Shown here piece after piece: positions 1 through 64,000 of a stretch of 64,000 bases of DNA. How positions within the stretch are numbered: position 1 is the stretch's first letter; each line of letters opens with the position of its first letter. Where the stretch lies: contig JAUHYC010000003.1 in NCBI GenBank assembly GCA_030426685.1, positions 1-64,000 on the forward strand, given 5' to 3'. A program made the translations under genes and the position numbers. The DNA comes from Alphaproteobacteria bacterium. Its GTDB lineage: Bacteria > Pseudomonadota > Alphaproteobacteria > Rhodobacterales > Rhodobacteraceae. The notes under the pieces were generated by a model. The model saw only the letters and a program-made list of their open reading frames with translations. It searched no databases and had not been told where the DNA came from.

Positions 1-485
1 TGGCGCTCCAAGGCGCCGCTTGCGGTTTTGGCCAGCGCACCGGTCTCGGGCGCGGAATGGTGGCGCGTTCCGATCACGGCGCTGGCCCCCAGCACCTCGG
101 CCGAGCGCAGAATCGCCCCAACGTTATGCGGGTCCGTCACCCGGTCCAGCAGCAGCACGCGGGGATTTTCCCGGCCAATGCAATTCTCGGCCAGACCACC
201 CCAATCCAGCGGTTTGACCTCAAGCGCCGCACCCTGATGGACCGAGCCGGGATCGATCGGAGCGGTAAATTTGCGCGGATCGGCCATCTCGGGCGTGATA
301 CCAGCAAATTCAATGGCTTCGGCCAGTTTGTCGCCGGCATTCCGCGTCACGATCAGACGCAGTTTCTGCCTTTTCGGGTTCATCAGAGCATCACGCACAG
401 CGTGCAGCCCGAACAGCCAGACGGTTTCCGAGGCGGCAGCCTTGCGCGCCTGTTCCTTCTCGACGACCCACTTTGGTTTCTTCAT
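1..485 (-). CDS. rlmB: 23S rRNA (guanosine-2'-O-)-methyltransferase RlmB / TrmH family, C-terminus beyond window
   Basis: Reverse strand reads [51 protein letters not shown]...[53 protein letters not shown]; SpoU motif [12 protein letters not shown]. Absent from the ORF track because it runs off the window. Confidence 0.93.
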   Translation of the reverse strand, partial: [161 protein letters not shown]

Positions 486-601
486 GATTCGGGCCTCCGG
501 GCCGGGAATTCGGTTTCCTGCGTCAAAGCGGTATTTTCCTGTTGACGCCCTTTAGACGCGCTAGTAATCACGCCTCCACGTCAGGTGCAACGCCTGACAG
601 T

Positions 602-685
602 GGGCGACAGGCCGCAAGGTGTGGCAGGGGACTGTAACTCCCTCGCGGAGACGCACGCCTGGTTCGATTCCAGGGTCGCCCACCA
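602..685 (+). tRNA. tRNA-Tyr (anticodon GTA), CCA encoded
   Basis: Acceptor GGGCGAC/GTCGCCC, D-arm GCC..GGC, anticodon stem-loop GGGGA-CTGTAAC-TCCCT, long variable arm, T-arm CCTGG-TTCGATT-CCAGG, 3' ACCA. Confidence 0.95.
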
Positions 686-730
686 TCTTCTCTTTTCATA
701 TCCTTGCACCATTTGAACGGTGTGATCCGG

Positions 731-2230
731 CTATTCCGTGACTGGTGCGAAGGACAGTGACATCTGTTCGCCCTCGTCAAAACGATACGGCGCGGTCAGC
801 GTCACGACGCGTTCCGGGTCGACGTCTTTCGGGGTCTTTCTGTCCGTCTCCCACACCCGCAGCGCGGGGCCTTGTGGCCGTATTCCCCGCGCGTTGTAGA
901 TCGGGCGTTCCGGGGCAAGCAGGGCGATGTTTCCGGCCAGCCAATTATGGGCAATAATGGCAGTGCCGGGTGGCGTCTGATCAAGGATCTGCGGTGTCAG
1001 TACGGCAAAGGGCGCAGCGCGCCGGGCGTCTCCGGCTAGGTTGTGGTGCAGCATCGCCACCGCGATCAGACCGGCGAGAACAGCGCTGATCTGTCCAAAC
1101 CGGCGGCTGCCGACAGCACCGGTTCGAGGCAACAGCCACAAAACGAGGGCCGGGCCCGCAAAAATCAGGACAGGTTGCAGCCAACGATCTTTCACGTTGG
1201 TGCTGCCGCTGGCAATCACGATCAGCGCCATCAGAACCACACCCCAGAACAGCGTGCGCAGCATCAGGCGCGTCAGGTCATCTGGCGCAACAGCAACCTC
1301 CCGCCGCCGGTTGATCAGCCACAGCAGACCGACGACCACCAGCAGAAGCGACACAAAGCCCAACGATGCGAGGGCGAGCTCTACCACGCCCTGACCTGCG
1401 ATCAACAAGGCGGGCCCCTCGCCGATCATGTCCGCCTTGTCCAAGCTTGCAAAGGCCCGGTCGGGATTATTCAGAATCCAAATCATGGGCGGCGTCAGCA
1501 GCAGCGCAGCGATTCCGATCGACAGCAGCAGCCGGGGTGACAGAAGTGGCCTGCGCGTTGCAGAACCGCTTAGGGCGGCGAGCAGCACGGCCAGAAGGGC
1601 GATGACGTAGTTGTATTTGGACAACCCGCCCGCTGCCATGACCACGCCCAGCAGAACATAGCCTTTGGTCGAAGGAGTGCGGATGAGGTTCCATAGCACC
1701 GCGAAGGTCAGCACCGAACAGAGATTGGCGAGAACTGTGTGCGTCAGTGCGCGCTGCGCCTCCCAACTGATTTGATAGAGCATCAACAGGGACAGGACAG
1801 ACAAACCCGCCAGCACCGGGCCTTGCCGGGTGCGGATGATCTTGTAAAGCGTGACAACAGTGGCCAGCAGCAGCCCGTTCTTGAGAAGCGACAGGCCAAG
1901 AATACTGGGGCCGGTGACCTGAAACACCAACCATTGGAGCCAGGCATAGAGCGGCAGTTGCGGGCCATATCCCCAGTCAAGCTGGCGGGCATCCAGCAAA
2001 ATCTCGGCCTCATCCAGACCAAGCGCGCCGCCTGTGGCCAACCGCAGCGCGACATGCAGCAGGAAGTAAGCGGCAAAGAGGCAAAGCCAGAACCGATCCG
2101 TCGTCACCACGCCATTGGACATTCCGACATCGTTTGGCGGTGATTGGTACGGACCCGTCAGGTCTTGGCTCATGGCGCGCCCCGAATGGATCGGCGCGCC
2201 GCTCGCGATCGGAACGCCGGATTGTTTCAT
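731..2230 (-). CDS. Glycosyltransferase family 39-like polytopic membrane protein
   Basis: 499 aa, many TM segments, N-terminal ...GLDEAEILLDARQLDWGYGPQLPLYAWLQW typical of the GT39/ArnT-like family. Confidence 0.75.
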   Translation of the reverse strand: MKQSGVPIASGAPIHSGRAMSQDLTGPYQSPPNDVGMSNGVVTTDRFWLCLFAAYFLLHVALRLATGGALGLDEAEILLDARQLDWGYGPQLPLYAWLQWLVFQVTGPSILGLSLLKNGLLLATVVTLYKIIRTRQGPVLAGLSVLSLLMLYQISWEAQRALTHTVLANLCSVLTFAVLWNLIRTPSTKGYVLLGVVMAAGGLSKYNYVIALLAVLLAALSGSATRRPLLSPRLLLSIGIAALLLTPPMIWILNNPDRAFASLDKADMIGEGPALLIAGQGVVELALASLGFVSLLLVVVGLLWLINRRREVAVAPDDLTRLMLRTLFWGVVLMALIVIASGSTNVKDRWLQPVLIFAGPALVLWLLPRTGAVGSRRFGQISAVLAGLIAVAMLHHNLAGDARRAAPFAVLTPQILDQTPPGTAIIAHNWLAGNIALLAPERPIYNARGIRPQGPALRVWETDRKTPKDVDPERVVTLTAPYRFDEGEQMSLSFAPVTE

Positions 2231-2344
2231 TGCGCAAAGCTAGACCCGAAGCGGTGCGGCAAGTCCAGTATTTTCACCGCGTGGCCTGAGTTCAGCGGGC
2301 ATGCCTGGTGTATCAGGGGCGTTTGCAACAGAGTCAGCGGAGTA

Positions 2345-2869
2345 TCAGGCCGTGCGTTGCGCACCGGTTTGCAGAACACCGTCCAACCAATCGGTCAGGC
2401 TGCTGAGGTCAGGTTCAAGCGTGTCCGCCATGCTGCCTGCGAATTCCTGGAACCGCTCGATATTCAGCTGGTTGAGCCCGACCAGAACGGGAATGTCGCG
2501 CTCCAGCGCCTCGGCGATCACCGGACGGAATCCGCGCCCGTCAGCCTCGTGCTTGCCGAACTTGTTGATGATCAGCAACTGCGGCGCGTTATCCAGCGAT
2601 TGCGTGACAAGTCCCACCGCACGCTCCAACTCGGCCGGATCAAGACGGCAGCCGCGCGCGTTCTTACCCAGCGATTGCGAGATGCGGATGGTTTCTCCGG
2701 TGGGCAGAACCTTCAGATCCATATCGCATTTATAGCCATCTGCGCATTCGGTATTGGTTTGAACCACACCGGCAAGGGCGGTGCCTGCATCCGTGAGGGC
2801 CTCGGCAAAGGCGCTGAGCAGGCGGTCGGTCGCGCCGCGGTCGGTGGTTGTGACATAGGCCAGATGCAT
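2345..2869 (-). CDS. DUF2478 family protein
   Basis: MHLAYVTTTDRGATDRLLSAFAEALTDAGTALAGVVQTNTE...KNARGCRLDPAELERAV...LLIINKFGKHEADGRGFRPVIAEAL. Confidence 0.75.
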   Translation of the reverse strand: MHLAYVTTTDRGATDRLLSAFAEALTDAGTALAGVVQTNTECADGYKCDMDLKVLPTGETIRISQSLGKNARGCRLDPAELERAVGLVTQSLDNAPQLLIINKFGKHEADGRGFRPVIAEALERDIPVLVGLNQLNIERFQEFAGSMADTLEPDLSSLTDWLDGVLQTGAQRTA

Positions 2870-2941
2870 ATTCAGATCTCAAGACTTGGAAGTGTGACGA
2901 TTCAGATAGCACGCACAGACCGGTTCGGCCACTCTGCGCCT

Positions 2942-3607
2942 TCACGGCAGCGGAGACAGCCCGATCACGGGGGCGTGCAGGTGGATAAGCACCGCATAGG
3001 CGGCAATCGCGGTGAGCCAGACCCAGAGGGGTGGCCAGGGATGGGGCACACGCAGGGACAGGCGTGCGGTGTTGCGGGACAGGCGGGACCATTCCGACCC
3101 CATGAGGCGGGCATTGCGCCGGTCAATCAGGGCCATGCCCATCATGGCGAATCCAGCGAACAGGCCGAACAGGATGACATGCGAGAGGCTGCCATTGGCC
3201 AGCAAATGCGCAAGCGCCCACAGCATCAGCGCCACAAGGATCGGGTGGCGTGTGGTGCGCAGGATGCCGGGACTTTCGGGGTCAAAGGCCTTGTGCCCCA
3301 ACCCGCCAAAGGAAAACGGGTTTTGGATCGCGAGCCCGGCAATTGCCAGCCAGCAAACCACCGGCATGATCAGCACCGGCACCCAACGAAAGAGCGCCAG
3401 CGGTGGGATAACCTCGACATACGGGGCATGGGCGGCGGCGATGATCAGCCAGCCCAGAACCGCCAGCGAGACCAGCGAATAGGCCGCGAAATACCCTCCA
3501 CGCCCCAGCGTGCCGATCAGCCAGCCGCGCACTGCCGGACGCGCCGGGATCATGTGGCTGAGCAAAAAGGTGGCAAGTGCTGCGAGGAACAGGCCCCAAC
3601 CGGTCAT
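2942..3607 (-). CDS. NnrU family membrane protein
   Basis: MTGWGLFLAALATFLLSHMIPARPAVRGWLIGTLGRGGYFAAYSLVSLAVLGWLI...TRHPILVALMLWALAHLLANG. Confidence 0.8.
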   Translation of the reverse strand: MTGWGLFLAALATFLLSHMIPARPAVRGWLIGTLGRGGYFAAYSLVSLAVLGWLIIAAAHAPYVEVIPPLALFRWVPVLIMPVVCWLAIAGLAIQNPFSFGGLGHKAFDPESPGILRTTRHPILVALMLWALAHLLANGSLSHVILFGLFAGFAMMGMALIDRRNARLMGSEWSRLSRNTARLSLRVPHPWPPLWVWLTAIAAYAVLIHLHAPVIGLSPLP

Positions 3608-3712
3608 GATAATCTCCGAACGTGTTGCACCGGGTTTAGTGCGGTCTGATGCGCCGGTCTTTGTCCGAAATCAAGTGGGATGCAGGGGCGGACGCGCCAC
3701 CCCTGCCCGGTT

Positions 3713-5776
3713 TCAAAGGCCCAGCGCCTTGCGCCGTTCCGCGGCAAAGCCCTGCACCATACGGTCGGCGATCAGCGCCAGAATGGCCATTGCCGCGCCC
3801 GCCGAGATGCCAAGCCCCACATCCGCCTGCCCCAGCGCCAGATAGATCGACTGGCCCAGACCGGTGGTGCCGATCAGTGCCGCAATCACCAGCATCGCAA
3901 AGGCATATAGGATGGTCTGGTTCAGCCCCAGCAGGATCGTCGGCGCAGCATAGGGCGCGCGGACGTCGCGCATGATCTGCCACTCGGTCGCGCCGCTGGA
4001 GATGGCCGCCTCCATCATCTCGTCCGGCGTGTTTACCAGCCCGTGACGGGTGTAGCGGATCATCGGGACGACCGCATAGGCGCAGATCGCCAGAAAGGCC
4101 GAGAACTCACCAATCTGGAACACCATCAGCACCGGGATCAGGAACACGAACAGAGGGATCGTCTGCAGCATGTCGCAGATCGGGCGCACCACTTTCCAGA
4201 CCGGCGACCAGACCGCGCTGGCCAACCCGATCAACCCACCGACCACGGCACAGGAGAACACCGCCGCGCCACTGAGATAGAGCGACAGCAAGGCGCGTTC
4301 CCACAGGCCCGAGACGAGGATGGTGCAGAGCAGCCCCACCGACAGCGCCGCCAGACGCCAGCCGCCTGCGACCCAGCCCAGTGCGGCAGCCCCGGTCAGG
4401 ACAAAGGGCCATGGCAAGTTGGCAATGCCTGTTTCCAGCATGCCGATCAGGATCAGCACCACCAGCCCTCCGGTCAGGTGTCCGCGCCACGCCATCAGCA
4501 AGGCGATAGCGGCACCTATGGCGAAGAGGCCGTAGCTCATGGCGGGGGTCCACTGGAAACCCCATGTAAACGGCAGCACCGCCTGATCCAGACCGATCCG
4601 CAACGGCAGCAGCACATAGAACAGTGAGTTGTTCTTGAGAGCATCCAGCCACGGCCCGTTGGCCTGCGTGAACGCGGTCAGACCGCTGTCAATCGCTTCG
4701 GCCATCGGGTCCAGCACCGTCAGTTCCGACGGGTTCGGCAGCCACGCCCAGAAGGCGGCGGTGAACAGGACGGCAATGCCCAGAATCGCCCAGACAACCC
4801 GGCGGTCATAGCGCTTGCGCTCGGTCGCCAGTGTGCCGCTCATCCGGTCGATGACGACGGCAAACACCACGATGACCAGCCCGGCCGTCAGCGATTCGCC
4901 AAACTGGGCCTTCCGCATGGTCAGCAGGACCTCCCAGCCGATGTCGTTGAAGCCGCCGATGACGGCGGCGATGATCACCATCGACAGGGCGGCCATCAGG
5001 CATTGGTTTACGCCAACCATGATCTGCGTCGTGGCGGCCGGAATTTCGACCTGAAACAGCTGTTGAAACCGCGTGCCGCCGGACATGATGGCGGCCTCTT
5101 TGATTTCGGGTTCGACGCGCTCCAGCCCAAGCATCACGTTGCGCGCCATCGGCGGCGCAGCATAGATGGCCGAGGCGATCAGACCCACCACCGGACCGAA
5201 GCCGAAAAGCAGCAGCAGAGGCGTTAGATAGGCGAATGTCGGCACCGTCTGCATGATATCCAGCACGGCCTGCACAAACGCCTTCACCCGTGGCACCTCG
5301 TTGGCGAGAATGCCAATTGCACCGCCCATGGTCAGCGCCACCGGAACGGAAACGGCGACCAGCGCCAGCGTATTCATACTCTCGGCCCAATAGCCCGAGG
5401 CCAGCACGAAGCTGAGCCCCAGAAACCCGAGCGCTGCCATCGGCCAGCCACCCAGATACCAACCCAGAGCGGTGACAATACCGATCAGGATCGGCCAGGG
5501 TGTGTTGCCCAGCACATAGTTGGCCCAATCCATCGGATAGGTCATCAGGTCGGAAAACAACCGCATTGCCGGTTTGATGCCGTTCAAAAACCAGTCCAGA
5601 AACGCTCCGACCCATTGGGTCGCAGGCAGTTCCCACGCGGCGGGCCATTTGACCAGCCACGGCACCACGCCTTCCAGTGCCAGGCACACCGCACCAACGA
5701 TCACGGTGATCAACGCTGCCTGAGCGCCTGCGGTCAGCCGCGCCTGCTGCGCGGGGAGGTCCGTTACTGCCGTCAT
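3713..5776 (-). CDS. Glycine betaine/choline-type ABC transporter permease, two fused permease domains
   Basis: 687 aa; two copies of the BPD-type EAA loop (EIKEAAIMSGGTRFQQLFQVEIPAATTQIMVGVNQ and EMMEAAISSGATEWQIMRDVRAPYAAPTILLGLNQ). Confidence 0.9.
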   Translation of the reverse strand: MTAVTDLPAQQARLTAGAQAALITVIVGAVCLALEGVVPWLVKWPAAWELPATQWVGAFLDWFLNGIKPAMRLFSDLMTYPMDWANYVLGNTPWPILIGIVTALGWYLGGWPMAALGFLGLSFVLASGYWAESMNTLALVAVSVPVALTMGGAIGILANEVPRVKAFVQAVLDIMQTVPTFAYLTPLLLLFGFGPVVGLIASAIYAAPPMARNVMLGLERVEPEIKEAAIMSGGTRFQQLFQVEIPAATTQIMVGVNQCLMAALSMVIIAAVIGGFNDIGWEVLLTMRKAQFGESLTAGLVIVVFAVVIDRMSGTLATERKRYDRRVVWAILGIAVLFTAAFWAWLPNPSELTVLDPMAEAIDSGLTAFTQANGPWLDALKNNSLFYVLLPLRIGLDQAVLPFTWGFQWTPAMSYGLFAIGAAIALLMAWRGHLTGGLVVLILIGMLETGIANLPWPFVLTGAAALGWVAGGWRLAALSVGLLCTILVSGLWERALLSLYLSGAAVFSCAVVGGLIGLASAVWSPVWKVVRPICDMLQTIPLFVFLIPVLMVFQIGEFSAFLAICAYAVVPMIRYTRHGLVNTPDEMMEAAISSGATEWQIMRDVRAPYAAPTILLGLNQTILYAFAMLVIAALIGTTGLGQSIYLALGQADVGLGISAGAAMAILALIADRMVQGFAAERRKALGL

Positions 5777-6822
5777 GCCTCATCCACCTGCAAGGCTGCG
5801 GCCAGATCGGACGGGTGAACGGTGCCGACAACCTTGCCATTCGCATCCCGCACCGGCACCGGCTCATAAAGCTCCATGCAATGCGCCAGTGCAGCGTCCA
5901 GTGTCATACCCGTGGTCAGGCCGGGATCGTCCGGACCGCATTCGGCCTCATCCCGCATGACCGAGGCGACCTTGGCATGCTGGCCTTTGGCGACATCCTT
6001 GGAAAATTCGCGCACATAGTCATCGACCGGTCGCAGAACGATATCGGTCGATGTGCCGATCTGCGCGATCTTGCCGTCGCGCATGATGGCGATACGGTCG
6101 GCGAGCTTCAGCGCCTCTTGAATGTCGTGGGTGATGAACACGATGGATTTCTCCAACGTCGCCTGATAGCGCAGGAATTCATCCTGCAACTGACGGCGGA
6201 TCAGTGGATCGAGCGCGCTGAACGGCTCGTCCAGAAACCAGATGTCGGGGTTCACGACGAGGCTTCGGGCGATACCGACGCGCTGACGCTGACCGCCGGA
6301 CAACTGCCGGGGAAAGCTGTCTTCGCGTCCTTCAAGACCCACCAGCGAGATCACCTCCTGCGCCCGCGCCAGACGTTCCCTTTTGCCTACGCCCTGCACG
6401 CGCCGCGGATAGGCCACGTTTTCGGCTACAGTCATGTGCGGGAACAGGCCAAAATGCTGGAACACCATGCCCAGCTTTTTGCGCCGCAGGTCGGTCAGGA
6501 CCTTCTTGGACGCCCCCATGACGTTTTCGTCATCCACGCGGATTTCACCACCCGTTCCGGGCAGCAATTGCGAGATACAGCGGATCAGAGTGGATTTTCC
6601 CGACCCTGAAAGCCCCATGATGACGATCAGCTCGCCTTCGCGGACTTCGAAGTTGGCGTCCTGCACGGCGGGTATGAACCCGTTCTCGCGTAGGTCTGTG
6701 GCGGCGATACCGGCGTCATTCCCTGACCGAGACAACGCGTCGGTCAGGGCTTTGTCGGCGCCGGGGCCAAACACCTGCCAGAGATTCCGGCAGGCGATGG
6801 CTGGCGTTTGTACGTCAGTCAC
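5773..6822 (-). CDS. Glycine betaine/L-proline (choline) ABC transporter ATP-binding protein (ProV type); GTG start at 6822 preferred over the 6924 ORF start
   Basis: Walker A GLSGSGKST, signature LSGGQRQRVGIARSL, Walker B DIWFLDEPFSALD, C-terminal CBS-like region; overlaps the permease start by 4 nt. Confidence 0.92.
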   Translation of the reverse strand: MTDVQTPAIACRNLWQVFGPGADKALTDALSRSGNDAGIAATDLRENGFIPAVQDANFEVREGELIVIMGLSGSGKSTLIRCISQLLPGTGGEIRVDDENVMGASKKVLTDLRRKKLGMVFQHFGLFPHMTVAENVAYPRRVQGVGKRERLARAQEVISLVGLEGREDSFPRQLSGGQRQRVGIARSLVVNPDIWFLDEPFSALDPLIRRQLQDEFLRYQATLEKSIVFITHDIQEALKLADRIAIMRDGKIAQIGTSTDIVLRPVDDYVREFSKDVAKGQHAKVASVMRDEAECGPDDPGLTTGMTLDAALAHCMELYEPVPVRDANGKVVGTVHPSDLAAALQVDEA

Positions 6823-6832
6823 GGATGACAGC

Positions 6833-7789
6833 TCACTGCGTTGCCGCGTCGACGACGGGGCGCCATTTGTCTTCGTTCTCGGCCATCCACGCCGCAACAA
6901 CTTCTTCGACCGCGCCACCATCAACGTCGATCGCGCCCATCATCGGCTGCTGATCTTCGACCGCCAACTGATAGTTGGACAGGATTTCATACGCGGCGGG
7001 CTATTTGTCTGCCACGCCGCTCCAACCGGCTTTGAAGATACGCGACGGTGAGAAGTCACAATCGTTCACAGCGTTCGGGTTCGGACCCCAGCATGGATCG
7101 TTGAAACACGCCTCTTCGCCCGCAGGTAGTTCGACGAACTGAACGTCATAGGCCGACATCGCCCAGTGTGGCTGCCAGAAGGCGATCAGCAGCGGCGACT
7201 TGCGCTCGGTCGAGGCGCGCAATTCGGCAATCAGGCCCCCCTCGGACCCGGCAGGCACTGCTTTGAACGGCAGATCAAGTCCGGTCATACGGTCCACGCC
7301 GGGTGTGCCCCAATCCGCCGGATAATCGACCAGACGGCCTCCGGGCAGTGTTTCAGCCGCCGCAAAGACTTGCGCGCAGTCTTTCAGAGCTTCCCACGCT
7401 GGTAGGCCCGGGCACAGATCCGCGACATGTGCGGGATAGGCAATGCCCTCCTTGGCATCGAGACCCAGATCACCGATCTCGACAACAGTGCCTTCGTCGA
7501 TCTTCTTGGCATGTCCGTCAGACACGTTGGACGACCAGATTCCCAGCGTCGCATCGATGTCACCATCAGCCAGCGCCTGGAACTGGTTCATCATGCTGGC
7601 GGTGACATATTCGACGTTGTAACCAGCGGCTTTCAGCATCTCACCCGCCACATGGGTGGTCACATACTGACCGGTCCATTCGTTGATCGCCAGTTTGATG
7701 GGCTCATCCACCGCGCCCATATCGGCGGCATGGGCCGATCCGGCAACGGCGATGGCCAATAGGCTTACACTGAGTTTTTTCTTGGTATT
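6833..7789 (-). pseudogene. Glycine betaine/choline ABC transporter substrate-binding protein (OpuAC/ProX type), interrupted by an in-frame TAG and lacking a standard start codon
   Basis: Track ORF 7001..7759 ends ...KAGWSGVADK*; the same frame continues PAAYEILSNYQLAVEDQQPMMGAIDVDGGAVEEVVAAWMAENEDKWRPVVDAATQ* to TGA at 6833-6835. 5' frame reads (N)TKKKLSVSLLAIAVAGSAHA with AAT where ATG is expected. Confidence 0.85.
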
Positions 7790-8016
7790 GCTCCCTGTTT
7801 TCTTCTGTTCTGCTCTTCGGTCGTGCCATGGCCCGACCCAGGGAAACCGTTGGTGACGTCACCTGTCGCGACATGCACATTTTCGGTCAGAAAAGGAAAG
7901 AGACCCGTTGCTCTCGTCACGACTTTCCATGCCGTTCTGTATTCAGCCCTCCGTCCCGAACCTCTACTGCAGTCATTCACGTATGTCCGGCGTCGTCCGC
8001 CCGGTAAGTTAGGGAT

Positions 8017-8039
8017 ATTGATTGACTAATCAATAAAAA
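8017..8039. promoter_or_regulatory. BetI-like operator
   Basis: ATTGATT-GACT-AATCAAT perfect 7-bp inverted repeat; 23-nt ATTGATTGACTAATCAATAAAAA matches the betI upstream copy (38097..38119, minus strand) with 2 mismatches. Confidence 0.7.
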
Positions 8040-8120
8040 CTATTACTGGCGCTTCAGTGTCGTGTACGCCCTTGCAAGACAGGCACAAACTGCCCAACCT
8101 CCGAAGGTGGAGGGGCTGAG

Positions 8121-8783
8121 ATGCATCACTTTGAGGAAATCTACAATTTGGCGGCCGAACGTCACGGCGGCGCCAAGGCGCTGGAGGGTAAGCTGGTCAA
8201 GCCAATATCCTTGGCAGACCTTGCCGAAATGCCGGAGGATCGCTGGCTTTCAATCATCACCAAGTGCGTGTTTCAGGCCGGGTTCAACTGGAAGGTCATT
8301 GAAGCCAAGTGGCATGGATTCGAAACGGCTTTTGATGGCTTCGATGTCGGGCGCTGCGCCTTCATGAATGACGAGAAGTTTGACGCATTGCTGCAGGACA
8401 CAAGGATCGTGCGCAACGGGACCAAGATCGCGGCAGTGCGTGATAACGCCGCCTTTCTGCTGGAGTTGCGTGAAGAAGGCGGTGCGGGTCAGGTTTTGGG
8501 CGGATGGCCTTCGACCGATTATGTCGGTCTGCTGGCCATGTTGGGCAAACGCGGCGCGCGCCTAGGTGGGGCTTCGGCCCAATATGCCATGCGCTTTGCC
8601 GGGCGCGACAGCTTTATCCTGTCCCGCGATGTGACCGCGCGGCTGATTGCCGAAGGGGTCATCGACAAACCCTCGACATCGAAAAAGGCACTGAACGCGG
8701 TGCAGGGCGCATTCAACACTTGGATGGAACAATCCGGGCGCTCACTGACTGAAATCAGCCAGGTTCTGGCGATGAGCCTCTGA
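8121..8783 (+). CDS. DNA-3-methyladenine glycosylase I-like protein
   Basis: MHHFEEIYNLAAERHGG...SIITKCVFQAGFNWKVIEAKWHGFETAFDGFDVGRCAFMNDEKFDALLQDTRIVRNGTKIAAVRDNA; Tag-family layout. Confidence 0.7.
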   Translation: MHHFEEIYNLAAERHGGAKALEGKLVKPISLADLAEMPEDRWLSIITKCVFQAGFNWKVIEAKWHGFETAFDGFDVGRCAFMNDEKFDALLQDTRIVRNGTKIAAVRDNAAFLLELREEGGAGQVLGGWPSTDYVGLLAMLGKRGARLGGASAQYAMRFAGRDSFILSRDVTARLIAEGVIDKPSTSKKALNAVQGAFNTWMEQSGRSLTEISQVLAMSL

Positions 8784-8825
8784 AAACGGCTTGCAGAGCC
8801 GCGCGGGCGCATTAGGCTTGTATAC

Positions 8826-9512
8826 ATGGTTCGCCCCCTGTTGATTTTAGCCTTGGTGCTTATTGCATCCTGCGGTCGCCCCCTGACCGAGCATGAGCGC
8901 GCCTTTGCCGGGAAAATTCACGGCGATTCGCTGAATCTCGATCGTGTGCGCCTGGTCGAAGGTGCCCCGGTTGCGGCCATCACCTATACGCGCAAGGCCC
9001 GCCCACGGCTGGCCTGCCGAGAACGGATATTGCCACCGGTGAAAGAAGAGGTTGTCACCGGCAAACCCGCCGGTGTGGCGCTGTTCAATCGGGTCTATTT
9101 CACCAAAGACTGGTATCTGGACGACTATATGGCGCAATACCCCGAGCAGATGAGCCTGATCGCGGCGATGCTGTTGGCGCACGAGCTGACCCATGTGTGG
9201 CAATGGCAAAACCGCCAAACCACCGGCTACCACCCGCTGCGCGCCGCAGCAGAGCACGGTCGCGCGGATGATCCCTATCTGTTCGATCTCGAGACCTCGC
9301 CCGATTTCCTTGCTTATGGGTTCGAACAGCAGGGCGCAATTGTCGAAGAATATGTCTGTTGCCGCGCGCTGGACCCGGACGCGCTGCGCACCAAAAGGCT
9401 GCATGACATGCTGAGCGTTCACTTTGATGTCTCAAACCTGCCCGGCAACCGGCGCGAAAGCACAGTGCTGCTGCCGTGGGCGGGGGCCGAGTTGCAGGGT
9501 ATCTGCCGCTGA
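8826..9512 (+). CDS. Putative lipoprotein with HExxH motif
   Basis: N-terminal lipobox-like LVLIASC; AHELTHVWQWQN metalloprotease-like motif. Confidence 0.7.
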   Translation: MVRPLLILALVLIASCGRPLTEHERAFAGKIHGDSLNLDRVRLVEGAPVAAITYTRKARPRLACRERILPPVKEEVVTGKPAGVALFNRVYFTKDWYLDDYMAQYPEQMSLIAAMLLAHELTHVWQWQNRQTTGYHPLRAAAEHGRADDPYLFDLETSPDFLAYGFEQQGAIVEEYVCCRALDPDALRTKRLHDMLSVHFDVSNLPGNRRESTVLLPWAGAELQGICR

Positions 9513-9517
9513 CGGCG

Positions 9518-9925
9518 TCAGCCTTCTTGCAAGGTTTTGAGATAGGCGACCAGATCGGCAATCGGTTTGCTGGTCAGGATGGGCTGCCCTGCGGGTGTTT
9601 TGATCGCGGTGTAATTGCCTTCGAAAAACGGTCCGTAGACGGGCATGGGGCTGCCGTGACTGACCAAGGGGTCACGCCCGTCGATGCGCGCCACAACTCG
9701 GGCGGTCGGAAAGTCGCCATCCGAAGGGGCCAGAGCCTTCAGATTGGTCGGCGGGATCAGCAGCACACCGGCCATCGGGCCGTGCCCCGTGGCATCGAGC
9801 CCATGACAGGTGGCGCAATAGTACAGGTACAACTCGGCCCCGGCCTCGGCATCCTGAGCCGATGCGACCTGCGGCGTCGCAGCCAAAGCCGCCAATGAAG
9901 CTGCGCCAAGTATCGATCGGAGCAT
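9518..9925 (-). CDS. c-type cytochrome (start trimmed from the 10207 ORF start)
   Basis: Signal peptide MLRSILGAASLAALAATPQVASAQ, haem motif CATCH, distal Met region GSPMPVYG. Confidence 0.85.
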   Translation of the reverse strand: MLRSILGAASLAALAATPQVASAQDAEAGAELYLYYCATCHGLDATGHGPMAGVLLIPPTNLKALAPSDGDFPTARVVARIDGRDPLVSHGSPMPVYGPFFEGNYTAIKTPAGQPILTSKPIADLVAYLKTLQEG

Positions 9926-10022
9926 CGCTTTTCTCCCTTCAGCCATACATTTACACACTTGTCCGCGGGGCCTTGTGGCGCAATGATCCAGATCAACGAA
10001 ACTGGCGCAGGGATACAGGTCA

Positions 10023-10460
10023 ATGACACAATACGCAGCCATCATGCTGGCCGCCGGGGTCGGTGTTCCAATCCTTGCAGCGCTCAATGCCGCCTTGGGC
10101 AAGTTGATCGGGTCACCTACCGCAGCAGCGGTAATACTGTTTGCCATCGCCTTTGGCGCCTCAGCGCTGGCGCTTTTTGCGTTTGGCGGAACCGGGTCTT
10201 TCACCAAGGTTGCTCAGGCACCCTGGCATCTGTTTCTGGCCGGTGTGCTGATCGCGTTCTACGTGCTGTCAATCACCCATGTGGCCCCCCATTTCGGCGT
10301 GGGCAATGCGGTGTTCTTCGTGCTGTTGGGCCAGTTGATCAGCACTGCCGCGATCGATCATTTCGGACTGTTTGGCGCGCAGGTCACACCGCTGACCTTG
10401 ATGCGGGCGGGAGGCATTGCCGTGATGGCGGTCGGGGTGGCGATCACTCAGCTGGCCTGA
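10023..10460 (+). CDS. DMT family transporter (DUF606/YdcZ type)
   Basis: 145 aa, 5 hydrophobic helices, [47 protein letters not shown]. Confidence 0.75.
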
Positions 10461-11130
10461 GCACACCCCCGTCCAGCCGCAGCATCCGGTCCATCCGCGC
10501 CGCCAGATCAAGGTTGTGCGTGGCAATCAGCGCCGAGAGCCCCTCGTCACGGACCAGCGCCATGAGCGCGCCGAACACCTGATCCGAGGTCTCTGGGTCC
10601 AGATTGCCAGTCGGTTCATCCGCCAACAGCACGCGCGGCTTGTTGGCAAGCGCCCGGCAAAAGGCAACGCGTTGCTGTTCCCCGCCTGACAAGGCCGCAG
10701 GCCGATGGCTGGCCCGCGCGGCGATGCCGACGCGATCCAGCAATTGCATCGCGCGCTGCTGCGCTGCTTTCTCGGGTGTTCCGTTTGCCAGCTGCGGCAG
10801 CACGATGTTCTCGAGCGCGGAAAACTCGGGCAGCAGGTGGTGGAACTGATAGACGAATCCGACATCGCGCCGCCGGATCGCGGTTCGGGTGCGATCCCCT
10901 TTGGCGGATGCACCGTGCCCTGCAATCTCGACCTCACCCGTATCTGGGGTGTCCAGCAAGCCGGCGATATGCAGCAGGGTCGACTTGCCCGCACCTGAGG
11001 GGGCAACCAGCGCCACGGCCTCACCGGCACGCAGTTCCAGATCGGCACCGCGCAACACCTGAACCTCGCCGGGTGTGCCTTGCAGATAGGTCTTGGTCAG
11101 GCCGCTCAGCCGCAATGTCACATCATTCAT
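10444..11130 (-). CDS. lolD: Lipoprotein-releasing ABC transporter ATP-binding protein
   Basis: Walker [40 protein letters not shown]; adjacent to lolC/E. Confidence 0.93.
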
Positions 11131-12409
11131 AGCGCAGCGCCTCAACCGGGTTCAGCCGCGCCGCACGACGGGCCGGGAAATAGGTGACAATGAAGGACAG
11201 GCCCAGCGACAATGCGATCGCCTTGAGCACATCCGACAAGTGCAGCTCGGCCGGCAAGGCATAGATGCCGCGAATTGACGGATCCCAAACGCCGCCGCCC
11301 ATGACGTAGTTCACGAAGGAAAAGATCGGATCGATATAGATGGCAAACAGGCAGCCCAGAACGACCCCCATCGCCGTGCCGATGATGCCGGTGAAGGCCC
11401 CGCAGATGAAGAACACCCGCAGTACCGAGCCTTCGCTCAGCCCGATGGTGCGCAGAATGCCGATATCGCGCCCCTTATTCTTAACCAGCATAATCAAACC
11501 CGAGACGATATTCATTGCGGCGATCAGTACAAGGATCGACAGGATGATAAACATCACGTTGTCCTCGACCTCCAACGCGCGCAGGAACCCCCCCGAGGCG
11601 TCCTGCCAGGTCCAGATCTGACTGCGCTCGCCAGCGGCCTCGAGGATCGGGATCAAAATCGGGGTCAGCTCTTCGGGGCGCTCGACCATCACCTCGATCT
11701 CATCGGCGACGCCTTCGCGGTTGAAAAAGCTCTGCGCCTCGGCAAAAGGCATGTAGACGCGGGTACGGTCGATGTCATAGCGCCCGGCCGAGAAGACATA
11801 GACCACCTCATAAGCATTCACCCGCGGTGAGGTGCCAAACGCGGTTTTGACCCCGTTGGGTGAGGTCAGTTTCACCCGGTCGCCAACTGTCGCTCCGATG
11901 GACCGCGCCACGCCCGAACCGATGGCGATGCCGTCCGGAAACCGGGACAGGTCGCCATAGGCCTGTTCGCTTTCGGCGATGCCCGGCAGGTCCGCCAGAT
12001 CGTCCGGTCGGATACCTAACACCTGCACCCCGGCGCTGCGGTCGGCGTTGGTGATCAGCACCTGCCCCTTGACCAAGGGGGCTGCGCGCTCCACCCCCGG
12101 CACCTGCGCGATGCGGTCTGCCATGCCATCGAAATCGGCGATAGTCCGATCCAGCCGCCCCTGTGCGGTGACCTCACCGGCAGAAAACACGGTGACATGA
12201 GCATTGGCACCCAGAATGGTTCCGACGAATTCCGAGCGGAATCCCGAGCGGACCGCCAACGTCGCGATCAGGGCAAACACGGCCAGTGTGATCCCGATCA
12301 GCGAGATCCATGTCATCGCGCTGACGCCGCCCTCGGCCCGGCGGGCGCGCAGATAGCGCCAGGCGATTTTCCATTCGAAAGGGGCAAAGGGCGGGGGTGA
12401 GTTGGCCAT
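11123..12409 (-). CDS. lolC: Lipoprotein-releasing ABC transporter permease (LolC/E)
   Basis: [38 protein letters not shown]...[48 protein letters not shown]. Confidence 0.93.
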
Positions 12410-12802
12410 TGCTGCCTCGGTTGTTCATTTTGCGCGACACTTTCGGCATTTCGCCCGATGGTCAAGCCGGTTCTGGGTCGGGCGCATTCGGTCGGCATAT
12501 CTGCCCCCTGATCGAGCGTCATGTGCACGGTTTGCTCCGAATCGATACATGCCGCGTTTTGAGCTGTTCTGGCGTTGCGTGAAAACTGAATCCTAAAATT
12601 ACACCCTTGGTTGTGAAGCGTTTCACAGACATCGGCTTATTGTTTCAGCTATGAAGTCAATGTGAGGCAATCTCGGCTCAACTGAGTCACAATCGCAACA
12701 TTCGACGCGCAATATTGTTTCGCAAATTGATTATTGTGAGAAATTTTGTACCCTTATTGTAGGGGGACACATTTTAATGAGTTAAGAGCGGAGGTTCGCT
12801 CA

Positions 12803-13153
12803 ATGGGTATTCAGGAACACATGGAAGGGCCGGGCCCGATTTTGGCCCGACAAGCATCAACCGAATTGGATTGCGAAAGCGCCGCACTATTGCGTGCAGC
12901 GATCCGACCCTTGTTCAGCAGCGCAGCAAGCTGGGCCAGTCTGGCTGACATACTGCGCGACAAGGGCTATCACCTGGCATTCCGTCAGGGGCGTCTATGC
13001 ATCACGGACCACACAACCGGAGAACGCATCTGCGGTCTGCGGTTCCTTGGTTTCGAACTGCGCGATCTGGTACGCCGTATGGGACGTCCGATCGTCGTTG
13101 CGCGCGGCAGCGATGCTGATGGTGACGTGCTGACGGCGCGCCCGACGTCCTGA
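12803..13153 (+). CDS. Hypothetical protein
   Basis: ATG after GGAGG; LLRAAIRPLFSSAASWASLADILRDKGYHLAFRQGRLCITDHTTGERICGLRFLGFELRDLVRRMGRP. Confidence 0.7.
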   Translation: MGIQEHMEGPGPILARQASTELDCESAALLRAAIRPLFSSAASWASLADILRDKGYHLAFRQGRLCITDHTTGERICGLRFLGFELRDLVRRMGRPIVVARGSDADGDVLTARPTS

Positions 13154-13184
13154 TCTTGTAAGATCAGAACAGTATCGCCCCGAT

Positions 13185-14525
13185 TCAGGCGATACCCTCG
13201 TAGATTTCTGCGACTTTGGTTACTGCGGCCTCAGGGCTGAGTTCCTCACTTTCGCCAGTGCGGCGACAGGTCAGTTCAACAACACCGTTTTTCAGACCAC
13301 GCGGCCCAACGGTGATGCGCCAGGGCAGACCGATCAGATCCATCGTGGCGAACTTGCCCCCCGCCCGTTCATTGCGATCATCATAGAGCGGCTCAAGGCC
13401 CAGCGCCGTCAGTGCTTTGTAGAGTTTATCACAGGCGGCGTCGGCTTCTTCATCACCCTGTTTCAAGTTGACGATCCCGCAGTGGAACGGGGTCACGCCC
13501 TCTGGCCAGATAATCCCCTTGTCATCATGGCTGGCTTCGATGATCGCACCGATCAGACGGCTGACACCGATGCCGTGGCTGCCCATATGCACCGGAACCG
13601 GCTTGCCATCGGGGCCTTGGACAGTGGCGCCCAGCGGCTCGGAATACTTGGTGCCGAAATAGAAGATCTGGCCCACTTCGATCCCGCGCGCCACGCGGCG
13701 ACGCCCTTCGGGGATCTGGTTGAACAGCGCCTCGTCATGCGTTTCGTCCGTGCGGGCATATTTCGAGGTGAACTCCTCAAGGATCGCCTGACACTGTTCG
13801 CGGTTGTCATAGTCGATTTCGCGGTCGCCAAAGGTCAGATCGGTGACGGCGCTGTCATAAAAGACCTCGGACTCGCCAGTATCGGCCAGCACCAGAAATT
13901 CATGCGTGTCGTCACCGCCGATGGGGCCAGAATCGGCGCGCATGGGGATGGCTTGCAGGCCCATGCGCTCATACGTGCGCAGATAGCTGACCAGATGGCG
14001 GTTATAGGCGTGCAGCGCGTCCTCTTTGGTCAGATCGAAATTGTAACCGTCCTTCATGTAGAATTCACGACCCCGCATCACGCCGAAACGCGGGCGGATT
14101 TCATCGCGAAACTTCCACTGGATTTGATAGAGCGTCAGCGGCAGGTCCTTGTAGCTGCTGACATGGCCGCGAAAGATATCCGTCACCAGCTCTTCTGCCG
14201 TCGGCGTATAGAGCATGTCGCGCCCGTGGCGGTCCTGCATCCGCAGCATTTCCTGACCGTAATCATCGTAGCGGCCGGATTCGCGCCACAGGTCCGCTGA
14301 TTGCAGGATCGGCATCTGGATCGCGATATGTCCCGCCCGCGCCTGTTCTTCATGCACGATGTTTTCCAGCTTGCGCAGCACCTTGAAGCCCAGCGGCAGC
14401 CATGAATAAATCCCGGCGGCGGCCTGCTTGATCATGCCCGCACGCAGCATCAGCCGATGACTGACGATCTGAGCCTCGGACGGGTTTTCCTTGAGAACGG
14501 GCAGAAAGTAACGGCTGAGGCGCAT
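13185..14525 (-). CDS. proS: Prolyl-tRNA synthetase
   Basis: [60 protein letters not shown]...[25 protein letters not shown]. Confidence 0.97.
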
Positions 14526-14693
14526 TGTTTGACCTTCACGGGTAGGAATTCGACTTCTGAGGTGATTATGCCAAAGCCTTGCCGGGGGCAATCACGCAAT
14601 GGCGTTTTTGCGGCCAGTGGTCAGTCGGATTTACGATTGACCCGCCGGTTTCGAATTTCAGTGTTAACGAAACCGTAAGATCATGAGGCACCG

Positions 14694-14983
14694 ATGCTGA
14701 CCATTCAGGAGCCCGCCCGTCAGATTCCCGTGGTCCACAAGATGGATATTTTGGTCGTCGGATCGGGCCCCGCCGGACTGTCCGCCGCCTTGGCCGCCGC
14801 CCGCACAGGGGCTGAGGTCACGATCCTGGACAGGATTGACTGCATAGGCGGCAATATCTCACCGCCGTCGTAGTCGAAGGGTTCAAGCTGGTCGCTGATC
14901 GGCTGATCGAAGAGGCCGGTGTGCATCCGATGCTACACCTTCAATTCGTGACCCCGATCATGGACGGGGACCGGATCAACTGA
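14694..14983 (+). pseudogene. Remnant of an FAD-dependent oxidoreductase
   Basis: MLTIQEPARQIPVVHKMDILVVGSGPAGLSAALAAARTGAEVTILDRIDCIGGNISPPS*, then in another frame VEGFKLVADRLIEEAGVHPMLHLQFVTPIMDGDRIN*; too short and frameshifted relative to an intact family member. Confidence 0.7.
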
Positions 14984-15165
14984 TCAAACACGTTTCCAAC
15001 CCTTGAAATCTCAGCGCGGGCCGACCCGTCAGACCCGCAGGTCGACACCGCTGCTGGGCGGATCAGGGCAGTCAGGCACCTGAAAAACCTGCCCCATGAA
15101 CCGCTTGCATCACACCGCGTCATGGGCCAAGAACACGGCAACGCTGTGCAACAAGGGAATGCGCC

Positions 15166-16239
15166 ATGGCTTTGCCGGTGAAGGATCAGCTCAGATACTG
15201 GGGCGTTGCCGCTGTGGTATTTGTGGTGCTTCTCTATCTGTTGGGCGACGTGCTCCTGCCCTTCGTGATTGGCGGGGCAATTGCCTATTTCCTGGATCCG
15301 GTCGCGGACCGGTTGGAAACATGGGGCCTGTCGCGGATGGCTGCCACCGGGATCATCACCGTCGTCGGTGTGTTGGGATTTGTGTTGGCGGTCGTGATGG
15401 TCGTGCCCGCGCTGATTACGCAGCTTTTGGATCTGGTCCACATCATGCCGGACCTCTTCAAGGAACTGCGCGCCTTCATCGAGAAACAAGCCCCTTCTCT
15501 GCTGGACCGGGAATCGAACACGCATCAGATGCTGGTCTCGTTCGGCGAAACACTGAAATCGAAAACCGGCGACGCGCTGCAGGCGGTGCTGTCATCGCTG
15601 GGGTCGGCAATCAATGTGGTTGTTCTGCTGGTTATCGTGCCCGTGGTCGCCGTTTATCTGCTGATGGACTGGGACCGCATGATCGCCCGGATCGGAGACC
15701 TTCTGCCCCGCGATCACGCCCCCACCATCAAGCGGTTGGCCGGTGAGATTGATGCGGTTCTGGCCTCGTTCGTGCGCGGCATGGGCACAGTTTGCCTGAT
15801 CCTGGGAACCTATTATGCCGTGGCGCTGATGCTGGTCGGCCTGCAATTCGGTTTGATTGTTGGATTCATCGCCGGGTTGGTGACCTTCATCCCGTATCTG
15901 GGGGCGCTGATCGGGGGCACGCTGGCCATCGGTCTGGCGCTGTTTCAGTTCTGGGGGGATTGGGTGCAGATCGGGTTGGTCGCCGGTATCTTTGCCATCG
16001 GGCAAGTGACCGAGGGCAACTTCCTGACCCCAAAGCTGGTCGGCAGCTCGGTCGGCCTGCATCCTGTCTGGCTGCTGCTGGCCCTGTCCGTCTTTGGCGC
16101 ATTGTTCGGATTTGTTGGCATGTTGGTCGCAGTGCCGGTTGCCGCCGCACTGGGCGTGCTGGCGCGCTTCGCAACCGAGCAATATCTGAACAGCCGCCTC
16201 TATATCGGGCTCGACGGGGCGCAACAGGACGACGAATAA
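15166..16239 (+). CDS. AI-2E family transporter / PerM-like permease
   Basis: 357 aa; LPFVIGGAIAYFLDPVADRLETWGLSR...FGLIVGFIAGLVTFIPYLGALIGGTLAIGLALFQF...LTPKLVGSSVGLHPVWLLLALSVFGALFGFVGMLVAVPVAA. Confidence 0.92.
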   Translation: MALPVKDQLRYWGVAAVVFVVLLYLLGDVLLPFVIGGAIAYFLDPVADRLETWGLSRMAATGIITVVGVLGFVLAVVMVVPALITQLLDLVHIMPDLFKELRAFIEKQAPSLLDRESNTHQMLVSFGETLKSKTGDALQAVLSSLGSAINVVVLLVIVPVVAVYLLMDWDRMIARIGDLLPRDHAPTIKRLAGEIDAVLASFVRGMGTVCLILGTYYAVALMLVGLQFGLIVGFIAGLVTFIPYLGALIGGTLAIGLALFQFWGDWVQIGLVAGIFAIGQVTEGNFLTPKLVGSSVGLHPVWLLLALSVFGALFGFVGMLVAVPVAAALGVLARFATEQYLNSRLYIGLDGAQQDDE

Positions 16240-16929
16240 ATGGCCACACAGCTGAGCTTTGATCTGCCGTCCAAGACCGCCTTGGGCCGCGAGGATTTCT
16301 TTGTCTCGCCTGCCAATGCGCTGGCGGTTGCGATGATCTCGGCCACGTCGTGGCCGGGAAACAAGCTGGTACTGAGCGGCCCCGCGGGTTCTGGCAAAAC
16401 CCATCTGGCGCATGTCTGGGCCGCTGAAACCGGAGGGCGGATCGTCCAAGCGTCGGCCCTAAGATACGACGAAGTGCCCGATCTGGCCCGCGCGCCCGTG
16501 GCCGTAGAGGATGTCCCTGTAATCGCTACTGATGCGGAGCAGCAGAAAACCCTGTTTCATCTGCACAATCTGATCCTCGCCGAAGGTCACGCCCTGCTGA
16601 TGACCGGTCGCGCCGCCCCAAAACTCTGGCAACTGCCCTTGGCCGACTTGCAAAGCCGCGTCGAAGGAGCGCATCACGTGGCGCTTGAGGCGCCCGACGA
16701 TGCACTGTTGGGCGCGGTGCTGGCGAAGCTCTTTACCGACCGTCAGCTCAATCCGGGGCCGGACGTGATCGCCTATCTCGTCAAACACATGGATCGCAGC
16801 TTTGAAGCCGCCGCTCAGGTGGTCGAGCAACTCGACAACATTGCGTTAACCGAAAAGCGCGACATCACCCGTGCACTGGCGGTGCGTCTATTGAACACAG
16901 AGCCCGAACAATCGGATGTGCGGAATTGA
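16240..16929 (+). CDS. DnaA-related regulatory ATPase (Hda-like)
   Basis: QLSFDLPSKTALGREDFFVSPANALAVAMI...LSGPAGSGKTHLAHVWAAETGG; follows the permease directly. Confidence 0.88.
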   Translation: MATQLSFDLPSKTALGREDFFVSPANALAVAMISATSWPGNKLVLSGPAGSGKTHLAHVWAAETGGRIVQASALRYDEVPDLARAPVAVEDVPVIATDAEQQKTLFHLHNLILAEGHALLMTGRAAPKLWQLPLADLQSRVEGAHHVALEAPDDALLGAVLAKLFTDRQLNPGPDVIAYLVKHMDRSFEAAAQVVEQLDNIALTEKRDITRALAVRLLNTEPEQSDVRN

Positions 16930-16979
16930 CCGGACACCGTTGATTTCGCATCCTGTCGCGCATAACGCCTGGGGACACC

Positions 16980-18524
16980 ATGACACAACTTGCCGAGACC
17001 GATTTCCCGGATCATGGGCTTTTCGACAAGCCGCTATTCGAAGATCCGGGGGCGCGAGCATTGTCCCGGGTTGGTGTTGTCGATATCGGGTCGAACTCGG
17101 TGCGGATGGTAATCTTTGACGGCGCAGCGCGGTCGCCTGCCTATTTCTACAATGAAAAGGTGATGTGCGAGTTGGGGGCGGGCCTGTCCGAGACTGGCCG
17201 TCTGAATCCTTTGGGGCGCAATCGCGCACTGGCTGCGTTGCAGCGGTTTCAGTACCTCGCCAAGGATCTGGACTTGCCGCGCCTGCACGCGGTCGCCACC
17301 GCAGCGGTGCGCGAAGCCAGCGATGGCCCCGAATTCTGTAAACAGGTGAAGGCCGAAACCGGTCTGACGATCAACGTCGTCAACGGCGAGGAAGAGGCAC
17401 GCCTGTCGGCGCAGGGCGTATTGCTGGGTTGGCCCGGAGCTTATGGGCTGATCTGCGATATCGGTGGATCATCTATGGAACTGGCCGAGATCGGTGACGG
17501 CAAGGTGGGTCGTCGTATGACCTCGCCGCTGGGGCCGCTCAAGCTGCGTGATATCAAGGGTGGGCGACGCGCGCGCAAGGCACATATCAAGCAGACGCTG
17601 GAAGAGATGCGCGACCAGATGGGCCTGCAGCGGGATCGCCTGTTTCTGGTGGGTGGCAGCTGGCGTGCCTTTGCCAGGCTGGACATGCTGCGGCGGGGAT
17701 ATCCGCTGAACGTTCTGCATGAATACCGCATGACCCACAGCCAGGTGCGCGAAACCATCAAATTCATCGAAAAAAACGATCCCGACTGGCTGCGCGCGCA
17801 GGCCGGTGTATCGGGGACGCGTATGGCGCTGATCCCTTATGCCATGGATGTGCTGTCACGACTGATCCGTACGTTCAAGCCCAAGGACATTGCCATCTCA
17901 AGCTATGGGATTCGCGAAGGTCTGTTATATGAACAGATGCCGCAACGCCTGCGGGATCGCGATCCCCTGATCGAGGCCAGCCGCTTCGCCGAAGCCAAGG
18001 ACGCGCGCCTTCCTGGATTCGGCAAGCACCTGTTCGAATTTGTCATGCCCCTGTTCAAGTCGGCCCCGCGGCAACGCGTGCGGCTGATCAAGGCTGCCTG
18101 CCTGTTGCATGATGTGAGCTGGCGGGCCCATCCCGACTATCGCGCCGAGGCCTGTTTCGAATATGTCACCCGCGCCAATATGAGCGGCATCAAACATTCC
18201 GAGCGGATCTATATCGGGCTCGCTCTGCAACACCGGTACCGCAATAAACGCACAGGGGACCGGTTTACCGAACTCTATGAATTGCTGGACGAGCGCGGCC
18301 AGGAACAGGCGGAGATTCTGGGCAAGGCTCTGCGCTTTGGTGCGATGCTTTGGATGCAGAACGACGCTGCCATGGGCAAGCTGCGCTACTATCCCAAAAA
18401 ACAGATCCTTGAACTGCGCCTGCCGAAAGAGGCCGGGCCGTTGTTCAACGAAGTGGCTGAATCACGCTTCAACTCGCTGGCGGTTGCGCTGAAATCCGAG
18501 CCGCGCGTGATTCTGCGGGGTTGA
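16980..18524 (+). CDS. Ppx/GppA family exopolyphosphatase
   Basis: VGVVDIGSNSVRMVIFDGAARSPAYFYNEKVMCELGAGLSETGRL...GLICDIGGSSMELAEIGDGKVGRRMTSPLGPLKL. Confidence 0.95.
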   Translation: MTQLAETDFPDHGLFDKPLFEDPGARALSRVGVVDIGSNSVRMVIFDGAARSPAYFYNEKVMCELGAGLSETGRLNPLGRNRALAALQRFQYLAKDLDLPRLHAVATAAVREASDGPEFCKQVKAETGLTINVVNGEEEARLSAQGVLLGWPGAYGLICDIGGSSMELAEIGDGKVGRRMTSPLGPLKLRDIKGGRRARKAHIKQTLEEMRDQMGLQRDRLFLVGGSWRAFARLDMLRRGYPLNVLHEYRMTHSQVRETIKFIEKNDPDWLRAQAGVSGTRMALIPYAMDVLSRLIRTFKPKDIAISSYGIREGLLYEQMPQRLRDRDPLIEASRFAEAKDARLPGFGKHLFEFVMPLFKSAPRQRVRLIKAACLLHDVSWRAHPDYRAEACFEYVTRANMSGIKHSERIYIGLALQHRYRNKRTGDRFTELYELLDERGQEQAEILGKALRFGAMLWMQNDAAMGKLRYYPKKQILELRLPKEAGPLFNEVAESRFNSLAVALKSEPRVILRG

Positions 18525-18902
18525 TCAGATATCGGTTAGCCCGTCAGAAGACTGTTCGTCCTGGGGCTCGGATTGATCGGGCTGTTCCTGCGGTGGTTTC
18601 TTTCGGATGATGATATCGCCATTTGGCAACATCTCGGGCGCCTCGTAAGTGCTCCAATCCTGCACCTGAGCGGCCAGATCGGCCAGTGCCGGGCCCATCT
18701 CCTGCATGAACGATTGCAAGGCCGGGCCAAACTGGTCGGCAAGCGCGCGCAAGTCGCCGATTGCAGGCTCCATTTCTTGCCGCAGACCTTCCAGAAACAA
18801 CTCGGCCCCCCGCTCCATGAGCGATTTGCCGGACTCCTCTTCGGCAATGGCTGGAAGAGCAGTTGCGGTACAGGCTGCGCAGATCAGCAAAAGACGTCGC
18901 AT
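18525..18902 (-). CDS. Hypothetical periplasmic protein
   Basis: Signal peptide MRRLLLICAACTATALPAIAEEE; amphipathic helical body; QPDQSEPQDEQSSD tail. Confidence 0.7.
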   Translation of the reverse strand: MRRLLLICAACTATALPAIAEEESGKSLMERGAELFLEGLRQEMEPAIGDLRALADQFGPALQSFMQEMGPALADLAAQVQDWSTYEAPEMLPNGDIIIRKKPPQEQPDQSEPQDEQSSDGLTDI

Positions 18903-18939
18903 AACGAAGATATAGGCGTTGGCGGTGACGGATGAAAGA

Positions 18940-19932
18940 TCACAAGTCGATATCTAATATCACCGGAAAGTGGTCCGATGCGGTCAGCAATGCGTCACGC
19001 AGCTCGACATTGCGCCAACATGCAGCGTCCAGAAACGGATGCCAGATGCGCCATGCTGGATTGCGATGGCGCAGATCGTCGCTGATCATGATGTAATCCA
19101 GCAGAGCCTCAAGATAGCGCCCTTCTTCGGGCAGGGCAAAGCGCGCGGTAGCCGGAAGCGAGCCGGGACGCGGGCCCAGCGCCAACGCCGCGTGGGGATC
19201 ATAGAGGCCAGTCTTCAACAAAATCTCGACCGAAGAGCGACCGAACAGGTGCTCAAACTCGTCCAGCCCCGGCCCGTCATTCAGATCGCCCAGCAGAATA
19301 ACCGGCTCTTGCGCCGCGATATGGCCTTCGACCCTCCGGGCCAGCCAAACCGCCTGCGCCAGTTGCTTGCGGCGGTTGGCGATCGAGATGCGGATCATCT
19401 CGTCGCGTGATTCAGCCCCGTGAGGCGCCTTGGATTTCAGATGTGCCCCGATCAGGCGAAATTTCCCGCCTGAATCCGTTTCAATGGCCAACTCCATCGG
19501 AGGTTTTGAGAAACGCACCAGATCTTCGGTCGCATCGACATCCAGATCAATGCGGAATTCGCGGTCAAAACGAGGCGCATCGGTGTTCTCTAGCGGATCA
19601 TGGCGCGCCTTCAGCTTGCCCGGGTCATAAAGCAGCGCAAGCTCCTGATGAGTCTCGTTGGCAAAACCCATCACCGCGTGTGAAGTGCGCAGCTCAAAAA
19701 CTTCGGCAAAGCGCTGCAGGGCGCGGACGGTGTTTTGCGTTTTGCCTGTGTTGGGGGCTTCGACAATCAGCACCGCATCAGCGTCAATCGCAGTCAGAAC
19801 CTTTGCAATCGCCTCGATCTGCTGGGCCATTGTGACGTCCTGACGTCCGGACCAACTGTCGTCGACGATCAGATTGTCATTGCGATCGAACAAGTTGGCG
19901 AACCACTCGATATTATAGGTCGCCAGCCGCAT
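18940..19932 (-). CDS. Endonuclease/exonuclease/phosphatase family protein
   Basis: MRLATYNIEWFANLFDRNDNLIVDDSW...VILLGDLNDGPGLDEFEHLF...ASDHFPVILDIDL. Confidence 0.88.
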   Translation of the reverse strand: MRLATYNIEWFANLFDRNDNLIVDDSWSGRQDVTMAQQIEAIAKVLTAIDADAVLIVEAPNTGKTQNTVRALQRFAEVFELRTSHAVMGFANETHQELALLYDPGKLKARHDPLENTDAPRFDREFRIDLDVDATEDLVRFSKPPMELAIETDSGGKFRLIGAHLKSKAPHGAESRDEMIRISIANRRKQLAQAVWLARRVEGHIAAQEPVILLGDLNDGPGLDEFEHLFGRSSVEILLKTGLYDPHAALALGPRPGSLPATARFALPEEGRYLEALLDYIMISDDLRHRNPAWRIWHPFLDAACWRNVELRDALLTASDHFPVILDIDL

Positions 19933-19935
19933 GGT

Positions 19936-20616
19936 TCAGACCTTGGCGCCGTTGATCTCATCCCAGGCGCGGTTGATGTCGATCATCTTTTTTTCGGCCA
20001 GACGTACCGCTTCTTCGGGCACGCCCCGCGCCATCATCGCATCTGGATGGGTTTCGCGCACAAGTTTCCGCCAGACCTTGCGAATTTCGGACACGGGGGT
20101 GTCCGGAGACACGCCCAAAACGGTGTAGGGGTCGTTGGGCGCGTCCGGTACGAACCGGGCACGCAGGGCCTTAAACTGCGCGTCTGTCTGACCAAAGATG
20201 CGGCTGACCTGTTCGAGGAACTCATTCTCGTTCGGGTGATAGAACCCGTCCGCCATGGCGATGTGAAAGAGCCCTTCCATCAGGTCGCAAAGTGTTGTGC
20301 TGTCCTCGGCGAACATCCGGGCGATCCGGCGGGCATAATCCTGATATCCGGCCACATCCGTGCGGGCCATATCAAAGACCTTCGCCGCACCATCTTCATC
20401 TTCGGGCGCGATCTGGAACACTTCGCGGAAGGCAGTGACTTCATCCCGGGTCACCTGTCCGTCGGCCTTGGCCATCTTGGCCCCCAGCGCAACAACAGCA
20501 ATCGCAAAGGCCACCGAGCGTTCGGGTGGCGTGCGCAATTTCTCAAAAACCGCTGTCAGGCTTTCGCCCTGTGCAAGCGCATTCAGCGCATCGGTTATTC
20601 GGGTCCAGATCGACAT
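19936..20616 (-). CDS. DjlA-like protein with TerB-like and DnaJ domains
   Basis: FAIAVVALGAKMAKADGQVTRDEVTAFREVF...C-terminal PYTVLGVSPDTPVSEIRKVWRKLVRETHPDAMMARG. Confidence 0.88.
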   Translation of the reverse strand: MSIWTRITDALNALAQGESLTAVFEKLRTPPERSVAFAIAVVALGAKMAKADGQVTRDEVTAFREVFQIAPEDEDGAAKVFDMARTDVAGYQDYARRIARMFAEDSTTLCDLMEGLFHIAMADGFYHPNENEFLEQVSRIFGQTDAQFKALRARFVPDAPNDPYTVLGVSPDTPVSEIRKVWRKLVRETHPDAMMARGVPEEAVRLAEKKMIDINRAWDEINGAKV

Positions 20617-20661
20617 GGGCGCACCCTAGCGTGCCCCGGCGCTGCTGTCAGGTGCGACAGA

Positions 20662-21150
20662 TCACAGCGGGGTGAGTATTTTCTGCATCAGGATCAGGTC
20701 CAGCCATTGGCCCTGTTTCCGACCAACCTCTGACATCAGACCAACCTGCTCGAATCCGATCGCGGCATGAAAAGCGATGGCGTCAGGATTGGCCGAGGAA
20801 ATGCCCGCGACCAGGACATGTACGTTATCCGCTCTTGCCTGGGCCTCCAACGCGGCCATCAGCGCACGGCCGATCCCCCTGCCCCGCGCCTGAGGTGCCA
20901 ACTGGATCGAATGCTCTTGGCTGTGTGCATATCCCGGACCGGCTCTGAACGGCCCATAAGTAGCAAATCCAGCGATTCCACCGTCGATCACAACCACCAG
21001 AAACGCTGAACCTCGGGCCTCGATATCCGTCGCCACGCTCTCAATGCTGCGCAGATCGGTGGTGAAGGTCACAAGAGTGTCCCGGATGATCGCGTTCCAG
21101 AGCGCGGCAATGGCGGGCGCGTCTTGGGGTCCGGCGGGCCGTATCTTCAT
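20662..21150 (-). CDS. GNAT family N-acetyltransferase (start trimmed)
   Basis: [35 protein letters not shown]...[23 protein letters not shown]. Confidence 0.88.
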
Positions 21151-21749
21151 TCCAGCACCCGCAGGCCATGTGGTGTTTCGATTTCGGCGCGCAAACCCGC
21201 GGGGCCGCTGTCGAACACGACATGTCCCAGCGCGCCCAGCCCCTTCGCCAGCTCCAGCGCGTCTGGGTGGCAAACGATCAGGCGGCGCAACCGGCAGCCA
21301 CTGTCCTGCAACATCTGGGCCGGATGCAGATCGCCCTGCCACTGAATGAGCGCCGGGAAAAGGTTATCAAACGGCAAACGCCCATTGGGTGGCACCGCCA
21401 TCCGCCAGCGCAGGGCGCCGCGACTCAGATCAACGGGCAGACCCACACCGTCGGGAAAGACCGTGAGAGAGGCGTCGATATCCGGAACCCGGCAAATCCA
21501 GTTGGTCAGCCGGGGAGACCCTTTGAAACGATCCAGATCAAACCAGCGAGTCCTCTGCGGATTGGGTGCCAGAGGATCAATGGCTATTGCCTCCAGATAC
21601 AGACCGTCCCGCAGGCCCAGAAGCCGATTATGGGTTCCGAACTTATCGTGTTTGCCACCCGCCTGCAACGCTACGCCCAGCGCCTGTTCAATATGGGCCG
21701 AAGCCTCTTCAAGCGTTTCGCCCGCAACCGCCAGATGATCCAGAAACAT
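21147..21749 (-). CDS. VOC/glyoxalase-like domain protein
   Basis: [62 protein letters not shown]. Confidence 0.82.
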
Positions 21750-21857
21750 GACAAAACCCCTCCAAAGGCAAACGACCAGACCGCATCGATCTGGTCGCAT
21801 GTTTTCGCCAAAGTTGCAGGATCACAAGATTTTTCGACGAAAAATCTTGGCCCCGTC

Positions 21858-23984
21858 TCAGCCGCGCGCCTCAGCAATCAGGCTCAGGATGTCCTGTGCC
21901 GCTTCGGGGATGTTTGTGCCCGGACCAAAGATCGCCTTCACGCCGTGGTCATAGAGGAACTGATAGTCCTGCTGCGGGATCACGCCACCACAGATGACGA
22001 TGATATCCTCGGCGCCCGCCTTCTTGAGCTCTTCGACCAGTTGCGGAGCAAGCGTCTTATGCCCCGCTGCCTGCGAGGAAATCCCGACCACGTGGACGTC
22101 ATTGTCCACCGCATCCTGCGCCGCCTCGGCCGGTGTCTGGAACAGCGGGCCGACATCCACGTCGAACCCGATATCGGCGAACGCGGTCGCAATCACCTTT
22201 GCCCCCCGGTCATGACCGTCCTGCCCCATCTTGACCACCAGCAGACGCGGGCGGCGACCTTCGGCCTCGGCAAATTCCTCAATGGATTTCTGGATGGCGG
22301 CAAAGCCTTCGTCGCCCTCGTAGGCTGCGCCATAGACACCGGCCAGCGTTTTCACTTCGGCGCGGTGACGACCGAACTCTTTCTCCATTGCCATGCTGAT
22401 CTCTCCTACGGATGCGCGGGCGCGGGCGGCCTCGACTGCGGCAGCCAGCAGGTTGCCGCCGTTGCGGGCGGTGGTGGTCAGGGCATCCAGTGCAGCCTGA
22501 CAGGCGGCCTCATCACGCGTTGCACGAATGCGTTCCAGACGCGCGACCTGAGCCTCGCGCACGGCAACGTTGTCGACGTCCAGAATGTCGATCGGGTCTT
22601 CCTGTTCCTTGCGGTATTTGTTGACCCCGACGATCACCTCGTCACCCCGGTCAATCATGGCCTGACGGCGGGCGGCGCTTTCTTCAATCCGCAGCTTGGG
22701 CATGCCAGAGGCCACAGCCTTGGTCATACCGCCCATCTCCTCGACCTCCTCCATCAGCGCCCAGGCCTTTTCGATGAGCTCATTGGTCAGGCTTTCGACA
22801 TAGTAGGACCCGGCCAGCGGATCGACCACATCGGTCACCCCGGTTTCTTCCTGCAGTACCAATTGCGTGTTCCGCGCGATGCGCGCCGAAAAATCAGTTG
22901 GCAGCGCAATCGCTTCGTCCAGCGCATTGGTGTGTAGCGACTGGGTGCCGCCCAGAACCGCGCTCATCGCCTCATAGGCGGTGCGGATCACATTGTTATA
23001 GGGGTCCTGCTCCTGCAGCGAGACGCCGGAGGTCTGGCAATGGGTCCGCAACATCTTGGACCGCTCGGACTTCGCGCCGAAATCGGTCATCACCCGGTGC
23101 CACAATGTACGGGCCGCACGCAGCTTGGCAATCTCCATGAAGAAGTTCATGCCGATGGCAAAGAAGAAGGACAGGCGCCCCGCGAACTTATCCACGTCCA
23201 TCCCGGCCTCGGTCGCGGCGCGCACGTATTCGCGGCCATCCGCCAGCGTATAGGCCAGTTCCTGCACAAGGTTCGCACCGGCCTCCTGCATGTGATAGCC
23301 CGAGATCGAAATCGAGTTGAATTTGGGCATCTCGTTCGAGGTATAGTCGATGATGTCCGAGATGATCTTCATCGACGGCTCGGGTGGGTAAATGTAGGTG
23401 TTGCGCACCATGAACTCTTTCAGAATATCGTTCTGAATGGTGCCGGACAGGACGGATTTGTCATGGCCCTGCTCTTCACCCGCCACAATGAAACTGGCCA
23501 GAACCGGGATCACCGCGCCGTTCATGGTCATCGAGACCGACACCTTGTCGAGCGGAATGCCGTCGAACAGGATCTTCATGTCTTCAACTGAATCGATGGC
23601 CACACCGGCCTTGCCCACATCTCCGACCACGCGCGGGTGGTCGCTGTCATAGCCGCGGTGTGTCGCCAGATCGAAAGCAACCGAGACGCCCTGCTGACCG
23701 GCCGCCAGATTGCGGCGGTAAAACGCGTTCGATTCCTCTGCCGTCGAGAACCCCGCATACTGCCGAATGGTCCATGGACGACCTGCATACATCGTGGCCT
23801 TCACCCCCCGCGTGAACGGCCCAAAGCCCGGCAGCGAGTCCATGTGTGGTAGATCGGCGGTGTCGTCCTGGGTATAGAGCGGTTTGACAGAGATGCCTTC
23901 CAACGTCTCTTTGTTCAGATCCTGCAAGGGGCGTCCGCGCAGCTCTTTCTCAGCCAGCGCCTGCCAGTCCTTCGTATCGGTCAT
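21858..23984 (-). CDS. scpA: Methylmalonyl-CoA mutase
   Basis: 708 aa; [57 protein letters not shown]...B12 motif [30 protein letters not shown]. Confidence 0.97.
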
Positions 23985-24796
23985 TTCGAGTTCCTCTCGT
24001 CCATTCGGATTTCGGCGGGAAGTGCACCGCCAAGATTGGTGTTCGGTTGATGCAAAAGCCGGGCCAGACCGTCAGCGCCTGAAACGAGCCAGTCCAGATC
24101 ATCCGCGTAATCGCTCCACAGTTTGATGGAGTGAGTGGTTGTGAAACTATGTTTGCGGTTGCCGCGCACCGCGTTCCGCCATTTGTCACTGTGGTCACGC
24201 GGGGCTGTGCAGCCGGTTATCTGATGCAACTGATCGTCGGGATTTCCCGCAAGATCCTCAAACGGCAAAACCAGCATCAGGGCATCAGGAAACGCGCTTG
24301 TAATGTCGATGATGACGTCCTGCCAGCGCCGCCGGTTTTGGACAATTTGCGTCCAGCCAGCAGGTGAAACTCGAGCGTGACCACGTTTATGACGATAAGC
24401 CTCAGCCGAGCTCCAATATGTGTCCAGTGCACGGATATTCAGAGCTATTTTTGTTACGCGACCATTGAACGCGTCGGCCAGAAACTGCGCGCGTTCCTTT
24501 GCATTGGGGTACAGTGCTTTGAACCGGAAATTCGTGCTCATCGTACCGACAAAATTTTCCTCGCTGATGACCAACTGACTGATCCCATTTCGCTCGAACA
24601 CGTCCAGATCATGGAAAATCCGATTGCAAACTTCGGTGGTCAGGTTCCGCAGGCTGTTCAGACCATTCTCACGCGTGCGTTCGGGACCCCAGTAGCCGAT
24701 TCCCTGACGCTTGAGCGCCACGGAATTGATGCTCATATACTCCTGAAAACTGGAGGTTGCGCAGCGATGTGCGCCGAAGTGGAGGATCAGGTCCAT
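23981..24796 (-). CDS. Sulfotransferase-like P-loop protein
   Basis: [37 protein letters not shown] (PAPS-binding-like P-loop); stop overlaps scpA start as ATGA. Confidence 0.65.
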
Positions 24797-24967
24797 GCGT
24801 CTGCCCTCCTGATCGTATCAAACAAGGTCACGGGGCAACCTTCAGGTGGTTTGGGGGCCATGCCTGTGTCCGGCGCCCGGCAGGCGCGCAATTTTTTGGT
24901 GGGCAAAGACAATTCGCCGGTCGCTTTCGTCCGCGCAGCAGCTATATTCAATGGAACAGGAGGCCCC

Positions 24968-25414
24968 ATGACACGCACGCTTGCCCTTGTTTTCTCGGCA
25001 CTATTCCCGCTGGCCACCCTGGCCGCAGACGGGTCCGCTCCTGCGGAAGACGCCTTTGTCCGCCCCGCCGGAGATAGCGTGCTGAGCGAGTTTCTTTGGG
25101 TCAAGCGGCCCATCATCGTCTTTGCCGATACCTCTGCGGACCCTCGATTCCAACAGCAGATCGACATGCTGGTTGAGGGTGAGGACGCAATGCGCGACCG
25201 CGATGTGGTTGTGCTGACCGATACCGACCCGGCGGCGCGATCGCCGATCCGTGCGGAGTTGCGCCCGCGCGGGTTCCAGATGGTGTTTGTCGACAAGGAC
25301 GGAGTGGTCAAGCTGCGCAAACCCGCACCGTGGAGCGTGCGCGAGATCGGACGGTCCATCGACAAGACCCCTCTGCGCGAACGCGAGATCCGCGACCGGC
25401 GCGAGGGCGGCTGA
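24968..25414 (+). CDS. DUF4174-like secreted protein (start trimmed from 24377)
   Basis: Signal peptide MTRTLALVFSALFPLATLAAD; FLWVKRPIIVFADTSADPRFQQQIDMLVEGEDAMRDRDVVVLTDTD...LRPRGFQMVFVDKDGVVKLRKPAPWSVREIGRSIDKTPLRERE. Confidence 0.82.
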   Translation: MTRTLALVFSALFPLATLAADGSAPAEDAFVRPAGDSVLSEFLWVKRPIIVFADTSADPRFQQQIDMLVEGEDAMRDRDVVVLTDTDPAARSPIRAELRPRGFQMVFVDKDGVVKLRKPAPWSVREIGRSIDKTPLREREIRDRREGG

Positions 25415-25490
25415 GCACTTTTGCCACACCCAACGGCTCGGGCATCTTCTGCCAGAGACCATTGAGGATATGACAAAAGCGCCGACATGA

Positions 25491-27536
25491 TCACTCGAAT
25501 TCCATGATCACATCATCCACGGCAAGGCTGTCGCCGGGGCCTGCATTGATCTTGGACACCGTGCCTTTTTTCTCGGCGCGCAGGATGTTTTCCATCTTCA
25601 TCGCCTCGACGGTGCACAGTGCCTGACCTTCCTGAACCTCCTGCCCCACTTCGACATCGACCTTCACGATCAGGCCGGGCATCGGGCAGAGCAGCATTTT
25701 CGAAGTATCGGGCGGCAGCTTTTCCGGCATCATACGGGCCAATTCGGCCTGGCGCGGGGTGCGCACATGCACTTTCATGTCCGCGCCCCGGTTGCGAATG
25801 CGGAACCCGCCCGAGACCTTGCCAACTTTCAGAACCAGCGGGCTGCCATCGACGTCCAGAACCGCCAGTTGATCGCCCGGTGTCCAGTCCGAGGCGACCC
25901 GATGCACACCACCGCCCGCAAAGGTCACGGTTGAGCCGCTCGGATCGGCCTCAATCGTCACGTTGTATTCGTGGCCCTGCAGAGTGACCGACCATTCTGT
26001 GCCCACCTTGCGTTCGTGATTGTCCATGCGACCCGATACGCGGGTGCGGCGGATCTCGGCGACACGATGCATCGCCGCGCAGGAGGCTGCGATGCGGCGC
26101 AGGTCATCCTCGTGCAAGGTCACACCCTCGAACCCGTCGGGATATTCCTCGGCGATGAAGGCGGTGGTCATGTCGCCGCTGACGAATTTCGGGTGATCCA
26201 TTACTGCCGACAGGAAAGGCAGGTTGTGGCCGATACCTTCCACCTCGAAACTGTCCAGCGCCACCCGCATCGCCTCGATTGCCTGCTCGCGGGTTGGGGC
26301 CCAGGTGCAGAGCTTGGCGATCATCGGGTCGTAATACATCGAAATCTCACCGCCTTCGTAGACGCCGGTATCGTTGCGCACCGCCGTCGCACCGTTTGGC
26401 GCTTCGCCCTGCCATTTGCCGTTTTCCAGCAGCGGACCGGCGGCGGTTTCCTGCGGAGGACGATAGCGCGTCAGGCGGCCGATTGAGGGCAGGAAACCGC
26501 GATATGGATCCTCGGCATAAAGCCGGTTCTCAATCGCCCAGCCGTTTAGCCGCACGTCATCCTGCGTGATACTCAGCTTTTCACCGGCAGCTACGCGGAT
26601 CATCTGCTCGACCAGGTCGACGCCAGTGATCAGTTCGGTGACGGGGTGCTCCACCTGCAGGCGGGTATTCATTTCCAGGAAATAGAAATTCTTTTCGCCA
26701 TCGACAATGAACTCCACCGTTCCGGCACTGGCATAGTTCACCGCCTTGGCCAGAGCGACCGCCTGTTCACCCATCGCCTTGCGGGTCTCGGGGTCGAGGA
26801 AAGGCGACGGAGCCTCTTCCACCACTTTCTGGTTACGGCGCTGGATCGAACATTCCCGCTCGCCCAGATAGATGCCGTTACCGTGACTGTCGCAGAGCAC
26901 CTGAATTTCGATATGGCGCGGCTGGGTCACGAATTTCTCGATGAAAATCCGGTCATCACCAAAGGAATTCGCCGCCTCGTTCTTGGACGACTGGAATCCC
27001 TCACGCGCCTCTTCATCGTTCCACGCGATCCGCATGCCCTTGCCACCGCCGCCGGCACTGGCTTTGATCATTACCGGATAGCCGATATCGTTTGAGATTT
27101 TCACGGCCTCATCGGCGTCTTCGATCAGGCCCATATAGCCGGGCACCGTCGAAACCCCCGCTTCCTGAGCGATTTTCTTTGAGGTGATCTTGTCGCCCAT
27201 GCTTTCGATGGCTCCGACCGGAGGGCCGACGAACGCCACCCCTTCAGCATCCAGCGCCTCGGCGAATTTCGAATTTTCCGACAGAAAGCCGTAGCCGGGA
27301 TGTACGGCCTGCGCGCCGCTTTGACGGATCGCGTCCATCACCTTGTCAATCACGATATAGGACTGGTTCGCAGGCGGAGGGCCGATATGCACCGCCTCAT
27401 CCGCCATCGAGACATGCAGGGCATTCTTGTCCGCATCCGAATAGATGGCGACGGTGCCGATTCCCATTTTGCGGGCGGTCTTGATGACCCGGCAGGCGAT
27501 CTCGCCCCGGTTGGCGATCAGGATCTTGTTGAACAT
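25491..27536 (-). CDS. pccA: Propionyl-CoA carboxylase alpha (biotin) subunit
   Basis: MFNKILIANRGEIACRVIKTARKMGIGTVAIYSDADKNALHV...C-terminal biotin site VEAMKMENILRAEKKG. Confidence 0.95.
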   Translation of the reverse strand: MFNKILIANRGEIACRVIKTARKMGIGTVAIYSDADKNALHVSMADEAVHIGPPPANQSYIVIDKVMDAIRQSGAQAVHPGYGFLSENSKFAEALDAEGVAFVGPPVGAIESMGDKITSKKIAQEAGVSTVPGYMGLIEDADEAVKISNDIGYPVMIKASAGGGGKGMRIAWNDEEAREGFQSSKNEAANSFGDDRIFIEKFVTQPRHIEIQVLCDSHGNGIYLGERECSIQRRNQKVVEEAPSPFLDPETRKAMGEQAVALAKAVNYASAGTVEFIVDGEKNFYFLEMNTRLQVEHPVTELITGVDLVEQMIRVAAGEKLSITQDDVRLNGWAIENRLYAEDPYRGFLPSIGRLTRYRPPQETAAGPLLENGKWQGEAPNGATAVRNDTGVYEGGEISMYYDPMIAKLCTWAPTREQAIEAMRVALDSFEVEGIGHNLPFLSAVMDHPKFVSGDMTTAFIAEEYPDGFEGVTLHEDDLRRIAASCAAMHRVAEIRRTRVSGRMDNHERKVGTEWSVTLQGHEYNVTIEADPSGSTVTFAGGGVHRVASDWTPGDQLAVLDVDGSPLVLKVGKVSGGFRIRNRGADMKVHVRTPRQAELARMMPEKLPPDTSKMLLCPMPGLIVKVDVEVGQEVQEGQALCTVEAMKMENILRAEKKGTVSKINAGPGDSLAVDDVIMEFE

Positions 27537-27653
27537 GGAACGTCCTTTTGTCTTGGGGTTCGGGAAACGCAAAACGCCGCCGCAGGGCGCGAACCCCACG
27601 ACGGCGTGATGCGTAATGACGACCGGGGCGACGGACGCCCCGAAGTTATTGCG

Positions 27654-27857
27654 TTAGTTACAGTTGTTCTGCGTCTTGCAGTAGAGCACGTTGCCAGCGG
27701 CCCCGACCACGGCTCCGAACAGCGGGTCCGAGTTGAGGACGGCCGCGCCCACCGCGCCTGCACCGCCGCCAAGCAGCGCCTGCTCTCCAGTGCTGTCCCC
27801 GCAGGCCGCGAGGCCCGCGCAGGTCGCTGCTGCAAGGATAAGTTTCGAGAATCGCAT
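27654..27857 (-). CDS. Small putative lipoprotein
   Basis: MRFSKLILAAATCAGLAACGDSTGEQALLGGGAGAVGAAVLNSDPLFGAVVGAAGNVLYCKTQNNCN; lipobox LAAC, Gly-rich segment. Confidence 0.75.
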   Translation of the reverse strand: MRFSKLILAAATCAGLAACGDSTGEQALLGGGAGAVGAAVLNSDPLFGAVVGAAGNVLYCKTQNNCN

Positions 27858-27989
27858 GATGTCTGCCCTTTTTGGAATTTTGACGTCTTTGTCGGCAGAT
27901 GCTCCATTCCTGCGTTGTTATTCAATATCAAACGCCGGAATTCAGAGTTATGCGCAGTTTTTTGCTGTTTTTTGCCCGGTTTCGGCAAA

Positions 27990-28036
27990 AAGAAAAACGC
28001 GGGCAGGACTATGTGGGGATCACAAGCCTGCCCGCG
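27990..28036 (-). terminator. Probable rho-independent terminator (minus strand)
   Basis: 10-bp inverted repeat CGCGGGCAGG...CCTGCCCGCG (27998..28007 / 28027..28036) followed on the minus strand by TTTTTCTTTTT. Confidence 0.6.
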
Positions 28037-28395
28037 GAAGGAAGGGGTACGGAATAGTAGGTGCTTGTGCGACGCAGGCAAAGTAGAGTCGCACGGCTCA
28101 TTCACCATGCACAGCACAATTCCGGGCGCAAAGCAGAGATTGTTTCCAAATGAAATTCCGGCTGAAACCTGCCCATATGGCAAGAACCCGCGCAAAATAG
28201 CGCCGACGCCTTTGCGGCCTTGCCTGCCTTCCCCAAAGAAAGAATCCGACGCGTTTCCGATGATGATCTCTGTCGCAACAAGGCCGCCCCGTTCCACGAC
28301 CCGGAGCAGAATCAACGCGTTACTCTGCCCGTTCGCTTGCAGGGTGACACCGACATGACCCGGTCGAGTGTTATGCGCGACAGCTCCAGGCACGA

Positions 28396-28749
28396 TCAGC
28401 CTTCCCCTTCGAAAATCTCTGGGAACGACTGGCGCGCCGCGTCCGGGTCAATCACAAGCATCGCCTCATAGCTGGCGGTATCAAACGGATCTTCCGCGGC
28501 AATGACCTCGCGCCCGAACAGCCAGCTAAGCCGTCCTGCATCCAGATTGCCCCGCTCAAACGGCTGATCCCCAAAATGCGCCCACAGCGCCTCCATAAAG
28601 GCTGCATCCGCGCGTTTGTCCGCCGGTTTGCGATCCCGGTACCTCTCGCGCCGGGTCAGGGGCGTTACGCCCTTGGGATTGGCCCGCCGGATAGTGAACT
28701 GAAAGTCAGTTCCAGTCAGGCGACCGGGAAATCCACGGTGTTTCAGCAT
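28396..28749 (-). CDS. Hypothetical protein in the pcc locus
   Basis: 117 aa, FQFTIRRANPKGVTPLTRRERYRDRKPADKRADAAFMEALWAHFGDQPFERGNL. Confidence 0.6.
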   Translation of the reverse strand: MLKHRGFPGRLTGTDFQFTIRRANPKGVTPLTRRERYRDRKPADKRADAAFMEALWAHFGDQPFERGNLDAGRLSWLFGREVIAAEDPFDTASYEAMLVIDPDAARQSFPEIFEGEG

Positions 28750-28885
28750 GGGAACACCCCGTTGTCCAAGGTTCTGAAAAGGCTGAGAGACCGGCGCTGT
28801 TGCCGAAGCAAAGTAATCATATGCACCTCCAAATTCGCATCGTTGTATTGGAATGCTCTGGGGTCATGGCATTGACTGTTCATGA

Positions 28886-29371
28886 TCAGAGCCCCTCCCA
28901 GATACATTGGGATTGCTCCAGCCGGTAGGCCTCGAAAAACTGCGTGGCATCCGGGACAGTTGCGCCGAACGCAAGCGGCCGATCCGAGAATGAGATCACC
29001 ACGCGGGCCGGATCCAACGCATGCTGGGCGACATAGGGTACGGCCAGCGTCTGGCACAGATGCTCCATATCGATCACCGCCACATCATAAGTGATGCGCC
29101 CCACCGTCGATCCGATTTTAGGTGCGATAAAACGAAACCGCACCCAAAGCTCGCCCGGGTTAGTATCCAAAAGCACATTGCTGAGTTCGACCGGCTGCCC
29201 CGAAGGGACAGGCACGAGACTACCGGCCTGCGCCGGCCCCATCACCCCCGCCAGACTCGCAGCGACTACCAGAACCCGGCCCCGCGCCCTTTTGTAGCGG
29301 GCGGCTCCCTCCTGGGTCGGTCGCTTGACCTGCGAAGGCCGCGCGATCTTATGTGTGGCAGAGTGATACAT
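28886..29371 (-). CDS. DUF6497-like protein
   Basis: VPSGQPVELSNVLLDTNPGELWVRFRFIAPKIGSTVGRITYDVAVIDMEHLCQTLAVPYVAQHALDPARVVISFSDRPLAFGATVPDATQFFEAYRLEQSQCIWEGL. Confidence 0.65.
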   Translation of the reverse strand: MYHSATHKIARPSQVKRPTQEGAARYKRARGRVLVVAASLAGVMGPAQAGSLVPVPSGQPVELSNVLLDTNPGELWVRFRFIAPKIGSTVGRITYDVAVIDMEHLCQTLAVPYVAQHALDPARVVISFSDRPLAFGATVPDATQFFEAYRLEQSQCIWEGL

Positions 29372-29404
29372 GAAACAGCCGCGATTGCGTTTTGCCCTCA
29401 GCCC

Positions 29405-30937
29405 TTACAGTGGAATATTGTCGTGCTTTTTCCACGGGTTCGTCAGTTGCTTGTTGCGCAAGCTGGCAAAAGCACGTGACACACGGCGGCGGGTGGAGTG
29501 CGGCATGATCACCTCATCGATGAAACCACGCTCGGCGGCGACAAAGGGGTTGGCAAACCGATCCTCATAGTCCTGAGTGTGTTTAGCGATCTTTTCAGCA
29601 TCAGCCAGATCGGCACGATGAATGATCTCGGTCGCACCTTTGGCGCCCATCACCGCAATCTCGGCAGTGGGCCAGGCATAGTTGAAATCCCCACGCAAAT
29701 GTTTCGAGGCCATAACGTCATAGGCACCGCCATAGGCTTTGCGGGTGATGACAGTCACTTTGGGCACCGTCGCCTCGCCGTAGGCAAACAGCAGTTTCGC
29801 ACCGTGCTTGATCACGCCGCCATATTCCTGCGACGTTCCCGGCAGAAAGCCTGGCACATCGACAAAGGTCAGGATCGGAATTTCAAAACAATCGCAGAAG
29901 CGCACAAACCGCGCCGCCTTGCGTGAACTGTCGATATCCAGACAGCCCGCCAGCACCATTGGCTGGTTGGCCACAACACCCACGGTCTGACCTTCAAGCC
30001 GGATGAAACCGGTGATGATATTCTTGGCGTAGTCTTCCTGAATCTCGTAGAAATCGCCCTCATCCGCGACTTTGGTGATGAGTTCTTTCATGTCGTAGGG
30101 CGTGTTCGGGTTGTCCGGGATCAGCGTATCCAGCGAGGACTCGAGCCGGCCCGGCTCATCAAAAAACGGGCGCACTGGCGGTTTTTCGCGGTTGTTGAGC
30201 GGCAGGAAGTCGACCAGACGGCGCACTTCGGCCAGTGCTTCGACATCGTTTTCGAACGCGCCGTCAGCGACCGAAGATTTCTTGGTGTGGGTCGAGGCAC
30301 CGCCCAGTTCTTCGGCAGTGACAACTTCGTTGGTGACGGTTTTCACCACGTCTGGGCCGGTGACGAACATATATGAGGTGTCTTTAACCATGAAGATAAA
30401 GTCGGTCATGGCCGGGCTATAGACCGCGCCCCCGGCACACGGCCCCATGATCACGCTGATCTGCGGCACCACGCCCGAGGCCATGATATTGCGCTGGAAC
30501 ACCTCGGCATACCCCGCCAGTGAGGCCACGCCTTCCTGAATCCTGGCCCCGCCCGAGTCGTTGATACCGATTACCGGCGCGCCGTTCTGCACCGCCATAT
30601 CCATGATCTTGCAAATCTTCTGTGCGTGAGTTTCCGACAAAGAGCCGCCGAACACGGTGAAATCCTGACTGAAGACATAGACCATACGGCCATTGATCGT
30701 ACCCCAGCCCGTCACGACACCGTCACCCGCAGGCTTTTGATTCTCCATCCCGAAATCAGTGCAGCGGTGGCTGACGAACATATCGAACTCTTCAAAGCTG
30801 TCTTCATCCACCAACAGCTCAATCCGCTCGCGCGCGGTCAGCTTGCCGCGCGTGTGCTGTGCGTCGATGCGTTTCTGCCCACCGCCAAGCCGGGCGTTTG
30901 TGCGGCGATCTTCAAGCTCGGTAAGGATATCTTTCAT
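29405..30937 (-). CDS. pccB: Propionyl-CoA carboxylase beta subunit
   Basis: [64 protein letters not shown]...[35 protein letters not shown]. Confidence 0.97.
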
Positions 30938-31010
30938 GACGGTAGTCCCCTATGAAATTTTGCGGGACCATAACGGGGCGGAGCCGAAGGCCAAAGGATT
31001 ATTCGGCAAA

Positions 31011-31056
31011 TTTGCAAATATTTGGCAATAATCACAATGTTAAATGCAAATTTGCT
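31011..31056. promoter_or_regulatory. Candidate PccR (ScfR-family) binding region upstream of pccB
   Basis: TTTGCAAATATTTGGCAATA at 31011..31030 and TGCAAATTTGCT at 31045..31056, in the divergent pccB/MFS intergenic region. Confidence 0.5.
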
Positions 31057-31119
31057 AATTAACACAGCAACATGCAGCGAGCGATGGTAATTCCCAGACG
31101 CACGCACTAAAGGTGAACC

Positions 31120-32325
31120 ATGCAGTTCAGATCGACCTCTGTCAGCCGTACGCCGCCCTCGCTTGCAACGCTTGTTCTACTGGCGGGCCTGTCAGCGCTG
31201 AGCATGAACCTGTATCTGCCCAGCCTGCCCTTTATGGCGACCTATTTTCAGACCGACTATAAAACGATGCAGTTGTCGATCGCCCTGTATCTGCTGGTCA
31301 ATGCAGTGTTGCAAATCCTGATCGGCCCGATCGCCGACAAGGCCGGGCGCAGGCCGGTATTGCTGTGGGGCATGGCCCTTTTCCTGTTGGCGACACTGGG
31401 CTGTATCTACGCGCCGAATATCGAGAGCTTTCTGGCCTTCAGAATGTGCCAGGCTGTAATCGTCGTCGGCATCGTCCTCAGCCGGGCCGCCGTACGAGAT
31501 ATGTTTGAGCAGGACAAGGCCGCTTCGATGATTGGCTATGTCACCATGGGCATGGCGGTGGTGCCAATGATTGGCCCAGCAGCTGGCGGATTGCTTCAGG
31601 AAGCATTCGGCTGGAAGGCCAATTTCTGGCTGCCGTTTGCATTGGCGGCGCTGGCCCTATGGCTGACATTTCAGGATTTCGGTGAAACCGCAGCGTCCAG
31701 CGGCAAAACGCTGGTACAGCAGTTTCGTGAATACCCTGAATTGCTGATGTCTCCGCGATTCTGGGGCTATTCCTTGTCTTCAGCGCTGTCCTCAGGGGCC
31801 TTCTTCGCCTATCTCGGCGGAGCCCCCTTTATCGGCACCGAAGTCTTTGGAATGACCGCTGCCGAAGTTGGCGTCTATTTCGGGGCTCCCGCACTTGGGT
31901 ACTTTTTCGGCAATTTCATCAGCGGGCGCTATTCAGTACGCTTTGGCATCAACCGGATGGTGCTGTGGGGCTGCTGGTTGAACGCCTTAGGCGTCGCGGT
32001 CTCAGCCTCTCTGTTTCTCGCGGATCTGGGCACAGCAATCAGCTTTTTCGGCCTGATGACCTTTGTCGGGCTGGGCAACGGCATGTCGATCCCGAACGCA
32101 ACGGCTGGTTCACTGTCGGTGAGGCCGCATCTGGCCGCCACGGCCTCAGGTCTCAGCGGTGCGATCATGCTGGGCGGCGGGGCCGCACTCAGCGCCCGGG
32201 CCGGCGCACTTCTGACGCGAGAGACCGGTGCGATGCCACTCCTGTGGCTGATGCTGGGCACTTCGGTTCTGGCAATCATTGCAATCAGCAGCGTTATCTG
32301 GCGCGAAAGACAACTCGGACTGTAG
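31120..32325 (+). CDS. Bcr/CflA-type MFS multidrug efflux transporter
   Basis: SALSMNLYLPSLPFMATYFQTDYKTMQLSIALYLLVNAVLQILIGPIADKAGRRPVLLWGMALF. Confidence 0.9.
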   Translation: MQFRSTSVSRTPPSLATLVLLAGLSALSMNLYLPSLPFMATYFQTDYKTMQLSIALYLLVNAVLQILIGPIADKAGRRPVLLWGMALFLLATLGCIYAPNIESFLAFRMCQAVIVVGIVLSRAAVRDMFEQDKAASMIGYVTMGMAVVPMIGPAAGGLLQEAFGWKANFWLPFALAALALWLTFQDFGETAASSGKTLVQQFREYPELLMSPRFWGYSLSSALSSGAFFAYLGGAPFIGTEVFGMTAAEVGVYFGAPALGYFFGNFISGRYSVRFGINRMVLWGCWLNALGVAVSASLFLADLGTAISFFGLMTFVGLGNGMSIPNATAGSLSVRPHLAATASGLSGAIMLGGGAALSARAGALLTRETGAMPLLWLMLGTSVLAIIAISSVIWRERQLGL

Positions 32326-32388
32326 GCGCTTGCGCGCACGGGTTTGCAAAGTTAGCTTGCACACTTAGGAAAGCTGCAAAGAACCGCC

Positions 32389-33789
32389 ATGGCCACCCAG
32401 AAACTTTATGCCGGCGCAAAGCTGCGCGAGGTACGCACCCGCCTGACACTGACGCAAAAGGAATTTGCGACCAAGCTGGGCGTCTCACTGCCGTATCTCA
32501 ATCAGATGGAGAACAACAACCGTCCAATCTCGACCACGGTTGTTCTGGCTTTGGCGCAAGAGTTCGGCATGGACGTGACCGAACTCAGCACCGGCGACAG
32601 CGAACGGCTCGTCTCGGACATGCGCGAGGCACTGGCCGACCCGGTATTCGCTGAAGTGATGCCGCCGCTGGCCGATCTGCGGCTGACGGCATCCAATGCG
32701 CCAGCGCTGGCACGTGCCTTTATCGAACTGCACCGCAGCTACCGGCAAACCCACGAGCGCCTCGCTTCGCTGGACGAGGCTCTGGGCCGCGAAGATGCCC
32801 GCATACAGGCCAGCCCGTGGGAAGAAGTCCGTGACTTCTTCCATTATTGCGACAATTACATCGACGCGGTCGACCGCGCCGCCGAGCGCTTTGCGACCCG
32901 CGCCGAGGATTCCGGCAGCATCCGCCAAGCCGCACTGAACAGCCTGACAGAACGCGGCATATACGTCTCCTTTGCCGATACCGAAACCCTGCGCAGCTAC
33001 AACGCCACCGACAAAACCCTGCGCCTGTCCTCGCGCGCAGCCCCGCAGACACAGACGTTTCAACTCCTGTTGCAGGTGGCATTGATCAGCCAGGACAAGT
33101 TGCTTGAGGCAACCCTTGATTTCGCCCGTTTCCAAAGCGACGAGGCCCGCGCGATTGCAAAGATTGGTTTGGCCAATTATTTCGCCGGTGCCTCGCTGAT
33201 GCCTTATGGCGCCTTCCTGTCCGCAGCGCAGGAATGCCGCCACGATCTGGAGTTGCTCAGCAATCGGTTCGGCGCTTCTATCGAACAGGTCGCCCACCGG
33301 CTGTCGACGCTGCAACGCCCCGGGGCCAAAGGCATCCCGTTTTTCTTCGTCCGCGTCGATCAGGCCGGAACGATCACCAAACGCCACTCGGCCACGCGTC
33401 TGCAATTCGCGCGTTTTGGCGGGGCCTGCCCCTTGTGGAATGTCCACCGCGCCTTCGAAACACCGGGACGTTTCCTACAGCAACTGGCCGAAACACCGGA
33501 TGGTGTCCGCTACATCTCGCTGGCGCGCGATGTATCCAAATCCGGTGGTTCCTTTGGGGCTCCTGTCCGACGCTATGCCATCGCCCTTGGGTGCGAGATT
33601 CGCCACGCCGAGGCGCTGGTCTATGCAGACAACCTCGACATCAACAACGCCAGCGCGTTCGAACCGATCGGTATCTCGTGCCGTATCTGCGAACGCCAGA
33701 CCTGCCACCAGCGTTCCGTCCCGCCGCTTGAGCGCCGCCTCAGCATTGACGCTCATACCCGTGGCACCCTGCCCTACGAGGTCACCTGA
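32389..33789 (+). CDS. Short-chain fatty acyl-CoA regulator family (ScfR/PccR-like) XRE regulator
   Basis: MATQKLYAGAKLREVRTRLTLTQKEFATKLGVSLPYLNQMENNNRPISTTVVLALAQEF; C-terminal Cys-rich ISCRICERQTCHQRSVPPLERRL; adjacent to the pcc locus. Confidence 0.9.
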   Translation: MATQKLYAGAKLREVRTRLTLTQKEFATKLGVSLPYLNQMENNNRPISTTVVLALAQEFGMDVTELSTGDSERLVSDMREALADPVFAEVMPPLADLRLTASNAPALARAFIELHRSYRQTHERLASLDEALGREDARIQASPWEEVRDFFHYCDNYIDAVDRAAERFATRAEDSGSIRQAALNSLTERGIYVSFADTETLRSYNATDKTLRLSSRAAPQTQTFQLLLQVALISQDKLLEATLDFARFQSDEARAIAKIGLANYFAGASLMPYGAFLSAAQECRHDLELLSNRFGASIEQVAHRLSTLQRPGAKGIPFFFVRVDQAGTITKRHSATRLQFARFGGACPLWNVHRAFETPGRFLQQLAETPDGVRYISLARDVSKSGGSFGAPVRRYAIALGCEIRHAEALVYADNLDINNASAFEPIGISCRICERQTCHQRSVPPLERRLSIDAHTRGTLPYEVT

Positions 33790-33790
33790 T

Positions 33791-33860
33791 CTTCATCTGG
33801 CCAAAAATACTCCGGGGGAGTCGCGGCTTGCCGAGACGGGGGCAGAGCCCCCGCCTTTCC
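33791..33860. repeat. Dispersed intergenic repeat copy 1 with terminator-like stem
   Basis: CTTCATCTGGCCAAAAATACTCCGGGGGAG...GGGGGCAGAGCCCCCGCC; related to 56144..56176. Confidence 0.65.
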
Positions 33861-33861
33861 C

Positions 33862-34101
33862 CTAGCTTTTTGACAAAATCGACCAGATTTCATCCTTGAG
33901 CGCGGCACGCTTCTTGCGCAATTCAACCTCGGCCAGATCATCCATCGGTTCGACATTGGTTTCGGCCCGATGCACGACGCGATTGACCTCGTGATACTCA
34001 TCCGCAAGCCGTGCGAAATGCGCATCCGTCTGCTTGAGCTGGCTCATCACATCGACCTTGTCGGGGAACTCTTCGGCCAGTTCATGCGGGGTGTGGGACA
34101 T
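33862..34101 (-). CDS. DUF465 (YdcH-like) family small protein
   Basis: MSHTPHELAEEFPDKVDVMSQLKQTDAHFARLADEYHEVNRVVHRAETNVEPMDDLAEVELRKKRAALKDEIWSIL. Confidence 0.9.
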   Translation of the reverse strand: MSHTPHELAEEFPDKVDVMSQLKQTDAHFARLADEYHEVNRVVHRAETNVEPMDDLAEVELRKKRAALKDEIWSILSKS

Positions 34102-34224
34102 CCTGTGCGCTCCTTTGTTGGCGTTACGCCCCAAGACTAAGGATGCCTATCCGGTGTTGCTTTGACGCGGATCAAATCCGCTGGAAGGGTGCCGGAATTC
34201 GATGGGCTTTCATAAGAATTTTCC

Positions 34225-35883
34225 TTAGCGCTGTGCGATTTCCCACTGCGGATGAACCCACGGCCGGTCGTTTGCCGGTGGCAACGCCTTCTTACCCAGA
34301 AGATGGTCCGACATCTTCTCGCCAACCATGATCGACGGGGCGTTCAGGTTACCATTGGTGATCTGCGGAAAGACCGAACTGTCAGCCACCCTCAGCCCGT
34401 CAATACCAATCACGCGCCCGTGCGGATCAACCACCGCTTGCTTGTTGTCAGCCTGGCCCATGCGGCATGTGCCACAGGGATGATAAGCGCTTTCAGCGTG
34501 CTCTGCGATAAAAGCGTTCAGTTCCTCATCCGACTGAACATCCACGCCGGGCTGGATTTCCTTGCCCGCAAAAGGGCTGAAGGCTTTCTGCCCAAAGATT
34601 TCGCGGGTCAGGCGAATGCAGGTTCGGAAATCCTCCCAATCTCTTTCGTGGCTCATGTAGTTGAACCGGATCATGGGGGCGTCTTCGGGTTGTGCCGATC
34701 GCAAGGTCACCGCCCCCCGCGACGGAGACCGCATCGGCCCCACATGCGCCTGAAATCCGTGCCCCTCTGCCGCTGCCTTCCCATCATACCGGACGGCGAT
34801 GGGCAGGAAGTGGTACTGGATGTCAGGATATTCCACACCGGGTTTCGAGCGGATAAATGCAGCGCTTTCAAACTGGTTCGATGCGCCGAGGCCCGTTTTG
34901 GTGAACAACCACTGCGCTCCGATCATCCCCTTGCTGATCAAATTCCAATGCTTATAGAGCGTGATCGGCTGCAATGAGGCCTGCTGAATATAGAGCTCCA
35001 GATGGTCCTGCAGGTTCTGCCCCACTCCGGGCCGGTCCGCCACCACTTGGATACCATGTTCGGTCAGATGCGCCGCAGGGCCAATGCCGGACAACATCAG
35101 CAGCTTGGGTGAGTTGATCGACGAGGCCGCCAGAACCACTTCGCGCCGGGCGTGGATGACTTCCTTCTTTCCGCCACGGATCAGTTCAACGCCAATGGCG
35201 CGACCGCTCTCAAAAATCACGCGTGATGCCAGACCGCGCACGATCTCGCATTTGTCGCGCTTTAGCGCGGGTTTCAAATAGGCATTTGCCGCCGACCAGC
35301 GCCGCCCTTTCCAGACGGTTTGCTCCATTGGCCCAAAGCCTTCCTGCTTTTCACCGTTGTAATCCCCGGTGACCTCATAGCCCGCCTGCTGGCCGGCATC
35401 GACAAAGGCCTTGAACAACGGGTTCTCGCGCGGGCCGCGCGAGACGTGCAGCGGACCGTCGGTGCCACGCCATGCGGCGTCGCCGCCATGGCCACCATCA
35501 TGCCAGGTTTCCATCCGCTTGAAGTAGGGCAGCACGTCAGCATAGGACCAGCCATCCGCCCCCATCTCGGCCCAGGTGTCAAAATCGCGCGCATGTCCAC
35601 GTACATAGACCATACCGTTGATCGACGACGACCCGCCGATCACCTTGCCTCGCGGGCAAGCCAGGCGGCGGTTGTTCAGATGTGGCTCGGGCTCGGTTTT
35701 GTACCCCCAGTCATAGCGCGACATATTCATCGGATAGCTGAGCGCGGCGGGCATCTGGATGAATGGCCCCACATCGGTGCCGCCGTGTTCGATCACCAGG
35801 ACCGAGGCTCCGGCTTCGCTGAGCCGATAAGCCATCGCACACCCAGCCGATCCTGCGCCGACGATGACAAAATCTGCTTCCAT
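34225..35883 (-). CDS. betA: Choline dehydrogenase
   Basis: GMC oxidoreductase: [35 protein letters not shown]...[31 protein letters not shown]. Confidence 0.96.
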
Positions 35884-35970
35884 GTTCGTGTCTCCGGGTC
35901 TGCGGGGGCAAGAGTTTCGTCGAAAACCCTCATCGCCTTCGGCGGGAGTGTTCTCAAAGAGGTGAAAGGG

Positions 35971-37479
35971 CTACTCGCCGCGCGGAAAGCGCTGGCTCTC
36001 CTCTACAATGTTCAGGTCCATGTGATTGCGCATGTAACGCTCAGAGGCCTTTTGCAGAGGCTGGTAGTCCCACGGATAATAGCCGCCCTGCCGTAGCGCC
36101 TCGTACACCACCCAGCGCCGGGCCTGGCTGGCGCGCACCTCGGCATCGAAACGGGCGAGGTCCCACCGCGCCTCGGACTTGGCGCGCAGGGTTTGCAAGG
36201 TGCCCGCATGTTCGGGATTGTTCGCCAGATTTGTGAGTTCATGCGGATCTGCTTCGAGGTCGTACAACTGATCGGGGTCCAGCGCGCAGCGGTTGTATTT
36301 CCATTTGCCGTAGCGCAGCGAAACCAGCGGCGCATACGAGGCCTCGGCCGCGTATTCCATGGCCACTGGGGCGGTTCGTTCAACACCCTGCGCCAGTGGT
36401 ACGAGGTCTTCGCCATCCGTCCAGGGTGCGATCTCGGCCATATCGACACCAGCGAGCGATCCAAGCGTCGGCGTCACATCGATGGTGGACACCGGCGTAT
36501 CGATGCGACCCACGGGCAGCTCAGGTGCCGAAATCATCAGGGGCACGCGCGCCGAACCTTCGTAGAAGTTCATCTTGAACCACAAGCCCCGCTCGCCCAG
36601 CATATCGCCGTGATCGGAGACGAAGAGGATTATCGCCTCTTGCCGCGTGGTTTCCAGCACTTCGAGGATCTCGCCGATCTTGTCGTCGAGATAGGAGATA
36701 TTTGCGAAATAGGCGCGGCGGGATTTGCGGATGTCTTCTTTGGTGATGTCGAAACTGCGCCAGTCATTGGCATCAAAAATGCGCTGAGAATGCGGATCCT
36801 GATTGTCATAGCCCAGATCAGCAATTTCGGGTTCCAGATGTTCGCAATCCTCATAAAGGTCCCAGAACTTGCGCCGCGCCACATAAGGGTCATGCGGATG
36901 GGTGAAGCTGACGGTGACGCACCAGGGGCGATCGTCATTGCCACGCGCCAGATCATAAAGCTTGGCCGTGGCGTGATAGGCGACCTCGTCATCATACTCC
37001 ATCTGGTTTGAGATTTCGGCCACGCCCGCACCGGTGACCGAGCCCATGTTGTGATACCACCAGTCGATCCGCTCACCCGGTTTGCGATAATCAGGCGTCC
37101 AGCCGAAATCAGCCGGGTAGATATCGGTGGTCAGGCGGTCTTCGAACCCGTGCATCTGGTCGGGGCCGACGAAATGCATCTTGCCCGACAGGCAGGTGTA
37201 GTAGCCAGCACGGCGCAAGTGGTGTGCATAGGTTGGGATATCGCTGCGAAACTCGGCAGCGTTGTCATAAACGCCGGTGCGTGAAGGAAGCTGACCGGAC
37301 ATGAAGCTGGCGCGCCCCGGTGCGCAAAGTGGCGACGCCGTATAGGCGTTGGCGAAGCGGGTCGAGCGTTCTGCCAGCTTTTTGAGGTTCGGCGCGTGCA
37401 GCCAGTCTGCGGGACCGTCAGGAAAGAGGGTTCCGTTCAGCTGATCCACCATCAGGATCAGAATGTTCGGTTTTGTCAT
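35971..37479 (-). CDS. betC: Choline-sulfatase
   Basis: MTKPNILILMVDQLNGTLFPDGPADWLHAPNLKKLAERSTRFANAYTASPLCAPGRASFMSGQLPSRTGVYDNAAEF (sulfatase site CAPGR). Confidence 0.96.
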   Translation of the reverse strand: MTKPNILILMVDQLNGTLFPDGPADWLHAPNLKKLAERSTRFANAYTASPLCAPGRASFMSGQLPSRTGVYDNAAEFRSDIPTYAHHLRRAGYYTCLSGKMHFVGPDQMHGFEDRLTTDIYPADFGWTPDYRKPGERIDWWYHNMGSVTGAGVAEISNQMEYDDEVAYHATAKLYDLARGNDDRPWCVTVSFTHPHDPYVARRKFWDLYEDCEHLEPEIADLGYDNQDPHSQRIFDANDWRSFDITKEDIRKSRRAYFANISYLDDKIGEILEVLETTRQEAIILFVSDHGDMLGERGLWFKMNFYEGSARVPLMISAPELPVGRIDTPVSTIDVTPTLGSLAGVDMAEIAPWTDGEDLVPLAQGVERTAPVAMEYAAEASYAPLVSLRYGKWKYNRCALDPDQLYDLEADPHELTNLANNPEHAGTLQTLRAKSEARWDLARFDAEVRASQARRWVVYEALRQGGYYPWDYQPLQKASERYMRNHMDLNIVEESQRFPRGE

Positions 37480-38054
37480 TTTTCAGCCTCGAGAAAAGTC
37501 GCCAACACGCGCAAGGCGTGATTTACCGCCAGCTGCGGTTCCTGGGGGGCATTCAGGGCGGCGTGAATATACAACCCATCGATCAGTGCGATCATGTCTT
37601 CCGCCGCCTCGACCGGATTTCGCATCATCGGGCGTAGCGCGTGTATCAGGTTCGACCGGATCCGGGACTGATAGATTTGCCAGAGACGCAGTGCGTCGTC
37701 ATTCCTTTGCGCCAGCACATAGAAGGTCATCCATGCGGCGATCACATCAGGGGTGAAGCAGGACTTTGCAAAACAGGCATGAATAATGGCCTGCGCCCGT
37801 TCATTGGGTTCCGCAGTCTCAAGCTGCGCGCGCGCCTCGGCCCCGAAATCAGAAAGGATACGGCGCATGGCTGCCAAAAAAATCTGCTCTTTGCCGCCGA
37901 AATAGTGATGCGCCAGAGCGCTGGACATTCCGGCGCGCTTGGCAATCTGGCTTACGGTGACATCAAGGGATTTCTGCACCCCAAGCTCAGCAATCGTCGC
38001 TTTGACGATCGCGTCCCGCCGGATCGGTTCCATTCCGAGTTTCGGCATCTCCAC
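37476..38054 (-). CDS. betI: TetR-family choline-responsive repressor BetI
   Basis: MEMPKLGMEPIRRDAIVKATIAELGVQKSLDVTVSQIAKRAGMSSALAHHYFGGKEQIFLAAMRRIL; upstream of betC-betA. Confidence 0.95.
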   Translation of the reverse strand: MEMPKLGMEPIRRDAIVKATIAELGVQKSLDVTVSQIAKRAGMSSALAHHYFGGKEQIFLAAMRRILSDFGAEARAQLETAEPNERAQAIIHACFAKSCFTPDVIAAWMTFYVLAQRNDDALRLWQIYQSRIRSNLIHALRPMMRNPVEAAEDMIALIDGLYIHAALNAPQEPQLAVNHALRVLATFLEAEK

Positions 38055-38096
38055 CCCTTTTGCCAGCCGTGCAGTCTGTCAAAAAGGCTATGTTCT

Positions 38097-38119
38097 TTTT
38101 ATTGACCAGTCAATCAATT
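38097..38119. promoter_or_regulatory. BetI-like operator
   Basis: Contains perfect palindrome ATTGAC-CA-GTCAAT; minus strand ATTGATTGACTGGTCAATAAAAA just upstream of betI. Confidence 0.75.
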
Positions 38120-39100
38120 CCGGCGCGGAGCCATAGGGATCTCAGACCCGTGTGGCGGCGTTGGTGGCATGTCGCCACCACGTTTGAGAACGGCCTCTCT
38201 CCAGGTGATGAAGCTGACAGCGCATAGAATCAGTGTACCGCCAGCGATCACCCAGATATCGACGCCCTCATGGAAGGCCAGCGCGCCCAGAAGGGTGGCC
38301 CAGATCAGCTGCAAAAACGTCACCGGCTGGGTGACGGCCACTGGGGCTGCCTGCAAGGCGAGTGTCATGAAGTAGTGCCCGGCGGTGGCAAAGCTGGCGA
38401 CAAGCATCAAAATGCCGAGATCGCCGAGGCTGGGCGTCTCCCAAACTGCGATGGCAAACGGGATCAGAACAATCGTGACCCAGATCGACAGATGCGCCAC
38501 CACGACTGACGGTCGGACTTCGCGGACCAGAACCTTGGCCAGCAGATAGGACACGCCAAGCGCCAGTGAAGTTCCCAGCATGGCCAGATGTCCGGGCGCG
38601 ATGCCCCGAAAACCGGGACGCAGAATGATAATAACTCCGATCAGAGCAACTAAGATGGCTGCTATCCGGCGAAAGGCCAGCTTTTCACCAAGGAACAATG
38701 CTGCACCCAGAGTGACATAGATCGGCGTCATATAGTTCATCGCCGTCACCTCGGCCAACGGTATCCGGGTCATGGCATAAAACCAAAGCATTACGGCAAT
38801 GCCATGAACACCACCCCGCAGTCCGAACAAAGTCAGGCTCCGGCGTGTCAGGGTGGTGTTGCGCAGCGCAGGCAGTGCCGGTAGCAGGAACACCAACCCG
38901 AACACATAGCGCAGGAACGCCGCTTGAATCGGGTCCATACTGGTGCCCAGAACTTTCACCAAGGCGTTCATGCCCACAAAGGACAACCCGGTGGCAAACA
39001 TCCAGAGCATGCCGATCAGGGGGCGGTTCAGATCGTGGGGTGAGGTCATGCAATCGGTTGAACACCGGATTTCTTCCGAGAACAACCCTTCACATGACAA
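38114..39100 (-). CDS. EamA/DMT family transporter
   Basis: RPLIGMLWMFATGLSFVGMNALVKVLGTSMDPIQAAFLRYVFGLVFLLPALPAL...10 TM pattern. Confidence 0.9.
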   Translation of the reverse strand: MSCEGLFSEEIRCSTDCMTSPHDLNRPLIGMLWMFATGLSFVGMNALVKVLGTSMDPIQAAFLRYVFGLVFLLPALPALRNTTLTRRSLTLFGLRGGVHGIAVMLWFYAMTRIPLAEVTAMNYMTPIYVTLGAALFLGEKLAFRRIAAILVALIGVIIILRPGFRGIAPGHLAMLGTSLALGVSYLLAKVLVREVRPSVVVAHLSIWVTIVLIPFAIAVWETPSLGDLGILMLVASFATAGHYFMTLALQAAPVAVTQPVTFLQLIWATLLGALAFHEGVDIWVIAGGTLILCAVSFITWREAVLKRGGDMPPTPPHGSEIPMAPRRN

Positions 39101-39689
39101 CTAGTTTCAGAGCGATCATCAACATGACCACCCCAATGACCAGATCCAATATCTGCCATGCGCGCGGGCGGGCAAAGACGGGCGACAGGACTCTGGCCCC
39201 ATAACCCAGCGAAAAGAAGAATACGAAGCTCGACGACATCGCGCCCAAGGCAAATCCGAACCGGTCTTCATACTGGGCCGAGATCGATCCGATCAGCACA
39301 ACCGTGTCCAGATAGACATGCGGATTGAGCCAGGTGAAGGCCAGCACCGTCAGCAGCGCCGCACGCAGGCTGCTGCGAGGCCCCTTGCCCGCTTCCATCA
39401 CTGCACCGCCCTGCCAGGCAGACCAAAAGCTGCGCAGCGCGTACCATGTCAGAAAAACGGCTCCGCCATAGCGCATCACCGTTTCGAACCACGGCGCGGC
39501 TTTTGCCAGAGTGCCGAACCCGGCAACCCCTGCGGCGATCAGGATCGCATCCGACACCGCACAGGTCAGGCACAGGGCAAAGACATGCTCGCGCCGCAGG
39601 CCCTGACGCAGGACAAAGGCGTTCTGCGCCCCGATGGCAAGGATCAGGCTGAAGCTCAGGACAAACCCGGCGATCAAAGATGGGAACAT
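39090..39689 (-). CDS. LysE/ArgO family amino acid exporter
   Basis: MFPSLIAGFVLSFSLILAIGAQNAFVLRQGLRREHVFALCLTCAVSDAILIAAGVAGFG. Confidence 0.92.
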   Translation of the reverse strand: MFPSLIAGFVLSFSLILAIGAQNAFVLRQGLRREHVFALCLTCAVSDAILIAAGVAGFGTLAKAAPWFETVMRYGGAVFLTWYALRSFWSAWQGGAVMEAGKGPRSSLRAALLTVLAFTWLNPHVYLDTVVLIGSISAQYEDRFGFALGAMSSSFVFFFSLGYGARVLSPVFARPRAWQILDLVIGVVMLMIALKLVVM

Positions 39690-39773
39690 GCGGCCTCCTG
39701 TTGATGGCCGTTGACTACCGACAGCGGGCAAGTCTATCAAATTAAAGATACTCAATCGTGTTAAGTTTGGCTA

Positions 39774-40670
39774 ATGCTGCTCGACCCGCATCACCTGTCC
39801 GCTCTGTCGGCGATCCTACGCCATGGCAGCTTTGAAGCCGCCGCAGCGGAGCTGGCGGTAACACCCTCTGCCGTCTCGCAGCGGATCAAGGCGTTGGAGG
39901 ATCGGGTGGGTGCTGCATTGATCCATCGCGGTACGCCCTGCACCGGCACACCCACCGGGTTACGCATCGCCAGGCACGCCGAGGATATCGGTCTGCTTGA
40001 GGCGCAGCTGGCACGCGAGATCACGCTGGACCAGCGCGACGGCCCTGCCCGCGTGCGCATCGCCATCCCCGCCGACAGTCTGGCCACATGGTTCATCGAT
40101 GCCATGGCGCAAACCAGCGACATGCTGTTTGATCTGGTGATCGATGATCAGGATCATTCTGCTGAATGGCTGAGACGGGGTGAGGTCAGCGCAGCGATTA
40201 CTGTTGGTGGTCAGCAAGTCACGGGATGCGACGCGCTGCCCCTTGGCACGCTGTGCTACCTACCGACCGCGAGCCCGAACTTCGTGCGCCAGTGGTTTGC
40301 CGAGGGGGTATCGGCCAAATCCCTGTCCCGCGCGCCGTGCCTGACCTTTAACCGCAAGGACAATCTGCAAAAAACATGGATCATGGCCCGAACCGGTAGC
40401 CGGATCTCTCCGCCTTCGCATTTCCTGCCGTCGTCACAAGGATTTGTCGAAGCCGCGATTGCCGGGTTGGGCTGGGGGATGAACCCCGAAGGTCTGGTGC
40501 GCGAGGCGATTGATGATGGACGTTTACGTGAAGTCATACCCAATGCCCCGCTGGATGTTGAGCTGACCTGGCAGATCGGGCGCGTTTTGGCGCCAGCCCT
40601 GTCGCCGCTCACCCGAGCGGTGCGGCACGCAGCCGCCTGCGCACTGATCCCGCCGGGTAGGCCGGACTAG
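39774..40670 (+). CDS. LysR-family regulator, ArgP/LysG type
   Basis: MLLDPHHLSALSAILRHGSFEAAAAELAVTPSAVSQRIKALEDRVGAALIHRGTPCTGTPTG; divergent from the lysE/argO-type gene. Confidence 0.92.
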   Translation: MLLDPHHLSALSAILRHGSFEAAAAELAVTPSAVSQRIKALEDRVGAALIHRGTPCTGTPTGLRIARHAEDIGLLEAQLAREITLDQRDGPARVRIAIPADSLATWFIDAMAQTSDMLFDLVIDDQDHSAEWLRRGEVSAAITVGGQQVTGCDALPLGTLCYLPTASPNFVRQWFAEGVSAKSLSRAPCLTFNRKDNLQKTWIMARTGSRISPPSHFLPSSQGFVEAAIAGLGWGMNPEGLVREAIDDGRLREVIPNAPLDVELTWQIGRVLAPALSPLTRAVRHAAACALIPPGRPD

Positions 40671-41941
40671 GCGCCCGACACCTTGGGGTTTTGCGGCTGT
40701 ACAATGCGGTAACAGGCAAAGGCTGCCCAGAAACTGACCAGCACGATGAATCCAATGGCTGTTGCAACCTCGTGCAAATGCGCGACACCCGCCATTGCTG
40801 CGGAAAGTATCACTGCGGTCAGCCGACAGATGGCCTTGATCGCCGCAGCGCCCTGCACGCGTTGATCCTTTGGGGCAACATCCAGGAAATACAGCTTGCG
40901 TGCGCTGGAAATCCCGGTGGCCGCAACCGAAACGACAAACAGCGAGATGGCGTGCAGGTGGACCTCGTGATCGATGTGCAGATAGTGAAAGGCCAGCAGC
41001 ACGATTCCCGTCCCCGCAATCATCAGGTTGCCGGCAACCATAACGGCACGATGAGACTTCATGTTCACGGCCTGCCACAAAGGTGCGGAAACAAGATATC
41101 CGGAAGCCGAGGAAATGATCACCGCAGTCAGACCTTTAGCTGAGGCGTGATGCGCCTCGGCTGTGATCAGTGCAAAGAACGGTACAGATAGCGTAACGAC
41201 CACCAGCGGCAGGCGCATTACCATGTAGCGCCGAAACCACTGCTGCTCGAACATGCTGGCGATGTCCGAAACGATATCGCGCAGGGATTGGCGATGTATG
41301 GGCTTGAGGTTCGGGTTGGTCTTATCGTCCGGAACACTTTCTGCCATCCCCAGAATACAAAGCGCTGAAAACAGGAAAAACACCACTGACGCCGCAATCA
41401 CCGCGGAGTGGCGCGAGAAAGGCGGGTTTCCCTTCGTGATCTCGTGGATCAACAGCGCCAACCCGATGGCCCCCAGACCTCCGGCACCAAGTTGAAGATA
41501 GTGGATGATCATGCGGGATTTCGGCCTCAGATGATCACCCAAAAGGTCGGACAACATCAATGACTGGCTTTCCTGAATCAGGCCAATCAGAAAAAACGCG
41601 GCAACGAATGCAATCGCGGTTAGGGGTACGCTGCCTGTGGCGGCAATCACCAATGCCATCAACAGGCAGCCCCCGATACCGATTTCGGTCAGAGCGATCC
41701 CGCGTTTCTTGCGCGCCTGCGCCGCGATGGGCCGGGCAAGGAACAAGTCTGAGATCATGCTGCCGGTCATCCGGATCGATACCAGTGCCCCAGCCAAGAA
41801 TATTGGCAATTCCAGTGACACCGCCAGAAACGGCAGCACGACCGAGGGGCTGCCCAAGGTCCAGGCCACCTGTGACAGGATGCTTTGACTGGCCAGAACC
41901 GGCAGGTTTCGGCGGCCCGTATCAATGGTGTTCTTTGCCAT
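40667..41941 (-). CDS. MFS-like membrane transporter
   Basis: 424 aa polytopic protein. Confidence 0.75.
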   Translation of the reverse strand: MAKNTIDTGRRNLPVLASQSILSQVAWTLGSPSVVLPFLAVSLELPIFLAGALVSIRMTGSMISDLFLARPIAAQARKKRGIALTEIGIGGCLLMALVIAATGSVPLTAIAFVAAFFLIGLIQESQSLMLSDLLGDHLRPKSRMIIHYLQLGAGGLGAIGLALLIHEITKGNPPFSRHSAVIAASVVFFLFSALCILGMAESVPDDKTNPNLKPIHRQSLRDIVSDIASMFEQQWFRRYMVMRLPLVVVTLSVPFFALITAEAHHASAKGLTAVIISSASGYLVSAPLWQAVNMKSHRAVMVAGNLMIAGTGIVLLAFHYLHIDHEVHLHAISLFVVSVAATGISSARKLYFLDVAPKDQRVQGAAAIKAICRLTAVILSAAMAGVAHLHEVATAIGFIVLVSFWAAFACYRIVQPQNPKVSGA

Positions 41942-42060
41942 CTGCTGATGCCCTGCGTCGCACGATCAGACCGTCTTTTCCGGCCTCTTGCCAATTATGT
42001 CTGACTGTATCGTCACGGTCCGTTCGGTCCAAGAACTCTGTTGCGCGCCGCATCGCACCA

Positions 42061-42086
42061 AAAAGCCCGACCACAAGGGCCGGGCT
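42061..42086 (-). terminator. Rho-independent terminator downstream of yebC
   Basis: Minus strand AGCCCGGCCCTTGTGGTCGGGCTTTTT. Confidence 0.7.
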
Positions 42087-42112
42087 CGGTTCGTTCTGCG
42101 ATGTGAGGCGCG

Positions 42113-42853
42113 CTACAGCTGTGCCATCACCTCATCGGTGGCCTCGAAGTTCGTGGTCACGCGCTGCACATCATCGTCATCTTCCAGTGCATCCACCAGC
42201 TTCATCAGCTTTTGCATGTCTTCCAGACCCAGTTCGGTCGTTGTGGTGGGTTTCCAGACCAGCTTGGTGGACTCGGTTTCGCCCAGCGCGGCCTCCAAGG
42301 CGTTCGACACTTCGTTCAGGTCGGTATCGGCACACCAGATGATATGGCCGTCTTCCGAGCTTTCGACATCCTCGGCCCCGGCTTCGATGGCGGCTTCGAA
42401 GATCGTGTCCGCATCGCCTGCGGTGGCTGGATAAACCACCTCACCCTTGCGCTCGAACATGAATCCGACCGAGCCGGTCTCGCCCAGATTGCCGCCGTTC
42501 TTGGAAAAGGTCGAGCGCACGGTCGATGCGGTCCGGTTGCGGTTGTCGGTCATCGTCTCGACGATCACGGCGACACCGTTGGGGCCGTAGCCCTCATACC
42601 GGATTTCTTCATAATCGTCGCCTTCACCTGCCACCGATTTCTTGATCGCGCGGTCGATCACGTCCTTGGGCACCGAATTCGACTTGGCCTCTTTGACCGC
42701 CAGACGCAGGCGCGGGTTCTTGTCGGGATCGGGATCGCCCATCTTGGCGGCAACCGTGATCTCTTTGGAAAGCTTGGAAAACAGTTTGGACCGCGCGGCG
42801 TCCTGACGCCCCTTGCGGTGCTGGATGTTGGCCCATTTGGAGTGGCCTGCCAT
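42113..42853 (-). CDS. yebC: YebC/PmpR family protein
   Basis: [64 protein letters not shown]. Confidence 0.97.
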
Positions 42854-42963
42854 AATGCGTCCTCGTCATCGTGATTGCGTGTTTGGCGCTCATATAGACG
42901 TTTGCGGGGGGCAGGATCAAGAGATCGGCTTGCCCGGCCCGGATGCGCCGTTATGGTGGCGGG

Positions 42964-44736
42964 ATGACGACGGATCAGATCATTCTCTTTGCGATTTTCA
43001 TCGCTGTGTTCGGGATGCTGCTTTGGGGCCGCTTCCGCTATGACCTTGTGGCCTTTACCGCCCTTATGATTGCGGTGACGCTGGGCGTGGTGCCGGTTGA
43101 TCATGCCTTTGCCGGGTTCGGGCATCCGGCGACGATCATCGTCGCGCTGGTGCTGGTGGTCTCTGCCGGTTTGGTGCGGTCCGGCGCGGTGTTCATGATC
43201 ACGCGAACACTGGTTGATGCTTCGCGCGGTCTGGGTGCGCATATCGCGCTGATGGGCGGGATCGGCGCTGTTCTGTCCGCCTTCATGAACAACGTGGCCG
43301 CGCTGGCGCTGTTGATGCCGGTCGACATTCAAACCGCGCGCAAGGCGGGGCGTCCGGTTGGGCTGTCGCTGATGCCGCTGAGCTTTGCGACCATTCTGGG
43401 TGGCATGGCCACGCTGATCGGCACGCCGCCCAACATCATCATCGCCTCGATCCGGGCCGAGACACTGGGCGAGCCGTTTCAGATGTTCGATTTCGCCCCT
43501 GTAGGCGGGCTGGCTGCGATTGCCGGTCTGGCTTTCGTCGCACTGATCGGCTGGCGACTGATCCCCAATCGGGGCGCGCAGGAGGAACCTTCGGAAGTTC
43601 TGGCCGAATATATCGCCGAACTGACGATTCCGCCCGAGTCGCCACATATCGGAAAACGGGTCAGTGAGCTTTATGAGACCGCCGAAAAATCCGACGTTGC
43701 CATCATCGGGCTGATACGGGAGGGCAAGCGACGGTATGGGCGATCGGCTCATGCGACCCTGCACGAGGGTGATGCGCTGGTGCTGGAGGCGCGGCCCGAA
43801 GCGTTGGATGAATTTCGTGCCGGGCTCAATCTGGACTTCTCGGACTCCCGGCGTCAGGAGGTGCTGACGGCTGAGGGCGAAGGGGTCGAAGTGATCGAGG
43901 TCGTCGTTCCCGAAAGCGCGCGCATCGCCAGACGAACCGCGCAGGCGCTGGGTTTGGCCTGGCGACAAAGCACCGTTCTGATGGGCATCTCGCGTCAGGG
44001 CCGTAGCATTACCGAGCAGGTTCGCAAAACCGTGGTCGAGCCGGGTGATATCCTGCTGTTGCTTTGCCCGCGCGACCGGGGTGCGGATGTGACGGAATGG
44101 CTGGGTTGTCTGCCGCTGGCCGAGCGCGGCCTGAACGTAACTGCCAATGACAAGGCGTGGCTTGCCATCGGCCTGTTTGCAGCCGCAGTGCTGGCGGCCA
44201 GTATCGGGTTGATCTACCTGCCCATTGCTCTGGGTCTGGTCGTGGTCGCCTATGTCCTGACCAAGATCATGCCGATTGCCGATATCTACAATCATATCGA
44301 GTGGCCCGTGGTTGTGTTGCTGGGCTCGATGATCCCGCTCGGCAGCGCGCTTGAGACGTCTGGCGGCACCGAACTGATCTCTGACGCGCTGATCCGCTTG
44401 ACGGATGGCCTGCCAGCCTGGGCGATTCTGACGGTGCTGATGATTGTCACGATGACCCTGTCGGACGTGCTGAACAACACCGCCACCGCCATTGTCGCGG
44501 CCCCGGTTGGCATCCAGATGGCGCGCACGCTTGAAGTTTCACCCGACCCGTTCCTGATGACTGTGGCGGTGGCGGCCTCTGCCGCGTTTCTGACGCCGAT
44601 CGGGCACAAGAACAACACGCTGGTTCTGGGTCCCGGCGGTTATCATTTCGGAGATTATTGGCGCATGGGGTTACCGCTGGAAATCCTAATCATAGCAGTT
44701 TCGGTTCCCGCGATCCTTGTGTTCTGGCCGCTTTGA
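42964..44736 (+). CDS. SLC13 family permease with TrkA-C (RCK_C) domains
   Basis: MTTDQIILFAIFIAVFGMLLWGRFRYDLVAFTALMIAVTLGVVP...TPIGHKNNTLVLGPGGYHFGDYWRMGLPLEIL. Confidence 0.9.
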   Translation: MTTDQIILFAIFIAVFGMLLWGRFRYDLVAFTALMIAVTLGVVPVDHAFAGFGHPATIIVALVLVVSAGLVRSGAVFMITRTLVDASRGLGAHIALMGGIGAVLSAFMNNVAALALLMPVDIQTARKAGRPVGLSLMPLSFATILGGMATLIGTPPNIIIASIRAETLGEPFQMFDFAPVGGLAAIAGLAFVALIGWRLIPNRGAQEEPSEVLAEYIAELTIPPESPHIGKRVSELYETAEKSDVAIIGLIREGKRRYGRSAHATLHEGDALVLEARPEALDEFRAGLNLDFSDSRRQEVLTAEGEGVEVIEVVVPESARIARRTAQALGLAWRQSTVLMGISRQGRSITEQVRKTVVEPGDILLLLCPRDRGADVTEWLGCLPLAERGLNVTANDKAWLAIGLFAAAVLAASIGLIYLPIALGLVVVAYVLTKIMPIADIYNHIEWPVVVLLGSMIPLGSALETSGGTELISDALIRLTDGLPAWAILTVLMIVTMTLSDVLNNTATAIVAAPVGIQMARTLEVSPDPFLMTVAVAASAAFLTPIGHKNNTLVLGPGGYHFGDYWRMGLPLEILIIAVSVPAILVFWPL

Positions 44737-44752
44737 CAGGTAAAGGCGGCCC

Positions 44753-45487
44753 ATGAAACGATTTCTGATCCTGCAGCTGCGCCCCGAAACCGATGCTTCG
44801 GACGCCGAATATGCCTCAATCCTGGATAAGGCCGGGCTTGCCCCAGAGCAGACTCATCGCATCCGGTTGGATTGTGAAGACCTGCCCGATGGGCTGGACG
44901 TGACCGATTACGCAGGTGTCATCGTGGGCGGAGGTCCGGGCTGCGTCAGTGACGACCCAGCCACCAAATCCCCCCTGGACGCAAAGATCGAAGGCGCGAT
45001 CATGGGGCTGATGCCGCAGATCACGGCGCAGGATCATCCGTTCATGGGGTGCTGTTACGGCTTGGGAATCCTCGCGGCGCATCTGGGAGGCGATGTCAGC
45101 AAGCGGCAATATGGCGAACCGGTAGGCCCGTCCGGTTGCCACCTGACCGAAGACGGCGCCAAGGACCCGCTGACCATGGGCCTGCAACCGGTATTCGAAG
45201 CGTTTGTTGGCCATAAGGAGGCCGTGCAATCCCTACCGGATGGCTGTGTGCATCTGGTCGCATCGGACCCCTGCCCGTATCAGATGATCCGCTGGGGTCA
45301 GAATGTCTATGCCACCCAGTTTCACCCGGAAGCGGACGCCAGGGATTTCGAGCAGCGGATCCATATCTATAAGGATCACGGCTATTTCCGACCGGAAGAC
45401 GCGCAGGACTTGATCGATATGTGCCACGCGGCAGACGTCACGCAGCCGGGTGAAATCCTGCGCCGGTTCGCACAACGCTACGGGTGA
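44753..45487 (+). CDS. Class I glutamine amidotransferase-like protein
   Basis: MKRFLILQLRPETDASDAEYASILDKAGL...PFMGCCYGLGILAAHLGG...ATQFHPEADARDFEQRI. Confidence 0.88.
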   Translation: MKRFLILQLRPETDASDAEYASILDKAGLAPEQTHRIRLDCEDLPDGLDVTDYAGVIVGGGPGCVSDDPATKSPLDAKIEGAIMGLMPQITAQDHPFMGCCYGLGILAAHLGGDVSKRQYGEPVGPSGCHLTEDGAKDPLTMGLQPVFEAFVGHKEAVQSLPDGCVHLVASDPCPYQMIRWGQNVYATQFHPEADARDFEQRIHIYKDHGYFRPEDAQDLIDMCHAADVTQPGEILRRFAQRYG

Positions 45488-45553
45488 CCCAACGGCGCGG
45501 TTGCCTGATCCTCGACGCCTCGCATAGGCTGGCCCGAACAGCTTTGGGAGGAG

Positions 45554-46417
45554 TTGTTCTTGGATTTTCTAATCAATGTCGGCCTGCCGATCTCGCTGGC
45601 GATCATCATGTTGTCTCTGGGCGTCGGGCTGGAGGTGGCTGACTTCCGTCGAGTCCTGTCCCGCGGTTACCCGTTTGCCATCGGTGCAATCAGTCAGGTG
45701 CTGCTGATCCCGCTGGCGGCCTTGCTGACCGTGACGCTGTTCGCCTTGCCACCCGAGATCGCGGTCGGTGTCATGCTGCTGAGTTTTTGCCCCGGCGGGG
45801 TGACCAGCAACATCCTGTCGAAATTCGCCAATGGAGATGTCGCGCTGTCGGTCAGCCTGACCGCCGTGATCAGCCTGCTTTCGATTGTGACGGTTCCGGT
45901 GCTGGCGGCATGGTCCATCGGGCATTTCATGGCTGAGGCCGCACCTAAGGTGTCGATCGGGTCGCTGGCCACGGCTCTGTTTCTGATCACCACCCTGCCC
46001 GTGGCTCTTGGCGTCAGCCTGCGCCACTTTGCGCGCAACCTCGCGCTCAGGATCGACGCACCGTTGTCAAAACTTGCAGCGATCCTGTTTGTGCTGATCG
46101 TCGTCGCAGCTTTGGCCGGGAACTGGCAGTTTTTCATTGAAAATCTCAGCTCAATCGGGGCGGCACTGATCTCGTTGAACGTCGCGCTTCTGTTGATCGG
46201 CCTCGCGCTGTCGCGCATGGCCAACCTGTCTTGGGGCGAGGCCAAGACGGTTTCGGTCGAAACGGGTATTCAGAACTCAGCCCTTGGCATTGCGCTGGCC
46301 GCACTGATTACCGGTACGACGACCGGGTTCAGCCCCCTTGCGGTGCCCGCCGCCGTTTACGGGATCACGATGTATGTCGTTGTGACGCCCTTTATTCTTT
46401 GGTTCCGCAGCCGTTGA
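45554..46417 (+). CDS. Bile acid:sodium symporter (BASS) family transporter; TTG start
   Basis: IMLSLGVGLEVADFRRVLSRGYPFAIGAISQVLLIPLAALLTVTLFALPPEIAVGVMLLSFCPGGVTSNILSKFANGDVALSVSLTA; preceded by GGGAGGAG. Confidence 0.9.
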   Translation: MFLDFLINVGLPISLAIIMLSLGVGLEVADFRRVLSRGYPFAIGAISQVLLIPLAALLTVTLFALPPEIAVGVMLLSFCPGGVTSNILSKFANGDVALSVSLTAVISLLSIVTVPVLAAWSIGHFMAEAAPKVSIGSLATALFLITTLPVALGVSLRHFARNLALRIDAPLSKLAAILFVLIVVAALAGNWQFFIENLSSIGAALISLNVALLLIGLALSRMANLSWGEAKTVSVETGIQNSALGIALAALITGTTTGFSPLAVPAAVYGITMYVVVTPFILWFRSR

Positions 46418-46428
46418 AAGGACAGCCG

Positions 46429-48090
46429 ATGAGCAGTGACACAGCAGACGCAATTGTGGTCGGCGGTGGCCTTGCTGGTCTCGCGGCCGCAGCGGAACTT
46501 GGCGATCGTGGCAAGCGCGTGATTATCGTGGATCAGGAGCCCGAACATTTTCTGGGCGGGCAAGCCTTCTGGAGTCTCGGTGGCCTCTTCATGGTCGACA
46601 CACCCGAACAGCGCCGGATGGGTATCCGCGACAGCCACGATCTGGCCCTGCGTGACTGGATGGGCAGCGCGCAATTCGACCGGGATGAGGACGCGTGGCC
46701 GCGCAGATGGGCTGAGGCTTATGTCGAGTTCGCTGCCGGAGAGATGCGCCCCTGGCTGCACGAGATGGGCCTGCGCTGGTTTCCGGTCGTGGGCTGGGCC
46801 GAACGCGGCGGGTCATATGCCGACGGGCATGGCAATTCAGTTCCGCGGTTTCATATCACATGGGGTACCGGCCCGGGCGTGCTGGAGCCCTTTATCCGCC
46901 GCATCCGCACGCATGTCGATACCGGGTTGATCCAGTTGAAGTTTCGCCATCGGGTCAGCCATATCATTATGCAAAACGGTACTGCCAAGGGGGTCTCTGG
47001 TGAGGTGCTTGCGGACGATACGGCACAGCGCGGCGGCAAGACCAACCGCGACGAAGTCGGCGAGTTCGAGGTCCATGCGCCTTCGGTCATTGTTACCTCG
47101 GGTGGGATCGGTGGAAATTTTGAAATGGTGCGCAGGAACTGGCCCCGTGACCGGTTGGGCGAACCGCCAAGCGACATGGTGGCGGGCGTGCCCTTTCACG
47201 TCGATGGCCGGATGATCCCGATCAGCGAAAAGGCAGGCGGGCATGTCATCAACGGCGACCGGATGTGGCATTACACCGAAGGCGTACGAAACTGGGATCC
47301 GATCTGGCCCGACCACGGCATTCGCATTCTGCCCGGCCCCAGCTCGATGTGGTTCGACGCGCGCGGTAACCGTTTGCAACCGCCCTGCCTGCCCGGATTC
47401 GACACGCTGGGAACACTGCGCGAGATCCTGAAAACGGGCTATGAATACAGCTGGTTCGTGTTGACCCAAAAGGTGATCAAGAAGGAATTCGCCCTGTCGG
47501 GATCGGAGCAGAACCCCGATTTCACCTCGGGAAGTTGGAAAGAGGTGATCCGCCAGCGCATCCTGTCAGGCGCGAAAGCCACCGCACCGGTTGAGGCGTT
47601 CAAGGAAAAGGGCGAAGACTTCATCGTCGCCGATAGCCTGACCGAACTGGTTGGCGGCATGAACCGGCTGGGTGACGATCTGATCGACGAGGCGCATCTA
47701 CGCGCACAGATCGAGGCGCGGGATTCGCAGGTCGACAACCCCTTCTCGAAAGACGCGCAAATGATGGCGATACTGGCCGCGCGCAATTACCGGGGTGACA
47801 AACTGATCCGAACGGCCAGGCCCCACAAGTTCCTTGATCCGTCAAACGGTCCACTGATCGCAGTCAGGCTGCACGTGCTGACCCGCAAGACGCTGGGCGG
47901 GTTGCAGACCAATCTGGACAGCCAGATGGTCGGTGCCGACGGTCAGGCCGTCCCCGGCCTGTTCGCCGCCGGAGAGGTCGCGGGCTTTGGCGGCGGCGGC
48001 TATCATGGCTACAACGCGCTTGAGGGCACGTTCCTTGGCGGCTGCATCTTCTCGGGCCGAAACGCCGGGCGCTCGCGCGTCGTGGCGTGA
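46429..48090 (+). CDS. FAD-binding dehydrogenase (KstD/fumarate-reductase flavoprotein-like)
   Basis: MSSDTADAIVVGGGLAGLAAAAELGDRGKRVIIVDQEPEHFLGGQAFWSLGGLFMVDTPEQRRMGI...AAGEVAGFGGGGYHGYNALEGTFLGGCIFSGRNAG. Confidence 0.92.
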   Translation: MSSDTADAIVVGGGLAGLAAAAELGDRGKRVIIVDQEPEHFLGGQAFWSLGGLFMVDTPEQRRMGIRDSHDLALRDWMGSAQFDRDEDAWPRRWAEAYVEFAAGEMRPWLHEMGLRWFPVVGWAERGGSYADGHGNSVPRFHITWGTGPGVLEPFIRRIRTHVDTGLIQLKFRHRVSHIIMQNGTAKGVSGEVLADDTAQRGGKTNRDEVGEFEVHAPSVIVTSGGIGGNFEMVRRNWPRDRLGEPPSDMVAGVPFHVDGRMIPISEKAGGHVINGDRMWHYTEGVRNWDPIWPDHGIRILPGPSSMWFDARGNRLQPPCLPGFDTLGTLREILKTGYEYSWFVLTQKVIKKEFALSGSEQNPDFTSGSWKEVIRQRILSGAKATAPVEAFKEKGEDFIVADSLTELVGGMNRLGDDLIDEAHLRAQIEARDSQVDNPFSKDAQMMAILAARNYRGDKLIRTARPHKFLDPSNGPLIAVRLHVLTRKTLGGLQTNLDSQMVGADGQAVPGLFAAGEVAGFGGGGYHGYNALEGTFLGGCIFSGRNAGRSRVVA

Positions 48091-48837
48091 TTACTGGGTG
48101 CGAATGAATTTCAGAACCGGCTCTCCCGCAGCGTCGAGCAGCACGAGGCTGTCGCCGGCAACGGCGTAGGTGGTGACACCCTGCAAGGCCGCAAAGAACT
48201 GATCTTCAACCTCTTCCATGGCTGGTGGACAGGCCATCAGCGTCGCCGCCATGTTGTCGGGAAATGCAATTGTGTCACCCGATAGCTCAGCCTGTCCCAT
48301 GTACCGGTTGCAGCCGCCGAAACCATTGAACGATCCGTTTTGAGTGAAAGAAATCTGGGGCGGACGTTCTGCGTCCACCACCGCGCCATTGATGCCGATT
48401 ACGGTCCAGTTGGTATTTTCCAGTTTTGCCGCGCCCTGACCGCTCACCTGTACCAACACAAGATCGGTCTCATCCCCGGCCCCATTGGTCAGCACCGGAT
48501 GCACGGTGTCGGTGGTAAACAGCAACTGATCCCCACTATAGATCGATCCGCGGACGGCGTAAGTCATGCCGTCCTTTATCAGAGCATTGTCAAAGCTCAG
48601 CTCAAACTCGGTGGGCGCTCCGGTCAAGGCGTAACGCTGAGACGCCAGCGTGACTGCCGGTGCATCTGCGCGCGATATATCCTGCAATTCGACGAAGAGC
48701 GTTGCGTCCTGTGGTACGGCGATCCGTTCACGATAAGTCGCTGTGCCGGTGACCGATCCGGCCGAGCTCTGGCTGCCCAGCAAGGTCAATACAACTGCGA
48801 TGGCCACAATGGCTTGTCCAAGCTTTGGAAAAGGCAT
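48091..48837 (-). CDS. YbaY-like/META domain secreted protein
   Basis: GTATYRERIAVPQDATLFVELQDISRADAPA...then META-like LENTNWTVIGINGAVVDAERPPQISFTQNGSFNGFGGCNRYMGQAEL. Confidence 0.85.
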   Translation of the reverse strand: MPFPKLGQAIVAIAVVLTLLGSQSSAGSVTGTATYRERIAVPQDATLFVELQDISRADAPAVTLASQRYALTGAPTEFELSFDNALIKDGMTYAVRGSIYSGDQLLFTTDTVHPVLTNGAGDETDLVLVQVSGQGAAKLENTNWTVIGINGAVVDAERPPQISFTQNGSFNGFGGCNRYMGQAELSGDTIAFPDNMAATLMACPPAMEEVEDQFFAALQGVTTYAVAGDSLVLLDAAGEPVLKFIRTQ

Positions 48838-48933
48838 GATCCCGTCCTTTCTCATCCGTCTGTGCTGAAAAGATTGTGGCCGGATCACAGTTTACAAGAC
48901 CCGCGTGCGAATCTCGGCGAATCCGCGCCTGTC

Positions 48934-50712
48934 CTATAGCGGCCAGATGAACGGGATCAGAAGTGAGGCCAACAAGCCTACGGTCAGGTTCAGCGGCACA
49001 CCGACTTTCAGAAAATCAGTAAACCGGTATCCGCCGGGGCCGTAGACCATCATATTGGTCTGATAGCCGATCGGGGTCGCGAATGACGCCGACGCTGCCA
49101 CCATCACCGCCACCACCAGCGGGCGCGGATCGATCCCCACCGCCTGCGCCAAAGAGATCGCAATTGGCGTCACCACTACCGCAACCGCATTGTTCGAGAC
49201 CAGCTCGGTCAAGATGGAGGTCAGCAGATAAACCGCCCAGATGATCAGGAACGGAGGCAACATACCCAGCGCGGGGGCAATCGCCTCCACAATCAGAGAA
49301 ACCGCACCGGATTTATCTAGCGCGGCACCGATGGCCAGCATCGCGAAGATCAGCGCCAGCAGGCGACCTTCGACAAAGGAAAACGCTTCATCCGCGTCGA
49401 TGCAGCGGGTAAGTAAAACCACGGCAACCGCGATGACAGACAACAGCAGGATCGGGGCAACACCAAACGCGGCCAGCGCCACGATTCCGACCAGCGATCC
49501 GATGGCAATTGGGGCATGGCTACGACGGAAGGCCCGTGCCGAGGGCTGAGTGACGTCGACCATATCCATGTCAGCGGCCAGCTTCTGGATGTCTGCGGGT
49601 GACCCTTCAAGCAACAGCGTATCACCCACGCGTACGGTCAAATCGTCCAGTTGACGCCCGATATTCTGATTCCGGCGATGTACGGCCAGCACATAAACGC
49701 CATAGCGGCGGCGCAGACGCATCGCACCCAGCGTACGCCCGACCATCCGGCATCCCGGCGTGATCAGTACCTCGACTGTCTTGGTCTCAACCGCCGAGAC
49801 CTGATCGACACGTTTGAGTTCCTTGTTGCTCTGCAGGCTCAGCAACTCGGTCATCTCGGTCCGCAAGACCACCCGGTCGCCCACGCGCAACTCGACCCCT
49901 TTGAGATTGCGGCGCAGCGACTCGTCGCCCCGGATCACGTCGATGAGGCGCACGCCGGGGCGTTTGAACAATTGCACACCGGTTACTTCACGACCGATCA
50001 GGTTGCTGTCAGGGGGGATCACAGCCTCGGTAAAGAATTTCATCTTCGAACGGTCACTCAGCATCTCGGCCATGCTGTCGCGGTCAGGCAGCAGGCGCGG
50101 CGCAATGAACCGCAGATAGATCATGCCGTATATCACCAGCGCAATGCCCAGCGGTGTAACCTCGAAAATCGTGAACGCGGTCATGCCCTGTGCGCGGGCC
50201 ACGCCATCGACCAGAAGGTTGGTCGAGGTGCCGATCAGAGTCAGCGTACCGCCCAGAATGGCCGCATAGCTGAGCGGGATCAGCAATTTCGAGGCCGGGA
50301 CATTCAGCGTTCGGGCGATCTGGACAAAAACCGGGATCATCACCACGACCACAGGCGTGTTTGACACCACCGCCGAGGCGACAACGACAAATCCCATCAG
50401 CAACCCGATGGCGATGCGCGGATTGACCTGCGCCTGTTTCTGCGCGGTCGAGGTGAACGCATCCAGCGCCCCGGTCCGCACCAGCGCCCCCATGATGATG
50501 AACATCGCCCCAATGGTCCACGGCGCCGGGTTGGACAGCACCGCGAGCGCGCTTTGATATGGCAAAATGCCGGTCGCCAGCATCAGCGCGGTGCCGCCAA
50601 TCGCCACCACCTCGGTCGGGTAGACCTCGCGCAGGAACATGACGAACATGCCCGCGACAATCATCAGCGCCAGTATCGCGCTGCCCGTTTCTGTCAGTTG
50701 AAGGAAGTGCAT
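48934..50712 (-). CDS. SLC13 family permease with TrkA-C domains (second paralogue)
   Basis: MHFLQLTETGSAILALMIVAGMFVMFLREVYPTEVVAIGGTALMLATGILP...TPIGYQTNMMVYGPGGYRFTDFLKVGVPLNL. Confidence 0.9.
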   Translation of the reverse strand: MHFLQLTETGSAILALMIVAGMFVMFLREVYPTEVVAIGGTALMLATGILPYQSALAVLSNPAPWTIGAMFIIMGALVRTGALDAFTSTAQKQAQVNPRIAIGLLMGFVVVASAVVSNTPVVVVMIPVFVQIARTLNVPASKLLIPLSYAAILGGTLTLIGTSTNLLVDGVARAQGMTAFTIFEVTPLGIALVIYGMIYLRFIAPRLLPDRDSMAEMLSDRSKMKFFTEAVIPPDSNLIGREVTGVQLFKRPGVRLIDVIRGDESLRRNLKGVELRVGDRVVLRTEMTELLSLQSNKELKRVDQVSAVETKTVEVLITPGCRMVGRTLGAMRLRRRYGVYVLAVHRRNQNIGRQLDDLTVRVGDTLLLEGSPADIQKLAADMDMVDVTQPSARAFRRSHAPIAIGSLVGIVALAAFGVAPILLLSVIAVAVVLLTRCIDADEAFSFVEGRLLALIFAMLAIGAALDKSGAVSLIVEAIAPALGMLPPFLIIWAVYLLTSILTELVSNNAVAVVVTPIAISLAQAVGIDPRPLVVAVMVAASASFATPIGYQTNMMVYGPGGYRFTDFLKVGVPLNLTVGLLASLLIPFIWPL

Positions 50713-50802
50713 TCTTGGTATTCTGTCCGAACCCTGGCCTGGCATACGCGCCCATCGTGCAGTTTCACGTATTGCACGCAGCAGAGCAAGCATAACATGC
50801 GG

Positions 50803-51618
50803 CTATTGCGGCCCCGTCTGCTGCAATCGCCCACCGATCCGGACCATATGTATCGACTTCGCCTTGCCATCACGGTCGTCGGTCTCGACGAATACACCAC
50901 TTAATGTGGCCTCGCCGGTGGCCGGAGAGAAACGCGCCTTGGGCATTCCGGTGATGAACCGGCGCATCGGTTCCAGTTTGTCCATGCCGATGACCGAGTC
51001 ATAGTCCCCGCACATACCGGCATCGGTCAGATAGGCGGTGCCACCCGGTAGAACCTGGGCGTCTGCCGTCGGCACATGGGTATGAGTGCCCACCACAACG
51101 CTGGCGCGGCTGTCGCAATAATGGCCCATTGCCATCTTCTCGGACGTGGCCTCGCAGTGCATATCGACAATGATCGCATCCGCCTGCCCGCCCCGTGGGT
51201 GTGATTTTAGGATCGGCTCAATTCCCGAGAACGGGTCATCGAAAGGCCGTTTCATGAACACCTGGCCCAACATCTGCACAACAAGCACCTTGCGCCCGCC
51301 CGGAGCGGTGAACAGCCGATGCCCCCGCCCCGGTGCACCCTTGGCAAAATTCACCGGGCGAATGATGCGCGGCTCTTTCTCGATAAACTGAAGCATGTCT
51401 TTCTGATCAAAGGCATGATCGCCCAACGTGATGCAATCGGCACCGGCATCCAGCAACAGCTTGGCATGATCCCCGGTCAACCCCATCCCGTTCGAGGCAT
51501 TCTCGCCATTGACGACAACGAAATCCAGCCGCCATTCGTCACGCAGACGTGGCAGATGTTGCTGTACAGCAGCGCGCCCCGCGCGCCCCATAACATCACC
51601 CAGAAAGAGTATTTTCAT
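50803..51618 (-). CDS. YmdB-like metallophosphoesterase (TIGR00282 type)
   Basis: MKILFLGDVMGRAGRAAVQQHLPRLRDEWRLDFVVVNGENASNGMGLTGDHAKLLLDAGADCITLGDHAFDQKDMLQFI. Confidence 0.95.
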   Translation of the reverse strand: MKILFLGDVMGRAGRAAVQQHLPRLRDEWRLDFVVVNGENASNGMGLTGDHAKLLLDAGADCITLGDHAFDQKDMLQFIEKEPRIIRPVNFAKGAPGRGHRLFTAPGGRKVLVVQMLGQVFMKRPFDDPFSGIEPILKSHPRGGQADAIIVDMHCEATSEKMAMGHYCDSRASVVVGTHTHVPTADAQVLPGGTAYLTDAGMCGDYDSVIGMDKLEPMRRFITGMPKARFSPATGEATLSGVFVETDDRDGKAKSIHMVRIGGRLQQTGPQ

Positions 51619-51893
51619 GCGGACTGTCCTAAGTCTGACACCGGACAAGCGCAAGCGGTTCCGGCGCGCCGTCTGGTTTCAATCGCGCAAAGAGGCGACA
51701 TAGGTGCACAGATCGTCGTTTCACCCATGCGACATGAACAATGAGCTATCTCGCCAAAAGATTGTTTACTATCTATCGCTGAACCCGGAACCGGGTAATT
51801 CGACGTGATCGAAACGGTTGACACCTGGCTTCGGTCGGCGGCAGAGTCCGTCTCGATAGCTGTGTTATTCCATTTATTGTTAGGTCGTATGTT

Positions 51894-52733
51894 ATGTCAT
51901 CTCCTGTCCTCGCCCTTGATCCCGAAACATTCCTGTTGCCAACAAAGGACGCCCGGGCAGCGGCGCAGAGTATTTCCGAGGACTATCAGTCCAAAAAACC
52001 GTTCCCCTATGGTGGTTATGACAACTTCCTCAACCCCGCCATTCTGGATCGCGTGCTGGAGGATCTAGAGCAGCTCCCCGAAGCTGAAACCAGTTTTGAC
52101 CGGGCCCAGGAAAAACTGAAGACCAGTTATCAGCCCGAGCGCCTGCCGCCCTATACGCGCCAATTATTCTATGCGCTGAACTCGCGCCCTGTACTGGCCT
52201 TTCTCGAAGAACTCACCGGCATCAAGGGGCTGATCCCGGATCCCTATTTTGCAGGCGGAGGCATACACGTTGTATCAAATGGCGGGCACCTCGATATCCA
52301 CGCGGATTTCAATCACCACGGCGGTATGAATCTGGAGCGCCGGGTCAATATGCTGATCTACCTAAACAAGGATTGGCGTGAGGAATACGGCGGCTCGTTC
52401 GAAGTCTGGAACGAGGACATGACCGCAAAGGTCGCGGGGTTTGTGCCGCAGTTCAACCGCATGTGCATCTTCAACACCAGTTCGACCAGCTGGCATGGAA
52501 ACCCGGAAACTGTGAACCATCCGGATGGCGAACCCCGCAAGTCCATCGCGCTGTACTATTATACAGCGACCTGGGACAGTACCCGCAAATCCCATACGAC
52601 GCTCTTCAAGCCTCGGCCTGGCACCACCGATCAGAGGGATAAGCAGGTCGCACGACGCGCGCTGCTTGAGGATCTTCTGCCTCCCGTCATCCACCGGAAA
52701 GTGGCGGGGCGTCTTTACAAGCTTGGGTTCTAA
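51894..52733 (+). CDS. 2OG-Fe(II) oxygenase (prolyl 4-hydroxylase-like)
   Basis: GGHLDIHADFNHHGGMNLERRVNMLIYLNKDWREEYGGSFEVWN...FNTSSTSWHGNPETVNHPDGEPRKSIALYYYT. Confidence 0.9.
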   Translation: MSSPVLALDPETFLLPTKDARAAAQSISEDYQSKKPFPYGGYDNFLNPAILDRVLEDLEQLPEAETSFDRAQEKLKTSYQPERLPPYTRQLFYALNSRPVLAFLEELTGIKGLIPDPYFAGGGIHVVSNGGHLDIHADFNHHGGMNLERRVNMLIYLNKDWREEYGGSFEVWNEDMTAKVAGFVPQFNRMCIFNTSSTSWHGNPETVNHPDGEPRKSIALYYYTATWDSTRKSHTTLFKPRPGTTDQRDKQVARRALLEDLLPPVIHRKVAGRLYKLGF

Positions 52734-53302
52734 GAACGGAAACTCAACACACGGCTTTCCGTGACAACCATGTCCAGCGGCTGATCTGTCGGTTCAAGCG
52801 GCAGGTCACTATCTTCCTGCGCGTCAAAGGCAAAACCGATCGCCAGCGTCGGGCGTTTGGCGCGCAACCCTTCCAGCGTGCGGTCATAAAAACCTCCGCC
52901 ATAGCCCAGACGCCCGCCCCGTGCATCAAACGCGACAAGCGGAACAATCAGGATTTCGGGGTCGAAATAGTCATCGATCACCGGCACTTTCGCGCCAAAC
53001 GGACCTTCCTTGAGCGCACCTTCCGGTGTCCAGCGCGAGAATTTTAGCGGTTGGCCTGCAGCCTGAATGACGGGCACGCCGACCGGGCCATAGGCCGCAG
53101 CCTCAGCCATAGCAGGCACCGGGTCAATCTCGGTTCGGATCGGCATGTAGCCTGAGATGGGAACGCCGCGATGTCCGGCCAGTATTTCGGACAGGCGCCC
53201 GGCCGCGCCCGGCGGTCGCGCGTCAAACGCGGCCTTGCGCCGCGCAAAGGCCGCCTTGCGGGCAGCGGCTTTGATTTCGGTCAGATCGGTTGTCTTGGTC
53301 AC
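52730..53302 (-). CDS. 5-formyltetrahydrofolate cyclo-ligase
   Basis: FARRKAAFDARPPGAAGRLSEIL...VPLVAFDARGGRLGYGGGFYDRTLEGLRAKRPTLAIGFAFDAQE. Confidence 0.93.
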   Translation of the reverse strand: MTKTTDLTEIKAAARKAAFARRKAAFDARPPGAAGRLSEILAGHRGVPISGYMPIRTEIDPVPAMAEAAAYGPVGVPVIQAAGQPLKFSRWTPEGALKEGPFGAKVPVIDDYFDPEILIVPLVAFDARGGRLGYGGGFYDRTLEGLRAKRPTLAIGFAFDAQEDSDLPLEPTDQPLDMVVTESRVLSFRS

Positions 53303-54693
53303 AGTAGCACCACGCTGGCCAGTCCCAGGAAAATGAAGAACCCCATGACATCTGTCGTAGTCGTCACAAAGGTCCCTGACGCCAGTGCCGGGTCAACACC
53401 CAGACGATCCAGCACCACCGGTACTACCGTACCTGCGAAACCAGCGATGATCATATTCACGACCAAGGCCGATCCGATCACGACACCCAGAAGCGGAGAG
53501 TCAAACCACATCATCCCCACTGTGCCCAGAACGATGGCAAAACAAAGCCCGTTGAGCAGACCCACCAGCAGCTCCCGACGGATCACCCGGCCCACATTCG
53601 AGCTTGTCAGGTCGCGAGTCGCCAGTGCCCGTACCGCAACGGTCAGTGATTGGGTTCCTGCATTCCCGCCCATCGAGGCCACGATGGGCATCAGGATCGC
53701 CAGTGCTACCAATTGATCGATTGCCGCCTCGAACTGCGAAATCACCAATGATCCGCAGATCGCTGTCACCAGATTGACACCCAGCCACGGCAACCGCCGT
53801 TTGCTGGTCGCCGCGACGCTGTCCGAGATCGAGCTTTCGTCCGAAACACCGGCGAGGCGTAGCATGTCTTCCTCATACTCCTCATCCAGAACCACCATGG
53901 CGTCATCAATGGTGATCACCCCGACCAGTCGCCCATCGGCATCCACTACAGGGGCCGAAATCAGGTGGTATTGGTTGAAGGCATAGGCCACATCCTCTTC
54001 GTCCTGATCGACGGGGATGGTGTGCAGTTCATCATCTGCGATCTCGTGCAGCAGAACGTCGCGCCGGGTCGCCATCAGTTTGCCGAGCGTCACCTGCGCC
54101 ACGGGTTTGAGGCGCGGATCAACCAGAATCACGTAATAGAATTGCTCGGGCAGATCGTCATTGGCGCGCATGAAATCGATGGTCTGCCCCACCGTCCAAT
54201 GCTCGGGCGCCATAACGACCTCTCGCTGCATGAGGCGACCGGCCGAGTTCTCGGGATACGACAGGGCCTGTTCTGCCGCGATCCGTTCGGAATCCTCCAG
54301 AACGCCCAGGATGGTTTCCTGCTGGGGCTCTTCGAGGTCTTCCAGCAGATCAACGACATCATCGCTTTCCATATCCCGGACAGCTTCCGCCAGAACATCC
54401 GGCTTCAGAACGCCGATCACCTCTTCCCGGACGGATTCGTCGAGTTCCGAGAGGATGTCGCCGTCAAACTCCTTGTCGTACAGGCGGATCAGGCGGGATC
54501 GATCATAGGGGTTTATCTGCTCCAGAAGGTCGGCGATATCGGCTGCGTGCAATGGCTCCATCAGCTCGATCAGCTTGTCGCGATCATCGACATCCACCGC
54601 ATAGAGAATGGCCGCCACAGTCCGTGGAGCCAGCGCATAGGCGTCGTCATCCCGGGGCTGATCGGGTCCGGCTTCGTCTTTGCCTGTGGTCAT
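53299..54693 (-). CDS. mgtE: Magnesium transporter MgtE
   Basis: LMEPLHAADIADLLEQINPYDRSRLIRLYDKEFDGDILSELDESVREEVIGVL...CBS pair, SMGGNAGTQSLTVAVRALATRDL. Confidence 0.96.
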   Translation of the reverse strand: MTTGKDEAGPDQPRDDDAYALAPRTVAAILYAVDVDDRDKLIELMEPLHAADIADLLEQINPYDRSRLIRLYDKEFDGDILSELDESVREEVIGVLKPDVLAEAVRDMESDDVVDLLEDLEEPQQETILGVLEDSERIAAEQALSYPENSAGRLMQREVVMAPEHWTVGQTIDFMRANDDLPEQFYYVILVDPRLKPVAQVTLGKLMATRRDVLLHEIADDELHTIPVDQDEEDVAYAFNQYHLISAPVVDADGRLVGVITIDDAMVVLDEEYEEDMLRLAGVSDESSISDSVAATSKRRLPWLGVNLVTAICGSLVISQFEAAIDQLVALAILMPIVASMGGNAGTQSLTVAVRALATRDLTSSNVGRVIRRELLVGLLNGLCFAIVLGTVGMMWFDSPLLGVVIGSALVVNMIIAGFAGTVVPVVLDRLGVDPALASGTFVTTTTDVMGFFIFLGLASVVLL

Positions 54694-54831
54694 GCTCTGC
54701 CCCTCATTCCGCGCGATTGCTTCTAGATAGAAGAAGCAGCTACCGGAAAACAATGACAATGCTCGGATTTACCCGCAACTTTCGCCCCCCTATGCTGCAA
54801 GACGGTCCCAAACAGGCGGAGAACAAGGCAA

Positions 54832-56121
54832 ATGGCGCAGAAGACGCTTTTGAAAGGACGTGTGCTGAGTTTCAGTGGCTCACCGTTCGAAGGTGAACCG
54901 ACCGAAGCGGCCACACTTCACGAGGCGCTGGTGATCGAGGACGGGCGTATTGCCGCCCTGGGCTCGGCATCCGACCTGTCGCGGGCGCATCCCGAGGCCA
55001 CGGTGAAGGATTATGGCAACCATCTGATCATGTCCGGCTTTGTGGACCCGCATGTGCATTATCCACAGACTGCAATGATTGCCAGCTGGGGCAAGCGTCT
55101 CATCGACTGGCTAAACAGCTATACCTTTCCCGAAGAGATGAAGTTCGGCGATCCCGATTATGCATCGGAAGTCGCCAACCGGTATCTGGACCTGACCACC
55201 GCCCACGGCACCACGACGATGTGCAGCTTTTGCACCATCCATCCCGAAAGCGTGGATGCCTTTTTCACCGCGGCTCAAGCGCGCGGGCAAAGGGTGGTGG
55301 CGGGCAAGACCTGCATGGACCGCAATGCGCCGGAGGGGCTGCGCGACACGGCACAGACGGCTTATGACCAGTCACAGGCGTTGCTGGAGAAATGGCACGG
55401 GGTCGACCGGCTGTCATATGCCATTACCCCACGGTTTTCACCCACTTCGACACCCGAACAGCTTGAGGCGATGGGTGCCTTGTGGGGCGAGTATCCGCAT
55501 TGTCTGATGCAGACTCATCTTTGCGAACAGACCGATGAGATCGAGTGGGTTCGTTCCCTCTTCCCCAACGCGCGCGACTATCTGGACACCTACGAGCAGT
55601 TCGGCCTGCTGCGCAAAAACGGATTGTACGGTCACGTCATCCATCTGGAACCGCGCGAGCGGGATCGGCTACGCGAAGTGGAAGCCGCGCTGATCCATTG
55701 CCCGACCTCGAATACGTTCATCGGATCTGGCTTGTTCGACATGGATGGCCTGATGCGTGAGGGCCACCGGGTGGGTCTGGCGACGGATACCGGCGGCGGA
55801 TCGAGCTTTTCAATGCTGCGGACCATGGCTGCGGCCTATGAGATCGGACAGTTGCGGGGCACGCCGCTGCATCCCGCTCAGTTGTTGTGGCTGGGCACCG
55901 TTGGATCGGCCCGGACGCTGCATATGGATGACCGCATTGGCAACGTGGCACTGGGAATGGAGGCGGATCTGGTCGCCCTCGACCTTGCCTCGACCCCGGC
56001 GATTGCTCAGCGTGAGGCCCATGCGGACGATCTGTGGGAGGCGGTGTTTCCCACCATCATGATGGGGGACGATCGCGCAGTGGCAGACGTTTGGATAGGC
56101 GGGCGACAGGCACATTCGTGA
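54832..56121 (+). CDS. guaD: Guanine deaminase
   Basis: GFVDPHVHYPQTAMIASWGKRLIDWLNSYTFPEEMKFGDPDYASEVANRYLDLTTAHGTTTMCSFCTIHPESVDAFF. Confidence 0.95.
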   Translation: MAQKTLLKGRVLSFSGSPFEGEPTEAATLHEALVIEDGRIAALGSASDLSRAHPEATVKDYGNHLIMSGFVDPHVHYPQTAMIASWGKRLIDWLNSYTFPEEMKFGDPDYASEVANRYLDLTTAHGTTTMCSFCTIHPESVDAFFTAAQARGQRVVAGKTCMDRNAPEGLRDTAQTAYDQSQALLEKWHGVDRLSYAITPRFSPTSTPEQLEAMGALWGEYPHCLMQTHLCEQTDEIEWVRSLFPNARDYLDTYEQFGLLRKNGLYGHVIHLEPRERDRLREVEAALIHCPTSNTFIGSGLFDMDGLMREGHRVGLATDTGGGSSFSMLRTMAAAYEIGQLRGTPLHPAQLLWLGTVGSARTLHMDDRIGNVALGMEADLVALDLASTPAIAQREAHADDLWEAVFPTIMMGDDRAVADVWIGGRQAHS

Positions 56122-56143
56122 TCAGAATGTGCCTGCGGCACAT

Positions 56144-56176
56144 GCCTCCGGCGGAGGTATTTTTAGCCAGATGAAG
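56144..56176. repeat. Dispersed intergenic repeat copy 2 (inverted relative to copy 1)
   Basis: GCCTCCGGCGGAGGTATTTTTAGCCAGATGAAG; reverse complement CTTCATCTGGCTAAAAATACCTCCGCCGGAGGC matches 33791..33820. Confidence 0.65.
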
Positions 56177-56186
56177 AGCGGATCCG

Positions 56187-57521
56187 CTAGTTGACCAGAG
56201 CGCGCGCGAGACGATTCTGGGTCTCGATCGCTTTGGGCAGGTCTATGGTGGCGATTTGTCCATCGCGTACGATCTGGCGCCCTTCGACGAAGAGGTGTTT
56301 GACCTGCGTCGGCCCGGCCAGCAGCAGCGCTGCAGGGTCCCAGCTGCCGGCGCTTTCGATGCCCTCAATATCCCATATGGCGATATCCGCGCGCTTGCCC
56401 GGCATCAGGCGACCACAATCAGGCCGGTTCAGCACATCCGCACCACCGCGCGTGGCAATCTCGAGCGCTTCGCATGCGGACATGGCATCGGCACCGTTTA
56501 CAACCCGTTGCAACAACATGGACTGACGCGCCTCGGCCATCAGGTTGCTGCTGTCATTGCTGGCCGAGCCATCGACCCCCAACCCAACCGGCACACCCTG
56601 ATCACGCATCGCGCGGACCGGGGCGATGCCCGAGCCAAGGCGGCAATTGGAACAGGGGCAATGAGCCACACCTGTCCGGCTGCGGGCGAAAAGGTCGATC
56701 TCGGCCCCACCCAGTTTGACACAATGGGCGTGCCAGACGTCGGTGCCAGTCCAGCCCAAATCCTCGGCATACTGGCCCGGGCGACAGCCGAATTGGGCCT
56801 GAGAATAGGCGATATCTTCGTCGTTTTCCGCCAGATGCGTATGCAGCATCACCCCCTTGTCGCGTGCCAGCAGCGCCGCATCGCGCATCAAATCGCGGCT
56901 GACCGAGAACGGAGAGCATGGCGCCAGACCAACCCGGCACATGGAGCCCTCGGAGGGGTCATGAAAGGCGTCGACAACGCGGGTCATGTCTTCGAGGATC
57001 GCGGCTTCCTGCTCGACCAGCGCATCGGGGGGCAAACCGCCGTCGCTCTCGCCGATACTCATTGCACCGCGCGTGGGGTGGAAGCGCAGCCCCAATTCGG
57101 CGGCGGCGTGTATCGTATCCTCAAGGCGCGCGCCGTTGGGGTAAAGATACAGGTGATCGGAGCTGAGCGTGCAGCCCGACAGCGCCAATTCCGCCAAGCC
57201 GATCTGGGCGGAAACGAACATCTCTTCCGGACCAAAGCGCGACCAGATCGGATAGAGCGTTTGCAGCCAGCCAAAGAGCAGAGCATCCTGGCCACCGGGA
57301 ACAGCGCGGGTGAGGGTTTGGTAAAGATGATGGTGGGTGTTCACCAATCCGGGCGTTACGACACATCCCGAGGCGTCGTGAACCTCACCTCTGGTCGTCA
57401 ACCCGTGGTCGATCTGGGCGATTTTGCCTCCGCGGATCAGCAGATCGGCACTGGCAAGCTCTTGCCGCGTGTCGTCCATCGTCACGATCAGATCGGCGTT
57501 TCGGATCAGAATTTCTGTCAT
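56187..57521 (-). CDS. Amidohydrolase, 8-oxoguanine deaminase-like
   Basis: MTEILIRNADLIVTMDDTRQELASADLLIRGGKIAQIDHGL...TPGLVNTHHHLYQTLTRAVPGGQDALLFGWLQTLYPIWSRF. Confidence 0.88.
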   Translation of the reverse strand: MTEILIRNADLIVTMDDTRQELASADLLIRGGKIAQIDHGLTTRGEVHDASGCVVTPGLVNTHHHLYQTLTRAVPGGQDALLFGWLQTLYPIWSRFGPEEMFVSAQIGLAELALSGCTLSSDHLYLYPNGARLEDTIHAAAELGLRFHPTRGAMSIGESDGGLPPDALVEQEAAILEDMTRVVDAFHDPSEGSMCRVGLAPCSPFSVSRDLMRDAALLARDKGVMLHTHLAENDEDIAYSQAQFGCRPGQYAEDLGWTGTDVWHAHCVKLGGAEIDLFARSRTGVAHCPCSNCRLGSGIAPVRAMRDQGVPVGLGVDGSASNDSSNLMAEARQSMLLQRVVNGADAMSACEALEIATRGGADVLNRPDCGRLMPGKRADIAIWDIEGIESAGSWDPAALLLAGPTQVKHLFVEGRQIVRDGQIATIDLPKAIETQNRLARALVN

Positions 57522-57637
57522 ATCTGGCACTCCCACACAGGCCCGTCTCATGCGTGAAGTGCAGGGCTGGTGGAAAACGGGCGTAAGAACCAGCCTTGGG
57601 ACAGCTTAAGGCTGCCGCGACCGCGCGGCAACCGAAT

Positions 57638-58429
57638 TCAGTACTGCTTCAGAATCTCCAACGCGGCGGCATGGAGTTCCGGGGTGGCGGCGGCCAGAGC
57701 ACGCCCGCCCTCATGTGCAGGTTTGCCCTGCCAGTCGGTGACGATGCCACCTGCAGCCTCGATCACCGCTATCGGGGCCTGGATGTCGTAGGCGTTCAGT
57801 CCGGCCTCGACCACCAGATCGATCTGCCCTGCCGCCAGCAACGCATAGGCATAACAATCCATCCCGTAGCGCGTTAGCTTGGCGTGCTGGGATACAGCCC
57901 GAAACCCCTCACCTTCAGCCTCGGTCCCGACCTCGGGAAAGGTTGTGAACACAATCGCCTGGTCCAGAGCGCGGGTGTCGCGAGTGCCAAGCTGGGTTCG
58001 ACCCATCGGACCCTTGACGAATGCGTACCCGGTGCCGCCCACGAAGCGCTCGCCAATATAAGGCTGATCGATCACACCCAGTATCGGACCCGCTTCGCAG
58101 CTGAGAGCGATCAGCACACCCCAGGTGGGTGTTCCACTGATAAATCCCCGAGTGCCGTCAATCGGGTCCAGAACCCAAACGCGCCCGCTGGTGCCAGTGG
58201 TCTGCCCGAACTCTTCACCGAATATTCCGTCCTGCGGGCGGTGTTCAGCCAGTACCGCACGCATGGCCTCTTCCGCAGCACGGTCGGCAACCGTCACCGG
58301 ATCAAACCCGCCTGCAAGCTTATTGTCGGTTTCCAGGTTTGTTTGCCGGAAAAAAGGAAGAATGGCCGCCCGCGCTGCGTCGGCCATTTCTTCGGCTATC
58401 TCAAGATCACTCAGTCGGGCCTGTTGCAT
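57638..58429 (-). CDS. hisN: Histidinol-phosphatase (inositol monophosphatase family)
   Basis: FGEEFGQTTGTSGRVWVLDPIDGTRGFISGTPTWGVLIAL...YDIQAPIAVIEAAGGIVTDWQG. Confidence 0.9.
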   Translation of the reverse strand: MQQARLSDLEIAEEMADAARAAILPFFRQTNLETDNKLAGGFDPVTVADRAAEEAMRAVLAEHRPQDGIFGEEFGQTTGTSGRVWVLDPIDGTRGFISGTPTWGVLIALSCEAGPILGVIDQPYIGERFVGGTGYAFVKGPMGRTQLGTRDTRALDQAIVFTTFPEVGTEAEGEGFRAVSQHAKLTRYGMDCYAYALLAAGQIDLVVEAGLNAYDIQAPIAVIEAAGGIVTDWQGKPAHEGGRALAAATPELHAAALEILKQY

Positions 58430-58474
58430 GGTTTACCCGTGCGGTCAGCACCCCGCGAAGTCAAGTCGATTGTA

Positions 58475-58846
58475 TCAGGCGACGTCGCTTAGCACGCGCG
58501 CCAGTTCGAACAGGCGACGACGCTGGTTTTCCGGGATCGCGTAATACGAACGCACCAGATCCAGAGCTTCCTTGTCGCCCATCAAATCCGCAGGTACCGA
58601 TTTCTTCTCGGACTCGGGCTTTTGGGATTCTTCCAGACCTTCGAAAAAGAAACTCACGGGAACATCCAATGCCTCGGCAATGTCCCAGAGGCGAGACGCG
58701 CTGATCCGGTTGGCACCTGTTTCGTATTTCTGGATTTGCTGAAACTTGATACCAACTTGCTGCGCCAACTGCTGCTGGGTCATGCCAATCAGCCAGCGGC
58801 GATGCCGGACGCGTTTGCCCACATGGACATCGACGTGATGGGTCAT
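58475..58846 (-). CDS. XRE-family HTH regulator
   Basis: MTHHVDVHVGKRVRHRRWLIGMTQQQLAQQVGIKFQQIQKYETGANRISASRLWDIAEALDVPVSFFFEGL. Confidence 0.92.
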   Translation of the reverse strand: MTHHVDVHVGKRVRHRRWLIGMTQQQLAQQVGIKFQQIQKYETGANRISASRLWDIAEALDVPVSFFFEGLEESQKPESEKKSVPADLMGDKEALDLVRSYYAIPENQRRRLFELARVLSDVA

Positions 58847-59170
58847 TGGTAGTCTCCTTTACACAAACAACTGTTCGGGAAAACGCAAAAGCAGCCGTCT
58901 CCGCCAATCCAGCGGGTCGCTGCTTAAGAACTCCCTAACTCGGATGTGCCCCCCGAACAGAACCATAGGACAATATTGCCGCATTGAAATAATTTTTCAA
59001 GCGAGTTGAATCGCAGATTACGCACTATGGTTTGTGGTTGTGCGCCCATTTCAGAAACTATGCGTTTCTGTTTAGGAAACGGAACCATTGGTTGAACGGT
59101 TGGTTTTGTTTGGAATTGACAAAACGCCCGGCCAACCGGCCTATATCGCCAAAACACCCGGAGAGCGTTG

Positions 59171-60130
59171 ATGCAGGCAATTCGCATAGAGACCAAAGGG
59201 GCACCCGCGCGGCTGTGCGAAATCGCCCTACCCGCCCCATCCGAAAACCAGATCCGTGTCACAATCCATGCATGTGGCCTGAACTTTGCAGATCTGTTGA
59301 TGCAGAAAGGAACCTATCAGGACACGCCTGACACTCCGTTTACGTTGGGGATGGAAATCGCAGGCATTGTTGACGAAACTGGAAACAATGTGACGGAATT
59401 GAAGCCGGGGGACCGTGTTGCGGTTTATTCCGGACAGGGCGGTCTCGCCGAATCAGGTGTGTTCGACGCTGAACGGGCGGTGCCCCTGCCCGATTCCATG
59501 AGTTTCGAGGACGCCGCTGCGATACAGATCACCTATGGCACCAGCCTGATCGCGCTGGACCACCGGGCGAAATTGCAGCCGGGCGAAACTCTGTTGGTGA
59601 CCGGGGCTGCCGGTGGGGTCGGGCTGACGGCTGTCGAAATCGGCAAGCTGATGGGTGCAACCGTCATTGCGCAGGCGCGTGGTGCGGACAAGCTGGCCGT
59701 GGCACAGCAGGCAGGCGCCGATCATCTGATAGATGCGGACGAGGATTTGCGGGACAGAGTGCTGGCGCTTGGCGGCGCGGATGTTGTCTATGACGCGATC
59801 GGAGGCGATGTGTTCAAGGCCGCCTTCCGCGCAACAAATCCCGAAGGGCGTTTGTTGCCCATCGGTTTCGCCGGTGGTGACGTGCCGCAGATTCCGGCAA
59901 ACCACCTGCTGGTCAAAAACCTAAGTGTGATAGGGGTTTATATCGGAGGTTACCTGAACTTCCGGCCCGAGGTGGTGCGCCACAGCTTCGACACTCTGTT
60001 CCGGTGGCACGCCGCGGGCAAGATCATCCCTCATATCAGCCATGTCCTGCCTCTGCAGGAGGCAGAGCATGGGCTGGAACTGCTGCGCGCGCGCAAATCC
60101 ACCGGAAAAGTGGTGATCAGAATTAGATGA
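59171..60130 (+). CDS. NADPH:quinone oxidoreductase family (zinc-type MDR)
   Basis: MQAIRIETKGAPARLCEIALPAPSENQIRVTIHACGLNFADLLMQKGTYQDTPDTPFTLGMEIAG...LLVTGAAGGVGLTAVEIGKLMGA. Confidence 0.93.
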   Translation: MQAIRIETKGAPARLCEIALPAPSENQIRVTIHACGLNFADLLMQKGTYQDTPDTPFTLGMEIAGIVDETGNNVTELKPGDRVAVYSGQGGLAESGVFDAERAVPLPDSMSFEDAAAIQITYGTSLIALDHRAKLQPGETLLVTGAAGGVGLTAVEIGKLMGATVIAQARGADKLAVAQQAGADHLIDADEDLRDRVLALGGADVVYDAIGGDVFKAAFRATNPEGRLLPIGFAGGDVPQIPANHLLVKNLSVIGVYIGGYLNFRPEVVRHSFDTLFRWHAAGKIIPHISHVLPLQEAEHGLELLRARKSTGKVVIRIR

Positions 60131-61001
60131 CGGCTTTCAACGGCTGCGCACCGGAGCGCGAGAAATTCTGCCGCAAAAGATGGGCGAGCTCCCCCACATA
60201 TTCCTCGCGCACGCGTTCCGAACCATAAAGGTTGATAAATTGCACCGGCAGGTCCGGCAAGGCGCCGCCGTGGTCAATCAGTTCCTGATGACTGGGCTGC
60301 GTTCCCTCCAGCAAGACACCCACAGCCAGATCGGCGCTGACCGTGGCCTCAACCGTGCGATCCGAATCGCTGTCGATACTCATGTCCCATTCGATCCCCA
60401 CATCATCCAGCGCCGAGGTGGCAACCGGGCGGAAGATGCAGTTGCGGCAGAACCCCAGACGCAAAGGTTTTTGCCGCCAGGCCGAGCCATTCACAGCCCC
60501 CACCCAGCGCAGCGGCATATGGTGTAGGGTTTCGGCCCCTTCACCCGCCCCGGATTCGGTGGTGACGATCAGGTCAAAGCCACCGCGCGCAAACTCTTCC
60601 TTGAGCTGTCGCGTGTTTGAGGTGACAAGATTCACGCTGACCCGCGGAAAACTTGCGTTGAACCGTTGCAGCACGCGCGGGATGAACGGATGCACCACAT
60701 CATGTGGCACACCCAGCGTGACTTCGCCTTCAAATGCCTGATCCGTCAGCCGTCCGATCACCTCATCATTCAACGCGATCATGCGCCGGGCATAGGCCAG
60801 GAGCTGCTCACCCGAGGCCGTGAGTGCGATGGTGCGGCCCGACCGGTCCAGCAGTTCAAGGCCGAGAAGTTCCTCCAACCGCTTAAGCTGCATAGAAACC
60901 GCTGATTGCGTCAGATGCAGGAAACCGGCGGCGCGGGTCACGCCGCCATGATCAGCAACAGCCATGAAAGAGCGCAAGGTGGTGATGTCCAGATTTCGCA
61001 T
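60123..61001 (-). CDS. LysR-family transcriptional regulator
   Basis: MRNLDITTLRSFMAVADHGGVTRAAGFLHLTQSAVSMQLKRLEELLGLELLDRSGRTIALTASGEQLL. Confidence 0.94.
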   Translation of the reverse strand: MRNLDITTLRSFMAVADHGGVTRAAGFLHLTQSAVSMQLKRLEELLGLELLDRSGRTIALTASGEQLLAYARRMIALNDEVIGRLTDQAFEGEVTLGVPHDVVHPFIPRVLQRFNASFPRVSVNLVTSNTRQLKEEFARGGFDLIVTTESGAGEGAETLHHMPLRWVGAVNGSAWRQKPLRLGFCRNCIFRPVATSALDDVGIEWDMSIDSDSDRTVEATVSADLAVGVLLEGTQPSHQELIDHGGALPDLPVQFINLYGSERVREEYVGELAHLLRQNFSRSGAQPLKAVI

Positions 61002-61128
61002 CTTCAAGATTCCTTATGGGACCGTTCAAAAACATTCATTTTTAAAATATGTCAGATTGCCCCATATAGATCAAGGAAATTGATTGAAGCACGATGTTTC
61101 ATCATTCAACCACAAAAGGGCAAAACCC

Positions 61129-61347
61129 ATGACCCATATAGCTGTCTCGCACCCCCACTGCATCAAGCGCAAGACGCTTCGAACCCGGCTGCTGAACCTT
61201 TTCAGCCTCGCCCGACAGCGACGCGATCTTGCCCGTCTGGACGATCGCGCACTCGATGATATCGGCATCAACCGCACTGAGGCCCACACCGAGGCTTCGC
61301 GCCCCGTTTGGGACGCCCCGGTCAACTGGCGCAACCACCTGTATTAA
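61129..61347 (+). CDS. DUF1127 domain protein
   Basis: LARQRRDLARLDDRALDDIGINRTEAHTEASRPVWDAP. Confidence 0.9.
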   Translation: MTHIAVSHPHCIKRKTLRTRLLNLFSLARQRRDLARLDDRALDDIGINRTEAHTEASRPVWDAPVNWRNHLY

Positions 61348-61520
61348 TACAGAAATACCGGCATTTTGGCGGCTTGTTTCCCAATACTGCCAAATTTGCC
61401 GACAGTTTTGCTGAGTTTTGGGCTTAAAACCCTTGAAACGCGGGCCACACTCTCCGATATTTGCTGGGAAACCGGCCTGCAATCGCAGGCTGAGAACAGA
61501 ATATCGAAGGGAGACCCTTT

Positions 61521-62258
61521 ATGGCACAATTCGACACGATCCGGACGGCGACTGGTGCGCGCGCCGCCGAGATTGACGAGGGCCTGCGCGCCCATATGAA
61601 CAAAGTCTACGGCACAATGTCCGTAGGTATGCTGATCACGTTCGCAGTGGCCTGGGCTGTAGGTTCAAGCCCGCAATTGCTGTCGATCTTCCGTGACCCT
61701 GTCACGCTGAGCCCGAACATTCTGGGCTGGATTGTGATGTTTGCGCCTCTGGGCATGGTGTTCGCTTTTGGCGCGGCGATCAATCGCCTGTCGGCAGCCG
61801 GTGCACAGCTGTTCTTCTATGCATTTGCGGCCGTTATGGGCCTGTCGCTGAGCTGGATTTTCGTTGCCTTCACCGGCATCTCAATCGCACAGGTATTCCT
61901 GGTGACCTCGATCGCCTTTGCGGGGCTGTCGCTCTACGGCTATGTCACCAAGAAAGATCTGTCCGGTATGGGCACTTTCCTGATGATGGGCGTGATCGGT
62001 CTGATCGTTGCGATGATCATCAACATCTTCCTGCAGTCGCCTGCGATCATGTTTGCAGTGTCGATTCTGGGCGTTCTGATCTTTGCCGGCCTCACCGCGT
62101 ATGACACGCAAAAGATCAAGACCACTTACCTGCAGATGGCCCATGCGGGCGATCAGGAATGGCTGGGCAAAGCCGCCATTATGGGTGCGCTGAACCTGTA
62201 TCTGGACTTCATCAACATGTTCATGTTCCTGCTGCAGCTGCTTGGAAACCGCGAATAA
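61521..62258 (+). CDS. Bax inhibitor-1/YccA family protein
   Basis: HMNKVYGTMSVGMLITFAVAWAVG...ILIFAGLTAYDTQKIKTTYLQM; 7 TM. Confidence 0.95.
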   Translation: MAQFDTIRTATGARAAEIDEGLRAHMNKVYGTMSVGMLITFAVAWAVGSSPQLLSIFRDPVTLSPNILGWIVMFAPLGMVFAFGAAINRLSAAGAQLFFYAFAAVMGLSLSWIFVAFTGISIAQVFLVTSIAFAGLSLYGYVTKKDLSGMGTFLMMGVIGLIVAMIINIFLQSPAIMFAVSILGVLIFAGLTAYDTQKIKTTYLQMAHAGDQEWLGKAAIMGALNLYLDFINMFMFLLQLLGNRE

Positions 62259-62282
62259 CGCGTTTCACATATCACGAGCCAG

Positions 62283-62314
62283 AGGGCGGGTCCGAAACGA
62301 CCCGCCCTTTTTTT
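62283..62314 (+). terminator. Rho-independent terminator
   Basis: AGGGCGGGTC-CGAAAC-GACCCGCCCTTTTTTT. Confidence 0.88.
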
Positions 62315-62332
62315 GTTTGATGGAGACCTGAT

Positions 62333-62812
62333 ATGCCCGTGACCCAACTCTGCCCCTCGCAAGCCGGTTGCCTGTTGCCGATGCTGCATCAGGTTCATGA
62401 TCTACACCTGGAACACCAACCGGAGCGCTATGCTCTTCTTCCTGCTGATCCGCAGATGTGCCGACATCTGGAAGAATGGTTGAGCCAGCCCAACATTTTT
62501 TCCCTGGTTTACGAAGACGAAGGCGCACTGCTCGGCTACGCAATATATGAGATAGAGCAGCGCGAAGCCACGCCGTTTCGTCGCGCGGAAGTCCGGGCAA
62601 TGCTGCATCAGATCTGCGTCGATCAGGACCATCGCGGGCGCGGTATCGGAACCGCTCTGATCGCAGAGGTCCGGGCGCATCTGGTTCGGAAAGATGGTCA
62701 GGTTCTGGCCGCCAGTTATGCCACATTCAACACCGCGTCTGCCAGACTCATGGCCAACGCAGGCTTACGTCCAGTCATGACTTTTGTGGAATGGCGGAAT
62801 TCGAAGATATAA
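62333..62812 (+). CDS. GNAT family N-acetyltransferase
   Basis: LHQICVDQDHRGRGIGTALIAEVRAHL acetyl-CoA binding motif. Confidence 0.9.
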   Translation: MPVTQLCPSQAGCLLPMLHQVHDLHLEHQPERYALLPADPQMCRHLEEWLSQPNIFSLVYEDEGALLGYAIYEIEQREATPFRRAEVRAMLHQICVDQDHRGRGIGTALIAEVRAHLVRKDGQVLAASYATFNTASARLMANAGLRPVMTFVEWRNSKI

Positions 62813-62868
62813 CGGAAAACCCCCGCCGTTCTGGCAGGGGTTCGACCTTAATCGCGGGCTTGCTTGTC

Positions 62869-63375
62869 TCAGTGGCAGTTCAGGGGCACCGCAAAGCCGG
62901 AGCTGCGCGAGGACGAGCCCTTGCGGTAAACTTCTCCCGCTGGCAGGCAGCCGGTAAAGCGTTCGGTCTGCGCACCGAAGGCCGAGCCAATCGAGTTTTC
63001 GACCCGCGTATCGCCTTCGGCGGTGCGCAATACAGCGAACAGGCTGTTATTCACCTGAACCGTGCTGAGCAGCAGATTGGTGCTTTGTCCCGAAAGCTCA
63101 ACAGCTGAGGTGTCGGTCCGCCCTCCGTTCTCAATCGCCACTTTCGCCAGTTTGGACATCTCGGTCTCGTCCGAGGTCACACGTACCGTTGGAAGCTCGG
63201 CCAGTTCGGCAGGAATATTCGTTGCTTGAGGCACAAACGCCGCAGCGCCCTTGACCTCGGAGATGGTGCGCGGTTCGCCATCGATTCCAGTGAAACCAAC
63301 GCCTTCGCGATTAAACGGGTCTTCGCAAGCTGACAGGGTCAGAACGGCAAGTGCGGGCAACAAGATTTTTTTCAT
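62869..63375 (-). CDS. Putative lipoprotein
   Basis: MKKILLPALAVLTLSACEDPFNREGVGFTGIDGEPRTISEVKGAAAFVPQ; lipobox LSAC. Confidence 0.75.
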   Translation of the reverse strand: MKKILLPALAVLTLSACEDPFNREGVGFTGIDGEPRTISEVKGAAAFVPQATNIPAELAELPTVRVTSDETEMSKLAKVAIENGGRTDTSAVELSGQSTNLLLSTVQVNNSLFAVLRTAEGDTRVENSIGSAFGAQTERFTGCLPAGEVYRKGSSSRSSGFAVPLNCH

Positions 63376-63525
63376 GGCGGTCAACATTTTGGAAAGGGTT
63401 TCTCAAGCGTAGTGGCAGGGGTTGTAAAAAAGCAAGCCACCCGCGCTCAGAACACCTGACGGGCTGATGCGCCCCTGCAACGCCTTTGGAATAACCGGCG
63501 AGACCCGGTATCTAAACCTATGAAC

Positions 63526-63557
63526 AAAAAAGGACCCTGCATCGCAGGGTCCTTTTT
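63526..63557. terminator. Bidirectional rho-independent terminator downstream of rpmG
   Basis: AAAAAAGGACCCTGC-ATC-GCAGGGTCCTTTTT. Confidence 0.85.
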
Positions 63558-63582
63558 GGGAATGTTCAAGATGGAGGGCAGA

Positions 63583-63750
63583 TTACTTGATCTTGCCTTC
63601 CTTGTACTCGACATGCTTCCGAGCGACCGGGTCGTATTTACGAATGGTCATCTTCTCGGTCATGGTCCGCGCGTTCTTTTTGGTCACGTAGAAGTGGCCC
63701 GTGCCCGCGGTCGAGTTCAGACGGATCTTGATTGTCGTCGGCTTCGCCAT
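63583..63750 (-). CDS. rpmG: 50S ribosomal protein L33
   Basis: [55 protein letters not shown]. Confidence 0.98.
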
Positions 63751-64000
63751 GGTTATCTCCTGCGTCCGAAAAGGCAGGGGCCTTTCGGTTGAATCTTTAT
63801 GAGCGTGCGCTTTTACCTGCTGGCGCGCCCAAGTCAACCGGATTCGGTGCGATCATGGAACAATTCATACAACGCCCTCGGCATCCCGGATTTGGTGGGT
63901 TCACGGGTTTGTGATATGGTGCGCCTCAATCGGCATAGATGAACCGGCGCATTGGCTTTTGACCACCGAGGTCGGCGTCTGTCCAACAACACCACTCACG

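Follow-up and report, generated by a model that had tools for sequence, protein, structure and literature searches.

The best solved relative of the binding protein considered here is PDB 4xz6 (E 4e-55), a distant homologue that we take to be TmoX, the TMAO-binding protein, and whose entry is titled glycine betaine/proline-binding protein. DmpX, the DMSP-binding protein whose structure is probably PDB 7yle, falls within the same PF04069 superfamily and is a much weaker match (E 2e-7). Moreover, in DmpXWV the membrane subunit follows the binding protein and the ATPase comes last (PMC10030565), in contrast to the binding protein, ATPase, permease order of the operon described here; sequence distance and gene order both speak against a relation to DmpX, which is rejected.

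Closer counterparts are intact Ruegeria orthologues that are 94% identical, for example that of Ruegeria sp. ANG-R (L035), together with one in R. pomeroyi (L073); their operons likewise run from the binding protein through the ATPase to the fused permease, and genomes G007 and G032 have the same chromosomal neighbours as the operon found here. By elimination among the four OpuAC proteins in PMC10030565, the orthologue in R. pomeroyi probably corresponds to SPO1131 of strain DSS-3, a protein that did not bind DMSP (PMC10030565) and that is described only as a betaine-choline-carnitine-type ABC transporter (PMC9938194). The host genome studied here, that of a marine bacterium, itself belongs to Ruegeria, and its copy of the operon lies on the minus strand of the window, that is, the whole 64,000-nucleotide stretch that was analysed. 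Whereas the orthologues keep an ATG start and a TGG codon, the gene in the window has AAG and TAG in their place, and it is very probably a young, recently formed unitary pseudogene with two disabling substitutions, both read from one assembly of one strain.

Lesions in the binding-protein gene

The features of the locus are the following.

3713..5776, minus strand: fused two-domain permease subunit of 687 aa, intact, with no relaxation of selection evident
5773..6822, minus strand: ATPase subunit beginning at GTG, its frame unbroken and its Walker A, signature and Walker B motifs preserved
6833..7783, minus strand: OpuAC-family (PF04069) gene for a periplasmic substrate-binding protein, very probably a pseudogene, measured from the lost start to the original TGA
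6835..6833, minus strand: original stop TGA, 55 codons lying between the TAG and this codon
7003..7001, minus strand: internal TAG, TGG (Trp) in 80/80 relatives of the named-genome scan
7757..7759, minus strand: TTG, sole in-frame standard start left, which falls within the signal peptide and has no visible ribosome-binding site
7783..7781, minus strand: AAG replacing the conserved ATG start, the second lesion, from comparison with relatives
7791..7795, minus strand: intact GGGAG ribosome-binding site, 7 bases ahead of the former start

The read-through product matches PF04069 OpuAC over residues 24-298, a span that includes the TAG, with a score of 175 bits against a Pfam gathering cut-off of 21.2; its score with the choline-binding ChoX model TIGR03414 (NCBIfam), 62.3 bits, lies far below the cut-off of 379. 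The "betaine/choline" label given by the first-pass annotation thus holds only at the superfamily level. The same annotation had correctly described the neighbouring ATPase and fused permease frames as intact, and the in-frame TAG that it reported, followed by 55 codons, is present in the window letters exactly as claimed.

Read on the minus strand, the gene runs ...GVADK-TAG-PAAYEILSNYQ...DAATQ-TGA, its frame being open on both sides of the TAG. In tblastn comparisons of intact orthologues with the window, the alignment crosses the stop without gaps and a Trp faces the TAG; the aligned codon is TGG in every one of the 80 relatives that the named-genome scan supplied, none of which has an internal stop (2 of the 80 rows are shifted by an indel, with the same KWPAA or TWPAA motif present). 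This Trp is also retained in PDB 4xz6 and by a paralogue, 41% identical, within this genome. Since Trp occupies the site in all relatives, the sequences point most simply to a TGG to TAG change, rather than to one from the Tyr codons TAT or TAC that had been put forward as the source; nor do the orthologues end naturally at ...GVADK, for their alignment shows the Trp codon there and a frame that continues. Chance is excluded as the origin of an in-frame TAG with open flanks, because the gene occurs in 43 of 54 Ruegeria genomes (at identities of at least 86%) and the stop in this one only, none having been found in the 42 others that carry the gene. A nonsense mutation, among the options initially listed, is the one borne out, and it is private to this genome among the Ruegeria examined.

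What the first-pass annotation overlooked, having seen the stop, is the loss of the start codon from ATG to AAG. In the relatives the gene begins ATG AAA AAA CTG AGT GTA AGC, shortly downstream of GGGAG, and the ATG is found in all Ruegeria among the 80; the corresponding letters of the window are GGGAG CAATACC AAG AAA AAA CTC AGT GTA AGC. AAG is a very poor initiator codon, and a search of the binding-protein frame for a usable replacement start found none. The start-codon change, one substitution, would alone be enough to halt production of the binding protein, and the change of the conserved Trp TGG to TAG, 55 codons before the end, would be a second substitution disabling by itself. Both lesions are found here only and are absent from the orthologues examined; within the draft genome (103 contigs, 95.9% completeness) there is no intact copy elsewhere, the next homologue being the 41%-identical one on contig C89.

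Selection and timing

Purifying selection on the gene is relaxed, as judged with moderate power. Eight private changes fall at columns that are invariant in 41 other Ruegeria sequences, namely seven amino-acid changes (H41Y, G64S, E82G, Y92H, T143A, A164V and A184G, in alignment numbering) and the stop, compared with at most three in each of the other Ruegeria sequences; E82G replaces Glu with Gly within the conserved LEIW motif. Branch counts give a private missense:synonymous ratio of 13:10 for the gene. The G007 and G032 branches give 6:38 (Fisher p = 0.0004), and the remainder of this genome's window gives 310:686 (p = 0.013). The 13:10 probably counts the two lesion codons, AAG and TAG, as well, which makes the p-values somewhat flattering. 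The inactivation is likely to be recent, because the ratio observed in this count is near 1.2, whereas neutrality would bring it near 10; as a rough estimate, the phase of neutral evolution would then span about one tenth of the terminal branch at most.

The two neighbouring genes differ in this respect. The ATPase has a private missense:synonymous count of 10:10 and five private changes where the other sequences are invariant (F68I, L142R, I221Y, V255A and P260S), and the permease has a count of 5:25 and no private changes at invariant columns. So unrelaxed a permease would be unexpected had the importer been dead for long, which is a point against the pseudogene reading.

Across the whole window (1-64000), private missense:synonymous is 323:696 in this genome, 119:604 in G007 and 175:710 in G032, a missense ratio about twice that of either relative and with no matching excess of nonsense; it is possible that lineage-wide relaxed selection lies behind the raised ratio. 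A search of the window against Rfam gave no matches.

Decay was assessed over the 179 kb contig by comparison with the orthologous regions of G032, G007 and G003, and two clearly broken genes were found: the binding-protein gene and the remnant of an FAD-dependent oxidoreductase (PF12831) at 14694-14980. The latter, which carries deletions and a stop, can be recognised only in parts that match the 498-residue G007 ORF at residues 1-99 and 149-183, and the 2OG-Fe(II) oxygenase gene that adjoins it in relatives is absent here. Further stops or frameshifts at 66361, 73140/73227, 107717, 158187 and 168122/167969, one of them shared with G007, were rejected on inspection as antisense or over-extended reference ORFs, and odd start codons at 87537 and 39103, from the contig-wide check, were provisionally put down to over-extended reference ORFs. 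With only two clearly broken genes on the contig, general genome decay was rejected, though missense is raised across the window.

Error, read-through and truncation

That the real gene is intact and the lesions are errors of sequencing or assembly might be entertained for a draft of this kind, in 103 contigs, and is nonetheless improbable. Such an error would have to account for two independent disabling substitutions within one gene, the only one with a clear nonsense mutation out of about 153 that could be tested on the 179 kb contig, and the further private missense changes are consistent with decay. Random error on a scale that explained the window's excess of missense should also have produced about 6-7 nonsense codons, where one is seen (P about 0.01). 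The loss of the start codon in addition to the stop disfavours error as the whole story, and it disfavours amber read-through too. The 55 codons past the TAG do form an open and well conserved frame, as would be expected if suppression or recoding of TAG yielded a full-length protein, but neither could repair a lost start, and the relatives have no TAG at the site. The amber suppressor tRNA that had been proposed as something to look for did not turn up, no CUA anticodon being present among the 44 tRNA genes found, a set that is incomplete in having neither tRNA-Tyr nor tRNA-Ile (probably through gaps in the draft assembly or overlooked weak matches). A gene for release factor 1 (prfA) scores above the cut-off, and of 129 genes on the contig, 22 use TAG as their stop at the point where the orthologue also terminates; we give read-through or recoding almost no credence.

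Equally hard to sustain is a shorter functional protein running from the TTG at 7759 to the TAG, or an importer that works with a truncated receptor. The in-frame TTG exists and the permease is still conserved, but initiation within the signal peptide would forfeit its positively charged N-terminus and has no ribosome-binding site ahead of it, and the truncation costs 55 residues. The Trp replaced by the stop has persisted as far out as TmoX and the paralogue of 41% identity, and the private E82G in the LEIW motif is a further point against such a product. Recent formation of a pseudogene by two substitutions thus stands as the preferred reading, and it carries a caution for annotation: an automatic caller could wrongly predict a truncated protein of 252 residues, begun at the spurious TTG, or, just as wrongly, a functional betaine/choline importer.

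Fate of the importer

If the gene is indeed lost, a functional binding protein would no longer be made, and the three-gene quaternary-amine-type ABC importer would stand idle or, with lower probability, rely on another binding protein. The genome has three further OpuAC-type importers, all intact and with their own ATPase and permease genes, one on C89 and two on C103, and the loss may be tolerated because these members of the same family remain. It is very unlikely, though conceivable, that the permease and ATPase are still in use and fed by the binding protein of one of these three operons; were this so, loss of the dedicated receptor would have altered the substrate of the importer rather than killed it.

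The operon on C89 (locus L122:182-7633) is TmoX-like, its binding protein being the one 41% identical to the pseudogene, and it adjoins dimethylglycine dehydrogenase-like and aminoglycoside/choline kinase-like genes (named by eye), in what is possibly a cluster for the uptake and breakdown of methylated amines.

To judge from gene content, the importer is dispensable in Ruegeria, because 11 of 54 genomes do without the operon altogether, having neither the binding protein nor the orthologous permease. In summary, partial loss is possible, besides loss of the whole unit, for an importer that is common among Ruegeria, and the locus offers a clean case of recent gene loss that is in itself an ordinary finding: unitary bacterial pseudogenes likewise combine loss of the start, a nonsense codon and an excess of missense changes in an otherwise syntenic operon, and nothing here is unusual by comparison.
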